From Longimicrobiales bacterium (GTDB taxonomy: Bacteria; Gemmatimonadota; Gemmatimonadetes; Longimicrobiales; Gaopeijiaceae), in assembly GCA_028278645.1 (NCBI GenBank), contig JANQDZ010000002.1, positions 1-64,000 on the forward strand: a DNA stretch of 64,000 nt, read 5' to 3'. How positions within the stretch are numbered: the stretch's first letter is position 1; each line of letters opens with the position of its first letter. The notes below the pieces were generated by a model that was not told where the DNA came from, did no database searches, and saw nothing but the letters and a program-made list of their open reading frames with translations. The position numbers and the translations under genes were made by a program. Positions 1 through 64,000 of the stretch are shown here, piece by piece.

Positions 1-543
1 GACTTCTTGTACCAAGTTGACGTTCTTGAGCTCGTACCCGGCAAGATCCTCGAAAACGCCGGCCTGGGATTCGATATCCAAGAAGTCCGCACCACTGAAG
101 GGACCTCTCGGATCACCGGGTTCCGTACTGAAGACCTGGACGATCAGTTCGGCCCGGGGGAACGGAAGAGGTTTGAAAAGGACCCCATCGACCACGGAAA
201 AGATGGCGGTACTGGCCCCAATCCCGAGAGTGAGCACGAAGAGAGCTACACCGGTGAAAAGGGGTGCCTTTTTCAGACTTCTCACCCCGAATCGGATATC
301 CTGCACCAGGTTCTCAAGTCCCTGGACACCCCTGGCTTCCCTCGCTTTCTCTCGGTATCGTTCCACACCTCCCATGGCGATGTTCGCCTGCCGACGGGCC
401 TCGGCTGGATCCATCCCCTGATGGATCAGTGCCCTCGTTTCCATCTCCAAATGGAATGTCAGCTCCTCCACGAGCTCCTTGTCCATCCGGTCTTTGCCCA
501 TCGCCGCTCTGAGTCGGAACCAAATGTCACTGAAAATCCTCAT
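1..543 (-). CDS. ADOP-family ABC transporter permease (N-terminal part)
   Basis: The gene runs off the left edge, so only about 181 N-terminal residues are visible. It starts at ATG 543 with GAGGAA upstream, overlapping the end of the padR gene. The first 70 residues match the ADOP N-terminal extension: a helical segment with ELTFHLEMET and the DPAEARRQA motif. Next come IRFGVRSLKKAPLFTG and a first membrane segment (VALFVLTLGIGASTAIF), then the start of the periplasmic MacB-like domain. ADOP permeases are large single-chain MacB-type permeases of Acidobacteria/Gemmatimonadetes, usually paired with a PadR regulator, as here. The substrate is unknown and no ATPase is in view. Confidence 0.88.
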   Translation of the reverse strand, partial: MRIFSDIWFRLRAAMGKDRMDKELVEELTFHLEMETRALIHQGMDPAEARRQANIAMGGVERYREKAREARGVQGLENLVQDIRFGVRSLKKAPLFTGVALFVLTLGIGASTAIFSVVDGVLFKPLPFPRAELIVQVFSTEPGDPRGPFSGADFLDIESQAGVFEDLAGYELKNVNLVQEV

Positions 544-552
544 AACGGTTCC

Positions 553-885
553 TCAGGTGAGGTTCAGTACCTGGTCCACAGCCACAGTGAGTCTGGACCA
601 CCGCGCGGTCTCTTCTCCTAACTGCCTGGTTCCTTCCCTGGTGACGGTATAATACCGAGCCCGCCGGTTGTTCTCGGTGACCTGCCATTCTGATTTGATC
701 CACCCGGCCCTGGTCATCCGAAGGAGGCTGGTGTAAAGGGACCCCTGATTGACCTGGAGAGCACCCTCAGACACCTGCTGGATCCTTTTGGTGACTCCCC
801 ACCCGTGCATCGGTTCTACCTGAAGCACCTTCAGGATCAACATGTCCAAGGTGCCCTGGATCATATCATCCGTTTTCTTCGTCAT
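553..885 (-). CDS. PadR-family transcriptional regulator
   Basis: A 110-residue winged-helix repressor starting MTKKTDDMIQGTLDMLILKVL, the usual PadR opening. It continues with MHGWGVTKRIQQ and the wing NRRARYYTVTREG. ATG 885 is chosen because GGCGAGG lies just upstream and the family begins here; an in-frame upstream extension has no PadR similarity. The stop lies 9 bases before the ADOP permease start, so the two are co-transcribed. The likely role is control of the transporter operon in response to a small molecule. A perfect inverted repeat sits about 43 bases upstream. Confidence 0.92.
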   Translation of the reverse strand: MTKKTDDMIQGTLDMLILKVLQVEPMHGWGVTKRIQQVSEGALQVNQGSLYTSLLRMTRAGWIKSEWQVTENNRRARYYTVTREGTRQLGEETARWSRLTVAVDQVLNLT

Positions 886-927
886 GAGTCCTCGCCGGTG
901 GCTCGCAACAACCCTCTGGTTCCTCTT

Positions 928-944
928 CCCCTGAACGTCAGGGG
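928..944. promoter_or_regulatory. Candidate PadR operator palindrome
   Basis: A perfect inverted repeat CCCCTGA-ACG-TCAGGGG lies upstream of the padR start on the minus strand. PadR regulators commonly bind palindromes near their own promoters, so autoregulation is plausible. The half-site differs from the ATGT/ACAT type seen for some PadR proteins. The assignment rests on position and symmetry only. Confidence 0.4.
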
Positions 945-1117
945 CAATCTGCATCAACTTCTCCTGACGGTCAAGAGGAGGCGCTGGCGGTTGACCTGTT
1001 TCGGCCCTCAGACGAGAAACCGCCTATGGGGACCCCTTTCAACCGAGCAACTGTATCACCAGAGGGGGAGATGGGCGGTCGAGGAAAGAGAGAATTGACA
1101 CTCTCCCGGGAAGAACT

Positions 1118-1639
1118 ATGCGGGCCTTGGTTTTCATCGGAATCGTATCGTTCGCTCTGGTGTCGTCCGGCCTTCTGTCTGGCTGTTTCCTTTCTGTTCC
1201 GCAATCCGAATGTGCCGCCAACCCGGCCCAGACCCTTCTGGTAAAGATCAATGAGGCCCGGGCTCGAGAGGGAGTGCCCCCGGTTAGGCCCAACGCCCAT
1301 CTCGCCAGGGCCGCGGCAGGTCACGCTCGGGAATTAGCGTCCGGGAAGACTTCGACTCATACCGGTTCCACCGGATCAGACCCCCTCAAAAGGATCAGGG
1401 AAGCCGGATATGTCCCCTTGGCCTGGGGTGAGAACTTCGTGATAGGGTCAAACAATCCGAGAACGATCATAGAGGCTTGGCTGAAAAGCCCCGGCCATCG
1501 GGAGGTGCTTCTCGATCCGGCCTACGCTGAGGTCGGACTCGGTGGGGTCCCTGACTCCGACCCTCCCGCCTGGGTCGCAGACTTCGGTGCAGAAAAAGAA
1601 AATCCGAAACTCCGGTGCCACCCGTGGCGGGGGCGTTGA
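1118..1639 (+). CDS. CAP/SCP-domain lipoprotein
   Basis: A 173-residue secreted protein with a lipoprotein signal ending in LLSGC (Cys about residue 23), so it is probably anchored in the outer membrane. The rest is a CAP (SCP/PR-1) domain: LVKINEARAREGVPPVRPNAHLARAAAGHA, then a GENFVIGSNNPRTIIEAW segment and SPGHREVLLDPAYAEVGLG. These match the family's conserved helix and the HRxxLLxPxxxxxGxG region. The bacterial family is often called YkwD-like; its biochemical role is unclear. It is a single gene, not obviously in an operon. Confidence 0.87.
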   Translation: MRALVFIGIVSFALVSSGLLSGCFLSVPQSECAANPAQTLLVKINEARAREGVPPVRPNAHLARAAAGHARELASGKTSTHTGSTGSDPLKRIREAGYVPLAWGENFVIGSNNPRTIIEAWLKSPGHREVLLDPAYAEVGLGGVPDSDPPAWVADFGAEKENPKLRCHPWRGR

Positions 1640-1670
1640 AGCCCAACCCTGACGATTATTGGAGGCCGCG

Positions 1671-2444
1671 GTGCCCAACAAAGGCTTTCGCCAATCGAGC
1701 AGCTTCCTTTTTCTGGTCTTCTTGAGCCTCTCCTCGGCAGCACACGCCGAAGGCCAGCTGGTCATCGGCCGAATAACAGACACGATGACGGACGACCCGG
1801 TAAGGGATGCCGAGATCACCCTCTTCACTCACGAGAGAGTGGTCGTCGCACGGGGGATATCCAACGCACGGGGACAGTACGCCATTCGCCTCAAGGAGCA
1901 TGGGCTCTTTCTCCTGACCGTTTCGAGGATGGGTTACGCAACCGGGGATACCCTCAGTGTGGTGGTCCCGGAAGACAACACCGCTTACCTGGATCTCGAT
2001 CTCACACCCGAAGGAATTGAACTGCCGGGTATCCTGGTGGTGGCCTCAAAGCTGTCGGTTTCCCTTGCCCGGCGGGGGTTCTATGACCGGCAACGCAAGG
2101 GGCTCGGTGAGTTCATCGATGCAGAGGACATTAAAAAACAACCTGGGAGACGGATCACGGACCTACTTCGCAGAGTCCCTGGGATCCGAGTGAACGGGAA
2201 CATTCCCTATGTGACCCGTGCCCAGGGTCTCTCGCTCGACGCGGCCGCCGGGACTGCCGGCGGATTACGTGGCTGCCAACCAACACTCCTTTTGGATGGG
2301 ATGGTCCTCCGGGGAAACGGAGAATTCGACCTCATCCCCCTAGAATGGGTGATGGGCGTTGAAGTCTACAAAGGCTCAGCCACCATCCCCGCCCAATGGC
2401 GGCATCTCGCGAGCTGCGGTCTGATCGCTGTTTGGACCGGTTGA
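1671..2444 (+). CDS. Carboxypeptidase-regulatory/TonB-plug protein without a beta-barrel
   Basis: A 257-residue exported protein. GTG 1671 is preferred because GGAGG lies 5 bases upstream and the product then begins with a good signal peptide ending SSAAHA. Residues about 25-105 form a carboxypeptidase-regulatory-like beta-sandwich (VIGRITDTMTDDPVRDAEIT). Residues about 130-257 look like a TonB-dependent receptor plug (ITDLLRRVPGIRV, LLLDGMVLRG, VEVYKGSATIPAQW), ending where a barrel would normally begin. Such plug-only proteins occur in Gemmatimonadota with unknown function. It could be a full small family rather than a truncated receptor, since the stop is clean and no barrel remnant follows. 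Confidence 0.75.
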   Translation: MPNKGFRQSSSFLFLVFLSLSSAAHAEGQLVIGRITDTMTDDPVRDAEITLFTHERVVVARGISNARGQYAIRLKEHGLFLLTVSRMGYATGDTLSVVVPEDNTAYLDLDLTPEGIELPGILVVASKLSVSLARRGFYDRQRKGLGEFIDAEDIKKQPGRRITDLLRRVPGIRVNGNIPYVTRAQGLSLDAAAGTAGGLRGCQPTLLLDGMVLRGNGEFDLIPLEWVMGVEVYKGSATIPAQWRHLASCGLIAVWTG

Positions 2445-2450
2445 TCCCAC

Positions 2451-3299
2451 CTAGGTCTCGGGGATCGAGCCCCCCGAGCCCTCCTTCCCGCGCCGTTCCT
2501 TGTTCCTCCGGGCGTTCATGGCCGACGCTCGGTTAGCCCACAATCTCCTCATCGACTGGCGAAAAGCCGACTGGTCGATAACTGAGTTGATCCACCGACG
2601 CTCCTTGTTTTCCTTCAGCTTCCCCGGTGGTGAGCCGAATCCGCAGTCCATTGAAGAGAAGTCCCCACCACAAAGTGGGATGCTGACGTTGCCGAGGTGG
2701 AGGATACCTGGTGAGGCGCCCCACACCCTCCCCCACCGATCCTGCCGGGTCCAAGCCTTGGCTTCCGGTGGGCCCTCTGCCGCTGCGATGGAGTCCAGGA
2801 GGGCTTGAAGAGCCTCCGCAAAGCCATCCATGAATCCTCCCTGCCTCCTGGGTTTCGGGACGGTCACGACAGGGCTCCAAAAACGAAGGTCCCCCCTCTG
2901 AGGAACCAGGCGATCCCGAACAGAGCCAAAGGGATTGATTGTCTCAACCCGCCGGGTATCCCCAAGCTCAGGGACATCCAGAACCGGGACAGAGAGTCGG
3001 ATCTCCGCCGGCTCCACCGCAGTTTCCGAGGAACCTGGCGGTGTCTCAACTACAGTTGTGACTCGGACGATCCGCATCTGATCATCCTCGGCCTGCGGTT
3101 TCTGGGCGAGCGGATACGAGAGGGCCCCTCCGGACTCTGGGGTCCTTATCTGGGTTTTCAGGATGGCCACATGAAACCCAATCGAGATCAGGGCCGAGAC
3201 AAACACGATCAGTCGATGGGGTTTGTGCCGAGAAGGCCCCGGCCCCATGGGGGATCCTCGAGAAGGAGGCGAAGGTGTCCCGGCAGGGTCGAGGGTCAT
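2451..3299 (-). CDS. Membrane-anchored protein of unknown function, divergent from blaI
   Basis: A 282-residue protein starting MTLDPAG at ATG 3299. One membrane segment lies near residues 28-45 (LIVFVSALISIGFHVAIL). A Pro/Glu-rich periplasmic stretch follows, then two helices (DGFAEALQALLDSI; DQSAFRQSMRRLWANRASAMNARR) and a basic C-terminus. The topology resembles a TonB-like energy transducer, but the TonB C-terminal fold is not visible; that fold is instead fused to the M56 gene next door. Residues CGGDFSSMDCGFG contain two cysteines. Its divergent position suggests it shares control with blaI. I do not recognise the family. Confidence 0.6.
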   Translation of the reverse strand: MTLDPAGTPSPPSRGSPMGPGPSRHKPHRLIVFVSALISIGFHVAILKTQIRTPESGGALSYPLAQKPQAEDDQMRIVRVTTVVETPPGSSETAVEPAEIRLSVPVLDVPELGDTRRVETINPFGSVRDRLVPQRGDLRFWSPVVTVPKPRRQGGFMDGFAEALQALLDSIAAAEGPPEAKAWTRQDRWGRVWGASPGILHLGNVSIPLCGGDFSSMDCGFGSPPGKLKENKERRWINSVIDQSAFRQSMRRLWANRASAMNARRNKERRGKEGSGGSIPET

Positions 3300-3343
3300 G
3301 CCTTTTTGATGTGAGTAGACTTGAAGCTCGTTGCCTTCACGCC

Positions 3344-3419
3344 TACTACATCCGTCGTTGACAAGAGGACCCCGCCATCCTATAGTCCGTACTACTTCTG
3401 TAGTACGACGACTGTAGTG
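3344..3419 (+). promoter_or_regulatory. blaI promoter with BlaI-type operators
   Basis: A near-consensus promoter: TTGACA (3358-3363), a 17-base spacer, then TATAGT (3381-3386). A perfect inverted repeat GTACTAC-TTCT-GTAGTAC (3389-3406) covers the predicted transcription start. Further half-sites are TACTACA (3344-3350) and TGTAGTG (3413-3419). TACTACA/TGTAGTA is the core of known BlaI/MecI operators, so the repressor encoded just downstream very probably binds here and shuts off its own promoter. The divergent gene ending its leader at 3299 may also be controlled. Confidence 0.8.
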
Positions 3420-3431
3420 ACAGGAGGCGCG

Positions 3432-3800
3432 ATGTTTTCCGGACGGGAACTGGACGTCATGAACGCCTTGTGGGACCTGGGTTCCGCCACGGTATCGGAG
3501 GTACTCGAAACCCTCCCCGACGACCTGGCCTATACCACGGTCCTCACCATCCTCCAAAGGCTGAAACGGAAGGGACACGTCCGACACGAGGACGAGGGAC
3601 AGGCCCACCGATACTTCCCCTTGGTCCAAAGGGAGGAAGCCCAGGACAACGCGATCAAAAGGGTAACCCGCAAACTCTTCTCCGATTCACCGGAGCTCCT
3701 CATGACCCGCATGGTGACCAAAGGGGGGCTCACCAAGGATCAACTCGAGGATCTCAGGGACCTTTTGGATGAGCGCCTGAAGAAAAGAGGTGAGACATGA
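3432..3800 (+). CDS. blaI: BlaI/MecI/CopY-family repressor
   Basis: A 122-residue winged-helix repressor starting at ATG 3432 with AGGAGG nearby. It shows the family signature: ELDVMNALWDLGSATVSEVLETLP, then DLAYTTVLTILQRLKRKGHVRHE (recognition helix) and a C-terminal dimerisation helix (SPELLMTRMVTKGGLTKDQLEDLRDLLDERL). Its stop overlaps the next ATG (ATGA), coupling it to the M56 sensor/peptidase gene. In known BlaI/BlaR systems the membrane metalloprotease triggers removal of the repressor; here the inducer is unknown and no beta-lactamase gene is adjacent. Confidence 0.93.
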   Translation: MFSGRELDVMNALWDLGSATVSEVLETLPDDLAYTTVLTILQRLKRKGHVRHEDEGQAHRYFPLVQREEAQDNAIKRVTRKLFSDSPELLMTRMVTKGGLTKDQLEDLRDLLDERLKKRGET

Positions 3801-5911
3801 TCACCGCTTGGATTCTTTACGCGATCGTGGTGGGGACGCTGCTCAGCGCTGGGGGACTGGCGGTGGAGAGGTTGTTGCGGACCCACAGCCTTCCATCCCG
3901 TTGGATCTGGGTGGGGGCCATCGTCCTCTCGGTTGGTTGGCCCTCAGGCCATTGGGCGTGGGACCAACGGCCGCCGGAATCCATGGCGGTAGCTCCCCTG
4001 GAACCAGCTCCGATAGCCCCGGCGGAGATGACCGAAGCCACCTTCATCCTGGACCCGGGGGCGGTTCAAGTCTCGGGCGAGTCGCTTCTTCGAGCGCTCG
4101 ACGAGCCGGTACTGGCAGCTTGGGCGCTCTCATCCCTCCTCCTGGTGTTCTTCTTCTTGGCTCTGGTTCTCAGAACTCACCTTCTCCGGCGTGGCTGGGG
4201 AAGAGGAAAACTCGGAGGGCAGTCGGTGTTGTTCTCAGACGAGTGGGGCCCTGCGGTCGTGGGATTCCTCCAGCCCCAGGTGGTCCTGCCGCGGTGGTGC
4301 AAGGACGTGGACGACTGGGCTCTCCGTTTTATCCTCGACCATGAGCTCGAGCATGTCCGAGCCGGTGATCTCAGACTGCTGCTGGTCGCATGGACGCTTC
4401 CGGTCCTGTTCCCCTGGCACCTCCCCCTGTGGTGGCAGATGTCCCGTCTGAGGACGGCCGTGGAAGGGGACTGTGACCTGAGGGTCCTCCGGAGAAACCC
4501 CGGCCAGATGAAGTCCTACGTGGATCTGCTCCTGGAGGTCGGCGAACAATCCCCTCGAAGGCGCGCTCTCGCAGCCATGCTCTCCGAGCCCTACGAGACG
4601 CTCAAGCGAAGGATAAAGATCATGACGATGCCTTTCCCCAAGAACCCGTGGACGAAGGGGCTGCTTTTGGCTGGAATCGGAGCGCTGCTTATCGGTATGG
4701 CTTGTTGGGCACCGGGCCCAACGGATGCGGCGAAAGATGATCTCGAAACCGAAGTCGAGACGGACGCTTTCCCTCAGGCCGGAGAAACACAGCGCTCTGC
4801 AGCCCCTGTCTTCACTCCCTACACCGTCCGGCCGGACGTCAAAAACCGGGATGAAGTGGCTGAGGCATTGGAGCGGGGGTACCCGGCGGCGTTAAAAGAC
4901 GCTGGAATCGGCGGCAGGATACACGTGTGGTTCTTCATCGATGAAGAGGGTACCGTCCGGAACGTTCAGGTCAGTCGGTCCTCTGGCTACCAGAGCTTGG
5001 ACAACGCGGCCATTCAGGTGGCCAACATTATCGAGTTCACGCCTGCACTCAATCGAGACAGGCGGGTCCCTGTCTGGGTCTCCTTGCCCATTGCTTTCGG
5101 GCCAGTGCCTGCGGAACAAGGAGTCGCTGCCGAGCCCGGGGTTACCGATGGGACCGCAAGAAGGGCCGCGGCAGAACCAGTATATTCGGCCCCCGAGGAT
5201 TCCGATGCGGTGGGCCAGATCGGAGGCACGGCCACGGTGGCCGCCACCGGTCAGCCCCTCCAGTACGCACAGATCCTCGTTGCCGGAACGGGCTACGGAA
5301 CACTCTCCAATCAGGAAGGCCGGTTCTTGATCGATCGGGTCCCAGCCGGCAGCTACGAGGTGGTATCGATTCATGTGGGATACAGCCGGGAGCATCAACC
5401 AGTCTCGGTGACCACGGGAGACCGGGTTGATCTGGAGTTCGATCTCCAAACTCAAGCCATCCCCTTGACGGAGTTCAAAATCCCGGGCCGTACCAGCGCC
5501 CCAACCGAAAACGACCAAGAGGAGGCGGAGAGCCCCCTCAGCGTTAAAGACCTCAGAGTCCTCCGGACTGAAGTTCGGGACGCGGTCCACGTGGCCGGAA
5601 CCGCCGTGAACCTGGAGACCGACGAGCCGGTTGGAGCCGTGGACGTGGGAGTGGCTCACCTGGACATGGGAGTTGTGACGGGCCTGGTCTCGGAAGAAGG
5701 AACCGGTGCACCCATCAGTGGTGCTCGGGTCTCACTCCCTGGGGTCAAGATAGGGGCCGTGGCAAACATTCACGGGAAATTCCTCCTCTTCAACGTTCCT
5801 CCGGGGACCCACACCATGCTCATCGAAAAGGACGGATACCCGACCGGCGAGATGGAGGTCGTGGTGGAGGCCGGCGAGACCTGCGAGGTGGACCCCGTTC
5901 TTCGTGAATAA
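3797..5911 (+). CDS. M56 (BlaR1-like) membrane metallopeptidase fused to TonB C-terminal and two regulatory beta-sandwich domains
   Basis: A 704-residue multidomain protein. Membrane helices lie near residues 5-20, 35-50, 112-130, 195-210 and 290-305. The zinc motif HELEH at residues 182-186 (DHELEHVRAGD) and the downstream EGDCDLRVLRR fit the M56/BlaR1 peptidase. After the last helix, residues about 345-435 are a TonB C-terminal domain (IGGRIHVWFFIDEEGTVRNVQV, FTPALNRDRRVPVWVSLPI). Residues about 473-555 and 629-704 are two carboxypeptidase-regulatory-like sandwiches (GTLSNQEGRFLIDRVPAG; GAVANIHGKFLLFNVPPG). It has no penicillin-binding domain, unlike BlaR1. It probably signals to BlaI by proteolysis, sensing something through the periplasmic modules. 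A terminator follows. Confidence 0.88.
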   Translation: MITAWILYAIVVGTLLSAGGLAVERLLRTHSLPSRWIWVGAIVLSVGWPSGHWAWDQRPPESMAVAPLEPAPIAPAEMTEATFILDPGAVQVSGESLLRALDEPVLAAWALSSLLLVFFFLALVLRTHLLRRGWGRGKLGGQSVLFSDEWGPAVVGFLQPQVVLPRWCKDVDDWALRFILDHELEHVRAGDLRLLLVAWTLPVLFPWHLPLWWQMSRLRTAVEGDCDLRVLRRNPGQMKSYVDLLLEVGEQSPRRRALAAMLSEPYETLKRRIKIMTMPFPKNPWTKGLLLAGIGALLIGMACWAPGPTDAAKDDLETEVETDAFPQAGETQRSAAPVFTPYTVRPDVKNRDEVAEALERGYPAALKDAGIGGRIHVWFFIDEEGTVRNVQVSRSSGYQSLDNAAIQVANIIEFTPALNRDRRVPVWVSLPIAFGPVPAEQGVAAEPGVTDGTARRAAAEPVYSAPEDSDAVGQIGGTATVAATGQPLQYAQILVAGTGYGTLSNQEGRFLIDRVPAGSYEVVSIHVGYSREHQPVSVTTGDRVDLEFDLQTQAIPLTEFKIPGRTSAPTENDQEEAESPLSVKDLRVLRTEVRDAVHVAGTAVNLETDEPVGAVDVGVAHLDMGVVTGLVSEEGTGAPISGARVSLPGVKIGAVANIHGKFLLFNVPPGTHTMLIEKDGYPTGEMEVVVEAGETCEVDPVLRE

Positions 5912-5947
5912 GGGAAGTCGGTTTAAAGGCGCCACCGCTTCCCACTC

Positions 5948-5981
5948 GGGCGGCTTTTTTGAAGGCCGCCCCTTTTTTTTT
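5948..5981 (+). terminator. Rho-independent terminator after the blaI-M56 operon
   Basis: A perfect 7-base stem GGGCGGC/GCCGCCC (5948-5954 with 5965-5971) is followed by a run of ten T residues. It lies about 35 bases after the M56 stop codon. Confidence 0.9.
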
Positions 5982-6091
5982 CCGTAATACAGGCTTAATC
6001 ATGGTCCATCCCACCCCCCTTCTCGGCAACAAACACCAGCGAGACGGTGTACTTCCGTTAACCCGGTTTCATATCGGATCAGGAGGAACCA

Positions 6092-6793
6092 TTGACCTTT
6101 CGGCAAGCTGCACTCGGCTCCCTGGGGTTTTTGTCCACGCTCCTTCTCACGTCTCGGCAGGCCCTCGCCCAGGAGTGCCTCGCGCTCACTCCGACCATCA
6201 ACTCTGGGGCGGTGGAAGTGGGTGTCGGGCACCAGAGTGGCGGCCACCGTGTCGGCTTTCAGGCGAACGCAAACGTAGCCGGAAAGTTCGGGTTTGCTGC
6301 CGGGGTTGGGGTGGGCACCTTGGACTCCTTTGCGGAGAGCGGTTACGAGGCCCGCGGACTTCTGGCAATCCCACTCTCACAAAACTCGCCGAACATCTGC
6401 GTCTACGGTGAGTACGAACAGGCCCAAGAGTCCTTCCGGTCGGCCATGGGCATGACCCACGGCAACCTGACTGACTACTGGTTTCACCTCGGATATGCCG
6501 TCTCAGAGAACATCGGCCGGCAGGCGGGAATGGTATTCTCGCTGCACCTCGCCCCTGAGCTGATTCTCCGAAGAACCCATATCCGCGGTAGATCCACCCA
6601 CATCGAGCCTGAGGTGCACGTTCTGGAACACCTGAGGGTTTGGGGAGATTGGTACTTCGGAGGCCGAGCGATGGTTTCGGTACGACATTCCAGATTCCAC
6701 CTCACCGGGGGAGTCCAAAACCGACCGCGGAAATGGGCGGACCTCCATATTTTCCTGAGGTTAGGCTTCCCCCTCGGGCCCTGGGACCTTTGA
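6092..6793 (+). CDS. Putative outer-membrane beta-barrel protein
   Basis: A 233-residue exported protein. TTG 6092 is chosen because AGGAGG (6081-6086) lies 5 bases upstream and the product then starts with a signal peptide ending SRQALAQ. The mature part alternates polar and hydrophobic residues with many glycines (VEVGVGHQSGGHRVGFQANANVAGKFGFAAGVGVG) and ends with the terminal strand FLRLGFPLGPWDL, typical of small outer-membrane barrels. Two cysteines near the N-terminus could form a disulfide. No specific function is recognisable. Confidence 0.72.
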   Translation: MTFRQAALGSLGFLSTLLLTSRQALAQECLALTPTINSGAVEVGVGHQSGGHRVGFQANANVAGKFGFAAGVGVGTLDSFAESGYEARGLLAIPLSQNSPNICVYGEYEQAQESFRSAMGMTHGNLTDYWFHLGYAVSENIGRQAGMVFSLHLAPELILRRTHIRGRSTHIEPEVHVLEHLRVWGDWYFGGRAMVSVRHSRFHLTGGVQNRPRKWADLHIFLRLGFPLGPWDL

Positions 6794-6799
6794 GGTAGG

Positions 6800-7516
6800 A
6801 TGGCACCTCGACAGAGGAGAATCCCGCCATGGCTCTCGGCCTGGATGGAAGCCCACGAGGTGGAGCTGTGGGGGGTCGCCGATCTTCAGGGGTTTGACAC
6901 ACCGGTCGATGACGGTGGAGCAAGCTTCCCCCTCGCCATCTCATGGGCCGTGCCAATGGATCCACACATCATGGCGTCCATTCAGGACGGCCCCAACCAG
7001 CCCTATGCCGACGAATATGAAAGGGTCAACCACCTCATCAATGAGCTGGCTCATGCGTTGGCAAACGAGATAACGGAGCGCGGTTCTCAGGCGGCGCCTT
7101 TGGCCGCTTCTGATCGCACAGACCCCGTAAAGATCAAAGGGGACTTCCCCCACAAGACAGCGGCTACCAGGGCCGGCCTCGGTTGGATCGGCCGTCACTG
7201 CCAACTCGTCACCAAGGCCCTGGGGCCATGGATCCGGCTGGGCACCGTATTCACGGATCTCGAACTCCCCACTGGAGCCCCCAACGATCTGGGATTCTGC
7301 GGGACCTGCATGCGGTGCGTAGAAGCCTGCCCGGCGGGTGCTTTGACCGGCGAATCCTGGTATCCCGGCATTCCGAGGGAAGATCTCCTGGACGTAAAAG
7401 CATGTGATGCCTGGAAGAAGGAGAACTACTTCCGGTTCCACGAGGGCCATAACTGCGGGATTTGTGCCGCGGTATGTCCGGCCGGGTTGAAGCTCCTGAA
7501 GGAAAGGAGACGCTGA
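6800..7516 (+). CDS. Epoxyqueuosine reductase-like 4Fe-4S protein
   Basis: A 238-residue soluble protein with two ferredoxin-type cluster motifs, CGTCMRCVEACP and CGICAAVCP; the first Cys of the second cluster may be that of KACDAW. Upstream, FPHKTAATRAGLGWIGRHCQLVT and GPWIRLGTVFTDLELP match the QueG core (R/KxxAxxAGLGxxGKN region and the RLG.V.T strand). True QueG, which makes queuosine in tRNA, is longer (about 350-380 residues) and has C-terminal HEAT repeats; this protein lacks them. It is therefore a short QueG relative whose substrate is uncertain. It follows the barrel gene by 6 bases. Confidence 0.8.
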   Translation: MAPRQRRIPPWLSAWMEAHEVELWGVADLQGFDTPVDDGGASFPLAISWAVPMDPHIMASIQDGPNQPYADEYERVNHLINELAHALANEITERGSQAAPLAASDRTDPVKIKGDFPHKTAATRAGLGWIGRHCQLVTKALGPWIRLGTVFTDLELPTGAPNDLGFCGTCMRCVEACPAGALTGESWYPGIPREDLLDVKACDAWKKENYFRFHEGHNCGICAAVCPAGLKLLKERRR

Positions 7517-7611
7517 GACACCTCGGGTTCCGATCGTCCCCGCTGGGTCCGAAGCACCCTCTGGGCTCGGCGCGAGCGCCTACCGCCGAACGGCCCGCCA
7601 GCTTCCATGCT

Positions 7612-8694
7612 TCAGGCGGTCGCTGGTGCGTGGGTTTGCTCCAAGGCGGAAAGCACCGCATCTCCCACCTCCCGGGTCGTGCAGGGGGTTCCTCCCCCGA
7701 GTCCCAGGTCCGGAGTCATGAACCCCTGACGAAGGGCCGTCGCGACCGCGTCCTCCACGGCCCGAGCCTCCTCCTCCAGGTCGAGGCTATGCCTTAGAAG
7801 CATGGCTGTGCTCAGAATCGTGCCCATGGGATTCGCCAGCCCTCGGCCAGCGATGTCGGGCGCGGATCCGTGGATGGGCTCGTACAAACCCACCCTCCCC
7901 TCGGCCACAGACGCAGAAGGAAGCATACCGAGAGACCCGGCGAGAACGGACGCTTCATCGGAGAGTATGTCGCCGAACATGTTCCCTGTGACCACAACGT
8001 CGAAGGTGGCGGGCCGCCGGAGGATATGCATGGCAAACGCATCAACCAGGACGTGCTCCACCTCGATGTTCGAGTAGTCATCCGCTACCTGGTCCACCAC
8101 TCTTCTCCACAGGCGACTTGAAGCAAGGACGTTTGCTTTGTCCACCGAGGTCACCTTTCGCCTCCGACCCTCCGCGACTTCGAACGCCACGCGGGCGATC
8201 CTCTCCACCTCGGGAACCGAGTAAAGCAGCGTGTCATGAGCATCACTGCCCGAACCTTGCTCTTTTCGGGGTCCGAAGTAGATCCCCCCTGTCAGTTCCC
8301 TCACAAAAAGAACGTCCACTTCCTTAAGGACTTCCGGCCTGAACGGCGTTAGGTCGGCGGCCTCCGGAAGGAGTCGTACGGGACGGAGATTGGCGAACAG
8401 GTCGAAGGTCTTTCTCAACTCCAGGAGCGCTTGTTCGGGGCGCACGTCCTGGCCGTCGAATCCCGGATCCCCGACGGCCCCGAGGAGCATGGCGTCGGCT
8501 CCGTTGCACGCCTCCAGGGTCTCCGGCGGAAGAGGCCGACCTGTTGCCCGGATCGCCGCCCCGCCGATGAGAGCATCCTCCAGAATAAAATCGTGGCCCC
8601 AAAGACCGGCCACCGCCAAGAGTATTCGACGACACTCTTCCAGAACTTCCGGACCTACGCCATCTCCGGGCAAAAGAACGATTCGGGCTTTCAT
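7612..8694 (-). CDS. leuB: 3-Isopropylmalate dehydrogenase
   Basis: A 360-residue enzyme that oxidises and decarboxylates 3-isopropylmalate with NAD+, the third step of leucine synthesis. The start MKARIVLLPGDGVGPEV at ATG 8694 fits the family. Visible landmarks are LRPVRLLP, RELTGGIYFG, TSVDKANVLASSRLWR, VDAFAMHILRRPATFDVVVTGNMFGDILSDEASVLAGSLGMLPSA and LYEPIHGSAPDIAGRGLANP. Its ATG overlaps the stop of leuD, and it is the last gene of leuA-leuC-leuD-leuB. Confidence 0.97.
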   Translation of the reverse strand: MKARIVLLPGDGVGPEVLEECRRILLAVAGLWGHDFILEDALIGGAAIRATGRPLPPETLEACNGADAMLLGAVGDPGFDGQDVRPEQALLELRKTFDLFANLRPVRLLPEAADLTPFRPEVLKEVDVLFVRELTGGIYFGPRKEQGSGSDAHDTLLYSVPEVERIARVAFEVAEGRRRKVTSVDKANVLASSRLWRRVVDQVADDYSNIEVEHVLVDAFAMHILRRPATFDVVVTGNMFGDILSDEASVLAGSLGMLPSASVAEGRVGLYEPIHGSAPDIAGRGLANPMGTILSTAMLLRHSLDLEEEARAVEDAVATALRQGFMTPDLGLGGGTPCTTREVGDAVLSALEQTHAPATA

Positions 8695-9323
8695 GAGGTC
8701 CCGGCGTCTTTCTGGATCGAAAACCCGTTGCCTCGCCCGTCGTGGCCGGCTTCGAAAGCCTCGATGGCCGGGAGTTGTTCGAGGAGATGTCCCATAGGAT
8801 CGATCCCTTGGAGCATGCAATGTTTTGCGAAAGCATCGATCTCGAAGGAGGAGGCGGTTCCATCGGGAAGCGTGACCTCCTGCATCTCCAGGTTCACCGA
8901 GACCTGGGCGTCCCCATCAGCCTGGATGGAGGCCAAGAGGCTTCGGTGTGTTTCCGCATCAAGCGTGACGGTGAGAAGCCCGTTTCGGTGGGCATTACCC
9001 CTGAAGATGTCCGCGAATCCCAGGCCGAGAATCACCCGGAAACCCCAGGCTTGAAGAGCCCAAGGTGCATGCTCCCTGGAACTGCCGCACCCGAAGTTTT
9101 CCCCTGTCAAAAGGATGGGGGACGATCTGTGTTTCGGCTGGTGGAGGACAAAACCCGGGTCTGGCGTGCCGTCTTCCAGGAAACGCCACCCGTGGAACAA
9201 GCCTCCGGAAAGGCCTTCCCGATCCACCACCTTCAAAAAGGAGGCCGGGATGATCTGGTCGGTGTCCACATTGTCCACAAGAAGCGGCACGGGAGATCCA
9301 CCAACGGTCACGAAGGGCTCCAT
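8691..9323 (-). CDS. leuD: 3-Isopropylmalate dehydratase small subunit
   Basis: A 210-residue partner of LeuC in isomerising isopropylmalate. It starts [31 protein letters not shown] at ATG 9323, which overlaps the leuC stop. The diagnostic segment GENFGCGSSREHAPWALQAWGFRVILGLGFADIFRGNAHRNGLL (read around residues 75-118) contains the swivelling-domain substrate loop. Length and motifs fit the bacterial LeuD family of about 200 residues. Confidence 0.97.
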   Translation of the reverse strand: MEPFVTVGGSPVPLLVDNVDTDQIIPASFLKVVDREGLSGGLFHGWRFLEDGTPDPGFVLHQPKHRSSPILLTGENFGCGSSREHAPWALQAWGFRVILGLGFADIFRGNAHRNGLLTVTLDAETHRSLLASIQADGDAQVSVNLEMQEVTLPDGTASSFEIDAFAKHCMLQGIDPMGHLLEQLPAIEAFEAGHDGRGNGFSIQKDAGTS

Positions 9324-10747
9324 CACATCACCTCCCTGGGGTCCGTGATTCGCCCGGAAAGGGCGGTAGCTGCAGCGGTCAAAGGGCTTCCGAGGAACGT
9401 CCGACCACCGGGCCCCTGCCGCCCTTCGAAGTTTCGGTTCGAGGTGCTCAAAACGTACTCTCCGGGTCCCAGCCGGTCGGTGTTCATCGCCAAACACATC
9501 GAACACCCTGGATTCCGCCACTCTGCCCCGGCTGCGAGGAAGACCTCGGAAAGGCCCTCAGCCTCAGCCTGACGCTTAACCTGTTCGGATCCGGGGACGA
9601 CGAGCATCCGGACCCCAGGCGCGACCTTCTTGCCATCGAGGATCGTCGCCGCGGCCCGGAGGTCTGAGATTCTCGAGTTCGTGCAGCTTCCCAAAAAGAC
9701 CGCCTGAACCTCCCGGCCGCAGACCTGGGATCCAGGGGTCAGGTCCATGTAACTGAGGGCCTTTCCGAGCCCTTTCATTTGTCCGGGGGGAAGGGTGTTT
9801 GGGTCGGGGATCCTACCGGTGACAGGAATGGCCATCCCTGGGTTGGTGCCATACGTAACCATGGGCTCGAGGACGGCGGCATCGATCACAACAGACCGGT
9901 CGTAGGACGCCCCAGGATCGGACGGCAGTGACTCCCAAAAAGCCACGGCCTCTCGCCAGCCTGGGCCTGAAGGCGTGCCCGGGCGGTTCTTCAGATAAGA
10001 AAAAGTAGTCTCGTCAGGCGCGATCATCCCAGCCCGGGACCCAGCCTCAATGGACATGTTGCAGACTGTCATCCGCTCTTCCATGTCCAGGGACCGGATG
10101 GCTGAGCCGGTGTATTCGATGACGTGCCCGGTGCCTCCGTCGATCCCCACCGATGCGATGATTCCCAGGATCAAGTCCTTGGCCGTCACACCGGCAGGCA
10201 GCATACCCTCCGCCTTGATCTCGAGGGTCTTGGGCTTATGCATGAGGAGGGCCTGGGTTGCCAACACGTGGCCGACCTCCGTGGTGCCGATTCCAAAAGC
10301 CAGGGCGCCGAATGCCCCGTGCGTACTGGTGTGGCTATCCCCGCATACCACCGTCATTCCGGGTTGGGTGAGGCCGAGCTCGGGCCCCATGACATGAACG
10401 ATCCCATTGTACCGACTCCCCAAGGGATGGAGTTCGATTCCATGCCGGGTGCAGTTCGAAAGCAGGCGATCCAACTGATCGGCACCCCGGGGATCCAGAA
10501 TGTCCAAGTCTCTCATCGAGACGCCCGGCTCGGTCGGGGTGGAGTGATCCATCGTGGCCACCGTTTGATCTGGCCGCCGGACGCCGAGTCCCCGAGACTC
10601 GAGCTCGGAGAAGGCCTGCGGGGAGGTGACCTCGTGAATCAAATGAAGATCGATGTAGAGAACCGATGGCATCCCGTCTTGAACAGGCCCGGAAACCAGG
10701 TGCCGGTCCCAGACTTTCTCGAAGAGGGTCCTTGGTCGACCGCTCAT
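9323..10747 (-). CDS. leuC: 3-Isopropylmalate dehydratase large subunit
   Basis: A 474-residue aconitase-fold subunit that carries the 4Fe-4S cluster. It starts [18 protein letters not shown] at ATG 10747, overlapping the leuA stop by 4 bases. Family signatures are [50 protein letters not shown] (cluster Cys) and [11 protein letters not shown] (two further cluster Cys), followed by [12 protein letters not shown]. The enzyme works with LeuD. Confidence 0.98.
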
Positions 10748-12375
10748 GCTCCGTGCCCCACTCGGCTCGATCCCCCGGGCTGTGCCTTGGCTGGCTCCCC
10801 CACCGCCGCGACGGCGCGCTTGGAAACGATCAGGCGATTGATAGCAGCAAGATAGGCCTGGGCGCTGGCAGCGATGATGTCGGTATCGGCGCCATAGCCA
10901 CCAAAAACGCGGCCCTCTTCTGAATCCGATTCTCTGATTCTCACCGTCACCTCACCAAGAGCGTCGATTCCTGCGGTCACGCTGTGGACATCGTACTCGA
11001 TGAGGGTGCTTCTGACCCCGACCAGCTGGTCGATTGCCCGGAAAGCGGCGTCCACAGGGCCCGCCCCGATGGCGGCAGCCGTTTCGGTCCCGCCTGGCCC
11101 CGCCAACCTCACTGTGGCAGTGGACATCCCGGGCTGCCCGCAGGCGACCTGCAGGTCCTTCAGGTCGTGGACAGCTTCAGGATCGGTGATCTGTTGGCGT
11201 GCCAGGACGGAGAGGTCTGCATCGGTGACAGTCTTCTTCAAATCGGCCAACTCTTTGAATCGGTTGAAGGCATCGATGGTCTCCTCCTCGGAAAGAGTGA
11301 AGCCCAACTCCTCCATTCGGACTTTGAATGCGTGACGGCCACTATGTTTGCCCAGGACCAATCGGCTCCGAGGAATCCCCACGGTTTCCGGCCTCATGAT
11401 CTCATAGGTCCGTTGATCCTTAAGCATTCCGTCTTGATGGATTCCCGCCTCATGGGCAAAAGCGTTGGGACCCACTACGGCTTTGTTGGGGGGAACTTGG
11501 ATGCCCGTGAAGTTCGAGACGATCCGAGAGGTCTGGACCAGGCGGTCTTTCTCCACACCGGTGTAGAGCCCGAACCGGTCTCCCCGGGTGTACAGGGCCA
11601 TGACCACTTCTTCCAGGCTTGCGTTCCCAGCCCGCTCGCCGATGCCGTTCATGGTGACTTCGGCCTGCCGTGCCCCAGCCTTCAACCCCGCAACGGTATT
11701 GGCTGTGGCGAAGCCGAGGTCGTCATGGCAATGGACGGACCAAATGACGTCGTCACTTCCCGGGGTGTTGCCAATCAGGTAGCGGATCAACTCACCGTAT
11801 TCGCCCGGCATGGCGTACCCGACGGTATCGGGGATGTTGAGGGTCGTGGCACCTGATTCGATGGCGGCGCTCAGGACCTCCACCAGGAATCCGGGATCGG
11901 AACGGGTGCCATCCTCCGGGCTGAACTCGACATCCGCGCAATAGTTCTTAGCATGAGCCACCATGGTGCTGGCCTTTTCCAGCACCTGACCCCGGGTCAT
12001 GCAGAGCTTCCGTTCCAGATGGAGATCTGACGTGGCGATGAACGTGTGGATCCGAGGCTTCTCCGCCCCGCTCACGCCGGTCCAGGCCTTATCGATATCC
12101 GTGGCTGAGGCCCGAGCCAAGCCCGCCACGATGGGCCCACCGGCCCCTCCGACCTCCTCAGCAATCTGCTGCACGGCATCAAGATCACCCGGACTGGCCG
12201 CAGGGAATCCCGCCTCGATAACGTCGACCTTCAAGAGGGCCAATTGCCGGGCTACCTTGACCTTTTCCGGAACCGTGAGGCTCGCGCCCGGGGACTGCTC
12301 TCCGTCCCTGAGGGTGGTGTCAAAAATGCGAACGGGTGCATAAGGCTCGTTTCCCGATGTATCAAAACCGTTCAC
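10744..12375 (-). CDS. leuA: 2-Isopropylmalate synthase
   Basis: A 543-residue enzyme that condenses acetyl-CoA with 2-ketoisovalerate, the committed step of leucine synthesis. GTG 12375 is the preferred start because GAGGAG (12383-12388) sits 7 bases upstream; an ATG at 12411 lies inside the terminator U-tract region without a ribosome site. The TIM barrel shows [31 protein letters not shown] and the metal/substrate segment [16 protein letters not shown]. The C-terminal part ([25 protein letters not shown] type) is the LeuA dimer domain that binds leucine for feedback inhibition. It is preceded by an attenuator. Confidence 0.97.
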
Positions 12376-12413
12376 GGCTTTTCTCCTCGAGTCTACTTTC
12401 CAGTCGTTCATTC

Positions 12414-12449
12414 AAAAAAAACGCCCCCGGTCTTGGGAACCGGGGGCGT
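12414..12449 (-). terminator. Transcription attenuator in front of leuA
   Basis: On the minus strand a perfect 11-base stem (arms 12439-12449 and 12421-12431, loop of 7) is followed by a run of T residues (12414-12420). It is a strong intrinsic terminator placed between the Leu-rich leader peptide and leuA. The leader segment 12488-12496 (CTGGGGGCG) can pair with 12440-12448 of the 5-prime arm (9 pairs, one G-U), giving a competing antiterminator. This is the classic layout for ribosome-controlled attenuation. Confidence 0.85.
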
Positions 12450-12481
12450 CGTTTCGGCTGCTCTCTAAGATCTACTCGCGC

Positions 12482-12613
12482 CTACGTCGCCCCCAGCGTA
12501 AGGAGGAGGGGAAGGAGGCTAAAAAGGAGAACCGCCAGCGGACCGGAACGGTCCCATGACTCTATGGCCAGAGCTCGGCAATGGTTCGGTTCTCTCGCGT
12601 TGCGCAATCTCAT
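12482..12613 (-). CDS. leuL: Leucine-rich leader peptide of the leu operon
   Basis: A 43-codon reading frame, ATG 12613 to TAG 12482, too short for standard gene callers. Its C-terminal third reads LAVLLFSLLPLLLTLGAT: nine leucines in fifteen residues, just before the stop. The stop is 33 bases from the attenuator stem. A ribosome slowed at the Leu codons would leave the following GGGGGCG free to form the antiterminator; one that reaches the stop would cover it. The N-terminal part is ordinary and no ribosome site precedes the ATG, so a later internal start is possible. The predicted transcription start lies only a few bases upstream, so the message could be leaderless. Confidence 0.75.
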   Translation of the reverse strand: MRLRNAREPNHCRALAIESWDRSGPLAVLLFSLLPLLLTLGAT

Positions 12614-12622
12614 AAGGTTCAG

Positions 12623-12651
12623 AGGCTAAAAGGGGCCAAATAGCAAGTCAA
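12623..12651 (-). promoter_or_regulatory. Probable leu operon promoter
   Basis: The minus strand carries TTGACT (12651-12646), a 17-base spacer and TAGCCT (12628-12623). The -35 box is good and the -10 box weak. Initiation would fall near 12614-12617, almost on the leader-peptide ATG at 12613. Confidence 0.5.
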
Positions 12652-12778
12652 CCTTTTTGTGTCTTCCGGGCCGGCAAAACCCGTGACCCGAGGAGCGGTC
12701 GGTCACCATCTATTGATTTTCGGATTCACCGGCTGGATTGTGACCCGATCGATGCACTTCTCGACTTCAGGAGAAACG

Positions 12779-13744
12779 ATGTCCCCAGAATCCTTGACCG
12801 TCGCCTTGGCCCAGATCTCCCCCGTCTGGCTCGACCGTGAAGCGACGGTGAAGAAGGTCGCTCACTGGATCGACGGGGCTGCCGACAAAGGAGCGAAGTT
12901 GGTGGCCTTCGGAGAAACCTTAGTGCCGGGCTATCCCCATTGGCTGTCTCACACCGGTGGCGCCGAGTTCGACTCCAAGGTTCAAAAAGAGATCCACGCA
13001 CACTACCTGGATCAGGCCGTCGACCTTCATGCAGGACATCTGGACCTGCTCAGCGAGAAAGCGAGAGCGCGCGGGATCCATGTCATGGTCGGGTGCTACG
13101 AGCGGCCCATAGACCGCGGAGGCCACACAGGCTACTGCTCCCTGGTATCCGTCGATACCACCGGTGGAATCCAGAACGTTCACCGGAAGGTCATGCCGAC
13201 CTACGAAGAGCGTCTCAGCTGGGGCACCGGAGACGGACACGGCCTGAACGTCTTCCCTGTGGGCCCCTTCAAGGTCGGCGGGCTCAACTGTTGGGAGAAC
13301 TGGATTCCCCTCCTGCGCACCGCCTTGTACGGCCAGGGGGAAGACCTTCACGTGGCGGTTTGGCCCGGCAGCCCGAGGCTCACCCGGGACATCACACGGT
13401 TTATGGCGTTGGAGGGGAGGTCTTTTGTCCTTTCCGTATCCGGCGTGTTACGGCGGGAGGATATCCCCGACTCGGTTCCCCACCGCGACTTGATCGTGGA
13501 TTCGGTGCCGGAGGTTTTGGCTGACGGCGGGTCCTGCATGGCTGCCCCAACGGGGGAGTGGGTCATAGAGCCGGTGGACGCCCAGGAGCAGCTCCTGGTG
13601 GCCGAGCTATCTCTGGCCACGGTCTATGAGGAACGACAGAATTTTGATCCTGCCGGCCACTACTCAAGGCCGGACGTGGTGCGCCTCCGCGTCAACCGCC
13701 AACGCCAATCAATCCTGGCCGACGAGTACGAGGCGGAAGAATGA
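12779..13744 (+). CDS. Nitrilase (carbon-nitrogen hydrolase)
   Basis: A 321-residue enzyme of the nitrilase branch that hydrolyses nitriles to acids. ATG 12779 has AGGAG upstream. The catalytic triad is visible: Glu46 in VAFGETLVPGYPHW, Lys137 in NVHRKVMPTYEERLSWG, and Cys171 in GGLNCWENWIPLLR. The GYPxW and NCWE contexts are those of true nitrilases rather than amidases. The stop overlaps the start of a PLP decarboxylase (ATGA), so the two probably act in one pathway, perhaps on an aromatic or amino-acid-derived nitrile. Substrate unknown. Confidence 0.92.
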   Translation: MSPESLTVALAQISPVWLDREATVKKVAHWIDGAADKGAKLVAFGETLVPGYPHWLSHTGGAEFDSKVQKEIHAHYLDQAVDLHAGHLDLLSEKARARGIHVMVGCYERPIDRGGHTGYCSLVSVDTTGGIQNVHRKVMPTYEERLSWGTGDGHGLNVFPVGPFKVGGLNCWENWIPLLRTALYGQGEDLHVAVWPGSPRLTRDITRFMALEGRSFVLSVSGVLRREDIPDSVPHRDLIVDSVPEVLADGGSCMAAPTGEWVIEPVDAQEQLLVAELSLATVYEERQNFDPAGHYSRPDVVRLRVNRQRQSILADEYEAEE

Positions 13745-15246
13745 GTCGGGAACCCGAGTTCGGCCTGCCTCAGGATAGTCCCGACTTCGTCCGGGAAGTT
13801 GGCGATCGGGTGACTAGCATCATTTCGGATTGTCTCGTCACACGGACGACTCAATCCATCACGGACCCCACTCCCGTAGCCGAGATCCGGGCCCTCTTTT
13901 ACGAAAGCCTCCCAAGGGAAGGAACGGACCACCAACAGCTCCTCGACCTGTTCGCGGACCAGATCGTCCCCCACACGTTGGTGAACACCAGCCCCGGATA
14001 CCTGGGGCTAATGAATCCCACGCCGGTGACCATGGGCATCTTCGCCGACGCCCTCACCAGCCTCATCAATCAAAACCAAGCGGCATCACACCACAGTCCC
14101 GCTGGATCGGTCATCGAGGAGGTCGTAATCCGGTGGCTGGGCGAGGCCGCGGGGTACGGCGCCGACTGCCATGGACACCTGACCAGCGGAGGCACGGTAG
14201 CGAACCTTACGGCCTTGAAGCTGGCCCTTCACCATGCAGCGCCAGAGGTGCGGGACCGGGGGTTGGTGGCGGCGGGTCAAAAATTCACGGTCTACGCCTC
14301 CGACCAACTCCATTTCAGCATCGAAAGGTCGGTGGACGTTCTGGGCCTCGGCCGAGATGCCCTCCGCCTCGTTCCCACCCGAGGCGACGCCACCGTTGAC
14401 CCCAAAGTCATGCGGAGTCTCATCGAAGCCGACCGGAGGGAGGGGATGGAGCCTTTCGCCATCGTAGGGATCGCCGGCACCACCGCTTCGGGAGCCGTGG
14501 ATCCCCTCCCGGAACTGGCCGACCTGGCGGAGGACCTCGGCACCTGGTACCACGTGGACGCGGCCTACGGTGGAGCCGCCGGGCTAAGCCGAGACTACCC
14601 CGGGATCCTGGAGGGAATCGAGCGGGCCGACTCGGTCACTGTGGACGCCCATAAGTGGTTCTTCGTTCCCTTCGTTGCAGGCGGGATCCTCTTTCGGGAC
14701 AGAAGTTTCGCCGAGGAGGTATTCCAGAACGCGGCAGGATACATCCCTCCCAGCGAAGCCGCCGATCTTCCACCCACCGACTACCTGAAGCAGGGCTTGG
14801 CAGGTACTCGACGGTTCAACGCCCTGAAGGTTTGGATGGCGTTTAAGCATCTGGGAGCGGATTGGTACGCCTCCGTCGTAGACCGTCAGCTGGCCCTGAC
14901 CCACAGGGTCGCAGAGGTTGTCGCCAGCCTGCCCGATTGGGAGGTAGCCATCCAGCCCACCACCGCCATCGTGACCTTCCGCTATGAGCCGGCCACCCTC
15001 CGAAAGGCCATCGAGGGTGGTGGCGAGGAAGGGGAGAAAGCAGCCAAAAAGCGGGACCGTCTCCAGATCAGGATCGCGAAAGTCATTCAACAGGAAGGGC
15101 GTTTCTGGGTTTCGGCAGCACCTGTCCCCGGCGGGTTCGCTCTCAGGTTGAACGTCATTTCCTGGCTGAGCGACGAAGCTCTGGTGGAGGCTTTTCTCGC
15201 GGAGTTACCGCGGTACGCTCAGGAGGCCGCGCCCGGTTTCGATTGA
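13741..15246 (+). CDS. PLP-dependent group II amino-acid decarboxylase
   Basis: A 501-residue enzyme of the aromatic-amino-acid/glutamate decarboxylase fold. Visible are HLTSGGTVANLTALKLA (cofactor phosphate loop), YASDQLHFSIERSVDVLGLG, the cofactor-binding Asp273 in WYHVDAAYGG and the Schiff-base Lys305 in TVDAHKWFFVP. It overlaps the nitrilase gene by 4 bases. Its substrate could be Trp, Tyr, Phe or Asp; the sequence does not decide. Its 3-prime end overlaps the convergent symporter gene by 28 bases. Confidence 0.9.
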   Translation: MSREPEFGLPQDSPDFVREVGDRVTSIISDCLVTRTTQSITDPTPVAEIRALFYESLPREGTDHQQLLDLFADQIVPHTLVNTSPGYLGLMNPTPVTMGIFADALTSLINQNQAASHHSPAGSVIEEVVIRWLGEAAGYGADCHGHLTSGGTVANLTALKLALHHAAPEVRDRGLVAAGQKFTVYASDQLHFSIERSVDVLGLGRDALRLVPTRGDATVDPKVMRSLIEADRREGMEPFAIVGIAGTTASGAVDPLPELADLAEDLGTWYHVDAAYGGAAGLSRDYPGILEGIERADSVTVDAHKWFFVPFVAGGILFRDRSFAEEVFQNAAGYIPPSEAADLPPTDYLKQGLAGTRRFNALKVWMAFKHLGADWYASVVDRQLALTHRVAEVVASLPDWEVAIQPTTAIVTFRYEPATLRKAIEGGGEEGEKAAKKRDRLQIRIAKVIQQEGRFWVSAAPVPGGFALRLNVISWLSDEALVEAFLAELPRYAQEAAPGFD

Positions 15247-16913
15247 CGTCGATCCCCACCGGCCAAGATCCCCACCAACACCACCACAACCGCTCCCACC
15301 ACGTTGTAGTAGAGCCAAGAGACGTCGGTGGTGACGGATACGATAAAGACCGAGGTCATCCCCACAAGGAGTCCTGAGGCAGCGCCGGTGCCCGTAGACC
15401 TGGGCACGAAGAAGGCCAAAAGGAAGACGCCCAGGAGCGAACCGTAAAAGAACGACCCGATCTGGTTCACGGCCTCGATGAGGGACCCAAGCTGCCCTGC
15501 ATAAAGAGCGACCCCAAACGCGAACAGCCCCCAGAAAAGGGTGGCCAGACGGGACACGAGGAGGTAGTGGCCTTCTGAGGCGTCGGGCCGGAACCACCGT
15601 CGATAGAAGTCCATGACGGTGGCGCTGGAGAGGGCCGTGATTTCCGAGTCCAGGGAGGACATGGCGGCGGCGAAGATGACTGCGATGAGGAGCCCCAGCA
15701 AACCCGTCGGAATGAAGTTGATGATATAGGTGGGGAAGACGTAGTTCACATCGTTGGACGAGGTGCCCCTCACTTCCGACACGAGGTCTTTTGCGTCGGC
15801 CCGGAGCTCTCGGAGTCGCGAGTCGTACCCCTCGATCAACCGTTGTTGATCGGCCACGGCCGAGCCCGACTCTCGATCCCCCAACAGGTCCAAAGTCGCC
15901 GCCCGCCTCAGGGAATGGACCTCGGTCTTCTCTTCCTCCAACGCCCGGAATTCGGCAGCTCGGTCACTCTCCTCCACCGCCGCGACCTCGGCGGGGCTGA
16001 AGACCAGGGGTGGCTCTTCGAAATGGTAAAACACGAAGAGCAGAACACCGATGGACAGGATCAGCACCTGCATCGGCACCTTCAGGAAGGCGTTGAAGAT
16101 CAGGGAGAGACGGCCGTCCTTGAGGGAGGTGGCAGTCAGGTAACGCTGTACCTGACTTTGGTCGGTCCCGAAATAGGCAAGGAAGAGGAAAAAGCCACCG
16201 AGCAAGCCCGACCAGAGTGTGTAGGTGTTGGTTGGATCCCAGGACAGATCCACACTTCGCCACATGTCCTGAATCCCCCCTACGTAGACCGCCTCGGCAA
16301 CGCCTACACCGTCCGGCAGGTTGGCGAAAAGGGCAAAAAGCGCCACCGCGATACCGCCGAAGACCATGAGCATCTGGACGACGTCGGTCCAAATGACGGC
16401 GGTGATGCCCCCGGCCATGGTATAAAACACGGTGATGACCGCCATGACCATTATCGTGAGGCGTTCGTCCCAGCCCAGGATCACCGAAAGGACGATGGCG
16501 GGTGCATAGAGGATGATCCCCGCCCCCATTCCGCGAGACAGAAGGAACAGGAAGCCTGTGAGCGCCCTGGTCTTCCCGTCGAATCTCTGCTCGAGGTATT
16601 CGTAGGCCGTGAAGACCTTTGCCCGATAGAAGAAGGGGATGAAGACAATGCACAGGACCACCATGGCGAACGGCAGCGCCAGGTAGAACTGGACGAACTC
16701 CATACCATCGTCGAAGGCCTGGCCGGTGGTGCCGATGAAGGTGATGGCGCTGGCTTGTGTCGCCATGACCGACAGGCCGATGGCCCACCACGGCATACGC
16801 CGGTTCCCAAGGAAGTAGCCCTCCACCCCTTCGTTCTTCCGGCTCTGGTACAGGGCGAAGGAGAGAACACCCAGGAAATAAAGGACGAAGAGGGCCCAAT
16901 CTAACGAGGTCAT
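15219..16913 (-). CDS. Sodium:solute symporter (SSS family) with a charged insertion
   Basis: A 564-residue membrane protein with about 13 hydrophobic helices. The start MTSLDWALFVLYFLGVLSFALYQSRKN and the segment WAIGLSVMATQASAITFIGTTGQAF are typical of SSS (SLC5) sodium symporters, as is LIAVIFAAAMSSLDSEITALSSATVMDFY (Na2-site region). Residues about 300-395 form a charged, partly coiled-coil insertion (VEESDRAAEFRALEEEKTEV) between helices, unusual in length. It lies at the end of a group with a PIG-L deacetylase and an NSS transporter. The solute is unknown; sugars, sialic acid or amino acids are possible. Confidence 0.92.
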   Translation of the reverse strand: MTSLDWALFVLYFLGVLSFALYQSRKNEGVEGYFLGNRRMPWWAIGLSVMATQASAITFIGTTGQAFDDGMEFVQFYLALPFAMVVLCIVFIPFFYRAKVFTAYEYLEQRFDGKTRALTGFLFLLSRGMGAGIILYAPAIVLSVILGWDERLTIMVMAVITVFYTMAGGITAVIWTDVVQMLMVFGGIAVALFALFANLPDGVGVAEAVYVGGIQDMWRSVDLSWDPTNTYTLWSGLLGGFFLFLAYFGTDQSQVQRYLTATSLKDGRLSLIFNAFLKVPMQVLILSIGVLLFVFYHFEEPPLVFSPAEVAAVEESDRAAEFRALEEEKTEVHSLRRAATLDLLGDRESGSAVADQQRLIEGYDSRLRELRADAKDLVSEVRGTSSNDVNYVFPTYIINFIPTGLLGLLIAVIFAAAMSSLDSEITALSSATVMDFYRRWFRPDASEGHYLLVSRLATLFWGLFAFGVALYAGQLGSLIEAVNQIGSFFYGSLLGVFLLAFFVPRSTGTGAASGLLVGMTSVFIVSVTTDVSWLYYNVVGAVVVVLVGILAGGDRRQSKPGAAS

Positions 16914-16938
16914 TTCGAGGCTCCCCAGAGGAGGAGAC

Positions 16939-17112
16939 TCATGAAACCACCCGGAAGCTGAGTAGGCTGGAGAGGAGGGTTAGAACCGCAATGACCACCA
17001 AGCCATAGATGAAAACGGTCCAATAGACAGAGGGCCAGCTGGGGAAGACGCCGATCCGTCCCTCGTCTTCGGAGTCCTTCACCGGAGGCCCGTCAGCTTT
17101 ACCGGAGATCAC
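16939..17112 (-). CDS. Small single-helix membrane protein, symporter partner candidate
   Basis: A short frame between the deacetylase and the symporter. From GTG 17112 it encodes 57 residues; from GTG 17082 (MKDSEDEGRIGVFPSWP) 47 residues. It has an acidic N-terminus and one membrane helix (VYWTVFIYGLVVIAVLTLLSSLLSF). It overlaps the deacetylase end if the longer start is used, and ends 25 bases before the symporter ATG. Small membrane subunits next to SSS symporters are known in other bacteria. The start is not settled because neither GTG has a strong ribosome site. Confidence 0.6.
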   Translation of the reverse strand: MISGKADGPPVKDSEDEGRIGVFPSWPSVYWTVFIYGLVVIAVLTLLSSLLSFRVVS

Positions 17113-19789
17113 TGGCTCTCAGAGATACGAGGTTGGCGAAAAGACGGTAGGCGCCCGGAACGGCCTCGGGAAACTGCCGGAAAAACGCCAAGCCGGTATA
17201 GACGTAGACGCCCTCTCCCAGTCTCGCGGCCAAAAGGCCTCCCTGCCTGGGATCCTCGCCGGGATCCGCCATCTCCAACAATGGTGTGAAAGCCGAATCC
17301 CACTCCCTCAGGAAATAGAGACCTCTCTCCTGGACCCATCCGTCGAAATCCTCCACTCCGATTGGATTCGGCGTCTGGAAGGCAGGGTGGGAGGGATCCA
17401 ACATTGTCACCGAAGCCGTCTCGTCGGACACTCGGTCGTGGGGGCGATTCATTCCCACCGGGTATGGCGAAAAGCCCCCACGGTCGAATTCATACTTATT
17501 GTACTGGACGATCAGAGTCCCGCCGGCCCGGGCGAACTCCAAAAGCCTGTCGTTCGCTGACGCCGCATCGGGTCTGGTTTCATAAACCCTTATCCCCAGC
17601 ACCAAGGCGTCGTACTGGTTGAGATCCCCGGACCTCAGGTCTTCCGGGCCCAACAGGTCCACCGAAGCCCCCATCTGGCGAATCGCCTCGGGGCCTCCGT
17701 CTCCCGACCCCATCACGTACCCTACCCGAAGCCCCTCCGGCATGGAAACCGGGAACACCAACACCCTGGAGGTAGCCGACGGGAAGAGGGCCCCTCTGGG
17801 GATATGGGGATAGTCTACCAACGACACGCCATCACCGTACTTGCGCCCGCCATTGGTCAGGACCTCGGCCGTGATGGCGTATTCCCCTTCGTCCACGCCG
17901 GCGGCAGGGGTGACGCGAAATGAAAAGGTCACTTCCGGAGCGGTTGGGGAGATGACAAACGAATGTTCGGCGGGATCGGACCGCCAACCTCCCGGGAGCC
18001 CCAGGCTCACCCTCCCTTCGACCTGCTCCTCAGCCTGACTCGAGAGGCTCACCGTGAACTCCCGGGAGCCTCCGGCAGAGGAAGGCCAGGCCATGACGCC
18101 CGGATTCATTGAAACGGCGATGGCCGGCACGATCTGCACCGGCTTCGAGAACTCTCCGGTCGCTTTGTCCACTCCCCGGTAACGGGCGGGGGAAAAGACG
18201 TGGACTGGGCCGTCCTGGTCGGGAAGGTTGAAGGCTACCTTAGCGTGGAGGAGGTCCGGGTTGGCCGGTAAAGCCCACCAGCTCCTATCGCTGGGCCACT
18301 GGTACATCTCCCCATCCCGGGGCCTCGCCATGAAGTAGGCTCGGGAGGGATCGGCGTCCTCCGGAACCTGGAGGCGGAAACGCCACTGGGCCATGGTACC
18401 GGGAGCCACGTCCACATTTGTCCCCAACTCTCCCGTAGCGGTCCACCCCAGAGGCATAAAAAGATCGGCCGTAGCTCTGGACAGAGGGATCGATCCTCCG
18501 TTCCACAAAGAGATCACCCCGTCCACCGTCTCGCCAGGAACCACGAGGTCGTCATCAACTCGGATGTCCACCACCACACCAGCGGCCCGGAGGACGGCTT
18601 CCTGGACCAAGGGCATGCGATGCCGGAGAGTGGACTCCAAATCAGCCCCACCTCGGCTCGACTCCCCGGAATTCCGGCCACGCTCCAGAACCTCCATTGC
18701 GGTCGCCAAAGACCCCAGTGCGTCCCCGAGGGAAGGCGCCGAAGCCCAAGGATCGGAAACGTCCAGAGCTCCCTTGGCCTGAAGGAGAGACCGCCGGTAA
18801 GCCTCCAACTCCTGGACCACCTGACCTCGGATTCCCGGGGGCAGATCCTCAGCCAAGGCTACGAGGGCCGTGTCCACGCCGGCGAATATCTCATCCGGAC
18901 CCTCTTCCCCAACACGAGATTCCACTAGCGCCACCGTCGACCGCCTGGGCCCCATGGGCTGGGCCATCCCCATGTCCTGTGACTGGTGTTGGCTCCGCGA
19001 GTCCATGGCCACCTGGAAATGAGATCGGCCGAGAAGAGGATCGAAGGCGCCAGTTTCCAAGCCAGCGGTACCCTCCAGTGGGTTCCTTCGCGTAAGGCGA
19101 TAAAGCTTCTGGGGTGTCCACGCCGGGGCCCCGGCTGCGATCTGGTCCGGGAAGCGAGACGGATCGCCAGCAACATCGAAGACCTCATGGGAGATGATGC
19201 CAGCCACCTGGTGATGGCCGTGGCCGTCCCGCGGGGTACCGGAAAACACCGAAACGATCACCTGGGGACGGAAGGTCCGGACTACCCAGGTAACGTCCCT
19301 GAGGAGCTCCTCCCTGGGCCAGAACCCGAAGGTCTCCTCCGCAGACTTCGAGTAACCAAAGTCAAAAGCCCGGGTGAAGAATTGGCGACCACCGTCCAGA
19401 GCGCGAGCTGAGAGAAGCTCCCCCGTCCTTACCAAGCCCAACCCCTCGTCCATCTCGGGACCGATGAGGTTCTGCCCGCCCTCACCCCGGGTGAGACTCA
19501 GATAGGCCGTTTCTGCCCCCATGCCCCGGGCCAGGGCCGTGAGAAGCGATGTGTCCTCGTCATCCGGATGGGCGCCGATCATCAGGACCCGCTTCACCCC
19601 GTCGAGGCGTCGAAGCAAGAGGCCCGTACCCACGATCCCTTCTGACCAGGGGTCGTCCTGGGAGGAAATTCCGGAAGAAAGCCACGCCTCGAGTTCCGGA
19701 GTGTAGGATCCGTCGGAGGTTTGACCCTGGGAGGGCCCGCACGCCGCAAGGAGGGCGAGTGCCGAGATAAGAAGTGGTCTTTTCAGCAT
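17099..19789 (-). CDS. PIG-L/LmbE-family deacetylase lipoprotein
   Basis: An 896-residue exported lipoprotein (MLKRPLLISALALLAAC). Residues about 65-330 are a PIG-L/LmbE zinc N-acetyl-hydrolase domain: IGAHPDDEDTS (His74, Asp76-77), RGEGGQNLIG, RTGELLSARALDG and the third metal motif RDGHGHHQ (190-193). The middle holds immunoglobulin-like segments (VVDIRVDDDLVVPGETVDG; REFTVSLSSQAEEQVEGRVSLGLPGGW). The C-terminal about 200 residues resemble a class-I-glutamine-amidotransferase-like fold (LVLGIRVYETRPDA, GGTLIVQYNKYEF). The large fused form is common in Bacteroidetes and Gemmatimonadetes. It probably deacetylates an N-acetyl sugar or glycoconjugate outside the cytoplasm; the flanking transporters may take up the product. 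Confidence 0.85.
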   Translation of the reverse strand: MLKRPLLISALALLAACGPSQGQTSDGSYTPELEAWLSSGISSQDDPWSEGIVGTGLLLRRLDGVKRVLMIGAHPDDEDTSLLTALARGMGAETAYLSLTRGEGGQNLIGPEMDEGLGLVRTGELLSARALDGGRQFFTRAFDFGYSKSAEETFGFWPREELLRDVTWVVRTFRPQVIVSVFSGTPRDGHGHHQVAGIISHEVFDVAGDPSRFPDQIAAGAPAWTPQKLYRLTRRNPLEGTAGLETGAFDPLLGRSHFQVAMDSRSQHQSQDMGMAQPMGPRRSTVALVESRVGEEGPDEIFAGVDTALVALAEDLPPGIRGQVVQELEAYRRSLLQAKGALDVSDPWASAPSLGDALGSLATAMEVLERGRNSGESSRGGADLESTLRHRMPLVQEAVLRAAGVVVDIRVDDDLVVPGETVDGVISLWNGGSIPLSRATADLFMPLGWTATGELGTNVDVAPGTMAQWRFRLQVPEDADPSRAYFMARPRDGEMYQWPSDRSWWALPANPDLLHAKVAFNLPDQDGPVHVFSPARYRGVDKATGEFSKPVQIVPAIAVSMNPGVMAWPSSAGGSREFTVSLSSQAEEQVEGRVSLGLPGGWRSDPAEHSFVISPTAPEVTFSFRVTPAAGVDEGEYAITAEVLTNGGRKYGDGVSLVDYPHIPRGALFPSATSRVLVFPVSMPEGLRVGYVMGSGDGGPEAIRQMGASVDLLGPEDLRSGDLNQYDALVLGIRVYETRPDAASANDRLLEFARAGGTLIVQYNKYEFDRGGFSPYPVGMNRPHDRVSDETASVTMLDPSHPAFQTPNPIGVEDFDGWVQERGLYFLREWDSAFTPLLEMADPGEDPRQGGLLAARLGEGVYVYTGLAFFRQFPEAVPGAYRLFANLVSLRASDLR

Positions 19790-19871
19790 GAAGAGAGGAA
19801 CCCTCGGCGCCCCGCACAGGTTCCGTGTTCGTGCCCGTGGGCGGGCCGATTTCTGTCGTGCTTTCCGGGGC

Positions 19872-21218
19872 CTATCCCCCGAAAGCTGCCCGATATTCGC
19901 TGACCACGGCGATGAATGCATAGGTGGTGGCGAAGAGAATCACCGGAGGCAAAACGAACCGTACGGCTGTCATTACCAACGGCACCATCCGCTTCGACCT
20001 CTCGGAGGCACCTGCCCGCATCTCATCGGCAGCCCCGACTGCCACCCAGCCCACAAAGATCGCCATAAAAAATGCACCTAAGGCAAGCATCGCCTCAGCC
20101 AGCTTATCGATAACCCCCAGGAGGTCGATGGAGCTCGCCGGGAGAAGCCCCAGCAAAGCGATGAGGATCCCAGCCGCGATGGAAGCCGGTTTCCTCGGAA
20201 GCTTGAACTCGTCGATGACGGAAGCCGCCACGACTTCCAGAAGGGACACGGCAGAGGTGACCGCTCCGACGATGAGGGCGGTGAAAAAGAGAATCCCGAC
20301 GATCCGGCCGATGTCGCCCATGGCGACGAAAGCTCCCGGGAGGGCGATGAAGAGGGCACCAACGGTGCTTTCGCTCACGTCACCCTGAATCCCCAGCGCA
20401 TAGATGACCGGGAACACCACCAGCCCGGCAGTGAACGCCACACCAAAATCCGAAAAGGCGATGGTCGTGGCCTCCCCACCCAGGTTGGTATCCTTGGACA
20501 GGTAGGAGGAGAAGGTGAGCATACACCCCATCCCCAGACTCAGAGAGTAGAATGCCTGACCGGCAGCCTGGCTGAGAATGTAAGGATCCAACAAGCTTGG
20601 AAGATCCGGCCGGAGGTACTTTGCATACCCTTCCATGGCTCCATCCAGGGTGAAAGCCCAGATGGCCAGAATAACAAGGATGCCGAAGAGGACCGGCATC
20701 AGGACGAGCGCAGCACGCTCAATCCCTTTTTGGACTCCCATGCTCACAATGAGGATCGTCGTCCCCATGATGGCCAGGTGGTACCAGATGGGGGACATCC
20801 CGGTCGTGACCACACCGAACTGCTCCCCGGGATTGGCCGGGAACCCACTTATGATTCCGTCGATGGCGTACCTAACGACCCACCCTGCTATCACAGAGTA
20901 GTACGCCAGGATGATGAACCCGGTGATGACGTACATAAATCCCAAGAGGGACCAGCTTCTCCCTCCCAGTTTTCGGAGAGCTCCGATGGGAGAAAGGCCG
21001 GCGCCCCGGCCCACCGAGAATTCCGAAAGCATGAGGGGAATCCCGATGGCCAGCGTCAGGATTATGTAGAGGAACACAAAAGCCGCTCCCCCTCCTTCAG
21101 CCGCTACATACGGAAACCTCCACATATTCCCCAGGCCAACCGCACTTCCAACCGCCGCCAGGATGAAGCCTGCCCGAGTGTTGAATAGCTCCCGCTTGCC
21201 ATCTTGGTTGTGCTGCAT
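19872..21218 (-). CDS. Neurotransmitter:sodium symporter (NSS) family transporter
   Basis: A 448-residue LeuT-fold transporter. The hallmark helix-1 sequence GSAVGLGNMWRFPYVAAEGGGAAF is intact, and the rest shows about 11 helices, as in other bacterial members. Helix 6 reads GQAFYSLSLGMGCMLTFSSYL. These proteins take up amino acids with sodium. The 19872 stop is about 80 bases from the PIG-L lipoprotein start, so co-transcription is likely. Start ATG 21218 (MQHNQDGKRELFNTRAGF) fits the family. Confidence 0.94.
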   Translation of the reverse strand: MQHNQDGKRELFNTRAGFILAAVGSAVGLGNMWRFPYVAAEGGGAAFVFLYIILTLAIGIPLMLSEFSVGRGAGLSPIGALRKLGGRSWSLLGFMYVITGFIILAYYSVIAGWVVRYAIDGIISGFPANPGEQFGVVTTGMSPIWYHLAIMGTTILIVSMGVQKGIERAALVLMPVLFGILVILAIWAFTLDGAMEGYAKYLRPDLPSLLDPYILSQAAGQAFYSLSLGMGCMLTFSSYLSKDTNLGGEATTIAFSDFGVAFTAGLVVFPVIYALGIQGDVSESTVGALFIALPGAFVAMGDIGRIVGILFFTALIVGAVTSAVSLLEVVAASVIDEFKLPRKPASIAAGILIALLGLLPASSIDLLGVIDKLAEAMLALGAFFMAIFVGWVAVGAADEMRAGASERSKRMVPLVMTAVRFVLPPVILFATTYAFIAVVSEYRAAFGG

Positions 21219-21389
21219 GGTGTCCTCTGACTCGGAGGAATCCGGTGAAGCCTCGACCCCGATTCCGTTCGGGGAATCCGCAAATAGAAGGGAAGATTCA
21301 CGGGACCGTCAAGGAAGTCCTGCAGGACGGGGTGGGAGAGCGGTTGTCCGAATCCGGTCCGATGCGCTGCCCTGGGGCGGCTTAGGGCC

Positions 21390-22670
21390 TCACCCGATAG
21401 AGAGCTTCCGGACCACTACCCGTGGGACCCCCAACTCGTCTTCCTCGATGTATGCCGCCAGACCGCCAGGGCCAAAGGCGCTGGGGATCCTCACACCACC
21501 CGCGGCAGCAGTCCCCAGATACTGCCACGAAGAATCAATGAGGTCGGTGGGACCCGGCTCGCCCACTTCGGAACCATTCCGTTCGAGCCAGATTCGTCCC
21601 TCCCAATCCACCGCCAGCCTGGCCACCACTGGAATCTCCTCGGCAAACACCATGGTCTCCAGGCGGGCCTCCATCATGGCCTTTGCCTGGCCGGAGGCGA
21701 TGGAGCTGGTGTTCCCGTCGTCGGTCCGGATCATGATCCGCGGGCCCCCGGAGGCTTCCATGGACGCAACGCGCCTTTCCTTCTCCGCCTCCCGGTCCCG
21801 CCTCGTCACCTCCCGGGGAGAGTGGGCCCGGCGAATGAGACGCCCGATTTCCCCACCCACCGATAGGACTTTCACCGAATAAGTGGTGGAGTCAGCGACG
21901 GCCACGCGGCCATCAGGTAGAACGGCAGCCAAAAGCTCGGGATCAAAAGCCCGCATAGGGGGGCCCTGGAACCGGATGCCGCCGCCACCCGTCGTTTCCA
22001 GATCCGGGGCCCCTCCGGCCGTGGCTGGATCCCAAGACTCGTACAGGGTGTCTACTTGCACCTCGTCGCCCAGGGAGAAAAGGTGGACCGGACGACTGTT
22101 GGGGAATTCCATCCCGCCACCGGGAGTCCGTCGCATGCCCACCACGCCGCCCCCAGCCGAGAGAACCCGCCCGTCGGGCATAGAAAGAAGGTCCCCGGAA
22201 GGGAACAGCATTGTCCCGGGGCTCATGGGAACCGAAGTCTTGTAGCTTCCGTCCGGGTTGAAGACCACAAACCCGCCGTACCCCACATCAAAAACCCGCA
22301 CTTCCCCGTCCCTCGTCACCGAAAGAGCCATGGGCATTCCGAATTCCCCTGGCCCACCGCCTTCACCACCCATCTCCATGACGAGAGTGCCGTCTGGAGC
22401 CACCTTCACCACCCGGAAATTGTCCACGTCCAGGATGTACAGGTTCCCCTGGCCGTCAAAAGCCACGGCCGTGATCCGTGCAAAGGTCTCCCATTCATCA
22501 CCGGTCAGGGACCCCACCGAAAAGACATCCCGGGCACCTATCGCCAAGTCGCGATCCTCGGCGGGCAGATCAACCGTCTGCTGGCCCGGGATGGAAACCG
22601 GCGGAATCAGGAACAGGAACGCTGTGGCAAAGACCCTGGAAGTTCGGAAAGCTGAGACTGGACGACTCAT
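21390..22670 (-). CDS. NHL/6-bladed beta-propeller exported protein
   Basis: A 426-residue protein. ATG 22670 gives a clear signal peptide (SRVFATAFLFLIPPVSIPGQQ). Repeats of the form ITAVAFDGQGNLYILDVDNFRVVKVAPDG, MALSVTRDGEVRVFDVGYGGFVVFNPDG and LAAVLPDGRVAVADSTTYSVKVL are propeller blades. Residues about 290-340 are charged and may form a loop. Such propellers are very common in Gemmatimonadota and bind ligands or other proteins; no enzymatic motif is visible. Confidence 0.8.
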   Translation of the reverse strand: MSRPVSAFRTSRVFATAFLFLIPPVSIPGQQTVDLPAEDRDLAIGARDVFSVGSLTGDEWETFARITAVAFDGQGNLYILDVDNFRVVKVAPDGTLVMEMGGEGGGPGEFGMPMALSVTRDGEVRVFDVGYGGFVVFNPDGSYKTSVPMSPGTMLFPSGDLLSMPDGRVLSAGGGVVGMRRTPGGGMEFPNSRPVHLFSLGDEVQVDTLYESWDPATAGGAPDLETTGGGGIRFQGPPMRAFDPELLAAVLPDGRVAVADSTTYSVKVLSVGGEIGRLIRRAHSPREVTRRDREAEKERRVASMEASGGPRIMIRTDDGNTSSIASGQAKAMMEARLETMVFAEEIPVVARLAVDWEGRIWLERNGSEVGEPGPTDLIDSSWQYLGTAAAGGVRIPSAFGPGGLAAYIEEDELGVPRVVVRKLSIG

Positions 22671-22793
22671 TGCAGGACCTGTTAGAAAAAAGGCGTGGAT
22701 CGTGAGATGGTGACCCCTGTCCTTGGCATAGATGCGCTGTCTCGGGCCCAGAGTTGTCTCCCTGGCCCGGGGAAACTCTAAAGGAAAAGACCC

Positions 22794-23159
22794 ATGCAAA
22801 GTGAACCCGTGAACCTCGCCGGCGCCGTCGCCCAAATCCAAGACTACTGGGACCCTCACATCGTGGGGGAGCTCAACGGTCAGCATGTAAAGCTGGCGAA
22901 GGTGAAAGGGGAGTTCATCTGGCACCATCACGAGAACGAAGACGAGCTGTTTCTAGTACTGAAGGGCGTTCTTCACCTTGAGATGAGGAATCGCACTGTA
23001 ACGCTGGAGGAAGGAGACTTTTTCGTGGTTCCGAAGGGAGTCGAGCACAAACCCGTCGCCGAAGACGAGGTGCACCTGTTAATGTTCGAACCGGCTTCCA
23101 CCCTGAACACGGGAAATGTCAGGAATGAACGAACGGTGGATCGGCTCCGGCGGATTTGA
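22794..23159 (+). CDS. Cupin-domain protein
   Basis: A 121-residue single-domain cupin. Motif 1 is FIWHHHENEDELFLVLKG (metal-binding His-x-His...Glu) and motif 2 is GDFFVVPKGVEHKP. AAAGGAAAAG precedes ATG 22794. It is followed 27 bases later by a haloalkane-dehalogenase-like gene, probably co-transcribed. Small cupins like this can be mannose-6-phosphate-isomerase-like or oxygenase-like; the function cannot be fixed. Confidence 0.88.
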   Translation: MQSEPVNLAGAVAQIQDYWDPHIVGELNGQHVKLAKVKGEFIWHHHENEDELFLVLKGVLHLEMRNRTVTLEEGDFFVVPKGVEHKPVAEDEVHLLMFEPASTLNTGNVRNERTVDRLRRI

Positions 23160-23186
23160 ACAGAGCGTTCTCAACAGAGAGCAACC

Positions 23187-24047
23187 ATGACCTCCACAGA
23201 CTTCCGACCGGACGCCCGCCTCTTCCCCTTCGAATCACGATGGCACGACGACTCCTCGGGAAAAATCCACTACATCGACGAGGGTGAGGGCTCCCCGATT
23301 CTCTTCCTCCATGGGAATCCGACCTGGAGCTTCCTATACCGTGGCATCATCATCCGGCTCAAGAAGAACTTCCGTTGTATCGCCCTGGACCTTCCGGGAT
23401 TCGGACTATCGGACCACCCTCTGGACTACCGCTACACGCCCGAAGAGCACGCCCGAGCCGCACGGAGGTTCGTCCGCGATCTAGACCTCAAGGACCTCAC
23501 CATCATGGGCCATGACTGGGGCGGCCCCATCGGTATGAGGGTGGCGGTGGAAGAGCTGAATCGAGTCCGCGCCCTCGTGATGGGCAACACCTGGTATTGG
23601 CCAACCACCGCCCTGCACCTGAAAGTTTTCAGTTGGATCATGTCCACCGGGTACATTCAGGGCATGATCCACAAGAAGAACCTCTTTGTTGAACGCATCA
23701 TCCCACTGGGCGTCAAACACCCCCTGGCCGGGGAGGTGCTTCAGCACTACCGAGGCCCCTTCCCCACCGTGGACAGCCGGGCCGGCGTAGCCGAATTCGC
23801 GCGACAGATCAGTCTGTCGGCGAACTGGTTGGCCCAGATCGAGATCGATGTCCGAAGGCATCTTCGGGAGATCCCGATCCTCCTGACCTGGGGAATGGAG
23901 GACCTGGCCTACACACCGGCGTTCATGGACACTTTTTTGAGAGATTTCGAGAGCGCCAGCGTGGTCCGCTTGGACGCGAAGCACTACATCCAGGAAGACG
24001 CCCCGGGCGAGGTGAGCCAGGCGATCAGGGAATTCCTGGCTAGCTGA
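23187..24047 (+). CDS. Haloalkane dehalogenase-like alpha/beta hydrolase
   Basis: A 286-residue hydrolase with the dehalogenase signature. HGNPTWSFLYR holds Asn44, GHDWGGPIG holds the nucleophile Asp110 and Trp111, the acid is probably Asp239 (TWGMEDLAY) and the base is His266 (DAKHYIQEDAP). An Asp-His-Asp triad with an Asn-Trp halide pair is the pattern given for subfamily III haloalkane dehalogenases. It may release halide from a haloalkane, although many members have no known natural substrate. An epoxide hydrolase is less likely because of the Asn44/Trp111 pair. Confidence 0.82.
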   Translation: MTSTDFRPDARLFPFESRWHDDSSGKIHYIDEGEGSPILFLHGNPTWSFLYRGIIIRLKKNFRCIALDLPGFGLSDHPLDYRYTPEEHARAARRFVRDLDLKDLTIMGHDWGGPIGMRVAVEELNRVRALVMGNTWYWPTTALHLKVFSWIMSTGYIQGMIHKKNLFVERIIPLGVKHPLAGEVLQHYRGPFPTVDSRAGVAEFARQISLSANWLAQIEIDVRRHLREIPILLTWGMEDLAYTPAFMDTFLRDFESASVVRLDAKHYIQEDAPGEVSQAIREFLAS

Positions 24048-24059
24048 CCGGAGGGCCAC

Positions 24060-24180
24060 TCCTCCCCCGGGTCCTCTACAGCCTCGTACGAGAACGTGTT
24101 GTAGGTGGTGAAAGCACCCATAAACCCCATGGTCACCATGGTCCGGGCCTCGGCCGACCAGGCCAGACTTTCGAAGGATG
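24060..24180 (-). pseudogene. crcB: Remnant of a CrcB/FluC fluoride channel gene
   Basis: On the minus strand, reading from about 24180 to 24060, the frame encodes MVTMGFMGAFTTYNTFSYEA, which matches the highly conserved GFxGxFTTFSTFS segment of FluC (the Thr/Phe pore segment). Only about 35 residues around this motif remain. The upstream helices are missing (the arrestin-like gene ends at 24195) and the frame then runs antisense through the dehalogenase 3-prime end. It is therefore a fragment, not a working channel. Confidence 0.65.
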
Positions 24181-24194
24181 GACCTCGTCCGCTT

Positions 24195-25691
24195 CTATCC
24201 CTTGGCCAGGAGCTCCGGCCGTTTCCGGAGTCGATCCCAGTCGTTCACCACTCCCCGCACGACATGCGAGGACCCCGGTTCCCACCCTTTCACCTCTTCG
24301 TTCCGTGCCTCTGGGAAATAGACCGTTACCTCCTGATCGGATCCGATGATGGTTCCGGTGACGGTTTGCCCGTTCCGGTATTCGGAACCGGTGAAGGCTC
24401 CAAAAGTCCGGTCCACCCTCTTCACTTCCAGGGTGAACTCGAAGGTTCTCCCCTTGAGGTCCCTGATAAGGAGGTCCCTTTCCCCGCCGAAGATCTGAGC
24501 TTCCAGGATTGCTGTCACCGCAAGGTGGAGGGGTGCATCCGGCGGTTCGGAGGCTGGCTCGACGTCGGGTCCGGGTACCGGCTCCAGTTCGGGCACGACC
24601 TCCGGGTCCGGTTCGGCTTCGGTTTCGGGCTCGCGAGTTTCTTCCTCCACCGGCTCTTCAGCCCCCAAGCCCAGGAACGGAGGTAGGAGAGCTTCCATCT
24701 CCTCCTCAGGAAGCAAACGATCTTCCCCCGGCCAGACCACGAAGGGAATCCTCTTCACCCAGTCAGGCCAATTGGGGATGTCCAGTTTGACCCTGGCCTC
24801 CCAGAGGATCTTGTTGGCCCCACCCCTGAAGCTGGTGGGCACTCCCTCCGGAATCCGGACCGATCCGTGGAAAACGTGGGGTTCCCGTCCCTCGAGCTCC
24901 ATCGCGCCAGAAAGAGCCACGACCTTTTTGAATAGCTTGTGGGTGTGAGTCCGGCGACTGGATCCCGAGCCGGCCACGCATACCTCCTGTGCCGCCACCT
25001 CCAGGACCGCCATGTTGATCCGGGTGAGTTTCCGAGGAAATACCTTCACTTCCACCTCGGCCTTCTCACCTGGCGCCACCACCAGGGACGTCAGGTAAGC
25101 CGAGGCGTTCCCCATTCTCGTTTCCCCCAGAGTCTTGAAATACGGGAGATAAAAGAAGCCTCCGGCCAGCAGGAAGAGGAATCCTTCGGCTCCTACCGAC
25201 GCCATCATGATCAGTCCTACCACCATGGCGATGGAACCTATGGCCGCGCTGCACCCCGGGACGACTTGCTCCACCGGTCTCTCTGGCGCCTCCAAAAGGG
25301 GGGGAGGTGGAGCTACCGGCAGTCCCGGTAGAAGCACATACTCCTCCGCACGCCTCGGGTCCCTGGCCCAGGGCTGGTCCACCTGCACCTCCACATACTG
25401 ATCCACGTTCAAGAAGCGGCCGTGGTAGGTGAAAGGACCTGGTGGAGCCGGGAACTCGAACCGGAACTCGTGGAGATGTTCTCTGGAAAGGGGGCCGGTA
25501 TGAAGCCGGGTCACCGTAGGCTCGCCCTTATCTGCGTTGCCCTTGCCGTGGGTTCGCCAGTAGGTCCTGAGACGCACCGCTTTGCACTGGTCTCCGCTGG
25601 GCGCTCTGATGAGGACCTTGCCGGTTACACTTTCGCCGACACGGTAGGTCCGGTCTTCCCGGTCGAACTCGATACAGAGATACTCTCTCAT
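24195..25691 (-). CDS. Arrestin-like membrane protein of unknown function
   Basis: A 498-residue protein. Residues 1-125 look like an arrestin-fold beta-sandwich (MREYLCIEFDREDRTYRVG; FRFEFPAPPGPFTYHGRFLNVDQYVEVQVD). Residues about 150-190 form two membrane helices, and residues about 200-325 are a second arrestin-like sandwich (VVAPGEKAEVEVKVFPRKL; HVFHGSVRIPEGVPTSFRG). A Pro/Glu-rich acidic linker (340-395) leads to a C-terminal all-beta, OB-like domain (395-498). The start overlaps the upstream AAA ATPase stop by 4 bases. The fold call is by eye from sandwich-strand patterns. The family is not familiar to me. Confidence 0.6.
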   Translation of the reverse strand: MREYLCIEFDREDRTYRVGESVTGKVLIRAPSGDQCKAVRLRTYWRTHGKGNADKGEPTVTRLHTGPLSREHLHEFRFEFPAPPGPFTYHGRFLNVDQYVEVQVDQPWARDPRRAEEYVLLPGLPVAPPPPLLEAPERPVEQVVPGCSAAIGSIAMVVGLIMMASVGAEGFLFLLAGGFFYLPYFKTLGETRMGNASAYLTSLVVAPGEKAEVEVKVFPRKLTRINMAVLEVAAQEVCVAGSGSSRRTHTHKLFKKVVALSGAMELEGREPHVFHGSVRIPEGVPTSFRGGANKILWEARVKLDIPNWPDWVKRIPFVVWPGEDRLLPEEEMEALLPPFLGLGAEEPVEEETREPETEAEPDPEVVPELEPVPGPDVEPASEPPDAPLHLAVTAILEAQIFGGERDLLIRDLKGRTFEFTLEVKRVDRTFGAFTGSEYRNGQTVTGTIIGSDQEVTVYFPEARNEEVKGWEPGSSHVVRGVVNDWDRLRKRPELLAKG

Positions 25692-26335
25692 GTCTCGTCC
25701 GCGAGTTTTTGATACCGGTCGTAAAGGTCGGACTGAATGGCCTTCAGGTCGGGGCCGTGAAGAGCCAAGAGGCTACTGAGAGTACCCTCCTCCACGGCCG
25801 GCAGGGGACCGGGGCCCCGTCGGGCCCATTCAAGTCTCCGCTCCACCATCCGTTCGAGCCGCGGGAGGCCCAGCTCGTCCGCCAAACGGACCGTCCGCGT
25901 TTCGATACCCGCCTGTCGGAAGGATACTGTCAGATCCCGCTGGGTCGCCACGGCCAGCCTTTGGAAACGGAGAAACCCTCCCAGCAGCGACGGGGACGCC
26001 ATATGGGCATCATCAACAAAAAGGACCCTCCCCTGCGAAGCTGGGAGCTCAGGCCAGCCTCGAACAGGACACCAGGCCAGCCAGACGGAATCGGGGAACA
26101 GCTCCCTCAGAGCCTGGAGCGCGGTCGTCTTCCCACACCCCGATGGCCCGAGGACTTGGAGGGCCCTGGCATCATCACCGTCGGGGGTGGTTCCCTCCCC
26201 CAAGGTGATCTTCGCCCCCAAAAAAGAAGGCCAGTCCTCCAACCCTCCCGAAAAGAGATCCTGGCGATCGTCCTCATCCGGCTCGCCGAAGGGGTTCCAG
26301 CGAAGGTTGAGCCTGGCAAAAGGAAAGGAGGCCAT
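25688..26335 (-). CDS. AAA ATPase, ExeA-like
   Basis: A 215-residue P-loop ATPase. Walker A GPSGCGKTT is at residues 63-71 and Walker B VLFVDDAH at 104-111. The N-terminal FARLNLRWNPFGEPD resembles the NPF opening of ExeA/GspA-type ATPases. A C-terminal helical lid with LVDELGLPRLERMVERRLEW-type sequence follows. It is the first gene of a two-gene operon with the arrestin-like membrane protein, suggesting an ATP-driven membrane complex. The tRNA operon terminator lies just upstream. Confidence 0.8.
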   Translation of the reverse strand: MASFPFARLNLRWNPFGEPDEDDRQDLFSGGLEDWPSFLGAKITLGEGTTPDGDDARALQVLGPSGCGKTTALQALRELFPDSVWLAWCPVRGWPELPASQGRVLFVDDAHMASPSLLGGFLRFQRLAVATQRDLTVSFRQAGIETRTVRLADELGLPRLERMVERRLEWARRGPGPLPAVEEGTLSSLLALHGPDLKAIQSDLYDRYQKLADET

Positions 26336-26371
26336 TCCCGAAGGTAATGGCTGGATTTGGAGGGGACAGAT

Positions 26372-26398
26372 AAAAAACCCGGCTATTTCAGCCGGGTT
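26372..26398 (-). terminator. Terminator of the tRNA operon
   Basis: On the minus strand a 9-base stem (AACCCGGCT paired with AGCCGGGTT, 26376-26398) with a 5-base loop is followed by six T residues. It lies just after tRNA-Val and before the AAA ATPase gene. Confidence 0.88.
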
Positions 26399-26404
26399 CT
26401 TTCA

Positions 26405-26477
26405 TGGCCGCTGCTGGACTCGAACCAGCGACCCCATCGATGTGAGCGATGTGCTCTGCCAACTGAGCTAAGCGGCC
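26405..26477 (-). tRNA. tRNA-Val (anticodon CAC)
   Basis: A 73-base cloverleaf with acceptor GGCCGCT/AGCGGCC, D arm GCTC/GAGC, anticodon stem CATCG/CGATG with loop CTCACAT, and T arm GCTGG-TTCGAGT-CCAGC. Anticodon CAC reads GUG valine codons. The 3-prime CCA is not encoded. Confidence 0.96.
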
Positions 26478-26554
26478 TTACTACCTGGACCTGCTCGCGG
26501 CCCTGAAGCCAGGGCCCCAACGAGTCGGCCAGGCCTCGCGGCCTGGCGGAGCAA

Positions 26555-26627
26555 TACCCCCAGGGGGAATCGAACCCCCGTCTCCTGGCTGAGAACCAGG
26601 TATCCTGGGCCACTAGACGATGGGGGC
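26555..26627 (-). tRNA. tRNA-Glu (anticodon CTC)
   Basis: The sequence folds as a glutamate tRNA with acceptor GCCCCCA/TGGGGGT (first pair G-U), D-region GTCTAGTGGCCCAGGA, anticodon stem CCTGG/CCAGG around loop TTCTCAG (CTC) and T arm GGGGG-TTCGATT-CCCCC. It is upstream of tRNA-Val in the same direction, with a 77-base spacer that contains a 7-base hairpin (26529-26546). CCA is not encoded. Confidence 0.94.
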
Positions 26628-26664
26628 AATCAGCCCGACAAACACCAACTCCAGGGCGGCCCTA

Positions 26665-26693
26665 AAAATACCCAAAGGAAAAGTGTGCCTCAA
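26665..26693 (-). promoter_or_regulatory. Promoter of the tRNA-Glu/tRNA-Val operon
   Basis: The minus strand has TTGAGG (26693-26688), a 17-base spacer and TATTTT (26670-26665), followed by a GC-rich discriminator (AGGGCCGCCC). That discriminator is typical of stable-RNA promoters under stringent control. It lies 38 bases before tRNA-Glu. Confidence 0.55.
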
Positions 26694-26776
26694 CCCCTAC
26701 CGGGACCACTTGCGCGTACCATTATGTTATTCCCCCTGCCACCATATCGGTGCACGGGTTTCGAGCAAGGGAAACC

Positions 26777-27067
26777 ATGAGCGAAAAGCTGAACAAACAG
26801 TCCGTCCAGGGATGGCTGGAAAAACGCCCCGGGTGGAAAGCGAAAAAAGACCGTCTGGTGAAGGAGTTCGAGTTTAAATCGTTCCGGGACACGATCGTCT
26901 TCGTCAACCGGATTGCCAGCCTGGCAGACGAAACCGGCGACCGGCCGGACATCGACATCCGAAACGAGATGGTACGCTTGAGCCTCACCACACCCGAGGT
27001 TGGCGGTATCACCCAAAAAGACTTGGATCTGGCTCAGCGCATCGACTTCGCGACTTCGGCCCGCTAG
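26777..27067 (+). CDS. Pterin-4a-carbinolamine dehydratase-like protein lacking catalytic histidines
   Basis: A 96-residue protein starting MSEKLNKQSVQGWLEKRPGWK. It aligns over its whole length with the PCD/DCoH fold, including FKSFRDTIVFVNRIASLADE and GGITQKDLDLAQRID. The active-site HHP is replaced by DRP (residues 55-57), and the later conserved His of the S/T-T-H segment is Pro73. All three histidines used for dehydration of the hydroxypterin are thus absent. It is therefore probably not a working dehydratase; a binding or structural role is more likely. It is a single gene. Confidence 0.78.
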   Translation: MSEKLNKQSVQGWLEKRPGWKAKKDRLVKEFEFKSFRDTIVFVNRIASLADETGDRPDIDIRNEMVRLSLTTPEVGGITQKDLDLAQRIDFATSAR

Positions 27068-27130
27068 TCGGCCCAAACAACCCCACCATCTCCCCTCCTC
27101 GGGATCCACCATCCTCGGGACCCCCTCGCC

Positions 27131-27856
27131 TCAGGGTTCGGTCGGACCCGGCGCCCCCTCACCCTCCTGCTTGTCCAGGAGGAAGTCCCTGATCAGCGCG
27201 AACGTCTCCTCATGGTCCAAGAGCCCTTGGTGTGTGGGGCAGCAGATCACCTGATCGTCGATCCCGAGGGGAGAGGCGCCGTACCCGGGGACCACCGTGA
27301 GGTCCAGTGGGGTCCGGATGGCGAGGGAGCTCACCCACCGCTGGGGCCATCCCCTCCGTTGACGTTCCCTCAGGAACTCGCTGTTGGGTATCATCTCCGG
27401 GCCCCCGTCCCCCCATGCCAGATAGGCCGTCACGGTACCCTGGAAGGGAGTGGCCAGGAAGACCACTCGGTTGATGGGGAGAGCGCCCTGCTGTTCCTGA
27501 AGGAGGAACCATACCGCCAAGCCCCCCATGGAGTGGGCGACGACATCCAGGGTCGGGGCCCCTGTCTCCCTCAAGACCGAAGCGATGGCTTCCTCCAGCT
27601 CTGCAGCATGGGCCACGCTACTCCCCACCGGATCATCGAACTCCAGCAGGAAAATTTTCTCCTCGCCCCACCCCTCCCGTTCGAGACGTTCCTTCAAAGC
27701 CATCAGGTCCATGGTCCGGCCCAGCCACCCTGGAACGAGGAGGACGGGTCGGTGTTCCTGCGGCTGATCCTGGCCGGGAGTTGCCGGAATCTCTTGGGCA
27801 AACCCCGAGAGACTCCCCAAGAAGAGACAGACGAGAATCCAGGATACCGGCCTCAA
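27131..27856 (-). CDS. Secreted lipase/esterase (alpha/beta hydrolase)
   Basis: A 241-residue exported hydrolase with signal peptide WILVCLFLGSLSGFAQ. TTG 27856 has GGAGG upstream at suitable spacing. The oxyanion motif is VLLVPGWLG and the nucleophile Ser109 lies in DVVAHSMGGLAVW; NRVVFLATPFQGT follows. The probable base His lies near the C-terminus (QGLLDHEETF). It belongs to the triacylglycerol lipase/PGAP1-like group. Confidence 0.82.
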   Translation of the reverse strand: MRPVSWILVCLFLGSLSGFAQEIPATPGQDQPQEHRPVLLVPGWLGRTMDLMALKERLEREGWGEEKIFLLEFDDPVGSSVAHAAELEEAIASVLRETGAPTLDVVAHSMGGLAVWFLLQEQQGALPINRVVFLATPFQGTVTAYLAWGDGGPEMIPNSEFLRERQRRGWPQRWVSSLAIRTPLDLTVVPGYGASPLGIDDQVICCPTHQGLLDHEETFALIRDFLLDKQEGEGAPGPTEP

Positions 27857-27897
27857 CGGCGTTGCCTCCGAAGGCCTCTTCCGTATCTTTTTTTAGT

Positions 27898-27924
27898 GGC
27901 CGGCCCCTTTGAAGGGCGCCGGCC
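27898..27924. other. Strong hairpin between the lipase and SDR genes
   Basis: GGCCGGC-CCCT-TTGA-AGGG-C-GCCGGCC forms a long stem with one bulge, 31 bases before the SDR ATG. No T-run follows on either strand, so it is not a normal terminator; a 5-prime leader structure is possible. Confidence 0.4.
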
Positions 27925-27954
27925 TCTCTTCTCATTCATTCGGAGCAGGTCGGA

Positions 27955-28746
27955 ATGTCGGAAGACATTGGAAAGGGTCGGTGGGCCCTGATCCTCGGTG
28001 CGTCCAGCGGATTTGGTGAAGCGTGCGCCCGATCCTTGGCCGAAGCCGGATTTAACATCTTCGGCGTTCACCTGGATCGTCGTGCAGGCCTGGAGCATGT
28101 GAAGGTCTTAAAGGCTGAGTTGGAGGCTACGGGCCAACAGGCTCACTTTTTCAACATCAACGCGGCCGACCCAGAAAAGATGGAGGACGCCCTCGAGGAA
28201 ATGAAGGGCCTATTGGGCCCCGACGAGGACATCGGCGTTCTGATGCACTCCTTGGCATTCGGTACGCTCCGACCATACGTAGGCGACGGCTCCGTTTCGG
28301 CTAGCCAGATGGACATGACGCTCCGAGTCATGGCCCACTCCCTCGTTGATTGGACCCAGGCGACGATTCGAAGGGGTATGCTGGGAGAGGGCGCCAGGGT
28401 TTTTGCCATGACCTCCTCCGGATCCAACCGGATCATCCCCAGCTACGGTCCGGTGTCGGCTGCCAAATCAGCCCTGGAGTCCCACTGCCGCCAGCTCGCC
28501 TATGAGCTGGCGCCCCTCGGGATCACAGTAAATGCATTGCGGGGAGGGGTAACCGACACACCGGCCCTTCGGAAGATTCCCGGAAACGATCTCCTCATCG
28601 ACGGTGCAACCGCCCGGAATCCCTCGGGCCGCCTCACCACACCCGAGGATGTGGCTGATGCGGTGATCTCCCTTTGCTCACCAAAAGCCCACTGGATCAC
28701 GGGGAACGTCATCAACGTCGACGGCGGGGAGGAGATCGTCGGGTAG
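27955..28746 (+). CDS. Enoyl-ACP-reductase-type short-chain dehydrogenase (FabL/FabI-like)
   Basis: A 263-residue SDR with the nucleotide motif ALILGASSGFGEACARSLA. The active site is Tyr164-x6-Lys171 (SYGPVSAAKSAL) rather than the YxxxK of classical SDRs. Y-x6-K is the hallmark of enoyl-ACP reductases FabI and FabL, so reduction of enoyl-ACP in fatty-acid synthesis is the likely role. The AEAGFNIFGVHLDRR cofactor region suggests NADPH. ATG 27955 follows GGAGCAGG. Confidence 0.82.
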   Translation: MSEDIGKGRWALILGASSGFGEACARSLAEAGFNIFGVHLDRRAGLEHVKVLKAELEATGQQAHFFNINAADPEKMEDALEEMKGLLGPDEDIGVLMHSLAFGTLRPYVGDGSVSASQMDMTLRVMAHSLVDWTQATIRRGMLGEGARVFAMTSSGSNRIIPSYGPVSAAKSALESHCRQLAYELAPLGITVNALRGGVTDTPALRKIPGNDLLIDGATARNPSGRLTTPEDVADAVISLCSPKAHWITGNVINVDGGEEIVG

Positions 28747-28756
28747 GGACCGTTCC

Positions 28757-30109
28757 CTACTCCGCCAGGGCGCCTCGGATCGCTTCCTCCAATTTGGGAA
28801 CCACCCACTCAACCTGGTCCTGCCTGATGACCAGCGGCGGCGAGAGCTCCAGGACATGCCCGTAGGCCCCTGCCGGTAGAACCAGGATTCCCTCCCGGAG
28901 GGCCAGTGTCGCTGCCCGAACGGCTGCCTTCCTCAGAGGTGCGCCTGTGCTGGGATCCCGGAGGTCGACTCCCACGAAAAGGCCCCTCCCCCTCACCTCC
29001 GCAACGCTCGGGATGGCAGCCAGGGCTTCCCTGAGAAGTCCCAGGAGGGTCTCACCCATGATCTTGGAACGGTTCACCAGGTCGCCGGCGGCCAACTCCT
29101 TCAGGAAAGCAGTCCCGGCGGCGCAGGCCAAAGGGTTTCCGAGAAAAGTACTGGTGTGGATCGCTTCCCCCCGGCTGGGCGGCCAAGCGTTCATGATCCT
29201 CGCCGGGCCCACGCACGCGCTGAGGGGGAGGCCACCACCCAGCCCCTTCCCCAAACAGAGAAGGTCGGGAACGACGCCCTCGTGCAAGAAACCAAAGAGG
29301 GCACCGGTTCGGCCGAGGCCGGTGAATATCTCGTCGAAGATCAGGAGGGCTTTGGCATTCCAGGTCAGGTCGGCCAGAGCTTCCAGATATCCCGGAGGAG
29401 GGATCCGTACGCCGGCTCGGCCCTGGATGGGTTCGATGATGACGGCACCAACTTCGTCCCCGCCGTCACCCTCCCGGAGCAGCCAGCGGATCTTGTCCAA
29501 GCCTCTTTTGATCTCCTTCTTGCCCTCCCCCGGCTTCGGGTAAGGTGCGAAGCGCACACCTTCATAGAGGCGAGAGAGGAAGGGCCCTCTGAAATCTTCA
29601 CGGTAGGTGGTGGCGAGGGACCCGAGGGTAAGGCCGTGATACGCTCCTTCAAAAGCCAGAATGCCTGGCCGACCATTCACCAGCAGAGCGGTTTTCAGCG
29701 CGGCCTCCACGGCCTCTGACCCGGACGAACCGAGGATCGCCCGGCTGTCGGGCCAAGGCCCCAAAGCGGCCAGAGCTTCCAGGAACTCCACCTTCGCCGC
29801 AGGAGGGTGGACGTCTCCCATCCCGTGGATCAGACGATCGGACTGGGCCCGGATCCCATCCACCACCCCCTCCGGGGTGTGGCCGGCAACGGAGACGCCG
29901 AATGCACCCGTCAAGTCGAGGTAGACGTTCCCATCCACGTCTCGAACGTTGGCGCCCCGAGCCGCTTCCCAGAAGACGGGGGATTCGGGGGTCAGATGGG
30001 TGATGTTCCGGGACTCCACATGGGAGAGACGATCGGCCATCTCCAGGGACCGAGGTCCAGGAGGGGGGGCAACAATGGTTGGGAGGAGACCTCCGAGTTC
30101 TTCCGACAC
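28757..30109 (-). CDS. Class III PLP-dependent aminotransferase
   Basis: A 450-residue fold-type I aminotransferase of the acetylornithine/GABA/ornithine group. Landmarks are ILGSSGSEAVEAALKTA, FEGAYHGLTLGSLA, IIEPIQGRAGVRIPPPGYL, the cofactor Asp259 (LIFDEIFTGLGRTG) and the Schiff-base Lys288 (LLCLGKGLGGGLPLSA). GTG 30109 is the longest start; a later ATG (MADRLSHVE) is possible because no ribosome site precedes the GTG. The substrate is not fixed; 4-aminobutyrate or a diamine is plausible. Confidence 0.9.
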   Translation of the reverse strand: MSEELGGLLPTIVAPPPGPRSLEMADRLSHVESRNITHLTPESPVFWEAARGANVRDVDGNVYLDLTGAFGVSVAGHTPEGVVDGIRAQSDRLIHGMGDVHPPAAKVEFLEALAALGPWPDSRAILGSSGSEAVEAALKTALLVNGRPGILAFEGAYHGLTLGSLATTYREDFRGPFLSRLYEGVRFAPYPKPGEGKKEIKRGLDKIRWLLREGDGGDEVGAVIIEPIQGRAGVRIPPPGYLEALADLTWNAKALLIFDEIFTGLGRTGALFGFLHEGVVPDLLCLGKGLGGGLPLSACVGPARIMNAWPPSRGEAIHTSTFLGNPLACAAGTAFLKELAAGDLVNRSKIMGETLLGLLREALAAIPSVAEVRGRGLFVGVDLRDPSTGAPLRKAAVRAATLALREGILVLPAGAYGHVLELSPPLVIRQDQVEWVVPKLEEAIRGALAE

Positions 30110-30354
30110 CGTCTATATCGGCTCCGGTCGAGTTCTCTGAAAGCCGCATTGGCTACGAAAAGGGCACAGGAGCCGGGCTTCCAGCCGAGCCCTCGCCAAA
30201 GGTCCGGTCCGGATGTGTTTCATGCAAGCACGTCCCTCCCCACCAGCCCACCCCATTCCCGCCCGGAACCTCGGCTGGCACCCCCCAGCCCCGATGGGTA
30301 GGTTGGCCCTGTCTGATTCCCCGATCGTACGGCAGAACAACGAGGATTCCGCTC
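30110..30354. other. Divergent promoter region, 245 bases
   Basis: The space between the aminotransferase and the Cys/Met enzyme. A hairpin GGCTGG-CACCCC-CCAGCC (30273-30290) lies 65 bases before the downstream ATG. I see no convincing riboswitch fold, promoter pair or small gene. Confidence 0.4.
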
Positions 30355-31632
30355 ATGTGGGACAAGAAGGCTAAACAGAAGATCGGCGACAGGGAGTTGA
30401 TGCCCGAGAGCTTGATGATGAGCTACGGCTACCGACCTGACTGGTCGGAGGGGGCCGTGAAAGCACCCATCTTCGCCACATCTACCTTCGTCTTCGAAAC
30501 CGCGGAAGCCGGGAAGGAGTTTTTCGCCCGGGCGTATGGCCTGGTGGAAACGCACCCCGACGATGAGACGGGCCTCATCTATTCCCGATTGAACAACCCC
30601 AGCCTGGAGATCCTGGAGGACCGCCTCACCCTCTGGGACGGAGCGGAGGCGGCAGCCGTTTTCACCAGTGGCATGGCGGCCATATCCACCACAGCTCTCA
30701 CCTTCCTCCGCCCGGGAGACCTTGTCGTCTTCAGCGAGCCATCCTACGGGGGTACAGAGTACCTCTTCCATGAGGTTCTTCCACAAATGGGGATCGACGT
30801 GGCCTGCTTCAGGTCGTCCGATGGCGAGGCTGGCATCAGGAATGTCCTGGAGGAAGGGGACAACAAGGACCGAGTCCGGATGATCTGTTTGGAGACGCCC
30901 TCAAATCCCACGAACGACCTCGTGGACATCCAGGCCTGCGCCAAGGTCGCCAAAGACTACAGCACGGAGGAGCGGGAGGTGCTGGTCACGGTGGACAACA
31001 CCTTCCTGGGCCCCGTCTTCCAACAGCCGCTGAAACACGGTGCCGATCTCGTGATCTACTCCCTCACGAAATACGTGGGCGGCCACTCGGACCTCATCGC
31101 CGGAGCCGTCTTGGGGAGTAAAGAACACGTGGACATGGTGAAAGGAACGCGGACATTCTTCGGGAACATTGCCGGGCCCTTCACCGGGTTCCTCCTCATG
31201 CGAAGCCTGGAAACGCTGAAGGTCCGGATGATCCAGGAGACGGAGAACGCGAAGAAGTTGGCTGATTACCTCACAGAGCACCCCAAAGTGGCCACGGTCA
31301 GCTACCTGGGCCTTTTGAAGGAGGGCGACGAGGGATACGAGATCTACCGGACCCACTGTTCGGGACCGGGATCCATGATCGCCTTCGAGGTCCAAGGCGG
31401 GGAGGAGGAAGCGTTCCGATTCTTGAACGCCCTCAAGCTCATCAAGCTGGCGGTGAGTCTCGGAGGCACCGAGTCATTGGCGGAACACCCGGGGGCCATG
31501 ACCCATTCCGACATCCCTGCGGAAGACCAGGGGAAGATCGGCATCACCCCAGCCATGGTACGTATCTCTGTCGGACTGGAGGACCCGGACGACCTCATAG
31601 CCGATGTGGCCCAAGCCCTGGATAAAGTCTGA
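30355..31632 (+). CDS. Cys/Met-metabolism PLP enzyme (cystathionine gamma-synthase/methionine gamma-lyase type)
   Basis: A 425-residue trans-sulfuration enzyme. Visible are APIFATSTFVFETAEAG, the cofactor-loop segment FTSGMAAISTTALTF, FSEPSYGGTEYLF, ICLETPSNPTNDLVDI, VDNTFLGPVFQQPLKHGADLVIYS and the Schiff-base Lys239 in SLTKYVGGHSDLIAG. The C-terminal VSLGGTESLAEHPGAMTHS motif is also present. Which reaction (cystathionine synthesis, cystathionine lysis or methionine cleavage) is not decidable from motifs alone. ATG 30355 is chosen by alignment to family starts. Confidence 0.92.
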   Translation: MWDKKAKQKIGDRELMPESLMMSYGYRPDWSEGAVKAPIFATSTFVFETAEAGKEFFARAYGLVETHPDDETGLIYSRLNNPSLEILEDRLTLWDGAEAAAVFTSGMAAISTTALTFLRPGDLVVFSEPSYGGTEYLFHEVLPQMGIDVACFRSSDGEAGIRNVLEEGDNKDRVRMICLETPSNPTNDLVDIQACAKVAKDYSTEEREVLVTVDNTFLGPVFQQPLKHGADLVIYSLTKYVGGHSDLIAGAVLGSKEHVDMVKGTRTFFGNIAGPFTGFLLMRSLETLKVRMIQETENAKKLADYLTEHPKVATVSYLGLLKEGDEGYEIYRTHCSGPGSMIAFEVQGGEEEAFRFLNALKLIKLAVSLGGTESLAEHPGAMTHSDIPAEDQGKIGITPAMVRISVGLEDPDDLIADVAQALDKV

Positions 31633-31708
31633 CTCCACTTCGGGCTGAGGGGCTTTTTTCGTGCGGTGCCGGCCGTACCCGCACGAACCCTAGTCCAGGA
31701 AACTCACG

Positions 31709-32677
31709 CTAGAGGATCCAGGTACCCATCCACAAGTAGGTGCCCAGTAGGAGGGCGCCCTCCCACCGCCGTATGCGGTACTCTCCCTTGGACATTGGGG
31801 AGAGGCTTACCAGCAGAACCAACAAGGAAAGCGTCACAACAGCGGGAAGCTCTACCCAGTGGACGCCTGGGTCAACCGCAATGGGCTTAATCACACCGGT
31901 GATTCCCAGAACCGCCAGGAGATTGAAGATGTTGGAGCCGATGACGTTCCCTACTGCTATATCGGTCTGCTTCCGGGCGGCGGCCATGATGGAGGTCGCC
32001 AGTTCGGGGAGAGACGTGCCGATGGCCACCACCGTGAGGCCCATTCCGAGCTCGCTGATGCCCAGGTTCCTTGAGAGGTAGATGGCGGACTCGACGATGG
32101 CCCTCCCTCCCATCAGAAGCCCGGCAGTGCCGGCGAGAAGGAAACCGATGTCCTGGACGATCGCCAGCGTTTTCCTCGGCTTCACCCCTTTAGCTCTTTG
32201 GGAGTACTCGGAGAGGAGAGGGGCCGGGGCCTTCCGCCCCCGGTAAAAGACGTAGGTGAGGTAGCCCGCCAAACAGGCCACGAGGATTCCACCTTCCCAC
32301 CTGTCCACCTCATGATCCAGGATTATGGGGAAGAGCAGAACGGTCAGGAGGATCATGATGGGGATCTCCCTCCGAACCACCCGATCTGCCACAAGAAGGG
32401 GCCTGACCATGGCCGTAATCCCGAGAATCAGTCCGATATTGGCGAGATTCGATCCAAGGACGTTCCCGACGGCGATGTCGGCGTTCCCCCTGAGGGTCGC
32501 CAGAATGGCCACGATCAGCTCCGGAGCCGAAGTGCCTAGAGACACCACGGTGAGGCCGATGACAATTGGGCTCAGACCCAGGCTCCCCTGCAGCCCCGCC
32601 GCGCCACGGACCATCCAATCCGCGCCAAAGTAGAGGGCGGCAAAACCAGCCAGGAGGAGGAGGACCATCACCAGCAT
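31709..32677 (-). CDS. Calcium/sodium exchanger (CaCA family)
   Basis: A 322-residue membrane antiporter with about 10 helices. The two alpha repeats are plain: GLTVVSLGTSAPELIVAIL...VGNVLGSNLANIG and GLTVVAIGTSLPELATSIM...VGNVIGSNIFNLL. These contain the GTSxPE and GNxxGSN ion-binding motifs of YrbG-like exchangers. GAGGGGA precedes ATG 32677. Likely role: calcium export coupled to sodium. Confidence 0.95.
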   Translation of the reverse strand: MLVMVLLLLAGFAALYFGADWMVRGAAGLQGSLGLSPIVIGLTVVSLGTSAPELIVAILATLRGNADIAVGNVLGSNLANIGLILGITAMVRPLLVADRVVRREIPIMILLTVLLFPIILDHEVDRWEGGILVACLAGYLTYVFYRGRKAPAPLLSEYSQRAKGVKPRKTLAIVQDIGFLLAGTAGLLMGGRAIVESAIYLSRNLGISELGMGLTVVAIGTSLPELATSIMAAARKQTDIAVGNVIGSNIFNLLAVLGITGVIKPIAVDPGVHWVELPAVVTLSLLVLLVSLSPMSKGEYRIRRWEGALLLGTYLWMGTWIL

Positions 32678-32687
32678 AACATTCCCC

Positions 32688-34442
32688 TCAACGCTGGCGT
32701 CTCCTATTCCTCCAGGCCTGAAAATCCTCGAGATTCATCGCGTTTAACACGTCTCCTGGTTCCAGCCACCCCCGGCGGGCTTGATCCACACCGTACCGCA
32801 TGAGGTCCAGGTCCTGCGCGGAGTGGGCGTCGGTGCTGATGGCAACCTTCACCCCGAGCTCTTTGGCCCTCCGCAGGTGCCGATCATGCAGGTCCAACCT
32901 GGACGGATGGGCGTTCAGCTCCACAGCCACATCCAGATTCGCTGCGGCCGAGAGGACCGCGTCCACATCCATGGCGAACGGCTCCCTCCGGTTCAGGATT
33001 CGACCGGTGGGGTGGGCCAGGATATCGACCTCGGGGTGCTCCAGGGCCCTGATGACCCGATCCGTCATCTCTGTCATCGGCATATTCATGAAGGAGTGAA
33101 CCGAGACCAACACGAGGTCCAACCCGGCCAGGATCTCGTCGGGCATGTCCAGCGAGCCGTCCTTCAGGATGTCCACCTCGAGGCTGCGGAACAGGTGGAT
33201 CCCATCCACGGTCTCTCGGACTTTCTCCACTTCCTCCCACTGTTCCCGGACCTGAGGGGGCTTCATGCCCCCCGCCACCGTGACCGCCTGACTGTGATCG
33301 GTAATGGAGTGGTACTCGTAGCCCCGATCTCTGCAGACCTCGACCATCTCCTGAAGCGTGTTTGCCCCGTCGCTCCATGTGCTATGCATCTGGAGGTCTC
33401 CACGGATGTGCCGGAGCTCAAGAGTGCCCGGGAGCCGGCCTTCCTTAGCCGCTTCAATCTCACCCCGGTTTTCCCGGAGGAGTGGGCTGATCCATGGCAG
33501 GCCGACGGACTCAAACACGTCGGTTTCTTCCGAACCTCCAATCTTCTCTCCTTCTGGGCCCCCACCTCCGCCTTCCCCTTCCGAAAACACTCCGTACTCG
33601 TTGATCTTCAGGCCCTTCTTCACCCCCAGTGTCCGAACCGCAACGTTGTGCTCCTTCGAGCCGGAGAAGTAGTGGAGGGCCGCGCCAAAGGAATCCCTCG
33701 GAATGATCCGCAAATCAACGGGAAGGCCGGAGCGGAGGACGATCCTGCCCTTCGTTCCGCCGGCGGCCTCGATCCTCATTGCCCCAGGGAAGGCCTGGAA
33801 CCTCTCCATGACCTGTTCCTGTCCCTCTTCGCAAAGCACGAGGAGGTCGATGTCCCCCACCGTCTCCCTACGACGGCGGTAGCTCCCGGCCACCTCCACC
33901 CGCTCGACTCTGTCGTCTTCTTCCAGATGCCGGAGGAGGGGTTGGATCAGGACATCCACATCGGAGAGGAGAAACCTGCCCTGGTGTTTCCGGAAATCCT
34001 GGATGGATCGGCCGATCTTCTCGGCACTCTTCTTTCCGAAACCGGGGAGCCCAGCCACCTGGTCCGCCTCGAGGGCCTCTTCCAGCTCATCGATAGAGGT
34101 AACTTCGAGCTCTTCCCAGAGTCGTTTTGCCTTCTTCGGACCAACACCATCCAACCGGATCAGATCGGTGAGGCTTCGAGGAACCTGTTCCCCCAAAGCC
34201 TCCAAGGCTGTCAGCTCACCCCACTCCACCAACTCCCGGATATGGTTGGCCATCTCCTTCCCGATACCTGGGAGCTCCGTCAGGTCCTCTTCGTCCTCCA
34301 CCATGGATGCGAGGGAGCGGGTGAGATCGTTGATGGTTCGGACGGCGTTCCGGTAGGCTCTGATCCGAAAGGGGTTGGATCCCTTTATCTCGAGGAGATC
34401 TCCGAACTCTTGCAGGACCGCGGCGATCTCTATGTTTTCCAC
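32688..34442 (-). CDS. polX: DNA polymerase X with PHP domain
   Basis: A 584-residue repair polymerase. N-terminal helix-hairpin-helix motifs (LPGIGKEMANHI, LDGVGPKKAKRL, LPGFGKKSAEKI) are followed by the nucleotidyltransferase motif GSYRRRRETVGDIDLLV with catalytic Asp197 and Asp199, and third Asp243 in VDLRIIP. The C-terminal PHP domain (GDLQMHSTWSDG, SITDHS, DILAHPTGR, STDAHS) carries a metal cluster with 3-prime exonuclease or endonuclease activity. It starts at GTG 34442, two bases after the ligA stop, so the two are coupled. Confidence 0.95.
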   Translation of the reverse strand: MENIEIAAVLQEFGDLLEIKGSNPFRIRAYRNAVRTINDLTRSLASMVEDEEDLTELPGIGKEMANHIRELVEWGELTALEALGEQVPRSLTDLIRLDGVGPKKAKRLWEELEVTSIDELEEALEADQVAGLPGFGKKSAEKIGRSIQDFRKHQGRFLLSDVDVLIQPLLRHLEEDDRVERVEVAGSYRRRRETVGDIDLLVLCEEGQEQVMERFQAFPGAMRIEAAGGTKGRIVLRSGLPVDLRIIPRDSFGAALHYFSGSKEHNVAVRTLGVKKGLKINEYGVFSEGEGGGGGPEGEKIGGSEETDVFESVGLPWISPLLRENRGEIEAAKEGRLPGTLELRHIRGDLQMHSTWSDGANTLQEMVEVCRDRGYEYHSITDHSQAVTVAGGMKPPQVREQWEEVEKVRETVDGIHLFRSLEVDILKDGSLDMPDEILAGLDLVLVSVHSFMNMPMTEMTDRVIRALEHPEVDILAHPTGRILNRREPFAMDVDAVLSAAANLDVAVELNAHPSRLDLHDRHLRRAKELGVKVAISTDAHSAQDLDLMRYGVDQARRGWLEPGDVLNAMNLEDFQAWRNRRRQR

Positions 34443-34444
34443 AA

Positions 34445-36532
34445 TCAGCCCACAACCCCTTCCCCACCCTCGTCCTCCGGGTTTACCTCATCCATCAGCT
34501 CCAGGAACTGTTCCTCCGAGAGGACCTTCACTCCCAGCTCCTGAGCCCGAACAAGCTTCGATCCTGCGTTCTCCCCTGCCACCACATAGTTGGTGGAGGC
34601 GCTGACGGAGGAGACGGTCTTGGCCCCTGCTGCCTCAACCAGCTTCTTCGCCTCGGGCCGACTCAGGCTTTCCATGCCTCCCGTGAACACGAACTTCTTC
34701 CCGGCCATGGAACCCCCTTCACCGCGGGCGGCAGAAGGCGCGATCAGGTCCATGCCTTTCGACAGAACCTCATCGATGGCCTTGGAGTTATGGTCTTCGT
34801 GGAAGAACCCGTGGATGACCTCGGACATCTTCGGGCCGATGCCGTCCACGGCTTCCAGCGCTTCCCGATCGGCATTCCTGATGGCCTGGAACCCACCGAA
34901 GTGGGATGCAAGATCCCGCGCTACCGCCTCACCGACTTCGGGAATACCCAATCCGTGCAGGAACCTGCGGAGTTCCACCCGCTTCCGGTTATGGATTCCC
35001 TGGACAAGATTCTCGGCCGATTTTTCGGCGAACCCGGGAAGGTCCATGATGTCGCCGGCCTTGAGGTCGAAGAGATCGGCCAGGCCTTTCACCAGCCCTT
35101 CCTGGACAAGGAGGGCGGCAGTCTCCTCGCCCAACCCTTCGATATCCAAAGCTCCCCTGGAGCCAAAATGCATGATCCGGCCCTTGAGCTGGGCCGGGCA
35201 CCCAAACTGATTGGGACACACCGTGAACGGGCCCCGCTCGACAACTTCGGTTCCGCACGAAGGACACTTCGAAGGCATTTGGAACGCCGGGCCTCTCTCC
35301 TTTCCCGCTTCCTCCACTCTCCCAAGAACCTGGGGGATCACATCGCCGGCCCTTTGGATTCGGACCAGGTCACCTTCCCGGACGTCCTTCCTATCCACCT
35401 CCTCCCGATTATGGAGGGAGGCCCTGGAGACCGTAACGCCCCCTACTTCCACGGGAAGGAGAAGAGCCACCGGCGTGACCACGCCGGTTCGTCCCACCGA
35501 AACCGCGATCCGATGAATCCGTGTGACTTCTTTTCTGGGTTCGAACTTGAAGGCCAGCGCCCACCTGGGATGCCGTGAGGTCGATCCCATGGTCACCCGG
35601 GACGCCAGGTCGTTGAGCTTGATGACGATCCCGTCGATCTCGTAGTCCAGATCGTCTCGATCGCGGATGAACGCCTGATGGTATTCGAGGATTCCGTCCA
35701 CGTTGTCCAGAAGGGCCACTCGTTCAGGGACCCTGAAGCCCCAGTCGCCCAGGGCTTCCACGATCTCTCGGTCTTCGCTGAACTCCACCTCGGTAACAGA
35801 GAGGACGTCGAAGGCCAGGAGGTCCAATGGCCGCTGCGCTGTGATCCGGGGATCCAGCTGACGGAGAGCGCCAGCCGACGCATTCCGAGGGTTGGCGAAA
35901 GGATCGGAGCCCTCTTCGACGAGCTTTTCGTTCAGTGCACGAAAAGCCGACAGGTACATGAGGACCTCGCCCCTGATAGCCAGGAAGGGCGGAACCGGCC
36001 GGACTTCATCTCGCAAGCGAAGGGGCACGGAGGAGATGGTCCGAACGTTCTCAGTGACACCCTCCCCCTCCTGGCCGTTACCCCGGGTGACGGCTCGCAC
36101 CAGGACCCCCTCCTCGTAGACCAGCTCCACCGAGGCCCCGTCCAGCTTCGGCTCGACCAGATACTGGACCGGGTCCCCCACAGCTTTTCGAACCCGCTCA
36201 TCGAAGCGAACCAGATCCTCCTCCTCCTTGGTGGAATCCAAAGAGAGCATGGGGGCTGTGTGGGAGATGGTCGGAAGGTCGTCCCTGGGCTCTGCACCGA
36301 CCCTTTGGGTCGGAGAGTCGGGGGTTACCAGGTCCGGGTAGGCTTCCTCCAAGGCCTTGAGGCGTCGGAAGAGAGTATCGTACTCGCCGTCGGAGATCTC
36401 AGGCTTGGCCTCTACATAGTAGAGGTAGTTGTGCCTCTGAAGGGTCCGGCGAAGGACCCCTGCTTGGGCTTCGGCTTCTGCCCTGGTCAGGGCCTGGGTA
36501 GGGGTATCGAGGTCCAGTTCTTCCTGAGCCAA
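34445..36532 (-). CDS. ligA: NAD+-dependent DNA ligase
   Basis: A 695-residue ligase from TTG 36532, which is preceded by CAGGAG at 6-base spacing. An upstream in-frame TTG at 36586 would add 18 residues with no family similarity. Visible are the N-terminal Ia region (RRTLQRHNYLYYV..PEISDGEYD), the adenylated Lys in VEPKLDGASVELVYEEG, the C4 zinc finger (CPSC...CPNQFGCPAQ), helix-hairpin-helix repeats and a C-terminal BRCT domain (KKFVFTGGMESLSRPEA). Essential for sealing Okazaki fragments and repair nicks. Paired with polX. Confidence 0.96.
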   Translation of the reverse strand: MAQEELDLDTPTQALTRAEAEAQAGVLRRTLQRHNYLYYVEAKPEISDGEYDTLFRRLKALEEAYPDLVTPDSPTQRVGAEPRDDLPTISHTAPMLSLDSTKEEEDLVRFDERVRKAVGDPVQYLVEPKLDGASVELVYEEGVLVRAVTRGNGQEGEGVTENVRTISSVPLRLRDEVRPVPPFLAIRGEVLMYLSAFRALNEKLVEEGSDPFANPRNASAGALRQLDPRITAQRPLDLLAFDVLSVTEVEFSEDREIVEALGDWGFRVPERVALLDNVDGILEYHQAFIRDRDDLDYEIDGIVIKLNDLASRVTMGSTSRHPRWALAFKFEPRKEVTRIHRIAVSVGRTGVVTPVALLLPVEVGGVTVSRASLHNREEVDRKDVREGDLVRIQRAGDVIPQVLGRVEEAGKERGPAFQMPSKCPSCGTEVVERGPFTVCPNQFGCPAQLKGRIMHFGSRGALDIEGLGEETAALLVQEGLVKGLADLFDLKAGDIMDLPGFAEKSAENLVQGIHNRKRVELRRFLHGLGIPEVGEAVARDLASHFGGFQAIRNADREALEAVDGIGPKMSEVIHGFFHEDHNSKAIDEVLSKGMDLIAPSAARGEGGSMAGKKFVFTGGMESLSRPEAKKLVEAAGAKTVSSVSASTNYVVAGENAGSKLVRAQELGVKVLSEEQFLELMDEVNPEDEGGEGVVG

Positions 36533-36727
36533 CCGTATCTCCTGGGTGCCTCTGGATTTCAGGAGCCCAAAGGCTCCCAAGATCAAACATTAAAGGGTAA
36601 CCTCGTGGAATGATCTTCGGGAGTCTCATGTTCGGCCCCACATTCCCCTGCTCCCGCTGGGATTTGAAGAGACCCCCCCACCCCAGGTAGATTGCCTCCG
36701 ACTTCAGACTCAGCCTACGGAGAGTTC

Positions 36728-38326
36728 ATGACCAAGCGCACCGTTTTTTCGGCCCTCTTCCTTTCCCTGGCACTGGGCTTCATCTCGAGCCTTTCAGCTC
36801 AGATGCAACCCACGACCCCACGTGGCACCGACGAGGGAGCCGGCCCCTTCGACCGACTCATCATCCGGGGAGCCATGATCATCGACGGCACCGGGGCCCC
36901 ACCCCGGGGTCCAGTGGACATCGTCGTGGAGGGAGACCGGATCGCTTCCGTGCGGTCCGTGGGATTCCCTGGCGTTCCCATCTCCGACCGGAGCCGACCC
37001 CAGGGCGCCACATATGAAATCGACGCCCACGGCATGTATGTGCTGCCCGGGTTCATCGACATGCACGTTCACACGGGAGGCGTGCCAAAAGCTCCCCAAG
37101 CCGAATACATCTACAAGCTCTGGCTCGCTCACGGCGTTACCACCATCCGGGGAGTGCCTTTCGGCGGGTTTGAATGGTCCCTCCGGGAGAAGGCCGCCTC
37201 GGAGCGGAACGAGATCGTGGCTCCCCGCATGAACTCAACCCATCGCCCCGGAACCGGTTGGGACCAGGGTTCCATCGACAGCCCGCAAAAAGCCCGCGAA
37301 TGGGTCCAATGGTTGGCCAACGTCGAAATCGACGGGGTGAAGCCAGACGGCATCAAGCTCGGCGCTTACGACCCGGAGATCATGGAGGCTCTCATCTCCG
37401 AGTCCAAAAACCACGGACTCTCCACCGTAGCCCACCTGGATCAGATGGGTGTCGTACGGATGACGGCCCTGGATGCGGCCCGGTTGGGGATGGACATGAT
37501 GACCCACTACTACGGTCTCATGGAATCCATGCTCACGGACTACAGCATCCAGGACTGGCCACTGGACTACAACTACAACAACGAGCAGCACCGCTTCGGG
37601 AACGTGGCCCACCTCTGGTACCAGTCAGCCGACCCAGGGAGCGACCGGTGGAACGCCCTGATCGATGAGTTCCTCGAGTTGGACTTCGGCCTCGATCCCA
37701 CCATGACCATCTACGAGGCCAGCCGAGACCTGAAGCGGGCCATGAATGCCGAGTGGCACGAGGACTACACCCTGCCCTCCCTGTGGGACTATTACACACC
37801 CAGCCGGCGGGCCCATGGATCCTACTGGTTCTACTGGACCAGCGAGGACGAGTACCACTGGAAGAAGTTCTACCAGAAGTGGATGCACTTCCTGAACGAC
37901 TATAAAAACGCCGGCGGGCGGGTAACGGTCGGAACCGATTCGGGATTCATCTACAGCACCTTCGGCTTCGAGTACGTCCGGGAGCTGGAGCTCCTGAGGG
38001 AAGCCGGGTTCAGCCCACCTGAAATCTTCCGGTCGGCGACCATGTACGGGGCCCAGGAGCTCCACGACCCCAAAGGGGAGCCCATCGACTTCGGGATCAT
38101 CAGGCCGGGCCTCAAAGCCGATCTGGTCATCGTGAAGGAGAATCCTCTCCAGAACCTCAAAGTCCTCTACGGAACGGGTGCGGTTCGCCTGAGCGAAGCG
38201 GGAGAGGTGGGCCGCACCGAGGGAATTCTCTACACCATCAAGGACGGGATCGTATACGACGCCAAGCAGCTTCTGGCTGACGTCCGGCAGATGGTCCTGG
38301 AGGCGAAAGAGAACGGAGGGTCCTGA
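36728..38326 (+). CDS. Secreted amidohydrolase
   Basis: A 532-residue metal-dependent hydrolase. ATG 36728 gives a signal peptide (MTKRTVFSALFLSLALGFISSLSAQ). The fold is read from LIIRGAMIIDGTGAPPRGPVDIVVEGDRIASV, the metal motif GFIDMHVHTGG, STVAHLDQMG, and the closing GIIRPGLKADLVIVKENPL. Similar exported amidohydrolases act on dipeptides, hydantoins or xenobiotics; the substrate is unknown. It is divergent from ligA. Confidence 0.88.
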   Translation: MTKRTVFSALFLSLALGFISSLSAQMQPTTPRGTDEGAGPFDRLIIRGAMIIDGTGAPPRGPVDIVVEGDRIASVRSVGFPGVPISDRSRPQGATYEIDAHGMYVLPGFIDMHVHTGGVPKAPQAEYIYKLWLAHGVTTIRGVPFGGFEWSLREKAASERNEIVAPRMNSTHRPGTGWDQGSIDSPQKAREWVQWLANVEIDGVKPDGIKLGAYDPEIMEALISESKNHGLSTVAHLDQMGVVRMTALDAARLGMDMMTHYYGLMESMLTDYSIQDWPLDYNYNNEQHRFGNVAHLWYQSADPGSDRWNALIDEFLELDFGLDPTMTIYEASRDLKRAMNAEWHEDYTLPSLWDYYTPSRRAHGSYWFYWTSEDEYHWKKFYQKWMHFLNDYKNAGGRVTVGTDSGFIYSTFGFEYVRELELLREAGFSPPEIFRSATMYGAQELHDPKGEPIDFGIIRPGLKADLVIVKENPLQNLKVLYGTGAVRLSEAGEVGRTEGILYTIKDGIVYDAKQLLADVRQMVLEAKENGGS

Positions 38327-38431
38327 AGAGGGAGGTCTGGAAGAACCAGAATCCTTGATGTTTTGGCGTCGCGATGAAGAGTTTTCAGCGGCGTAGCGTA
38401 CTCCTACTAACGAGTCTGGACTGGAGCCGAA

Positions 38432-38998
38432 TTGGGACCGGAGGTCGAGCGAGAGCTCATCAGAAAGTGCAAGGCCGGCGATTCCCGGTTTTATGAGCCC
38501 CTGGTGAGGGCGTACGAGCAACCAGGCTTACGGCTCGCCCTGGGCATGTTGGGGAATGTGGAAGACGCCAAGGACGCTGTTCAAAACGCCTTCATCAAGA
38601 CCTTCGAAGCCCTGGGCAGGTTCGACTTGAAGCGGCCTTTCGGCCCTTGGTTTTTTCAGATCCTCCGGAACCAGTGTCGTGACCAGCTTCGGAGTAGGAA
38701 AGCGCGTTTTCGATTGGAAGCTTTGGATGAACGTTTGGAGCTGAGGCCAGCCGACCCTGAGACCGGCCCGGTGAGGTTACGGGAGCGGGCTCAGGCCCGG
38801 GAGATCATTTGGGAAGCCCTCGAGAAGATCGGGGATGAGCACAGGGAGATTCTTGTCCTCAAGGAACTTCAGGGCTTCCGATACGGAGAGATCGCCGCAA
38901 TCCTCGAAATCCCTGAGGGGACAGTGGCAAGCCGCCTGTATCACGCCAGGCGGGCGTTAAAGGAGGCCCTCGAGAGCATCGGGGCCGCGTACCCGTGA
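38432..38998 (+). CDS. ECF-type RNA polymerase sigma factor
   Basis: A 188-residue sigma-70-family protein. Region 2 is ELIRKCKAGDSRFYEPLVRAY...GNVEDAKDAVQNAFIKTFEAL..FGPWFFQILRNQCRDQLR. Region 4 is ALEKIGDEHREILVLKELQGFRYGEIAAILEIPEGTVASRLYHARRALKEAL. TTG 38432 has GGAG upstream. The next gene is its probable membrane anti-sigma factor, 10 bases downstream. Confidence 0.94.
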   Translation: MGPEVERELIRKCKAGDSRFYEPLVRAYEQPGLRLALGMLGNVEDAKDAVQNAFIKTFEALGRFDLKRPFGPWFFQILRNQCRDQLRSRKARFRLEALDERLELRPADPETGPVRLRERAQAREIIWEALEKIGDEHREILVLKELQGFRYGEIAAILEIPEGTVASRLYHARRALKEALESIGAAYP

Positions 38999-39008
38999 GG
39001 GTGAAATT

Positions 39009-39434
39009 GTGTTGGAACGGGTGACTCACGAGGAACTCATGCGCTACCTCGATGGCGAGGTAGGGCCTGAGGAACGGAACCGAATCGAAGGAGCTGTGGA
39101 GGCCTCCACCGAGCTCCGGAGAGAACTAGCGGTGTACCGAGCCATGAAAGACGATCTCCAAAGTCTGAAGCTAAACGACGGTGGGCAGAACGGGAGTGTC
39201 TGGAACGCGGTAAATCGGCATCTGGCAAGGCCTTTTGGATGGGTCCTCCTGATCGTGGGCACCCTGGTTTGGGCTGCCTACGGGGTGTATCTCTACCTCA
39301 CCTCCGAATCCTTCCTTTGGCAGAAGCTCGCCACGGGTGGAGTCGGAATCGGGATCCTGATCCTGCTCGCCAGCGTGATCTGGGAGCGTTACCGGGTCTG
39401 GCTTACAGACCCTTACCGGGACATCCAAAGATGA
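39009..39434 (+). CDS. Membrane anti-sigma factor candidate
   Basis: A 141-residue protein. The N-terminal HEELMRYLDGEVGPEERNRIEGAVEASTELRRELAVY has the helical anti-sigma shape but without the HxxxCxxC zinc motif. Two membrane helices follow (PFGWVLLIVGTLVWAAYGVYLYL; GVGIGILILLASVIW). It directly follows the ECF sigma gene and overlaps the next gene by 4 bases. The likely role is to hold the sigma factor at the membrane until a signal arrives. Confidence 0.8.
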   Translation: MLERVTHEELMRYLDGEVGPEERNRIEGAVEASTELRRELAVYRAMKDDLQSLKLNDGGQNGSVWNAVNRHLARPFGWVLLIVGTLVWAAYGVYLYLTSESFLWQKLATGGVGIGILILLASVIWERYRVWLTDPYRDIQR

Positions 39435-39751
39435 TCGTCGTAACCACACACGACCTTCCTGGCCACCAAGTAACCCATGTCCATGGCATGGTCCGCGGGA
39501 ATACGATTCGTGCCCGTCACCTGGGAAAAGACATTACGGCGATCCTCCGGAACGTGGCCGGAGGAGAGATTACAGAGTACACGAAGATGTTGGCTGAGGC
39601 CCGTGAGCAGTCCATCGACCGGATGTTGGAGGAAGCTGAGAACCTAGGCGCAAACGCCGTTCTGGGCGTTCGGTTCCAAACCTCCATGGTCCAATCAGGG
39701 GCAGCTGAAATGCTCTGCTACGGCACCGCCGTAACCGTGGAAGCCACGTAA
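39431..39751 (+). CDS. YbjQ/UPF0145-family protein
   Basis: A 106-residue protein starting MIVVTTHDLPGHQVTHVHGMVRGNTIRARHLGKD. It has the family core LAEAREQSIDRMLEEAENLGANAVLGVRFQTSMVQSGAAEMLCYGTAV. YbjQ proteins are small pentameric proteins of unknown role, sometimes described as heavy-metal binding. It overlaps the anti-sigma gene (ATGA), so it belongs to that operon. Confidence 0.9.
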   Translation: MIVVTTHDLPGHQVTHVHGMVRGNTIRARHLGKDITAILRNVAGGEITEYTKMLAEAREQSIDRMLEEAENLGANAVLGVRFQTSMVQSGAAEMLCYGTAVTVEAT

Positions 39752-39799
39752 CCGTCGACCCGACCAGTCATTACCAGCCCCCCCGGTTGGGGATTCGAT

Positions 39800-40627
39800 T
39801 TGGACGACATTCTAGTTCTACCGTCCGACCAAAGGGCCGCAGCCGCTTTGATCGGAGCCCTCGATCCCCCCTACCGAGTCGCATCAGTGGAGGGGATCGA
39901 AGACCTGGAGGCCCGCCTGCAGGTTTCTGAACCGCAAGCCTGTATCCTGGACATTTTTGATCCCCCCCCGCCCATTCCCCTCACCTCTCTGGGAAGTTTG
40001 AGGCGAAATCACCCGACGGTGGCTCTGGTCATTGCGGCAGAGTTCACCGGACGGGAGATGGACCTCTATCACCTGGGTCGCCTCAGCGTGGATGGTGTGA
40101 TCCGGTTGGAGAACCGACCCCACGCCCGGGACATCCGGGCCGTGGTGGATCGAGCTATCGCTGCGTCTCTGGCGACAAGGGTGATCCAAGAGGGAGACCT
40201 GGATCTTCCGCCGCTGGGCCAGAAAGCTATGAGGTGGGCCATTGAGCACGCCGAGCATGCACCCCAGGTTTCCGACTTGGCCGCGGCCATGGCCATGAGC
40301 ACCCGTTCGTTCATGAGAGAGATGAAGGCCGCGGGGCTCGGATCACCCAGGGATCTCCTTCTCTGGGGACGATTGATTCGAGCCAGCCATCTTCTGGAGC
40401 GACCGGCCGAGACCGTGGAGAGTGTGGCGTTCCGATTGGGATATTCGTCTGGTGGAGCCCTTGGAAAGGCCCTGAACCGACACGTAGGGTGTAGCCCCAC
40501 GGAACTCTTGGACCAGGGGGGAGTGGCGTGGACATTGGGGGTGTTCGGCCGGACTCTGGAAGGGGGCCGCACTCCGGCAGGAGGCCGGACTCCGCCGGGA
40601 GGCAAAAAGAAACCTCCGAGACAATGA
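39800..40627 (+). CDS. AraC-type transcriptional regulator
   Basis: A 275-residue regulator. The N-terminal 125 residues resemble a receiver-like fold (ACILDIFDPPPP...VALVIAAEFTGREMDLYHLGRLSVDGVIRLEN), but the phosphoryl Asp pattern is not complete. Residues about 150-235 are the double helix-turn-helix DNA-binding domain (LAAAMAMSTRSFMREMKAAGL; VAFRLGYSSGGALGKALNRHVGCSPTELL). The C-terminus is a short repeat tail (GGRTPAGGRTPPGGKKK). TTG 39800 is assumed as start. Confidence 0.78.
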   Translation: MDDILVLPSDQRAAAALIGALDPPYRVASVEGIEDLEARLQVSEPQACILDIFDPPPPIPLTSLGSLRRNHPTVALVIAAEFTGREMDLYHLGRLSVDGVIRLENRPHARDIRAVVDRAIAASLATRVIQEGDLDLPPLGQKAMRWAIEHAEHAPQVSDLAAAMAMSTRSFMREMKAAGLGSPRDLLLWGRLIRASHLLERPAETVESVAFRLGYSSGGALGKALNRHVGCSPTELLDQGGVAWTLGVFGRTLEGGRTPAGGRTPPGGKKKPPRQ

Positions 40628-40646
40628 AGGGACAAAGGAGTCGCTC

Positions 40647-42170
40647 GTGAAGGAGAAACGGACCTCGACCTCGGCCATCGCATTCCTCTCCCTGCTTCTT
40701 ATTTCCGGCTGCGCGACCTTCCAGGGCGGCGGAGGGCCCTCACTCCAGGACGAGATCGACGAGATCGTCTCCACCCCACCCCTGGATCAGGTGAACTGGG
40801 GCATCCGAATCGTTGATCCGAATCGCGGACAAATCCTCTACAGTCGACATGCACACCTGAAGTTTGTCCCGGCCTCCAACATGAAGGTCCTCTCCACGGC
40901 CACAGCCCTTACCCTCCTTGGTCCGGATCATCGGTATGAAACGGACCTCCACGGGGTCGGATCTCTGACCGAGAGCGGCAGCGTGCTCCAGGGCGATCTC
41001 CTGCTTTCAGCAACCGGGGACCCCACCCTCTCCGACCGTTTCTACCCCTCGGCGGAGGCACCTCTGGATTCTCTGGCAAACGGCCTGTGGGACGCTGGTC
41101 TCCGGTCTGTCACAGGAGCTCTTGTCGTGGACGTAAGCCGATGGGACTCCACCACGGTCCCGGGGAGCTGGATGGTCCAGAACCTGTCCGGAACGTCAGG
41201 GGCAACTGGAGGCGCATTCTCAATCGCCGAGGGTGTGCTGTCCGTGGAGGTGATCGCTGGACAAGAGGAAGGAGCAGCTGCCCGGGCCAGGTGGTGGCCC
41301 CATTTGGATCAGGAATCCGTCACGGTAAGAGTTGAAACCGTCCACCCTGACTCCACAACGCGGAACCGGCAATACGAGTACCTCCCTGAATCGCGGCACC
41401 TTCGGATTACCGGGAAGATCCCGCTGGGGGAAGCAGACACCATCCGCATCGGCCAAAGGGCACCGGTCCGCCTGGCCTCCGCCGCACTCCTCCACACACT
41501 TGAGCGAAGAGGCATCACGGTGGAAGGCGGAGTACGGATCGCATGGGACCCGGGCGAAACGGTGGGAGACGGAGACTGCACCACCGGAGGGACCAAACCC
41601 CTGGGCGTGGCATGCCCCGAGGCGTTCAGGATCACGGGTCTTAAGTCCCCACCCATGGGCGAGATCATCAAGGCCATCCTGGAGCCGAGCCAGAACTGGA
41701 TGACGGAGCAACTGGTGAAAACTCTTGGGGACCTGCAGGGAGAGGAAGGAAGCTGGAGGGAGGGATTCCAGGTGCAAAGGGACTTCCTGACCCAAAAGGT
41801 AGGCGTGGACTCCCTGGACATCTTCTATCAGGACGGCTCCGGACTCTCCGCCTACAATCTGGTTACGCCGAGGGCCCTGGTTCGCATCTTCGAGTTCATG
41901 GCCCAATCACCCCACTCCAGCATCTTCCGCAACGCACTGGCCAGCCCGGGTGAGGATCCCGGTACGCTGAGACGACGGCTTCTCCCCCTCGAGGAGCAGG
42001 TTTTTGCCAAGACCGGTACCATCAACCACGTAAACTCTCTGAGCGGTTATCTCCGAACTCAGTCCGGGCGTGAGTTGATTTTCAGCGTTCTCACGAACGG
42101 TTCGGGGCTTCCTTCCGGCCTGGTCCGGGCCGGCATCGACCGAGTCGTACAGGCTGCCGCCCGCCGCTGA
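40647..42170 (+). CDS. D-alanyl-D-alanine carboxypeptidase/endopeptidase (S13, DacB-like)
   Basis: A 507-residue penicillin-binding lipoprotein with lipobox LLISGC. The serine triad motifs are SNMK at residues 77-80 (FVPASNMKVLST), DGSGLSAYN, and KTG in VFAKTGTINHVNS. These fit class-C PBP4/DacB enzymes, which trim or cut peptidoglycan peptides in the periplasm. GTG 40647 has AAAGGAG at 6-base spacing. It is downstream of the AraC-type gene. Confidence 0.93.
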   Translation: MKEKRTSTSAIAFLSLLLISGCATFQGGGGPSLQDEIDEIVSTPPLDQVNWGIRIVDPNRGQILYSRHAHLKFVPASNMKVLSTATALTLLGPDHRYETDLHGVGSLTESGSVLQGDLLLSATGDPTLSDRFYPSAEAPLDSLANGLWDAGLRSVTGALVVDVSRWDSTTVPGSWMVQNLSGTSGATGGAFSIAEGVLSVEVIAGQEEGAAARARWWPHLDQESVTVRVETVHPDSTTRNRQYEYLPESRHLRITGKIPLGEADTIRIGQRAPVRLASAALLHTLERRGITVEGGVRIAWDPGETVGDGDCTTGGTKPLGVACPEAFRITGLKSPPMGEIIKAILEPSQNWMTEQLVKTLGDLQGEEGSWREGFQVQRDFLTQKVGVDSLDIFYQDGSGLSAYNLVTPRALVRIFEFMAQSPHSSIFRNALASPGEDPGTLRRRLLPLEEQVFAKTGTINHVNSLSGYLRTQSGRELIFSVLTNGSGLPSGLVRAGIDRVVQAAARR

Positions 42171-42396
42171 GTCCCTCACCGCTGGACCCCTCACTTCGCC
42201 GGCCAAAACGGGTTAGCTTTCAGGGTTTAACGACAACCAGTACGCCAGGATGGCCGCGAACTCGGTCCACCTCCTGGGGTACCCATCCATCCCCATCAGG
42301 GTGGAAGCGGCTGGAAGGGGAAAAAGTCTTGGAACAAAGGGGCTTTCGGCTCCTTTCACCCTTGACTGGCGGAAGGCGATCCATAGCTTTATGAAA
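42171..42396. other. Intergenic leader before the suf operon
   Basis: About 230 bases with no credible gene. A TTGACT at 42362-42367 might be a -35 box, but no good -10 follows at the right distance. Confidence 0.5.
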
Positions 42397-42416
42397 CTGA
42401 GAATCATTCTCGATAA
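42397..42416 (+). promoter_or_regulatory. Fur-box-like operator before sufC
   Basis: The palindrome GAGAATCATTCTC (42399-42411, one central base) lies in CTGAGAATCATTCTCGATAA, close to the Fur consensus GATAATGATAATCATTATC. It sits 60-75 bases before sufC, where an iron-responsive repressor could act. SUF operons are often iron-regulated. Confidence 0.65.
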
Positions 42417-42473
42417 CTGGTCGTTGGAGTCCCGACCTGAGGGACGAACGGCCCAACAACAGTGAAAAATCGG

Positions 42474-43247
42474 ATGAGCGACGCCCCTGTCCTTCAGATC
42501 AGGAACCTCCACGCCAAGGTGGCCGAAGAGGGAACAGAGATTCTCCACGGCTTGGACCTGGACATCCCCGCTGGGGAGGTCCATGCAATCATGGGTCCGA
42601 ACGGGTCCGGAAAAAGCACCCTGGCCAAGGTCATCGCCGGCCATCCCGAGTACGAGGTCACTGAGGGAACGGTCACCTTCCATGGGGAAGACATCCTGGA
42701 GATGGAGCCCGATGAGCGCTCCCAGGCCGGGCTTTTCCTGGCCTTCCAGTATCCCGTGGAGATTCCCGGCGTATCCATCGCGAACTTCATGCGGACCGCC
42801 AAGCAGGCCCATTTACCGGAAGGCGAGGAGCTGGATCTCTTCGACTTCCAGGATGAGCTGTTGGACCGGATGAAGCTTTTGGACATGGATCCGACGTTCG
42901 CGGAGCGTCCCGTTAACGACGGCTTCAGCGGCGGTGAAAAGAAGCGGAACGAAATACTCCAGATGGCCATGCTTAAACCGTCCATGGCCCTCATGGATGA
43001 GACCGATTCCGGCCTGGACATCGACGCGCTTCAGGTGGTGGCCCACGGGGTCAACGCCCTCACCGAAGAGGACTCCCAAATGGGCGTCCTCCTCATCACC
43101 CACTACCAGCGGCTCTTGAACTACATCAAGCCCGACGTGGTCCACGTCATGGTGGACGGGAAGATCGTAAAGACCGGTGGACCGGAAGTGGCCCTCGAGC
43201 TGGAAGAGGAAGGCTACGCCGATTACCGGGAGTTCGAGACCGCCTGA
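42474..43247 (+). CDS. sufC: Fe-S cluster assembly ATPase SufC
   Basis: A 257-residue ABC-type ATPase of the SufBCD scaffold. [16 protein letters not shown] at ATG 42474 fits family starts; an in-frame GTG at 42462 is an alternative. Walker A is GPNGSGKST, the Q-loop region [14 protein letters not shown], the signature [14 protein letters not shown], and Walker B/D-loop [14 protein letters not shown]. First gene of sufC-B-D-Rieske-S-U. Confidence 0.97.
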
Positions 43248-43301
43248 GCCCACGTCGGCCCGACGGCACCAATCGAAATCGTTCCATAGGAAGCGTTACC
43301 T

Positions 43302-44717
43302 ATGCCGGAAAACGAAACCCTTCAGGACCTCGGTCTCGACGAATACAAGTACGGGTTTGTCGATGAGGAGAAGCACGTCTTCCGAACCCAGCCCGGGTTG
43401 ACCGAAGAGGTCGTCCGACAGATCTCGGCTCAGAAAGAAGAGCCGGAGTGGATGCTGGAGTTCCGTCTGAAGGCCTTGGACATCTACAACTCCAAGCCCA
43501 TGCCGACATGGGGCGGGGACCTGAGCAGCCTCAACAGGGTCCTGGACGACATCTACTACTATGTCCGACCCCAGGACAAGATGGAGCACGACTGGGACGA
43601 CGTTCCGGAGAACATCAAGACCACGTTCGAGCGCCTCGGGATTCCGGAGGCCGAGCAGAAGATCCTGGCCGGGGTGGGTGCCCAGTACGAGAGCGAAATG
43701 GTTTACCACTCCCTCAAGCAGGAGTGGGAAGAAAAGGGCGTCATCTTCGACTCCATCGAGGAGGGTCTCAAGAACCATCCGGAGCTCTTCCGACAGTACT
43801 TCGGGACGGTGGTGCCGTCCGAGGACAACAAGTTCTCAGCCATGAACTCGGCGGTTTGGTCCGGTGGCTCCTTCGTCTACATCCCGAAGGGTGTTGAGCT
43901 GGAAACTCCTCTCCAGGCTTACTTCCGGGTGAACCAGGAGAGAATGGGCCAGTTCGAGCGGACCCTCATCATCGCTGACGAGGGATCACACGCCCACTAC
44001 ATCGAGGGTTGTACAGCGCCGGTTTATTCCACGGAGTCGTTCCACTCGGGCGTCATCGAGATCGTCGTCCACCAGAACGCACGCTTCCGGTACACCACCA
44101 TCCAGAACTGGTCCAACAACATGTACAACCTCGTGACCCAGCGGGCGATGGTTCACGAGAACGCCAGCATGGAATGGTTGGACGGAAACCTGGGCTCCAA
44201 GCTCACCATGAAGTACCCCTCATGCTTCCTGGTGGGAGAGGGCGCCCACGGAGAGATCCTTTCCATCGCCTACGCCGGAAACGGCCAGCACCACGACACC
44301 GGGGGGAAAGTGGTCCACGCCGCTCCGCGAACCACTTCCTCCATCGTCTCCAAGTCCATCTCCAGGGGCACCGGCCGGAGTTCCTACCGGGGACTCTGTA
44401 AGGTGTACGAGGGAGCGAAGCACGCGAAGTCGAACGTGGAATGTGACGCTCTCCTCATCAACGACACGTCCAGGACCGACACCTATCCCTACATCGAGAT
44501 CGACGAGCGGGACGCCAACGTCGGTCACGAGGCGACGGTCTCCAAAGTGGGCGAGGAACAGCTCTTCTACCTGATGAGCCGCGGGATGTCGGAGGAAGAG
44601 GCCATGGCCTTGATCGTCCGTGGCTTCATTGAGCCCATCGCGAAGGAGCTGCCGCTGGAGTATGCGGTCGAGCTGAACCGTCTCATCGACCTGGAAATGG
44701 AAGGATCGGTGGGCTGA
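43302..44717 (+). CDS. sufB: Fe-S cluster assembly scaffold SufB
   Basis: A 471-residue scaffold subunit. Landmarks are [36 protein letters not shown], the right-handed beta-helix core, and the conserved segment [49 protein letters not shown]. Also visible are [23 protein letters not shown] and the [22 protein letters not shown]-terminus. Builds [4Fe-4S] clusters with SufC and SufD. Confidence 0.97.
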
Positions 44718-44719
44718 TC

Positions 44720-46081
44720 ATGAGTGATGCCATGCCAATGGACACGACGACCATGGATCCGGAAGGTGTCACCGAGACCCTCAACCGCGAGAAGGTCCAA
44801 GCGTACTCCGGCCCGGAGCCTGAATGGCTGAAGGAACGCCGGAGCCACGCTTGGGAGGTCTACGAGAAGACCCCCATGCCGACGACCAGGTTGGAAGAGT
44901 GGCGCTACACGGACCTGAAAAAGAAGCTGGACCTGGATGGTCTGGCCTGGCCGGAAGTAACCGAGTGCGCCGACGATTTCGACGCCTGTCCGGACGGCCT
45001 ACGTGATGCCATGGAGGCCGACCGGGCCGCCGCCGGGCACGTATGGGGGATCGATGGGCTCGTCTTCCATATCGACCTCGAAGAAGACCTCCAGCAGAAG
45101 GGTGTGGTCCTGACCTCCACTCGGAGGGCCGTCGACTCCCACCCGGATCTCCTGAAACAATACCTGGCTACGGAAACCCTCCCGCCCGAGTCCGGGAAGT
45201 TCGAAGCGCTGAACGCCTCCTTTTGGACCGATGGGATTTTGCTCTACGTTCCTTCCGGGGTCCGCCTCGATCTCCCCATCCGGGTCACCCGGTGGGTGTC
45301 GCAGACAGGCGTGGCCCTCTTCTCCAGGACCCTCGTGATCGCCGAACCCGGGAGCCAGGTATCGCTGGTGGACGAGATCCTATCCGATGATCTCGAATCC
45401 CAGACGCTGGTCTCGGACGCGGTCGAGGTCGTGGCGAAGGACGGAGCACAGGTCCAGTACGTTTCCCTTCAACGCCTGGGGCATGGCGCGTTTTATCAAT
45501 CCTCGCAGAGGACGCTGGCCCAACGGGACTCCACGCTGGACACGCTGAACGTGAGCATGGGCGCCAGCACCTCCCGGGTCGATCTGAACGCGCAACTGTT
45601 GGGGCCGGGAGCGAATTCGGACATGCTGGGCCTCTACTTCGGGGACGACACCCAGCATTTTGACCACAACACCAGCCAGGACCATGTGGCCCCCAACACA
45701 TCCAGCGACCTCCTCTACAAAGGAGCCCTGGACAACGAGTCCCGGTCGGTGTTCCGAGGCATCATCAGGGTCCATCCGAAGGGCCAGAAGACAGATGCGT
45801 ACCAGACGAACCGGAACCTCCTCCTGTCCGATAACGCCAGGGCCGATTCCCTCCCGAACCTGGAGATCCAGGCCGACGACGTTCGGTGTTCTCACGGCGC
45901 CACGGTGGGCCAGCTCGACGCGGAATCCCGCTTCTACCTCATGAGCAGGGGCCTGACGCGGGAGCAGGCGGAGCGGCTCGTAGTCATGGGATTCCTGGGT
46001 GAGGTTCTCTCCCGGCTACCCCTGGGCGGAGTGGTGGAGAAGGTCACGAACGTCATCGAGGAGAAGCTCCGGCAGGTCTGA
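44720..46081 (+). CDS. sufD: Fe-S cluster assembly protein SufD
   Basis: A 453-residue paralogue of SufB. The N-terminal W..R..A...Y...PMPTTRLEEWRYTDLKK region and the beta-helix with the C-terminal motif NLEIQADDVRCSHGATVGQLDAESRFYLMSRGLTREQAERLVVMGFLGEVL are diagnostic. It starts at ATG 44720, two bases after sufB stops. Confidence 0.96.
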   Translation: MSDAMPMDTTTMDPEGVTETLNREKVQAYSGPEPEWLKERRSHAWEVYEKTPMPTTRLEEWRYTDLKKKLDLDGLAWPEVTECADDFDACPDGLRDAMEADRAAAGHVWGIDGLVFHIDLEEDLQQKGVVLTSTRRAVDSHPDLLKQYLATETLPPESGKFEALNASFWTDGILLYVPSGVRLDLPIRVTRWVSQTGVALFSRTLVIAEPGSQVSLVDEILSDDLESQTLVSDAVEVVAKDGAQVQYVSLQRLGHGAFYQSSQRTLAQRDSTLDTLNVSMGASTSRVDLNAQLLGPGANSDMLGLYFGDDTQHFDHNTSQDHVAPNTSSDLLYKGALDNESRSVFRGIIRVHPKGQKTDAYQTNRNLLLSDNARADSLPNLEIQADDVRCSHGATVGQLDAESRFYLMSRGLTREQAERLVVMGFLGEVLSRLPLGGVVEKVTNVIEEKLRQV

Positions 46082-46131
46082 CCAGGACTCGTCAAAAGCC
46101 TCGGCAGCAGCCGAGCTTGCGGAGATTAAGA

Positions 46132-46443
46132 ATGGCGGAATGGATCAAGGTAGCGACCCTGGAGGAATGCCCTCCGGGGTCGTTGCGTTCAACGATGGTG
46201 GGCATCGATCCGGTCGTGATAGCCAACGTGGACGGCACGGTATACGCGGCTGTGGACCGATGTTCCCACGAGGACCTTCCCCTCTCCGACGGAGAGATGG
46301 AAGGAGCCAACCTGGTGTGCACGTACCACGGGGCCCGTTTTGACATCACGACGGGAGCCCCGAGGGGATTACCGGCCGTGAAGCCGATAAAAACCTTCCC
46401 CGTGGAAGTCCGGGAAGACGGTATCTACATCCAAAAAGGTTGA
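46132..46443 (+). CDS. Rieske-type ferredoxin in the suf operon
   Basis: A 103-residue Rieske [2Fe-2S] protein. Ligands are Cys44-x-His46 (DRCSHEDLPL) and Cys63-x2-His66 (LVCTYHGARFDITTG). It lies between sufD and sufS, probably as the electron carrier of this operon. No dioxygenase is nearby. Start ATG 46132 (MAEWIKVATLEE) is the best fit. Confidence 0.93.
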   Translation: MAEWIKVATLEECPPGSLRSTMVGIDPVVIANVDGTVYAAVDRCSHEDLPLSDGEMEGANLVCTYHGARFDITTGAPRGLPAVKPIKTFPVEVREDGIYIQKG

Positions 46444-46451
46444 GGTCCACC

Positions 46452-47696
46452 GTGTATCAAACCGTTTCAACCTTCGATGTGAACAAGATCCGGAACGAGT
46501 TTCCAGTCCTTCACCAAGTGGTGAACGGGAAGCCGCTGACCTACCTGGACAACGCAGCCACGGCCCAGAAACCCCGGGACGTCCTGGAAGTCCTCAGCCG
46601 GTACTACCAGGAAGACAACGCCAACGTACACCGGGGTATTCACGAGCTCAGCCGACGGGCTACCGTGGCATACGAGGGCGCCAGGGAGCGGGTATCCGAA
46701 TGGCTCGCTGCGTCCGACTCTGCTGAGATCATCTGGACCCGCGGAACCACGGAAGCCATCAACCTGGTGGCGGCTACCTGGGGAATGGACCAGCTGAAGG
46801 AAGGCGACGAGATCCTCCTCACCGTCATGGAGCACCACTCCAACATCGTGCCGTGGCAGCTAGTGGCCATGCGGACCGGCGCCAAGCTCCGGTACATCGA
46901 GCTGGACGACGAAGGGAGGCTGATTCTGGACGACCTGGAACAGCTCCTGACCGATCGGACCAAACTGGTGGCCATGACCCACGTGTCCAACGCCCTGGGA
47001 ACCATCAACCCCGTCGATAAGGTCATCGAGGCGGCCCACGCCAAGGGCGCTTTGGTCCTCCTGGACGGAGCCCAAGCCGTCCCACACATGAAGGTGGACG
47101 TATCCGAGCTGGGCGCAGACTTCTACGCCTTTTCCAGCCACAAGATGTGCGGACCCACCGGCACGGGAGTCCTCTGGGGACGGAAGGAGATCCTGGAGGA
47201 GATGTCTCCTTACCAGGGAGGCGGGGAGATGATCGGCTTCGTGGGCCGAGACGAGAGCACGTGGGCGGAGCTACCCCACAAGTTCGAGGCGGGGACTCCC
47301 AACATCGCCGGTGCAGTCGGAGCTGCCGCCGCGGTGGACTTCATGGAGAAGGTCGGCTACGAGGGAATCCGTGAGCACGAGGCAGGCCTTCTTCGATACG
47401 CCCTGAACCGAATGAAAGGGCTGGAGGACCTGGAGGTTTTTGGGCCCAAAGACCTGAATGAACGGTCAGGCGTCATCTCGTTCGCTCTGGGGGACGCTCA
47501 CCCCCACGACATCGCGACGATCCTCGACTCAGAAGGTGTGGCCATCCGGGCCGGCCACCATTGCGCACAGCTGGTAATGAAGCACCTGGGCGTGGCAGCC
47601 ACCACCCGGGCTTCCTTTTCCATGTACAACACCACCGACGACGTGGACCGCCTGCTCGACGGACTTCAGGTCGTGCAGGGGATCTTCGGGAGATAA
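46452..47696 (+). CDS. sufS: Cysteine desulfurase SufS
   Basis: A 414-residue class V aminotransferase-fold enzyme that supplies sulfur from cysteine. GTG 46452 has GAGG at 6-base spacing; an upstream in-frame TTG (46440) overlaps the Rieske stop. Visible: YLDNAATAQKP, VHRGIHELSRRAT, the PLP Lys231 (AFSSHKMCGPTGTG), and the persulfide Cys371 (AIRAGHHCAQLVM). Works with SufU. Confidence 0.96.
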   Translation: MYQTVSTFDVNKIRNEFPVLHQVVNGKPLTYLDNAATAQKPRDVLEVLSRYYQEDNANVHRGIHELSRRATVAYEGARERVSEWLAASDSAEIIWTRGTTEAINLVAATWGMDQLKEGDEILLTVMEHHSNIVPWQLVAMRTGAKLRYIELDDEGRLILDDLEQLLTDRTKLVAMTHVSNALGTINPVDKVIEAAHAKGALVLLDGAQAVPHMKVDVSELGADFYAFSSHKMCGPTGTGVLWGRKEILEEMSPYQGGGEMIGFVGRDESTWAELPHKFEAGTPNIAGAVGAAAAVDFMEKVGYEGIREHEAGLLRYALNRMKGLEDLEVFGPKDLNERSGVISFALGDAHPHDIATILDSEGVAIRAGHHCAQLVMKHLGVAATTRASFSMYNTTDDVDRLLDGLQVVQGIFGR

Positions 47697-47704
47697 CGCC
47701 AACC

Positions 47705-48151
47705 ATGTCGGACCTGAATCTCAACTCGCTGTACCAGGAGCTCATCCTCGATCACTATCGGAAGCCCCGAAACAAAGGAGAGCTTCCCGAGAAGACCGTG
47801 GAAATCCACATGGCCAATCCGGTCTGCGGAGACGAGATCCGGCTCCAGCTACAGATCGAGGACGACAAGATCGTGGAGGCCCGGCATGTCGGGCAGGGGT
47901 GTTCCATCTCTCAAGCCGCCGTGTCCATGATGACCCATCTCATCAAGGGCAGAGAGCTGACGGAAGCAGAGGGTGTGGCCGAGCGGTTCACTGCCATGAT
48001 GCACGGAGACGAGGAGGCGGCCAGGGACAGGTCCATGGGAGACCTCCGGGCGCTTCAGGGCGTGAGCAAGTTCCCCGTACGCATCAAATGCGCACTTCTG
48101 GCGTTCGACGCCCTACAGGAAGCTATCAAGAAGGATCGAGTGGAGAGCTAG
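47705..48151 (+). CDS. sufU: SufU-type sulfur-transfer/scaffold protein
   Basis: A 148-residue protein. The zinc/sulfur ligands are Cys41 and Asp43 (NPVCGDEIRL), Cys66 (GQGCSISQAA) and Cys129 (RIKCALLAF). The insertion before Cys129 and the position after SufS mark SufU rather than IscU. It accepts persulfide sulfur from SufS. Its end overlaps the convergent dehydrogenase by 4 bases. Confidence 0.95.
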   Translation: MSDLNLNSLYQELILDHYRKPRNKGELPEKTVEIHMANPVCGDEIRLQLQIEDDKIVEARHVGQGCSISQAAVSMMTHLIKGRELTEAEGVAERFTAMMHGDEEAARDRSMGDLRALQGVSKFPVRIKCALLAFDALQEAIKKDRVES

Positions 48152-49392
48152 GGCTGTAACGCCACCTTCATGGCGCCACTTCGGCGTCGATTCCCAGCCG
48201 CCTTCAGGGCCTCCTGGTACTGGTCCAGGGGGAAGATGTGGGTCACAAACCGATCGATGGGGAGTGGCTTTCTGAGGAGTAGCTCCCTAGTGACCTCGAA
48301 GGTGTGGAGCTCGTTCCCGTCCCAATCCTCCGTCCCGTAACAAAGAAACCCCCGAACCTCCAGCTCCCGGGCCCATAGGAGGGTCAGGTCAAGCTTCCTG
48401 ATCTGAGCCGAGCAGCCCAGGACGACGACACGACCGCGGGGGGACGCGAACCGCATCGCCTGATCGAGGCTCGAGCGGCTCCCCACACAATCGTAGATGA
48501 TGGGGAATCCACCCCCTGCGTAAACCTCCGGCCCGGCCAGTGGCTGGTACGCCATGGCCCCCGTGTGAATAAGGGCCTGCCGCGCCTCCATTCCCGGGTG
48601 AGCCACCTGAGTCGCCCCCAGGGCCATGGCCAGGTCCGCCTCTTTCTTCCTCTTGGCTTGAACCACCAGATCCCCACCAAATCCCAGGGCCCTGAGAGCC
48701 CAAATGGTCGCCATGGCGATGGGACCACTTCCGATCACAAGGGCAGAATCACCCCGCTCCGGGGCGGCATTCAGAACAGCGTGGACACCGATGGCGAGGG
48801 GCTCGGTGAGGACCGCCGTCCTGTCGTCCAGCTGGTCGGGAACGGAGAACAACTGGGTTTCGTGGGCGATGAGGGTCTCACCCCAACCCCCGGGTAGGTC
48901 CTTGTGGTACCCGATGGTCATCCCGGGACTCAAAGGTGCGCCGCCCAGCTGAAGCGGCCCTTCCTCCCCTGCCTGCTCACAGGTGCCGTGTTGGCCGGCC
49001 CCACAGGAGGGACACTGGTAGTCTTTGTAGCCCCGGACGACGCAGGAGAGGGTGGGCTCCACCACGACCCTCTCGCCCACCTGGAACTTGGTAACGGCCG
49101 AGCCCACCTCCGCAACTCGCGCCAGGATCTCGTGCCCCAACACCGCCGGGAACGATCCGAACGGCTCCATGATGGGGCTTGCAGAGTACGTGATGTTCCC
49201 GATGTCGGATCCACAGATCCCGGCGAGGATCACCTCCAGTCGGACCCAGTCCGGCCCGGGGAGCGAGGGTTCAGGCACGTCCTGGAGGCTGAGGCCGCTC
49301 AGAGCCCCGTACGTCACCGCTGAGGAATACCGACCCACGCTCTTGGCGAGAAGGTATCTAGGGACGGAAACGTCGAATGTCACTGCTTTCAT
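48148..49392 (-). CDS. Zinc-containing alcohol dehydrogenase (MDR family)
   Basis: A 414-residue medium-chain dehydrogenase. Catalytic zinc residues are in GICGSDIGN and FPAVLGHEILARV. The structural-zinc-type lobe CPSCGAGQHGTCE is present, and the nucleotide fold is ALVIGSGPIAMATIWALRALG. Length is about 60 residues above the simple ADHs. The substrate is unknown. Confidence 0.9.
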   Translation of the reverse strand: MKAVTFDVSVPRYLLAKSVGRYSSAVTYGALSGLSLQDVPEPSLPGPDWVRLEVILAGICGSDIGNITYSASPIMEPFGSFPAVLGHEILARVAEVGSAVTKFQVGERVVVEPTLSCVVRGYKDYQCPSCGAGQHGTCEQAGEEGPLQLGGAPLSPGMTIGYHKDLPGGWGETLIAHETQLFSVPDQLDDRTAVLTEPLAIGVHAVLNAAPERGDSALVIGSGPIAMATIWALRALGFGGDLVVQAKRKKEADLAMALGATQVAHPGMEARQALIHTGAMAYQPLAGPEVYAGGGFPIIYDCVGSRSSLDQAMRFASPRGRVVVLGCSAQIRKLDLTLLWARELEVRGFLCYGTEDWDGNELHTFEVTRELLLRKPLPIDRFVTHIFPLDQYQEALKAAGNRRRSGAMKVALQP

Positions 49393-49394
49393 CG

Positions 49395-49886
49395 TCAGGT
49401 GTCTTCCAGCTCTCGAGCGAGGGCGATACGGGCGTCTCTCCGCTTCTTCCCCTCCCTGAAGCGTCGCTCATCCTCTTCCGTCTCCAGCTTCAACGGTGGG
49501 ACGGGCACCGGCCGATGGTTGGCGTCGATGGCCACGAATGTGAGGTAACAGGAGTTGGTGTGCCTTGCCACCCGGGTCATGGGGTTCTCCGCCTCCACCC
49601 GGACCCCGATCTCCATGGAAGTCGTGCCCACGAAGTTCACCCGGGCTTTAACCGTCACCACCTCGCCGGTGAATATGGGCTCTTTGAAGTCGACCCGGTC
49701 AAAGGACACCGTGACGCACGGACCGCCAGCATGCCTCATGGAAACCACGCCGGCAATTCGGTCCACCATGGATAGGATCACGCCGCCGAACACATGGCCG
49801 TGGTTGTTCACCTGGTGCGGCATCATGAGCTCCGAGGCGAAGGTTTCCGAAATGGCCGGACTCCGGGGCTCCATCTCCTGCCTCAT
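49395..49886 (-). CDS. Acyl-CoA thioesterase (hotdog fold)
   Basis: A 163-residue YciA/BACH-type thioesterase. ATG 49886 has AAAGGAG upstream. The core is PHQVNNHGHVFGGVILSMVDRIAGVVSMRHAGGPCVTVSFDRVDFKEPI and VRVEAENPMTRVARHTNSCYLTFVAID. The catalytic Asn/Asp region (NNHGHVFGG) is intact. It overlaps the upstream membrane gene by 4 bases. Confidence 0.92.
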   Translation of the reverse strand: MRQEMEPRSPAISETFASELMMPHQVNNHGHVFGGVILSMVDRIAGVVSMRHAGGPCVTVSFDRVDFKEPIFTGEVVTVKARVNFVGTTSMEIGVRVEAENPMTRVARHTNSCYLTFVAIDANHRPVPVPPLKLETEEDERRFREGKKRRDARIALARELEDT

Positions 49887-50398
49887 TCCCCACTCCTTTT
49901 CTTTGGCGACATCACCCATTGGAGCATCCGCTCCGGTTTCTCCGATCCGAGATAGAAGCGGGTGCCGTCGGTCAGGTGAAGCACAAGGGCTCGGTTCCCG
50001 CTCACGGTCCACGCTTTCTTCTTTTTGGCCCCCATGCGTATACCCCACCCCCCAAACTCCCCGATGGGGGAGTACGTCACCGCTTCGGCCTTCTCCACTT
50101 CCGAGAACTGGATGGTCTTTCTGATGACCTCCAGGAATCCCCATCGGATGTCGATGTGGTCCGACATAATCCGCGTCCGGAGCTGTCCCATGAGGGAATA
50201 GATGGCGCCTGGGATCGCCAAACCAATGAAGCTCATCAGGGAGGCGACCCACACCGACATCTCCCCCGGGCTATCACCGATGTTCCCTTTGAATAGCTCC
50301 CAGAGAGGGATTACCGCCGCGATCAGGGTGAGAAGGATCAACGGGTGCACCCACCAGGCCCAACCGGTTTGTTCTTCGTAGACAGGTCGCTCAGTCAT
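49883..50398 (-). CDS. PH-domain-like membrane protein
   Basis: A 171-residue protein with two helices (HPLILLTLIAAVIPLWELF; VASLMSFIGLAIPGAIYSLM) followed by a bacterial PH-like fold (LRTRIMSDHIDIRWGFLEVIRKTIQFSEVEKAEAVTYSPI...RALVLHLTDGTRFYLGSEKPERMLQWV). ATG 50398 has GGAGGTGA upstream. Function unknown. Confidence 0.75.
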   Translation of the reverse strand: MTERPVYEEQTGWAWWVHPLILLTLIAAVIPLWELFKGNIGDSPGEMSVWVASLMSFIGLAIPGAIYSLMGQLRTRIMSDHIDIRWGFLEVIRKTIQFSEVEKAEAVTYSPIGEFGGWGIRMGAKKKKAWTVSGNRALVLHLTDGTRFYLGSEKPERMLQWVMSPKKRSGE

Positions 50399-50499
50399 GG
50401 GACTCACCTCCCGATTCGGGTTGCCCCCCTCTTTTCGCCGCACCCATCTAGGCCCAAGATACTTACGAAACCACGCCAGAGAGAAATCACAGGAGCACT

Positions 50500-52050
50500 A
50501 TGGCAGTCGAAGATCGGACCGGCGGCACCGGTAAGCGGGTCGGTTTCTGGCTTGGGATCGCGCTCTTTTTGGCCCTTATGGTCTTCCCGGTGGATCCCGG
50601 CAACGGCCCTGCGAGCCGAATGGCCGCTGTCGCACTCCTCATGGCCGTTTGGTGGGTGAGCGACTGCATTCCTCTCTTCGCCACGGCGCTTCTTCCCCTG
50701 GTCCTCTTTCCGTTCCTGGGAATCCTCAGCGGCAGGGAAACGGCGCCGATCTATTTCAACAACGTAATTGTCCTTTTTATCGGGGGCTTCATGATCGCCC
50801 TCACCATGGAAAAGTGGAACCTCCATCGGCGAATCGCACTGGCCATCATTCACGCGGTAGGGGGTGGCCCTTCTCGCATGGTGCTGGGTTTTATGGTGGC
50901 TGCTGCGTTCCTATCCATGTGGATCTCCAACACCGCCACCGCCGTCATGATGGTGCCCATCGGCCTGGCAATGATCCTCCAGATCGAGGAGGAGTTCGGG
51001 AGAGACAAGACCCACTCCTTCTCGGTGGGCCTCATGCTGGGGATCGCTTACTCCTGTTCGGTGGGTGGGTTGATGACCCTGGTGGGGACCCCGCCGAACC
51101 TCTCATTCGTTCGGATCTTTGAGATCCTGTTTCCCGATGCCCCGGCCATCTCTTTTGGCCAGTGGATGATCATGGCCCTTCCCCTGGGCCTGATCATGTT
51201 GCTCCTAGCCTGGACTCTCATAACCCGGGTGTTCTACCGGGCGCCAAAGGAGATGACGGTCGATAGGGAGGTGGTGGTTTCGGAGAGGGCCGCCCTGGGG
51301 CCTATTTCCTTCGAGGAGAAGTGGATCCTCGGCGTCTTTGCCCTCACCGCCTTCCTCTGGGTGTTCCGGGTTGACCTCCAGCTGGGTGTCTTCACGCTTC
51401 CAGGTTGGTCGAGGCTTCTCCCGTACCCCGAGATGATCGACGACGGTACGGTGGCCATCACCATGGCTTCGGTCCTCTTCTTCATCCCCACACGAAACCG
51501 TTCGGGGGGGGCCCGGAGGATCATGGGTCGGGGCGTCATACCCCGGCTCCCCTGGAACATCGTGCTCCTCTTCGGGGGTGGTTTCGCACTGGCAGCTGGG
51601 TTCCAGAGGACCGGATTGGCCCAGTTGGTGGGGGATCAGTTTCAGGCAGTCAGCAACCTTCCCACCTTCGCGCTGATCCTCTTGGTGTGCCTCATGATCA
51701 CCTTTCTCACTGAGCTCACCAGCAATACGGCCACGACGGAGATGATCCTCCCCATCCTGGCGGCCATTGCCGTTGCTACCGAGACCCACCCCCTGGTCCT
51801 CATGATCCCGGCAACCCTCTCGGCCTCATGCGCGTTCATGATGCCCGTGGCCACCCCACCTAACGCCATCATTTTCGGGAGCGGCCGTCTGACCGTGGGG
51901 GAAATGGCACGGATCGGCATCTTCTTGAACCTGCTGGGGGCGTTGGTGATCGCTGCGGTGGTCTATACGCTGGGCGCAGCGGTGTTCGATATCGATCCTT
52001 CGGTGCTTCCCGACTGGGCGTCATCACTGGCCTCCGGGACGGAGGGCTGA
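50500..52050 (+). CDS. SLC13/DASS sodium:anion symporter
   Basis: A 516-residue transporter. The two SNT substrate motifs are in MWISNTATAVMMVP and ELTSNTATTEMILP. There are about 11 helices and LVGTPPNL and ATPPNAIIFGSG hairpins. Substrate probably a dicarboxylate or sulfate. The 3-prime end overlaps the convergent hydrolase by 88 bases. Confidence 0.93.
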   Translation: MAVEDRTGGTGKRVGFWLGIALFLALMVFPVDPGNGPASRMAAVALLMAVWWVSDCIPLFATALLPLVLFPFLGILSGRETAPIYFNNVIVLFIGGFMIALTMEKWNLHRRIALAIIHAVGGGPSRMVLGFMVAAAFLSMWISNTATAVMMVPIGLAMILQIEEEFGRDKTHSFSVGLMLGIAYSCSVGGLMTLVGTPPNLSFVRIFEILFPDAPAISFGQWMIMALPLGLIMLLLAWTLITRVFYRAPKEMTVDREVVVSERAALGPISFEEKWILGVFALTAFLWVFRVDLQLGVFTLPGWSRLLPYPEMIDDGTVAITMASVLFFIPTRNRSGGARRIMGRGVIPRLPWNIVLLFGGGFALAAGFQRTGLAQLVGDQFQAVSNLPTFALILLVCLMITFLTELTSNTATTEMILPILAAIAVATETHPLVLMIPATLSASCAFMMPVATPPNAIIFGSGRLTVGEMARIGIFLNLLGALVIAAVVYTLGAAVFDIDPSVLPDWASSLASGTEG

Positions 52051-52904
52051 GGCAGGGAATCCAGCAGGCCCACCACGATCTTGTGGAGCTCGGGGCTCTC
52101 CAGCAGGTCCGTGTGCCCCTCCCCCAGGAGAATCTTGGGCTCCACTCCCCCTGAACCGGCCAACACACGAGCGTGACGAACCGGCACGCTCTCGTCCTCC
52201 TCACCGTGAATAACCAGGAACGGCACCCTGAGCTCCCCGGCTTTCCTCCTGGGATCCAACGACTTCCATGGCACCCCGGCTCTGTATCGCCAGAAAGGAT
52301 TGAGACCCCTGACGATCCATTTCCCGGGAAGACCCTGCTGGTTGAGATGGAACGCCCAGACCTCCCACATGTCCGCTGGCGCTCCGATGGAGATCAGGGC
52401 CTGAACCGGTGCTCCGTGGGCCACCGCCAGGACTCCGGTGGATCCTCCCATGGAGTGCCCCACCAAGACCAGAGGCCGGCCAGGGAATCGCTCACCGGCC
52501 AAGTCCACCGCAGCCGCGATATCGTCCCGGAAGTGCCTGGCGGTGACGAAGGGAGCTCCCCGACTCTTCCCATGATGACGGACGTCGAAGACCAGGGCTG
52601 GATACCCCATGGTGAGGAGTGGTCCGGCCAGGCGGGTCATGGTCCCGTGGTTCGATCCCCACCCGTGGACGTAGACCAGGACCGGGCCACCCCCGTCGCT
52701 GTCCGGACGGATGATCCAACCTGCCAGTTTTTGGTCTCCCGACTCGATGGAGACCCGTTCGGACGAAAAGGGTAGAGAGGAAACCCTTCTCCGGACGGGC
52801 TTGTAGGGGGGGCGGATCATGCCCAGAGCCGTTCGATCCAGCAGATAGCCGGCCCCGCCCAGGAGGAACCCCGTCCCGACTATCCAAAAGAGGGAAGCGC
52901 TCAC
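51963..52904 (-). CDS. Membrane-anchored alpha/beta hydrolase
   Basis: A 313-residue hydrolase with an N-terminal signal/anchor (SASLFWIVGTGFLLGGAGYLL). The fold shows VYVHGWGSNHGTM, the nucleophile in LVLVGHSMGGSTGVLAV, the acid in LVIHGEEDESVPVRHA and a His in LLGEGHTDLLES. It starts at GTG 52904, overlapping the upstream DUF1460 gene by 4 bases. The C-terminal 30 residues overlap the SLC13 gene and may be disordered. Confidence 0.88.
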   Translation of the reverse strand: MSASLFWIVGTGFLLGGAGYLLDRTALGMIRPPYKPVRRRVSSLPFSSERVSIESGDQKLAGWIIRPDSDGGGPVLVYVHGWGSNHGTMTRLAGPLLTMGYPALVFDVRHHGKSRGAPFVTARHFRDDIAAAVDLAGERFPGRPLVLVGHSMGGSTGVLAVAHGAPVQALISIGAPADMWEVWAFHLNQQGLPGKWIVRGLNPFWRYRAGVPWKSLDPRRKAGELRVPFLVIHGEEDESVPVRHARVLAGSGGVEPKILLGEGHTDLLESPELHKIVVGLLDSLPQPSVPEASDDAQSGSTEGSISNTAAPSV

Positions 52905-53878
52905 GGCGTCGGGCTTCCCCCCGTCGGAGAAACCTCCTGGGGGCGAGCGACTCGGATCCCGTCCTGACCGGTGAGCCTCAGGATCCTCTCGCCGAGAGGT
53001 AGCCTGCTTACTTCGACACTCTCGCCCACCAGAGGAGCGTGCAGGAGGTGGAGCTCCGTACCCTGCCAGTAGGCCAGTCCGGTATGGGCGACGTCCAGAC
53101 CGTCCACCGTGCTGGTTGCCGCGATGATGTCCCCGTTTTGGATCGACGAGGCCAGAATCGAGATCTCGCCCTCCGGGATTCGGAACCGGGTCATTCCACT
53201 GAGTTGGAACTCGGTGTCCATGATGGCCCTGACGTTGGCCGGGTCCGCCAGCTGCCTGTAGGCCTCCGGGTGGGTGCTCATGAAGTCGATGGCCTTGGAG
53301 TCTTCCTCTCCGCCCAGTTCCTGGGTCACCTCCTTCACCAGGCCCTTCGCTTCATTGTCCGATATCCATTCGGAGAAGTAGTGGAGTCGGCTCGGGTATC
53401 CGTCCACCCGACCTCGGCGGTACCGGATTTCCTGGATCGCCCTCTTGTAGGCCTCCCTCGCCCTGAGGTCCGAGGCCAAAATGGTGGAGTCGTGGGTTTT
53501 GACGAAGCGGGCCAAAGCGAGGACGTTTTCAACCAAAGTCACACAGTCGAACTCCTCGAAGTTGATGACCACGTCTTCTTCCCCGGCAACCTCCAGCGTT
53601 CCGGGGCCGTAGGGCCATCCCACGAACGACTCGCCGATCCGGACCATGGCTTCGCCCATTGGGAGGGTATCGAAGCCCGCTTCCCACGCATACGTCACTG
53701 ACGAGTGAAAGACCCCCCAATCAAATTCCGTCCCCCCTTGAGGTCGGAGGGCCCGAGTGGCAGTCTCGATGTCTCCTTCCCAGGTCTCGTCCTCCGGAGC
53801 CCCCTCGCCTTCCCCACCACCACAGGCCACCAGCACGCCCACCGCGGCAAGGACCAGAAACCGACTGACTCTAATCAC
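52901..53878 (-). CDS. DUF1460 lipoprotein (NlpC/P60-like amidase)
   Basis: A 325-residue protein. GTG 53878 has GGAGG at 4-base spacing and gives a lipoprotein signal (LVLAAVGVLVAC). The catalytic Cys is probably in INFEEFDCVTLVENVLALARF and the His in DVAHTGLAYW. RLHYFSEWI is also conserved. Known DUF1460 enzymes cut peptidoglycan peptides. First gene of a pair with the hydrolase below. Confidence 0.85.
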   Translation of the reverse strand: MIRVSRFLVLAAVGVLVACGGGEGEGAPEDETWEGDIETATRALRPQGGTEFDWGVFHSSVTYAWEAGFDTLPMGEAMVRIGESFVGWPYGPGTLEVAGEEDVVINFEEFDCVTLVENVLALARFVKTHDSTILASDLRAREAYKRAIQEIRYRRGRVDGYPSRLHYFSEWISDNEAKGLVKEVTQELGGEEDSKAIDFMSTHPEAYRQLADPANVRAIMDTEFQLSGMTRFRIPEGEISILASSIQNGDIIAATSTVDGLDVAHTGLAYWQGTELHLLHAPLVGESVEVSRLPLGERILRLTGQDGIRVARPQEVSPTGGSPTP

Positions 53879-53892
53879 TTGGCCTCCGGTAT

Positions 53893-54921
53893 TCAGCCCA
53901 CCCAAGCCATCCCATCGGGCTCGTCCCCGGGGAAGATCTCTCCGGACACTTCCCAGTTTACCAGGTCGATGACGGTGATCTTGTCATCCTGGGTATTGGC
54001 CACATAAGCCGTCTTGTTGTCCGGCGTCACGAGAATCCCGATGGGGGCTGCACCCACGGAGAGACGTCGGAGGATGGTCCACCCTTCCGGATCCACCGCG
54101 ACGACCTCATTCCCGTTGGCGTTGGAGATCAACAGCTCATCACCCCCGGGGCGAACCTTCACTCTGATGGGGAAGTCACCCACATCCATGCTCCGGGTCA
54201 CCGCACCGGTGGCGAGGTCCACCTCTACCAAAGTGCCGGCGGCACGGTTTGTCACATAGGCCCGCTGACCGTCGGGGTGAATCGTCAGGCCTTCGGCCCC
54301 TGCCCCGGTTTCAACGTGGGCAACCACAGCCTGAGTCGCGGGATCAACGATGGTGGCGGTGCCACTCCCGATGTTCGCCGTCACCACGCGGCCTGCTTCC
54401 TCGGCCACAGCCACCATGTGGGTGACCCTCTGACCGGTTTCTACCGCTCTGATGATCTCCCCGGATTCAGGATCGATCTGGAGTACGTGGGCCGATCCCT
54501 CGGTGGTTACCCAAAGGGTCCCGTCCGATGCCACTTCCACGCCATGGGGACGTGTGTGGGGAGCGAGAGAGATGGTACCGGAAACCTCCAGCGTCTCCAG
54601 ATCAACAACCGTCACGGTGTTCCCAGGTTGGCCACCGGTCCCGTAGTCCGTGACGTATGCGACCCGGCTGTCCAAAGACACGGCCACTTCGTGCGGAGCG
54701 AACCCGACCTGGATGGTCTTCACTTCGGTCCCCGTACCTGGATCCACCACAGAGAGGGTGTTGGAGCTTTTGTTCACGACGAGCAGATAGGGGCCCTGAA
54801 CCACTTCTTCGCCGCTTTGGTCGCCTGTTTCAGCACCGTCCGCCGCCTCGGTAGGGCCGCAGGAAGACAGAAGGAGCGGGGAAACCAGGAGAAGGGCTGG
54901 CAGAGTGCGGGAGAGTCGCAT
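53893..54921 (-). CDS. YVTN beta-propeller lipoprotein
   Basis: A 342-residue lipoprotein (LLLVSPLLLSSC). It has seven-blade-type repeats with the YVTN signature: AYVTDYGTGGQPGNTVTVVDLETLEVSG, AYVTNRAAGTLVEVDLATGAV, and AYVANTQDDKITVIDLVNWEVSG. No enzyme motif. Surface or periplasmic; ends 15 bases before the DUF1460 gene start and may be co-transcribed with it. Confidence 0.9.
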   Translation of the reverse strand: MRLSRTLPALLLVSPLLLSSCGPTEAADGAETGDQSGEEVVQGPYLLVVNKSSNTLSVVDPGTGTEVKTIQVGFAPHEVAVSLDSRVAYVTDYGTGGQPGNTVTVVDLETLEVSGTISLAPHTRPHGVEVASDGTLWVTTEGSAHVLQIDPESGEIIRAVETGQRVTHMVAVAEEAGRVVTANIGSGTATIVDPATQAVVAHVETGAGAEGLTIHPDGQRAYVTNRAAGTLVEVDLATGAVTRSMDVGDFPIRVKVRPGGDELLISNANGNEVVAVDPEGWTILRRLSVGAAPIGILVTPDNKTAYVANTQDDKITVIDLVNWEVSGEIFPGDEPDGMAWVG

Positions 54922-55090
54922 GGAAACCTCCGTTCGTAGCCGACTTCGAGCCGGGTGGTGATTTGAGAAGGGCTGAATTCTATCAGGCCCCGGCCATTAT
55001 TGGAACTTCCCCAGGGCCCGAGGGGTTCCTCTCGACGGCTAAGAAGGACCCCGGTCCCCCGGTGTGGGACCCAAGATTCAGGAGCATAAC

Positions 55091-55507
55091 ATGGCCTATT
55101 CGGAACTTATGGTAGCCCCGATGCGTCAGGACCTCGTCCGCCTCGGTTTTAAGGAGATGAGGACACCTGAGGACGTAGAGGGCTTGTTGGAGTCAGAAGG
55201 AACCGTCTTGGTGGCAGTGAACTCGGTTTGCGGTTGTTCGGCAGGCGGCCTACGGCCCGCCATGGCCATGGCCCTGGAAAACCAAAACAAACCCCAGCTC
55301 CTGACCACCGTCTTTGCTGGTCAGGACATGGAAGCTACGGAACGGGCCCGGGAATACTTCGTGGGCTACCCGCCCTCCTCCCCTTCGGCGGCCATCCTAC
55401 AGGACGGAGAGCTTGTCTACATGATGGAGCGTCACCAGATCGAGGGGCACACGCCCCACGAGATCTCGGACGCCTTGAAGGTGGCTTTCGACCAGTACTG
55501 TCGATAA
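55091..55507 (+). CDS. Bacilliredoxin (BrxA/BrxB family)
   Basis: A 138-residue YphP/YqiW-type protein. ATG 55091 has AGGAG upstream. The CGC motif (Cys47-Gly-Cys49, NSVCGCSAGG) is that of bacilliredoxins, which reduce mixed disulfides made with bacillithiol. The rest follows the family (ALENQNKPQLLTTVFAGQDMEATERAREYF..GYPPSSPSAAIL). Suggests that this cell makes bacillithiol or a similar thiol. Confidence 0.93.
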   Translation: MAYSELMVAPMRQDLVRLGFKEMRTPEDVEGLLESEGTVLVAVNSVCGCSAGGLRPAMAMALENQNKPQLLTTVFAGQDMEATERAREYFVGYPPSSPSAAILQDGELVYMMERHQIEGHTPHEISDALKVAFDQYCR

Positions 55508-55514
55508 AGGAACG

Positions 55515-56057
55515 CTAAGGATTGTCTCCCAGGAGCTCGGCAATCTCCGGGTCCTCGGCCAGATCCTCCTCCGTCAGCTCCGGGAAGTCGTCGTCGGGAA
55601 CCGCAGCATCGGGAATGGCGGCCGCGCCCCCTGCAGCAGCCGCAACCTCCTTGGAACGGTTTTCTCGCCGTAGTTGCCTCACCCCGTCGAGGCCGAACAC
55701 ACCTCCACCCCGAGCCGCGACGTAGAGGAAAAGGAAAGAGTAAAAGGCCGGCAGTTCGCCCCCATTCAAAATCGGCCAGAACCCGTTGGGTGCGTGGACA
55801 CTGAAGTAGGCCCAGGCCAACTCACCCGAGAGGATGAAGGCGACAGGCCGGGAGAACAGGCCCAGGACCAGCAGCGTCCCCCCCACGATCTCCAGCATCC
55901 CGGCCAAACCCGTAAGCCCGAAGAGGTCACCCACCGGCTCGCCCCCCGGGAACCCGAACAACTTCTGTGCCCCGTGCTGCCAGATTAAGAACCCTGAGAC
56001 GATACGGAGGAGGTTCAGGGCAACCTGCTCGATCCAAATGGTCTTTTTGCCTTTCAC
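55515..56057 (-). CDS. DoxX-family membrane protein
   Basis: A 180-residue protein with four helices and the family motif LLRIVSGFLIWQHGAQKLFGFPGG...LTGLAGMLEIVGGTLLVLGLFSRPVA. An acidic C-terminal tail (DDDFPELTEEDLAEDPEIAELL) is added. GTG 56057 follows GAGGAACCCAG. DoxX proteins are small inner-membrane proteins linked to quinone or sulfur redox chemistry; the role here is unknown. Confidence 0.88.
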   Translation of the reverse strand: MKGKKTIWIEQVALNLLRIVSGFLIWQHGAQKLFGFPGGEPVGDLFGLTGLAGMLEIVGGTLLVLGLFSRPVAFILSGELAWAYFSVHAPNGFWPILNGGELPAFYSFLFLYVAARGGGVFGLDGVRQLRRENRSKEVAAAAGGAAAIPDAAVPDDDFPELTEEDLAEDPEIAELLGDNP

Positions 56058-56186
56058 CTGGGTTCCTCCTCTGAACTCTGAAAACCAGTTACTGCAAGAT
56101 ACGCCTTAGACTCTACGACCCAGCGGACATTTCGGTTTCCAGACAGCCGGGTTCAGGAGCGGTCCGAGGTCGGGAGCAGTCCAAGG

Positions 56187-56876
56187 TCAGGAGCCGTCCC
56201 CCAGTCGCTTCTGCCGCTTTTTCTCTTTTCGCTCGAACTTCCTGCGACGCTTTGCTTCCCGGTTCGTTTCTCCGGGGAAGCGGGTGGTCACCTCCACGCC
56301 CCCCATGAGGGCCAAGCCCCTTATTCGCAGAAGGGGGGCATTGGGGTCATCACTCATGGTGGCGTCTTCCCGGTGTTCCCATCCGCCGAGGATCGCCATC
56401 CCGTCACACTCTACCGGGAGCCCCGGGGGTACGATGATCTCGGCGCCGCCCATGGCCGTGAAAATCCACACTTCCGTCTCCCCCGGCGGGAGCAGTGCCT
56501 CCCGAAAGTCCAAGGAGACTCCCCCCATCACCGAGAAGGCGTAGTTCTGCCTGGCAGGAATCCAGCGCCCCTTCCTCTCGGTTCCCCCGAGAAGGGCCAC
56601 CTGAAACGCCCGTTCCTTCACTCGGGAAGCTGGAACGGAAGCTTGTGGGCGCTGGACGGCGGTGGTCTGCACATCCTCCTTCCGGACCGGTAGGTCTCCC
56701 GAGGGCAGGTCGGAAAGGAGGGCTTTGAGCTCGTCCAGGGATTCGGCTTTGTGGGCCTTCTCGACGCGGCGTTCGAATTCTTCCACCGAGAGGGCGTCGT
56801 TGGCGAAATGCTCGCAGAGCGCGTCGATGGCCTTTTGCCGGGTCGAGCCTACGTCTCCACCGCCGGCCTCTGTCAT
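56187..56876 (-). CDS. DUF1707/LiaF-like protein
   Basis: A 229-residue protein. Residues about 10-65 form a DUF1707 helical domain (TRQKAIDALCEHFANDALSVEEFERRVEKAHKAESLDEL). Residues about 90-200 are a LiaF C-terminal-like beta fold (FQVALLGGTERKGRW...GGVSLDFREALLPPGETEVWIFTAMGGAEIIVPPGLPVEC). The basic C-terminus (REAKRRRKFERKEKKRQKRL) is unusual. It starts one base after the amidohydrolase stop, so the two are one operon. Likely an envelope-stress component. Confidence 0.85.
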   Translation of the reverse strand: MTEAGGGDVGSTRQKAIDALCEHFANDALSVEEFERRVEKAHKAESLDELKALLSDLPSGDLPVRKEDVQTTAVQRPQASVPASRVKERAFQVALLGGTERKGRWIPARQNYAFSVMGGVSLDFREALLPPGETEVWIFTAMGGAEIIVPPGLPVECDGMAILGGWEHREDATMSDDPNAPLLRIRGLALMGGVEVTTRFPGETNREAKRRRKFERKEKKRQKRLGDGS

Positions 56877-56877
56877 C

Positions 56878-58551
56878 TCATCCCTCGTTTCTGTAGACGA
56901 TTTCTCCGTCCACCATCGTCATCTCCACCTGCACGGTGGGGATTTCTACTGGATCCACCTGGAAAAGGTCCTGGGCGAGCACGACCAGATCGGCATACTT
57001 CCCTGGAATTAGCTGCCCGACCCGGTTCTCGGCGAATCCGGCATAGGCACTGCCCTGGGTGTAGGCTGTCAGCGCCTCTTCCAACGAGATCTTCTCCTGT
57101 GGAACCCAACCGTAGGGATTCCTCTCGTCAAGAGTTCTCCGTGTGAGAGCCCCATAGATGCCGCACAAAACGTCCATGGGCGCCACCGTCCAATCGGAGC
57201 CGAAAGAGAGAGGGGCGCCGGCGTCCAATAGGCTTCTGAAGGCGTATGTGGTTTCGACTCGTTCACTCCCAATACGTTTTTCGGCCCACCGTCCATCGTC
57301 TATGGCATGATACGGCTGCATCGCCGGAATCACCCCCAATTCGGCAAACCGGGGGAACGCCGCCGCAGACAGGTGCTGAGCGTGTTCGATCCGGAACCGG
57401 CGATCCCTGGGCCCGTTCTCCTCGATGGCTTGTTCATAGAGATCCAGAAGCCAGTCGTTTGCCTGATCACCTATGGCGTGGATGATGAGTTGGAGCCCCG
57501 CCGCGTCACCGGCCAAAGCCCACCTTCGGAGGGAGGCGGTGTCGGTGGTCAAAAGACCTGAGGTCGAGGGATCGTCAGCGTAGGGATCGTAGAACCAGGC
57601 CGTGGTCGATCCGAGAGACCCGTCAACAAATCCCTTCAACCCGCCCCACCAGAGGTGATCGTCGCCAGTTCCGTTCTCGGCGACAAAGTCCCGGAGCCTC
57701 TCCCAGGTGGAGATGGGAACCACCGAGTACACCCGCATCTTCAGGCGCCCGTCCGCATGAGCCCTCCGGAAGGTCTCGAAATCGGTCCAGGTCCCCATGT
57801 GGTGCGTCTGGGTGACACCCATGGACAAGGCATACTCCACAGCATCGTCAAGGGCCCCGTCCAAGTCTTCTTCCGAGGGCTCAGGGATTACCCCTGACAC
57901 CAGTGTCATGGCTTCGTCTTTCAGGATCCCGGTGGGTTCCCCCGTATCGGGGTCCAGGACAATCTCACCGCCTGGTGGCACAGGGGTAGACGCGGTGATT
58001 CCGGCCATTTCCAGAGCCACCGAGTTGGCCAGCGCCATGTGACCGTCCAACCGCGACACAAAGACGGGCCTGGTCAACGTCGCCATGTCGATCCAGTCCC
58101 GGTGGGGAAGCTCTCCCCCCCACATCTCGTGATCCCAGTCTCCACCTGTGATCCACTCCCCCGCCTCCAGGCCGGAGGAAAACTCGAAGATCCGCCGGCC
58201 GAGCTCCTCTCTCGAGTCAGCATCCCGAAGGTCGACGGAGGAGAGCTGGAACCCACCCGGGATAAAATGCGTGTGGCTGTCGATAAACCCCGGGACTATC
58301 ATTCGGCCCTCGAGCCGAACGACTTCGGTGTCCCTGCCCCGCAGGGCCCTGATCTCCCGGTCGCTCCCTACCGACTGGACGAACCCGCTCTTCACCGCCA
58401 GGGCCTGGGCCATGGGTTCGCCGGGCACGCCCGACCAAACCTGCCCACCCAGGAAAATCACGTCGGCGGGGATTTCCGGTGACGAACATCCAACAGCCGG
58501 CAGCGCTGCGACGGAAGCGACAAACAGGAAACCACGAGCGGAAAAGGACAT
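56878..58551 (-). CDS. YtcJ-like amidohydrolase lipoprotein
   Basis: A 557-residue metal-dependent hydrolase with lipobox ALPAVGC. Landmarks: LEGRMIVPGFIDSHTHFIPGG (metal HxH), MGVTQTHHMG, LIIHAIGDQANDWLLD, FRIEHAQHLS, and FGSDWTVAPMDVLCGIYGALTR. This is the YtcJ/NfdA group, acting on N-formyl or amide compounds. Exported in this organism. Followed by the LiaF-like gene. Confidence 0.9.
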   Translation of the reverse strand: MSFSARGFLFVASVAALPAVGCSSPEIPADVIFLGGQVWSGVPGEPMAQALAVKSGFVQSVGSDREIRALRGRDTEVVRLEGRMIVPGFIDSHTHFIPGGFQLSSVDLRDADSREELGRRIFEFSSGLEAGEWITGGDWDHEMWGGELPHRDWIDMATLTRPVFVSRLDGHMALANSVALEMAGITASTPVPPGGEIVLDPDTGEPTGILKDEAMTLVSGVIPEPSEEDLDGALDDAVEYALSMGVTQTHHMGTWTDFETFRRAHADGRLKMRVYSVVPISTWERLRDFVAENGTGDDHLWWGGLKGFVDGSLGSTTAWFYDPYADDPSTSGLLTTDTASLRRWALAGDAAGLQLIIHAIGDQANDWLLDLYEQAIEENGPRDRRFRIEHAQHLSAAAFPRFAELGVIPAMQPYHAIDDGRWAEKRIGSERVETTYAFRSLLDAGAPLSFGSDWTVAPMDVLCGIYGALTRRTLDERNPYGWVPQEKISLEEALTAYTQGSAYAGFAENRVGQLIPGKYADLVVLAQDLFQVDPVEIPTVQVEMTMVDGEIVYRNEG

Positions 58552-58877
58552 CGGATTGTTCCAGTTGTTCTGGTAAAACGGGACAACGACGGATCACTTA
58601 AGTATTCGAGAAAGGTTACCTCACGGCGACCTTCCGGATCAAGGCGATGGAGCGGCCCTTTCTACCTTCCGGACCAGGAACCGATCGGAAATCCGAAGCG
58701 GAAACCCTCCCTCCCTCAGTTTTCTGGGAGTTTGCCTCTCTTTCTCGAGGGACATCCTGGAAAAAAACTATGCACTCAGGAGCCTTTCCTGAACCGTTAA
58801 CCCACTCAACAACCGGCACGATTTATGCATTGGATTGTAGAACACATAGGGCATTCACCTCGATCCTAGGAGGCACC
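58552..58877. other. Intergenic region, 326 bases
   Basis: Between the amidohydrolase and the small membrane gene. A longer open frame runs through it but the composition is not coding-like and the only good ribosome site is AGGAGG at 58868-58873. No clear promoter pair. Confidence 0.5.
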
Positions 58878-59048
58878 ATTCGAACTTTCCTCGTGAGCCT
58901 GTTGGGAGCGGCCACTCTGACGGCCGGGCTGTTGCTCGTCCGGCAACATCAGAAGGAGGCCGAAGAAGAAGCTAGGCGGCAGGTTCCGGCCGGCGAGAAA
59001 GTGGCTCGGAACGTATCTCTTGAACGACTTCGGGAGCTCGGACTCTAA
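58878..59048 (+). CDS. Small single-helix membrane protein, apparent ATT start
   Basis: A 56-residue protein: N-terminal helix (RTFLVSLLGAATLTAGLLLV) followed by a charged tail (RQHQKEAEEEARRQVPAGEKVARNVSLERLRELGL). A perfect AGGAGG (58868-58873) lies 4 bases before ATT 58878. The first standard in-frame start is GTG 58893, which has no ribosome site and would shorten the helix. I therefore favour ATT, with GTG as the alternative. Function unknown. Confidence 0.55.
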   Translation: MRTFLVSLLGAATLTAGLLLVRQHQKEAEEEARRQVPAGEKVARNVSLERLRELGL

Positions 59049-59089
59049 CCAGTCCCCAGAGAGCCTGTCCCGGCTCGACCCAATTCAGG

Positions 59090-59671
59090 TCAGGACCCTT
59101 CCATCCCCGGATCCTCTTCCTCCGGCGCAGCGGAGGTGTGGTCATGAAGGATCCTCCAGCCTTCGTCCGTCTTTCTCAGAACCAGTGAAAAGAAGCCGGT
59201 AGCGGTGACTACCTCTTGTTCTTGGAGTTGATAAAGAACGTATTGACCCAACGCCAGAGCATGGGCCTCCCCCAACTCCATGACCTCGATGTCTTGGAAA
59301 CGGAGCGAGTCCCGGGCGGCCCCGGGTGCCCAGTAGGTCTCCAGGTACCGTGTCCTGACGCTTTCCCACCCACGGGTTACGCCTGTACCACTTGAGAAGG
59401 TCAGGTCTTCCGACCTCCAGTAGTCGTCCATGAACCCGTCGAGGTCCCCTCCAATCCAGGCCTCGGCCGACGCCAGGAGCATCTCTTCGATCTCCCTGGC
59501 CGGGTCCCCTCCCAACACGTCCCCAGCGGGCTGGTCGTCCCCCTCCTGTCGCTCGAACCCACAACCGGCCAACGCGACGACAGCGAGTAATGCCACGGGC
59601 ACAAAAAAGCGGCGGCCGGAAGATCTGTCCGGCCCCCGCCCTTTTTTCCGGGACCACCGCAACCGGGTCAC
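59090..59671 (-). CDS. NTF2/SnoaL-like (DUF4440) lipoprotein
   Basis: A 193-residue protein if started at GTG 59671, which overlaps the ferredoxin stop (GTGA). It has a basic n-region, lipobox VVALAGC, then an NTF2-like domain ([55 protein letters not shown]...[12 protein letters not shown]...[10 protein letters not shown]). A shorter start (GTG 59602) follows a terminator-like hairpin and has no basic n-region. DUF4440 proteins may be enzymes or binding proteins; unknown here. Confidence 0.75.
59603..59647. terminator. Bidirectional terminator-like hairpin after the ferredoxin gene
   Basis: GCGG-C-GGCCGGA pairs with TCCGGCC-C-CCGC (59609-59620 with 59628-59639; one mismatch), flanked by A6 on one side and T6 on the other, so it could act on both strands. 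It lies inside the proposed NTF2-like 5-prime coding region. Confidence 0.55.
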
Positions 59672-59901
59672 TCGAAGAAGGCTACGTTCTTCTCGATGAA
59701 GTTTGTCCATTCCGGAGGCACGTCCGTATCTGGGAAGATGGCCTGAACCGGGCACTCCGGCTCGCATGCACCGCAGTCGATACACTCTTCCGGGTGGATG
59801 TAGAATTGATCGTCACCTTCGTAGATGCAGTCCACCGGGCAGACCTCGACGCACGCGGCATCCTTCGTCCCAATGCACGGTTCTGCAATGATATATGTCA
59901 T
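59668..59901 (-). CDS. fdxA: 7Fe/8Fe ferredoxin
   Basis: A 77-residue ferredoxin starting [29 protein letters not shown]. Cluster 1 ligands are Cys9, Cys17 and Cys21-Pro; cluster 2 uses Cys40, Cys43, Cys46 and Cys50-Pro, with Cys25. The long CxxxxxxxC spacing matches Azotobacter-type 7Fe ferredoxins. A low-potential electron carrier. Confidence 0.96.
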
Positions 59902-59989
59902 TCCGCCTCCCTAGGGTCTTGCCACCGGTTCTCTCATCACACGGGGCCGTATCTGCCAGCTTACACCTGAAGAGAGCTTCGTCAAGCCC

Positions 59990-60550
59990 TCAATCCTGTT
60001 CCTTCTCCCACATCAGGTCCGGCACATCCTGGTTCCAGTTTTCGAGGCGAGCCCACGCGAACAGGAGATCGGAAAGACGGTTGAGGTACCTCACCACCAG
60101 CGGGTCCACCGCCTCCTGTTCGCCGAGGCGAACCACCGCCCTCTCCGCCCTTCGGCAAACCGTCCGAGCCATGTGGAGGGAAGCCGCACCTCGGCTTCCA
60201 CCAGGAAGAATAAAACTCCGAAGCCCGGGGGGATCGGCCATGGCCGCGTCGATCCACCCTTCCATCTCCTCAATCCTGGCGTCTGGGAGGTGGGGGGTGG
60301 ACACCTTTGCCGTCCCATCTTCGGAGCCGGGTGTGGCCAAGGAAGCGCCAAGATTGAAGAGGTCGTTTTGAATCCGCCCCAGGCCTTCGTTGATCTCCTG
60401 GACCCCAACCGCCTCTCGACACACTCCCAAGGACGCGTTCAGCTCGTCCACCGTGCCGTACGCCTCGACCCGGATGTGGGCTTTCGAAACCCTTCCGCCC
60501 CCGAACAAACCCGTGTCCCCCTTGTCGCCGGTACGGGTATAGATCTTCAT
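59990..60550 (-). CDS. Cob(I)alamin adenosyltransferase (PduO type)
   Basis: A 186-residue enzyme transferring adenosyl from ATP to cobalamin. It opens with the ATP motif MKIYTRTGDKGDTGLFGGGRVSK. Further marks are AYGTVDELNASLG, FILPGGSRGAASLHMARTVCRRAER and YLNRLSDLLFAWAR. Implies a B12-dependent enzyme in this organism. It follows the 85-residue gene by 27 bases. Confidence 0.95.
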   Translation of the reverse strand: MKIYTRTGDKGDTGLFGGGRVSKAHIRVEAYGTVDELNASLGVCREAVGVQEINEGLGRIQNDLFNLGASLATPGSEDGTAKVSTPHLPDARIEEMEGWIDAAMADPPGLRSFILPGGSRGAASLHMARTVCRRAERAVVRLGEQEAVDPLVVRYLNRLSDLLFAWARLENWNQDVPDLMWEKEQD

Positions 60551-60577
60551 GCCGTTCTCCTCGGGACCCGGGTATTG

Positions 60578-60835
60578 TCACCGAAGCCGGGTCAGTTTTC
60601 GGATGGCCTGGGCTTTTTCCAACAAAGATGTGGTTTTCCCCTCGCCGTCTTTTCCCGAATCCATGGCCGCCATGAGCTCCCTCAGGTCCAGAGCCACCTC
60701 CAACAGCAGCTGATCCCTTTGGAAGTCGAAGTCCAACCGGGCCATGGCCTCGTCGTCCCCCTTCCCTTCCGCCCTCCCGAACGCATCTCTGTAGAGCTCG
60801 TCCAGGTTTCCGAGTATCCGTTTTCGGTCCCTCAT
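60578..60835 (-). CDS. Small helical protein of unknown function
   Basis: An 85-residue charged protein, mostly helical (ILGNLDELYRDAFGRAEGKGDDEAMARLDFDFQRDQLLLEVALDLRELMAAMD). It starts in a 4-base overlap with the hydrolase gene upstream. It sits between that hydrolase and the cobalamin adenosyltransferase. No family recognised. Confidence 0.75.
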   Translation of the reverse strand: MRDRKRILGNLDELYRDAFGRAEGKGDDEAMARLDFDFQRDQLLLEVALDLRELMAAMDSGKDGEGKTTSLLEKAQAIRKLTRLR

Positions 60836-61494
60836 AAGATTGTACCTCTGCTTTCCGGGCGGACGGATTCCAGAGCCTTGCCACCCGGCCCCGAGATAAA
60901 AAACTCCCTGATGAAACCCTGCAACTCTTCGATGTGGTCTTCGAACAGGTGGCCCGCACCCTCCACCGACCGCATCGTGACGTGGTCTCCCAGGCCACCC
61001 ATGACCCTCTCCACCTCCCGCGCCGATCCGTGCTCGTCATGCTCGCCCTGAACCACCAGCACGGGTTTCTGGGCCTCCGCCAAGTATGTGTAGTCGTACA
61101 CGTGAATCGGCGTTCCAAGGGCAACCAGGGCCACCACTCGTGGATCATCGACGCCCACCTTCAACCCAACCATGGACCCGAACGAGAGGCCGCCAACGAC
61201 GACAGGGCGCTCCGGCAATCCCAGGTCGAGCCAGTCCAGGGCGGCTCGGACATCTTCCTCCTCTCCGATGCCCTCGTCATAGCTGCCGGTACTGAAACCG
61301 ACGCCTCTGAAGTTGAACCGGAGCGTGCGTAACCCGGCGTCGTTCAGCGCTTGTCCGGCTCGGTATACAGCCTTCGTATGCATGGTACCGCCCAGGACTG
61401 GATGGGGATGACAAAACACCGCTCCTCCCCTGGGTTCACCTTTGGGGTTTTGGATGGCGGCTTCCAGGTGTCCATGGGACACTGGGATCTTCAC
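60832..61494 (-). CDS. Alpha/beta hydrolase (HPHP/YsoA-like)
   Basis: A 220-residue hydrolase. GTG 61494 has GGAGAG upstream. It has the family segment VFCHPHPVLGGTMHTKAVY, RFNFRGVGFSTGSYDEG, the nucleophile Ser104 in VVGGLSFGSMVG, LVVQGEHDEHG, and a His in VEGAGHLFEDH. First gene of the hydrolase/85-residue/adenosyltransferase operon. Confidence 0.9.
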   Translation of the reverse strand: MKIPVSHGHLEAAIQNPKGEPRGGAVFCHPHPVLGGTMHTKAVYRAGQALNDAGLRTLRFNFRGVGFSTGSYDEGIGEEEDVRAALDWLDLGLPERPVVVGGLSFGSMVGLKVGVDDPRVVALVALGTPIHVYDYTYLAEAQKPVLVVQGEHDEHGSAREVERVMGGLGDHVTMRSVEGAGHLFEDHIEELQGFIREFFISGPGGKALESVRPESRGTIL

Positions 61495-61626
61495 AAAAGC
61501 TCTCCGGTAGGAGGAAGATACCTTAGGTCGGTGGAGACGGGGGTTTTCTCGCGTCCCCCCATTGGCACGGCTATGTTGTTCCTGCCCTCACGATGGGTCA
61601 AGAGATCAGGCTACAGGAGGATTTTC

Positions 61627-62106
61627 ATGTCCAGCGAGCTCCCGGACCAAGACACCTTATACGAGGAAGCGAACAACCTCTATTGGGAGTCGGACCAGAG
61701 TGTGAACCAAATCAGTGAGGCGCTGGACTTGTCCAAGGGCGTGCTGTACGGCCTCATCGCCGCTCTCCCAGCCGGTCTTCCCTGCCCAAAGTGCGGGGAA
61801 GAGATGGTGTTCCCCAACCGAACGGCCAGAGACAAAGGGTTTCTGGCTTGTCCCGAGTGCCACATGGAGGAGGAAGAGGCCGCGGTCCGGTCGTATTGGG
61901 AGGGAGAAGGAGAGGTGCCCGAGGTTGGATCCGCAGAGGAAACGCCCTCATTCGCCAGCCGGGCCGGGTCGGCCGTTCAGAAAGCGGTGGACACAGGTAA
62001 AGAGCGAGTCACGAACCTCACTCCCAAAGGCCGGGTCATCGCCGGAACAGCCCTTCTGGGGGCAGCTGCCGGCTTGGTCCTCGGCGCGTACCTCCGGAGG
62101 CGGTAA
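61627..62106 (+). CDS. HTH/zinc-ribbon/membrane protein
   Basis: A 159-residue protein. ATG 61627 has ACAGGAGG upstream. Residues about 15-50 form a helix-turn-helix-like segment (SDQSVNQISEALDLSKGVLYGLIAAL), then a zinc ribbon with Cys53, Cys56, Cys75, Cys78 (CPKCGEEM..CPECHME). An acidic linker leads to a C-terminal helix (VIAGTALLGAAAGLVLGAYLRRR). This order is unusual: a DNA-binding-like head on a membrane tail. No characterised homologue is known to me. Confidence 0.78.
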   Translation: MSSELPDQDTLYEEANNLYWESDQSVNQISEALDLSKGVLYGLIAALPAGLPCPKCGEEMVFPNRTARDKGFLACPECHMEEEEAAVRSYWEGEGEVPEVGSAEETPSFASRAGSAVQKAVDTGKERVTNLTPKGRVIAGTALLGAAAGLVLGAYLRRR

Positions 62107-62169
62107 CCGCAGGCGGCAGTGATCTGCACTCCGTCTGGATAACATCTGCACCCCTACTGACCTGAACCC

Positions 62170-63417
62170 ATGGACCGTCGTCTAGACCCACGATCCATCG
62201 TCACGCCCTATGCCTTTGCGGTCCACCCGGATCTTCTGGGCAGACCCCTGGCCACTCCAGGCCAGCGCTTGGGGGCCATACTCGTCGATCTGATCGTTAT
62301 CGGGTTTGTGGCCCAGATCGGGGCGGCACCGTTGGCAATCGGGACAGTAGCCCTCCTGTTCTGGCTCGCCTTCCGAAAACAGGGGCGGGACATCTTCGGT
62401 AAGGTGTTCCGGATCGCTGTGGGATGCCTGGGATTCCTCATTCTGACGGTCACCATTTTGGTGGTCATCTGGATCCGGTACGGGCCCACCATCCAGGAGT
62501 TCCTGGACGAAACCGACAGCGGAATCAACATCCAAGGGACGGGGGCCCTCTCCCCCGAGGCTTTGGCCGGAGGAGAAGAGGACAGCCCCTTCATCGACCT
62601 CATCCAGGGGATCGGTGGGTTCATGGCTCTTCAGCAGGCCACGGACCAGGAAGAAGCCCAGGTCCTGTTGAACGAGTTGGTGGGAGACGCGTATGACGCA
62701 GGGTTGAGCCGGAGTGAGGTTCGGGGGGTGGTCGTGGGGCTCCTTCCGGAAGGCGCGCCTTGGTACTCCTTCGGCGAGGAGATGGTCGATGTAGCCATTG
62801 AGAACCTCTCCCAACCCCAAGAGGTCACCCCCGAGGAGGAAGAAGGCGTGGTTGGAGCGGAAATGGGCGTGGTGGAGGAAGACACGATCGTCGCCTTCAG
62901 CGAGGCGGCGGCGGACAGTATCGACCGGTTGAATCTGGCTCTTCGATTCTCGGAGGAAGACCGTGAAGACGCCGAGTCGGAACTGGCCCAGGCAAGGGAG
63001 GAACTGGAGGTAGAAAGGAACAAGGGATTCCTCGCATGGCTCCTGGGTCTCATCGACGATCTGGGTATCGGATTCGGATGGGCAGCTCTCTATATGACCG
63101 TCACCCACGCATGGTGGAAAGGCACCAGCGTCGGGAAGAGAATCTTCCGGATCCGGGTGGTCATGATTGACAAACGACCGCTAAACTGGTGGCTTTCATT
63201 TGAGCGTGCTGGTGGATACGCCGCCGGATTCGCCACTGGACTGCTGGGTTTTGCCCAGATTTTCTGGGACCCGAATCGGCAGGCCATTCACGACAAGGTC
63301 TCTGAGACCATCGTGGTAAAAGTAGGAAAAGACCCCGTTCCGGGCCCATGGATGGAAGAGGGAAAAGCCATGTGGATGGGTGGACGCCACGGGGCTCGGG
63401 AAACTCCGCGGAGTTGA
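62170..63417 (+). CDS. RDD-family membrane protein with a large insertion
   Basis: A 415-residue protein. The RDD start is PGQRLGAILVDLIVIGFVAQ and the second part is KGTSVGKRIFRIRVVMID...FERAGGYAAGFATGLLGF..DPNRQAIHDKVSETIVV. Between helix 3 (about 82-102) and the next helix (about 287) an acidic insert of about 180 residues is present (EVTPEEEEGVV; SEEDREDAESELAQAREELEVERNK). Function unknown. Confidence 0.85.
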   Translation: MDRRLDPRSIVTPYAFAVHPDLLGRPLATPGQRLGAILVDLIVIGFVAQIGAAPLAIGTVALLFWLAFRKQGRDIFGKVFRIAVGCLGFLILTVTILVVIWIRYGPTIQEFLDETDSGINIQGTGALSPEALAGGEEDSPFIDLIQGIGGFMALQQATDQEEAQVLLNELVGDAYDAGLSRSEVRGVVVGLLPEGAPWYSFGEEMVDVAIENLSQPQEVTPEEEEGVVGAEMGVVEEDTIVAFSEAAADSIDRLNLALRFSEEDREDAESELAQAREELEVERNKGFLAWLLGLIDDLGIGFGWAALYMTVTHAWWKGTSVGKRIFRIRVVMIDKRPLNWWLSFERAGGYAAGFATGLLGFAQIFWDPNRQAIHDKVSETIVVKVGKDPVPGPWMEEGKAMWMGGRHGARETPRS

Positions 63418-63459
63418 TGCGGATTAAAGAATGAGAACAACAAAACTGAGGACTTCTCT

Positions 63460-64000
63460 TTGAAGAAATTGTCTCTCTGCCTCCTACTCCTTCCTCTTCT
63501 GGCGTGCGGAGGGGAACGGGACGAGGCTCAGGTATCAGGAACCGACGACGCCACCGCGGACGTCCTGGAATCCGCTACTCAACAGCCCACGACCCCCCGT
63601 TCCACCAGCCCTCGTCTCGCCGACCAAGAACAGGTGGCAGGACCCCCGAGGATATCCGACATGGGTTACAACCAGGGAGTGGCCGAAGCCCCGGTTAAGG
63701 TCCTGGAATTCAGTGATTTCGGCTGTGGATACTGCAGGCGCTTCCACGAAGAGACCTTCCCCGTCCTCAAAGAGATCTACGTCGACGGCGAATACGTGGA
63801 ATGGAAGTTCATCCCCTACGTAATCGGCATGTTCCCCAACGGCCTGGAAGCGTCAATCTCTTCGGAGTGTGCCGGAGAGCAGGACAAGTTCTTTCCCATG
63901 CAGGGCCGCCTCTTCGCGACCCAGAGCGGATGGAAGAACAGCGATGATCCCTATGCGTTCTTCGCCAATCTGGCCGCAGAGGCTGAGCTGGACGTCGAGC
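63460..64000 (+). CDS. DsbA-like thiol-disulfide lipoprotein (C-terminal part missing)
   Basis: The gene runs off the right edge; about 180 residues are visible. TTG 63460 has GAGG upstream at 8-base spacing and gives a lipoprotein signal (LCLLLLPLLAC). The thioredoxin-fold segment is APVKVLEFSDFGCGYCRRFHEETFPVLKEIYVDG with active site CGYC. Role: periplasmic disulfide formation or isomerisation. The following segment (YVIGMFPNGLEASISSECAGEQDKFF) fits the DsbA insertion. Confidence 0.9.
   Translation, partial: MKKLSLCLLLLPLLACGGERDEAQVSGTDDATADVLESATQQPTTPRSTSPRLADQEQVAGPPRISDMGYNQGVAEAPVKVLEFSDFGCGYCRRFHEETFPVLKEIYVDGEYVEWKFIPYVIGMFPNGLEASISSECAGEQDKFFPMQGRLFATQSGWKNSDDPYAFFANLAAEAELDVE

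Follow-up and report, generated by a model that had tools for sequence, protein, structure and literature searches.

A predicted leucine attenuator ahead of leuACDB in a Gemmatimonadota genome, with related leaders in other bacterial groups

The leuACDB operon of this Longimicrobiales bacterium is very probably controlled by a ribosome-mediated transcription attenuator, which would tune transcription of the operon to the supply of leucyl-tRNA. The element lies on the minus strand of the window, i.e., the 64,000-nucleotide stretch of DNA analyzed here, and combines a leader ORF rich in codons for the cognate amino acid, an intrinsic terminator intervening between this ORF and leuA, and an antiterminator that excludes the terminator. 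Equivalent arrangements were found before leuA at 52 loci, and in the window's own genus the operon may have arrived together with its switch from another phylum.

The leu leader and its two alternative stems

The features of the locus are as follows.

12646–12651, minus strand: –35 box TTGACT of the leu promoter (sequence; TTGACTTGC identical in G002, a genome of the same genus)
12623–12628, minus strand: –10 box TAGCCT, spacer of 17 nt (sequence; TTAGCCTC identical in G002)
12482–12613, minus strand: leader peptide ORF MRLRNAREPNHCRALAIESWDRSGPLAVLLFSLLPLLLTLGAT, 43 codons, from ATG 12613 to TAG 12482 (ORF; ortholog in G002)
12494–12538, minus strand: run of Leu control codons, CTG GCG GTT CTC CTT TTT AGC CTC CTT CCC CTC CTC CTT ACG CTG (9 Leu)
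12484–12497, minus strand: region 2 GCTGGGGGCGACGT, putative strand of the antiterminator, which overlaps the stop codon of the leader (duplex energy; swap test)
12439–12452, minus strand: region 3, i.e., the terminator 5' arm ACGCCCCCGGT (12449–12439) with ACG (12452–12450) used by the antiterminator
12414–12449, minus strand: intrinsic terminator with 11-bp stem, 7-nt loop and T8 (sequence; extended hairpin –28.1 kcal/mol)
12383–12388, minus strand: ribosome site GAGGAG of leuA (sequence)
10744–12375, minus strand: leuA, 2-isopropylmalate synthase, GTG start (NF002086/TIGR00973 above cut-off)
9323–10747, minus strand: leuC (TIGR00170 above cut-off)
8691–9323, minus strand: leuD, start set by profile match (TIGR00171 above cut-off)
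7612–8694, minus strand: leuB, start set by profile match (TIGR00169 above cut-off)

The identities of the four genes were taken from NCBIfam equivalogs, and the genes follow each other nearly without gaps in the order leuA-leuC-leuD-leuB. A first-pass annotation, made from the letters alone, had described a promoter, a 43-codon frame with nine Leu in fifteen residues, a perfect 11-base terminator stem with a T-run, and leuA with a ribosome site of its own; all of these were recovered on the minus strand as it had stated. Leu accounts for 9 of the 15 residues of LAVLLFSLLPLLLTL, and the C-terminal end of the ORF reads LAVLLFSLLPLLLTLGAT. The –10 box is poor, such that a strict consensus scan lists no match there; the leader ATG is placed 9 nt past it, and a Shine-Dalgarno sequence is absent before this ATG. 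The reading frame of leuA is already open from an ATG at 12411, and its start is most likely the GTG at 12375 that is preceded by GAGGAG (12388–12383). On the other side of the leader, the upstream neighbor (12659/12776–13744) is a nitrilase-like gene divergent from the leu operon, and the terminator therefore cannot serve a minus-strand operon lying upstream. This neighbor (Nit6803 type, below the family cut-off) is followed by a PLP-dependent decarboxylase gene in the interval 12659–15246, a pair that is also adjacent in a further genome of the genus (G001). Elsewhere in the window, the minus strand carries a tandem of tRNA-Val(CAC) (26405–26477) and tRNA-Glu(CTC) (26554–26628).

The terminator arms ACGCCCCCGGT (12449–12439) and ACCGGGGGCGT (12431–12421) form 11 perfect pairs around the loop TCCCAAG, with the T8 run at 12421–12414. 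In the competing structure, GCTGGGGGCG (12497–12488) pairs with CGCCCCCGGT (12448–12439) through 10 pairs, including 2 G-U, and a second block, CGT/ACG, adds 3 more pairs beyond an A-A mismatch. The first-pass annotation had proposed that the leader end pairs with the terminator 5' arm, over 9 pairs; this was borne out, and the length was slightly underestimated, with 13 pairs in two blocks. The antiterminator duplex has a predicted energy of –25.3 kcal/mol (z –4.5 relative to shuffled sequences), it is mutually exclusive with the terminator, and its region 2 is placed for control by a ribosome at the leader stop. In minimum-energy folds the terminator is kept in every register that holds the whole terminator hairpin, and read-through must therefore be kinetic, as antitermination likewise is in known attenuators. 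A helix of the Leu run with region 2 appears for the window in the predicted fold alone.

Stalling, the choice between termination and read-through, and leucine as the signal are taken here from the established attenuation of trp, his and leu operons. By this analogy, RNA polymerase would start at the leader ATG or a few bases before it, and a ribosome would follow on the Leu-rich ORF. With ample Leu-tRNA, above all for CUC and CUU, the ribosome would reach the stop codon; because the stop lies inside the antiterminator strand, a ribosome there would cover region 2, the terminator would form, and transcription would end before leuA. Under leucine shortage, the ribosome would stall in the Leu run and region 2 (GCTGGGGGCG-A-CGT) would be left free to pair with the terminator 5' arm (region 3), so that no terminator would form and the operon would be transcribed.

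The hairpin is strong on its own, and could in principle act as a constitutive partial terminator that imposes a fixed reduction on leu transcription, the small ORF being non-regulatory. We consider this highly improbable, since the Leu-rich ORF and the antiterminator are conserved and co-adapted to the terminator (see below), and since the Leu content is peculiar to the leu site. Both strands of the window hold 21 terminator-like sites, and the leu site is the only one preceded by an ORF with at least 5 Leu in 15 residues, making the combination of Leu-rich ORF and terminator unique in 128 kb of strand; a density of 9 Leu in 15 was reached by 1 of 911 small ORFs. Upstream regions of real leuA genes showed a terminator together with at least 6 Leu in 49 of 184 cases, as compared to 0 of 920 dinucleotide-shuffled ones. 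In the window's genome, no terminator with a short ORF was found upstream of trpE and of three ilvB-like genes, and a near-identity search of plasmids gave no match.

Conservation and co-adaptation in relatives

The closest comparison is with G002, in which a contig (C310) ends right behind an orthologous leader. Here the ATG is again 9 nt past the –10 box, and the leader of 44 codons has the Leu-rich C-terminus AVLLLGLLLLPLLTPGAT, a 3-nt in-frame insertion and the same stop codon. The N-terminal half of the leader has diverged between the two genomes, with the frame remaining open across about 25 diverged codons and the 3-nt indel being in frame; the stretch GGGGGCGACGTAG, in turn, is unchanged, and the antiterminator pairing is kept in G002 at –26.1 kcal/mol. 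The terminator reads AAGCCCCCGGT/ACCGGGGGCTT in G002 relative to ACGCCCCCGGT/ACCGGGGGCGT in the window, i.e., a compensatory change from C/G to A/T. The last feature on the contig is a GTG after AGGAGG at the position of the leuA start. Conservation in relatives, on which the first-pass annotation had staked its reading, is thus seen within the genus for the Leu-rich end, the antiterminator and the terminator alike.

Co-adaptation of the two stems was assessed by a swap test, in which pairs of leader end and terminator arm from the same locus reached –25.8 kcal/mol, relative to –21.3 ± 0.5 kcal/mol with the arms of other loci (0 of 20,000 permutations), a figure that includes a contribution of sequence relatedness; yet each leader end follows its terminator class. 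Covariation was counted in alignment A2, made of 19 sequences of family f6, and the alignment of window-type leaders (A1) was left out as too uneven. The terminator of the f6 leaders was paired in 98.9% of cells with 8 double-change cells, a value as high being found in 0 of 500 shuffles. The f6 antiterminator was paired in 91.4% of cells, as compared to 38–47% when slid; taken alone, in this one alignment, it showed weak covariation, a single pair having changed on both sides (69 of 500 shuffles). A third structure, a hairpin inside the Leu codons, showed changes on both sides in 4 pairs, and had 9 double-change cells (0 of 500 shuffles). In L144, L148, L162, L173 and other f6 leaders this covarying hairpin stands just before the antiterminator strand and has a TTA-containing loop (e.g., GAGC-ATTACT-GCTC). 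The loop is mostly kept irrespective of whether it is read as Leu or as Ile, and this points to a role at the RNA level, such as that of a pause hairpin. For the two alternative stems, whose conservation the first-pass annotation had likewise made a point of, the comparison therefore yields an antiterminator co-adapted to its own terminator, and a terminator that covaries together with the Leu-codon hairpin.

A covariance model (R1) was trained on the 19 f6 leaders, with the window excluded. It gave one match in the window's 4.9-Mb genome, at 12413–12508 on the minus strand (E 3e-4). When R1 was run on 200 genomes, matches below E 1e-9 sat at leuA leaders, and most of the weaker matches that were checked proved to be plain terminators without a Leu-rich ORF. 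Because plain terminators reach E around 1e-4, the match in the window is supporting only. The covariance search that had been put forward as a check thus singled out the expected site in its genome, with a score no better than that of some weak, chance-like matches elsewhere.

The control codons of the leaders show a modest bias. CTC and CTT make up 236 of 398 Leu codons in the leaders (59%) and 445 of 1013 in leuA of the same loci (44%; p 2e-7), CTT alone rising from 7% in leuA to 24% in the leaders; in the window, CTC/CTT are 7 of the 9 control codons. The choice of isoacceptor is expected to matter in attenuation theory (PMC1183508). A promoter score of at least 8 was reached by 90% of leader loci, as compared to 3.75% of shuffles. 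The distance from the –10 box to the leader ATG is 9–11 nt in the window, G002, L052, L053 and L068, where the transcript would accordingly start only a few nt from the ATG, and 30–70 nt at many other loci. The leader ORF of the window is thus probably translated from a leaderless, or nearly leaderless, transcript and not from a ribosome site.

Known leucine leaders and other possible modes of control

The leader of the Streptomyces lividans leuA gene is transcribed leaderless (PMC8079986), and the leaderless feature is therefore not new in kind. Actinobacterial leuA genes resemble that of the window in having a Leu-rich leader ORF ahead of them, and they offer a precedent for control at the level of leuA translation (by translational attenuation or reinitiation) and not of transcription: their leaderless Leu-rich ORFs come without typical terminators (PMC8079986), and in the LEU element the Leu run pairs with the leuA ribosome site (PMC1262725), a pseudoknot having been proposed (PMC1262725; PMC8079986). 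In the window, unlike in the LEU element, a canonical terminator and an antiterminator are present. A perfect terminator with T8 stands between leader and leuA, the leuA ribosome site (12388–12383) is 25 nt past the T-run and outside the hairpins, and the conserved helices are those of terminator and antiterminator. Translational control is, on these grounds, as improbable as a constitutive terminator. Less probable still is use of the terminator by another sensor of leucine, i.e., a T-box, riboswitch or protein with the Leu-rich ORF incidental: such systems govern leu genes in other bacteria, but at gathering score neither the window nor 20 leader loci had a match to an Rfam T-box or riboswitch, a relaxed Rfam search gave weak, chance-level matches only, and little 5' RNA would be available, given that the ORF opens only a few nt from the predicted start site.

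The preferred reading, ribosome-mediated attenuation of transcription, has two further points of comparison. Enterobacterial leuL (Rfam RF00512, Leu_leader) shares with the window a Leu-rich leader ORF, alternative antiterminator and terminator, and a leu operon downstream; it differs in its rare CUA control codons, where the window has CTC, CTT and CTG, and the window further has a nearly leaderless ORF and belongs to a different phylum. The trp- and his-type attenuators of Proteobacteria share the predicted logic, with control codons, a 2:3 antiterminator over the leader stop and a 3:4 terminator, and differ in amino acid, sequence and lineage, as well as in that transcription in the window would start almost at the leader ATG. 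The first-pass annotation had argued from proteobacterial attenuation, a precedent that holds for the logic and not for the kinship, since the leaders most closely related to the one in the window come from an Acidobacteriota-labelled class and from other Gemmatimonadota. At gathering score, the 20 leader loci matched no Rfam family except a tRNA, and no leader family was matched in the window; RF00512 itself had no match in the window's whole genome or in the 20 loci. By its features the element would thus be classed as a ribosome-mediated attenuator outside the Rfam Leu_leader family.

In the open literature we found no earlier description of leucine attenuators for these bacterial groups, and in a survey of 2010 almost none of the attenuators predicted in Acidobacteria had an associated function (PMC2965389). 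The comparative evidence is strong that classical leucine attenuation, a well-known kind of switch, extends to Gemmatimonadota and an Acidobacteriota-labelled class, with one case in Planctomycetota. About 50 leaders, detected by no Rfam model, are ready to form a new Rfam family, and they make it possible to ask whether a switch coupled to translation can survive being moved from one phylum to another.

Distribution and origin of the leuA leaders

The leuA upstream regions compared came from three sources: 98 relatives, 298 genomes belonging to the phylum, and 80 contigs from named genomes. Among the genomes of the phylum, G159 (of the same class) has a contig, C4, with 100% identity to a plasmid of Gemmatirosa kalamazoonensis across the 8 kb compared, which places the window in Gemmatimonadota. 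A Leu-rich ORF and a terminator precede leuA at 52 loci in Gemmatimonadota, the Acidobacteriota-labelled class and one Planctomycetota MAG, so that the Leu codons and the layout, whose absence from relatives would have spoken against the first-pass annotation, are widely shared. Three kinds of terminator, differing strongly in sequence, are visible among the leader loci. GCGGGCC- or GAGGCCC-terminators belong to leaders in the order of the window, and CCGCGG-terminators to those in family f6. GCCCCCGG-terminators occur in the window and in L053, L054, L062, L066 and L068, which are MAGs labelled Thermoanaerobaculia/Acidobacteriota and Deltaproteobacteria; L052 is also of this type but has 4 Leu in 15 and was left out of the 52. 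When the class of L062 was sampled, all six GCCCCCGG-type MAGs (L052, L053, L054, L062, L066 and L068) were recovered, together with L263 and L265. Among the 30 loci read in this class, the attenuator was found at 8 of 12 stand-alone leuA genes and at none of those directly behind ilvC. In L241–L258 of the same class, leuA follows ilvC immediately and no terminator was detected in between, and the Chloroflexota loci L031 and L032 are arranged alike.

In a quick tree of 103 LeuA sequences, leuA of the window joins Acidobacteriota-labelled ones (support for the inner group 98) and not other Gemmatimonadota, and the attenuator-bearing members of this group have the C-rich (GCCCCCGG) terminator type of the window. 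This suggests, as the simplest reading, that leuACDB was transferred into the window's genus together with its attenuator. Contamination of the MAG as the source of a foreign leuA was rejected, because genomes of the same genus match the flanking genes and leuCDB at 72–82%, i.e., G001 the flanking genes at 77–82% and G002 the leuCDB part at at least 72%. G001 conserves the nitrilase side of the locus (77.5%), and across the stretch of its contig that was read, no match to the leu operon was found beside it; the contrast between G001 and G002 fits a gain in one lineage or a loss in the other. We lean slightly towards a history in which the genus acquired leuACDB and the complete attenuator (promoter, leaderless leader ORF and GCCCCCGG terminator) as a portable module from an Acidobacteriota-class lineage, most attenuated native Gemmatimonadota leuA genes being a separately evolved class with GCGGGCC or CCGCGG terminators. 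If this is true, a whole translation-dependent RNA switch would have moved between phyla and been kept under selection in a genus without detectable ilvC. The gene for ketol-acid reductoisomerase, ilvC, went undetected in the genome of the window (95.6% complete), in G001 and in G002, despite leuACDB in the first of these, and likewise in G022 (99% complete), which has leuA with an attenuator. Leucine synthesis in such genomes would have to draw 2-oxoisovalerate from elsewhere, e.g., from valine.

In the Planctomycetota MAG (L103), a short leader, MERGLLLLDLLLPLLRSPS, for which GGAGG provides a good ribosome site, and a terminator stand upstream of leuA; they may represent a leucine attenuator of independent-looking origin in that phylum. 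In genus g12 (G013, G162, G172, G221, G273 and G319), the match to leuA shows, in all six genomes, the same two internal stops (one TGA and one TAG) within a long open stretch, and the leuA region is perhaps fused or decayed.
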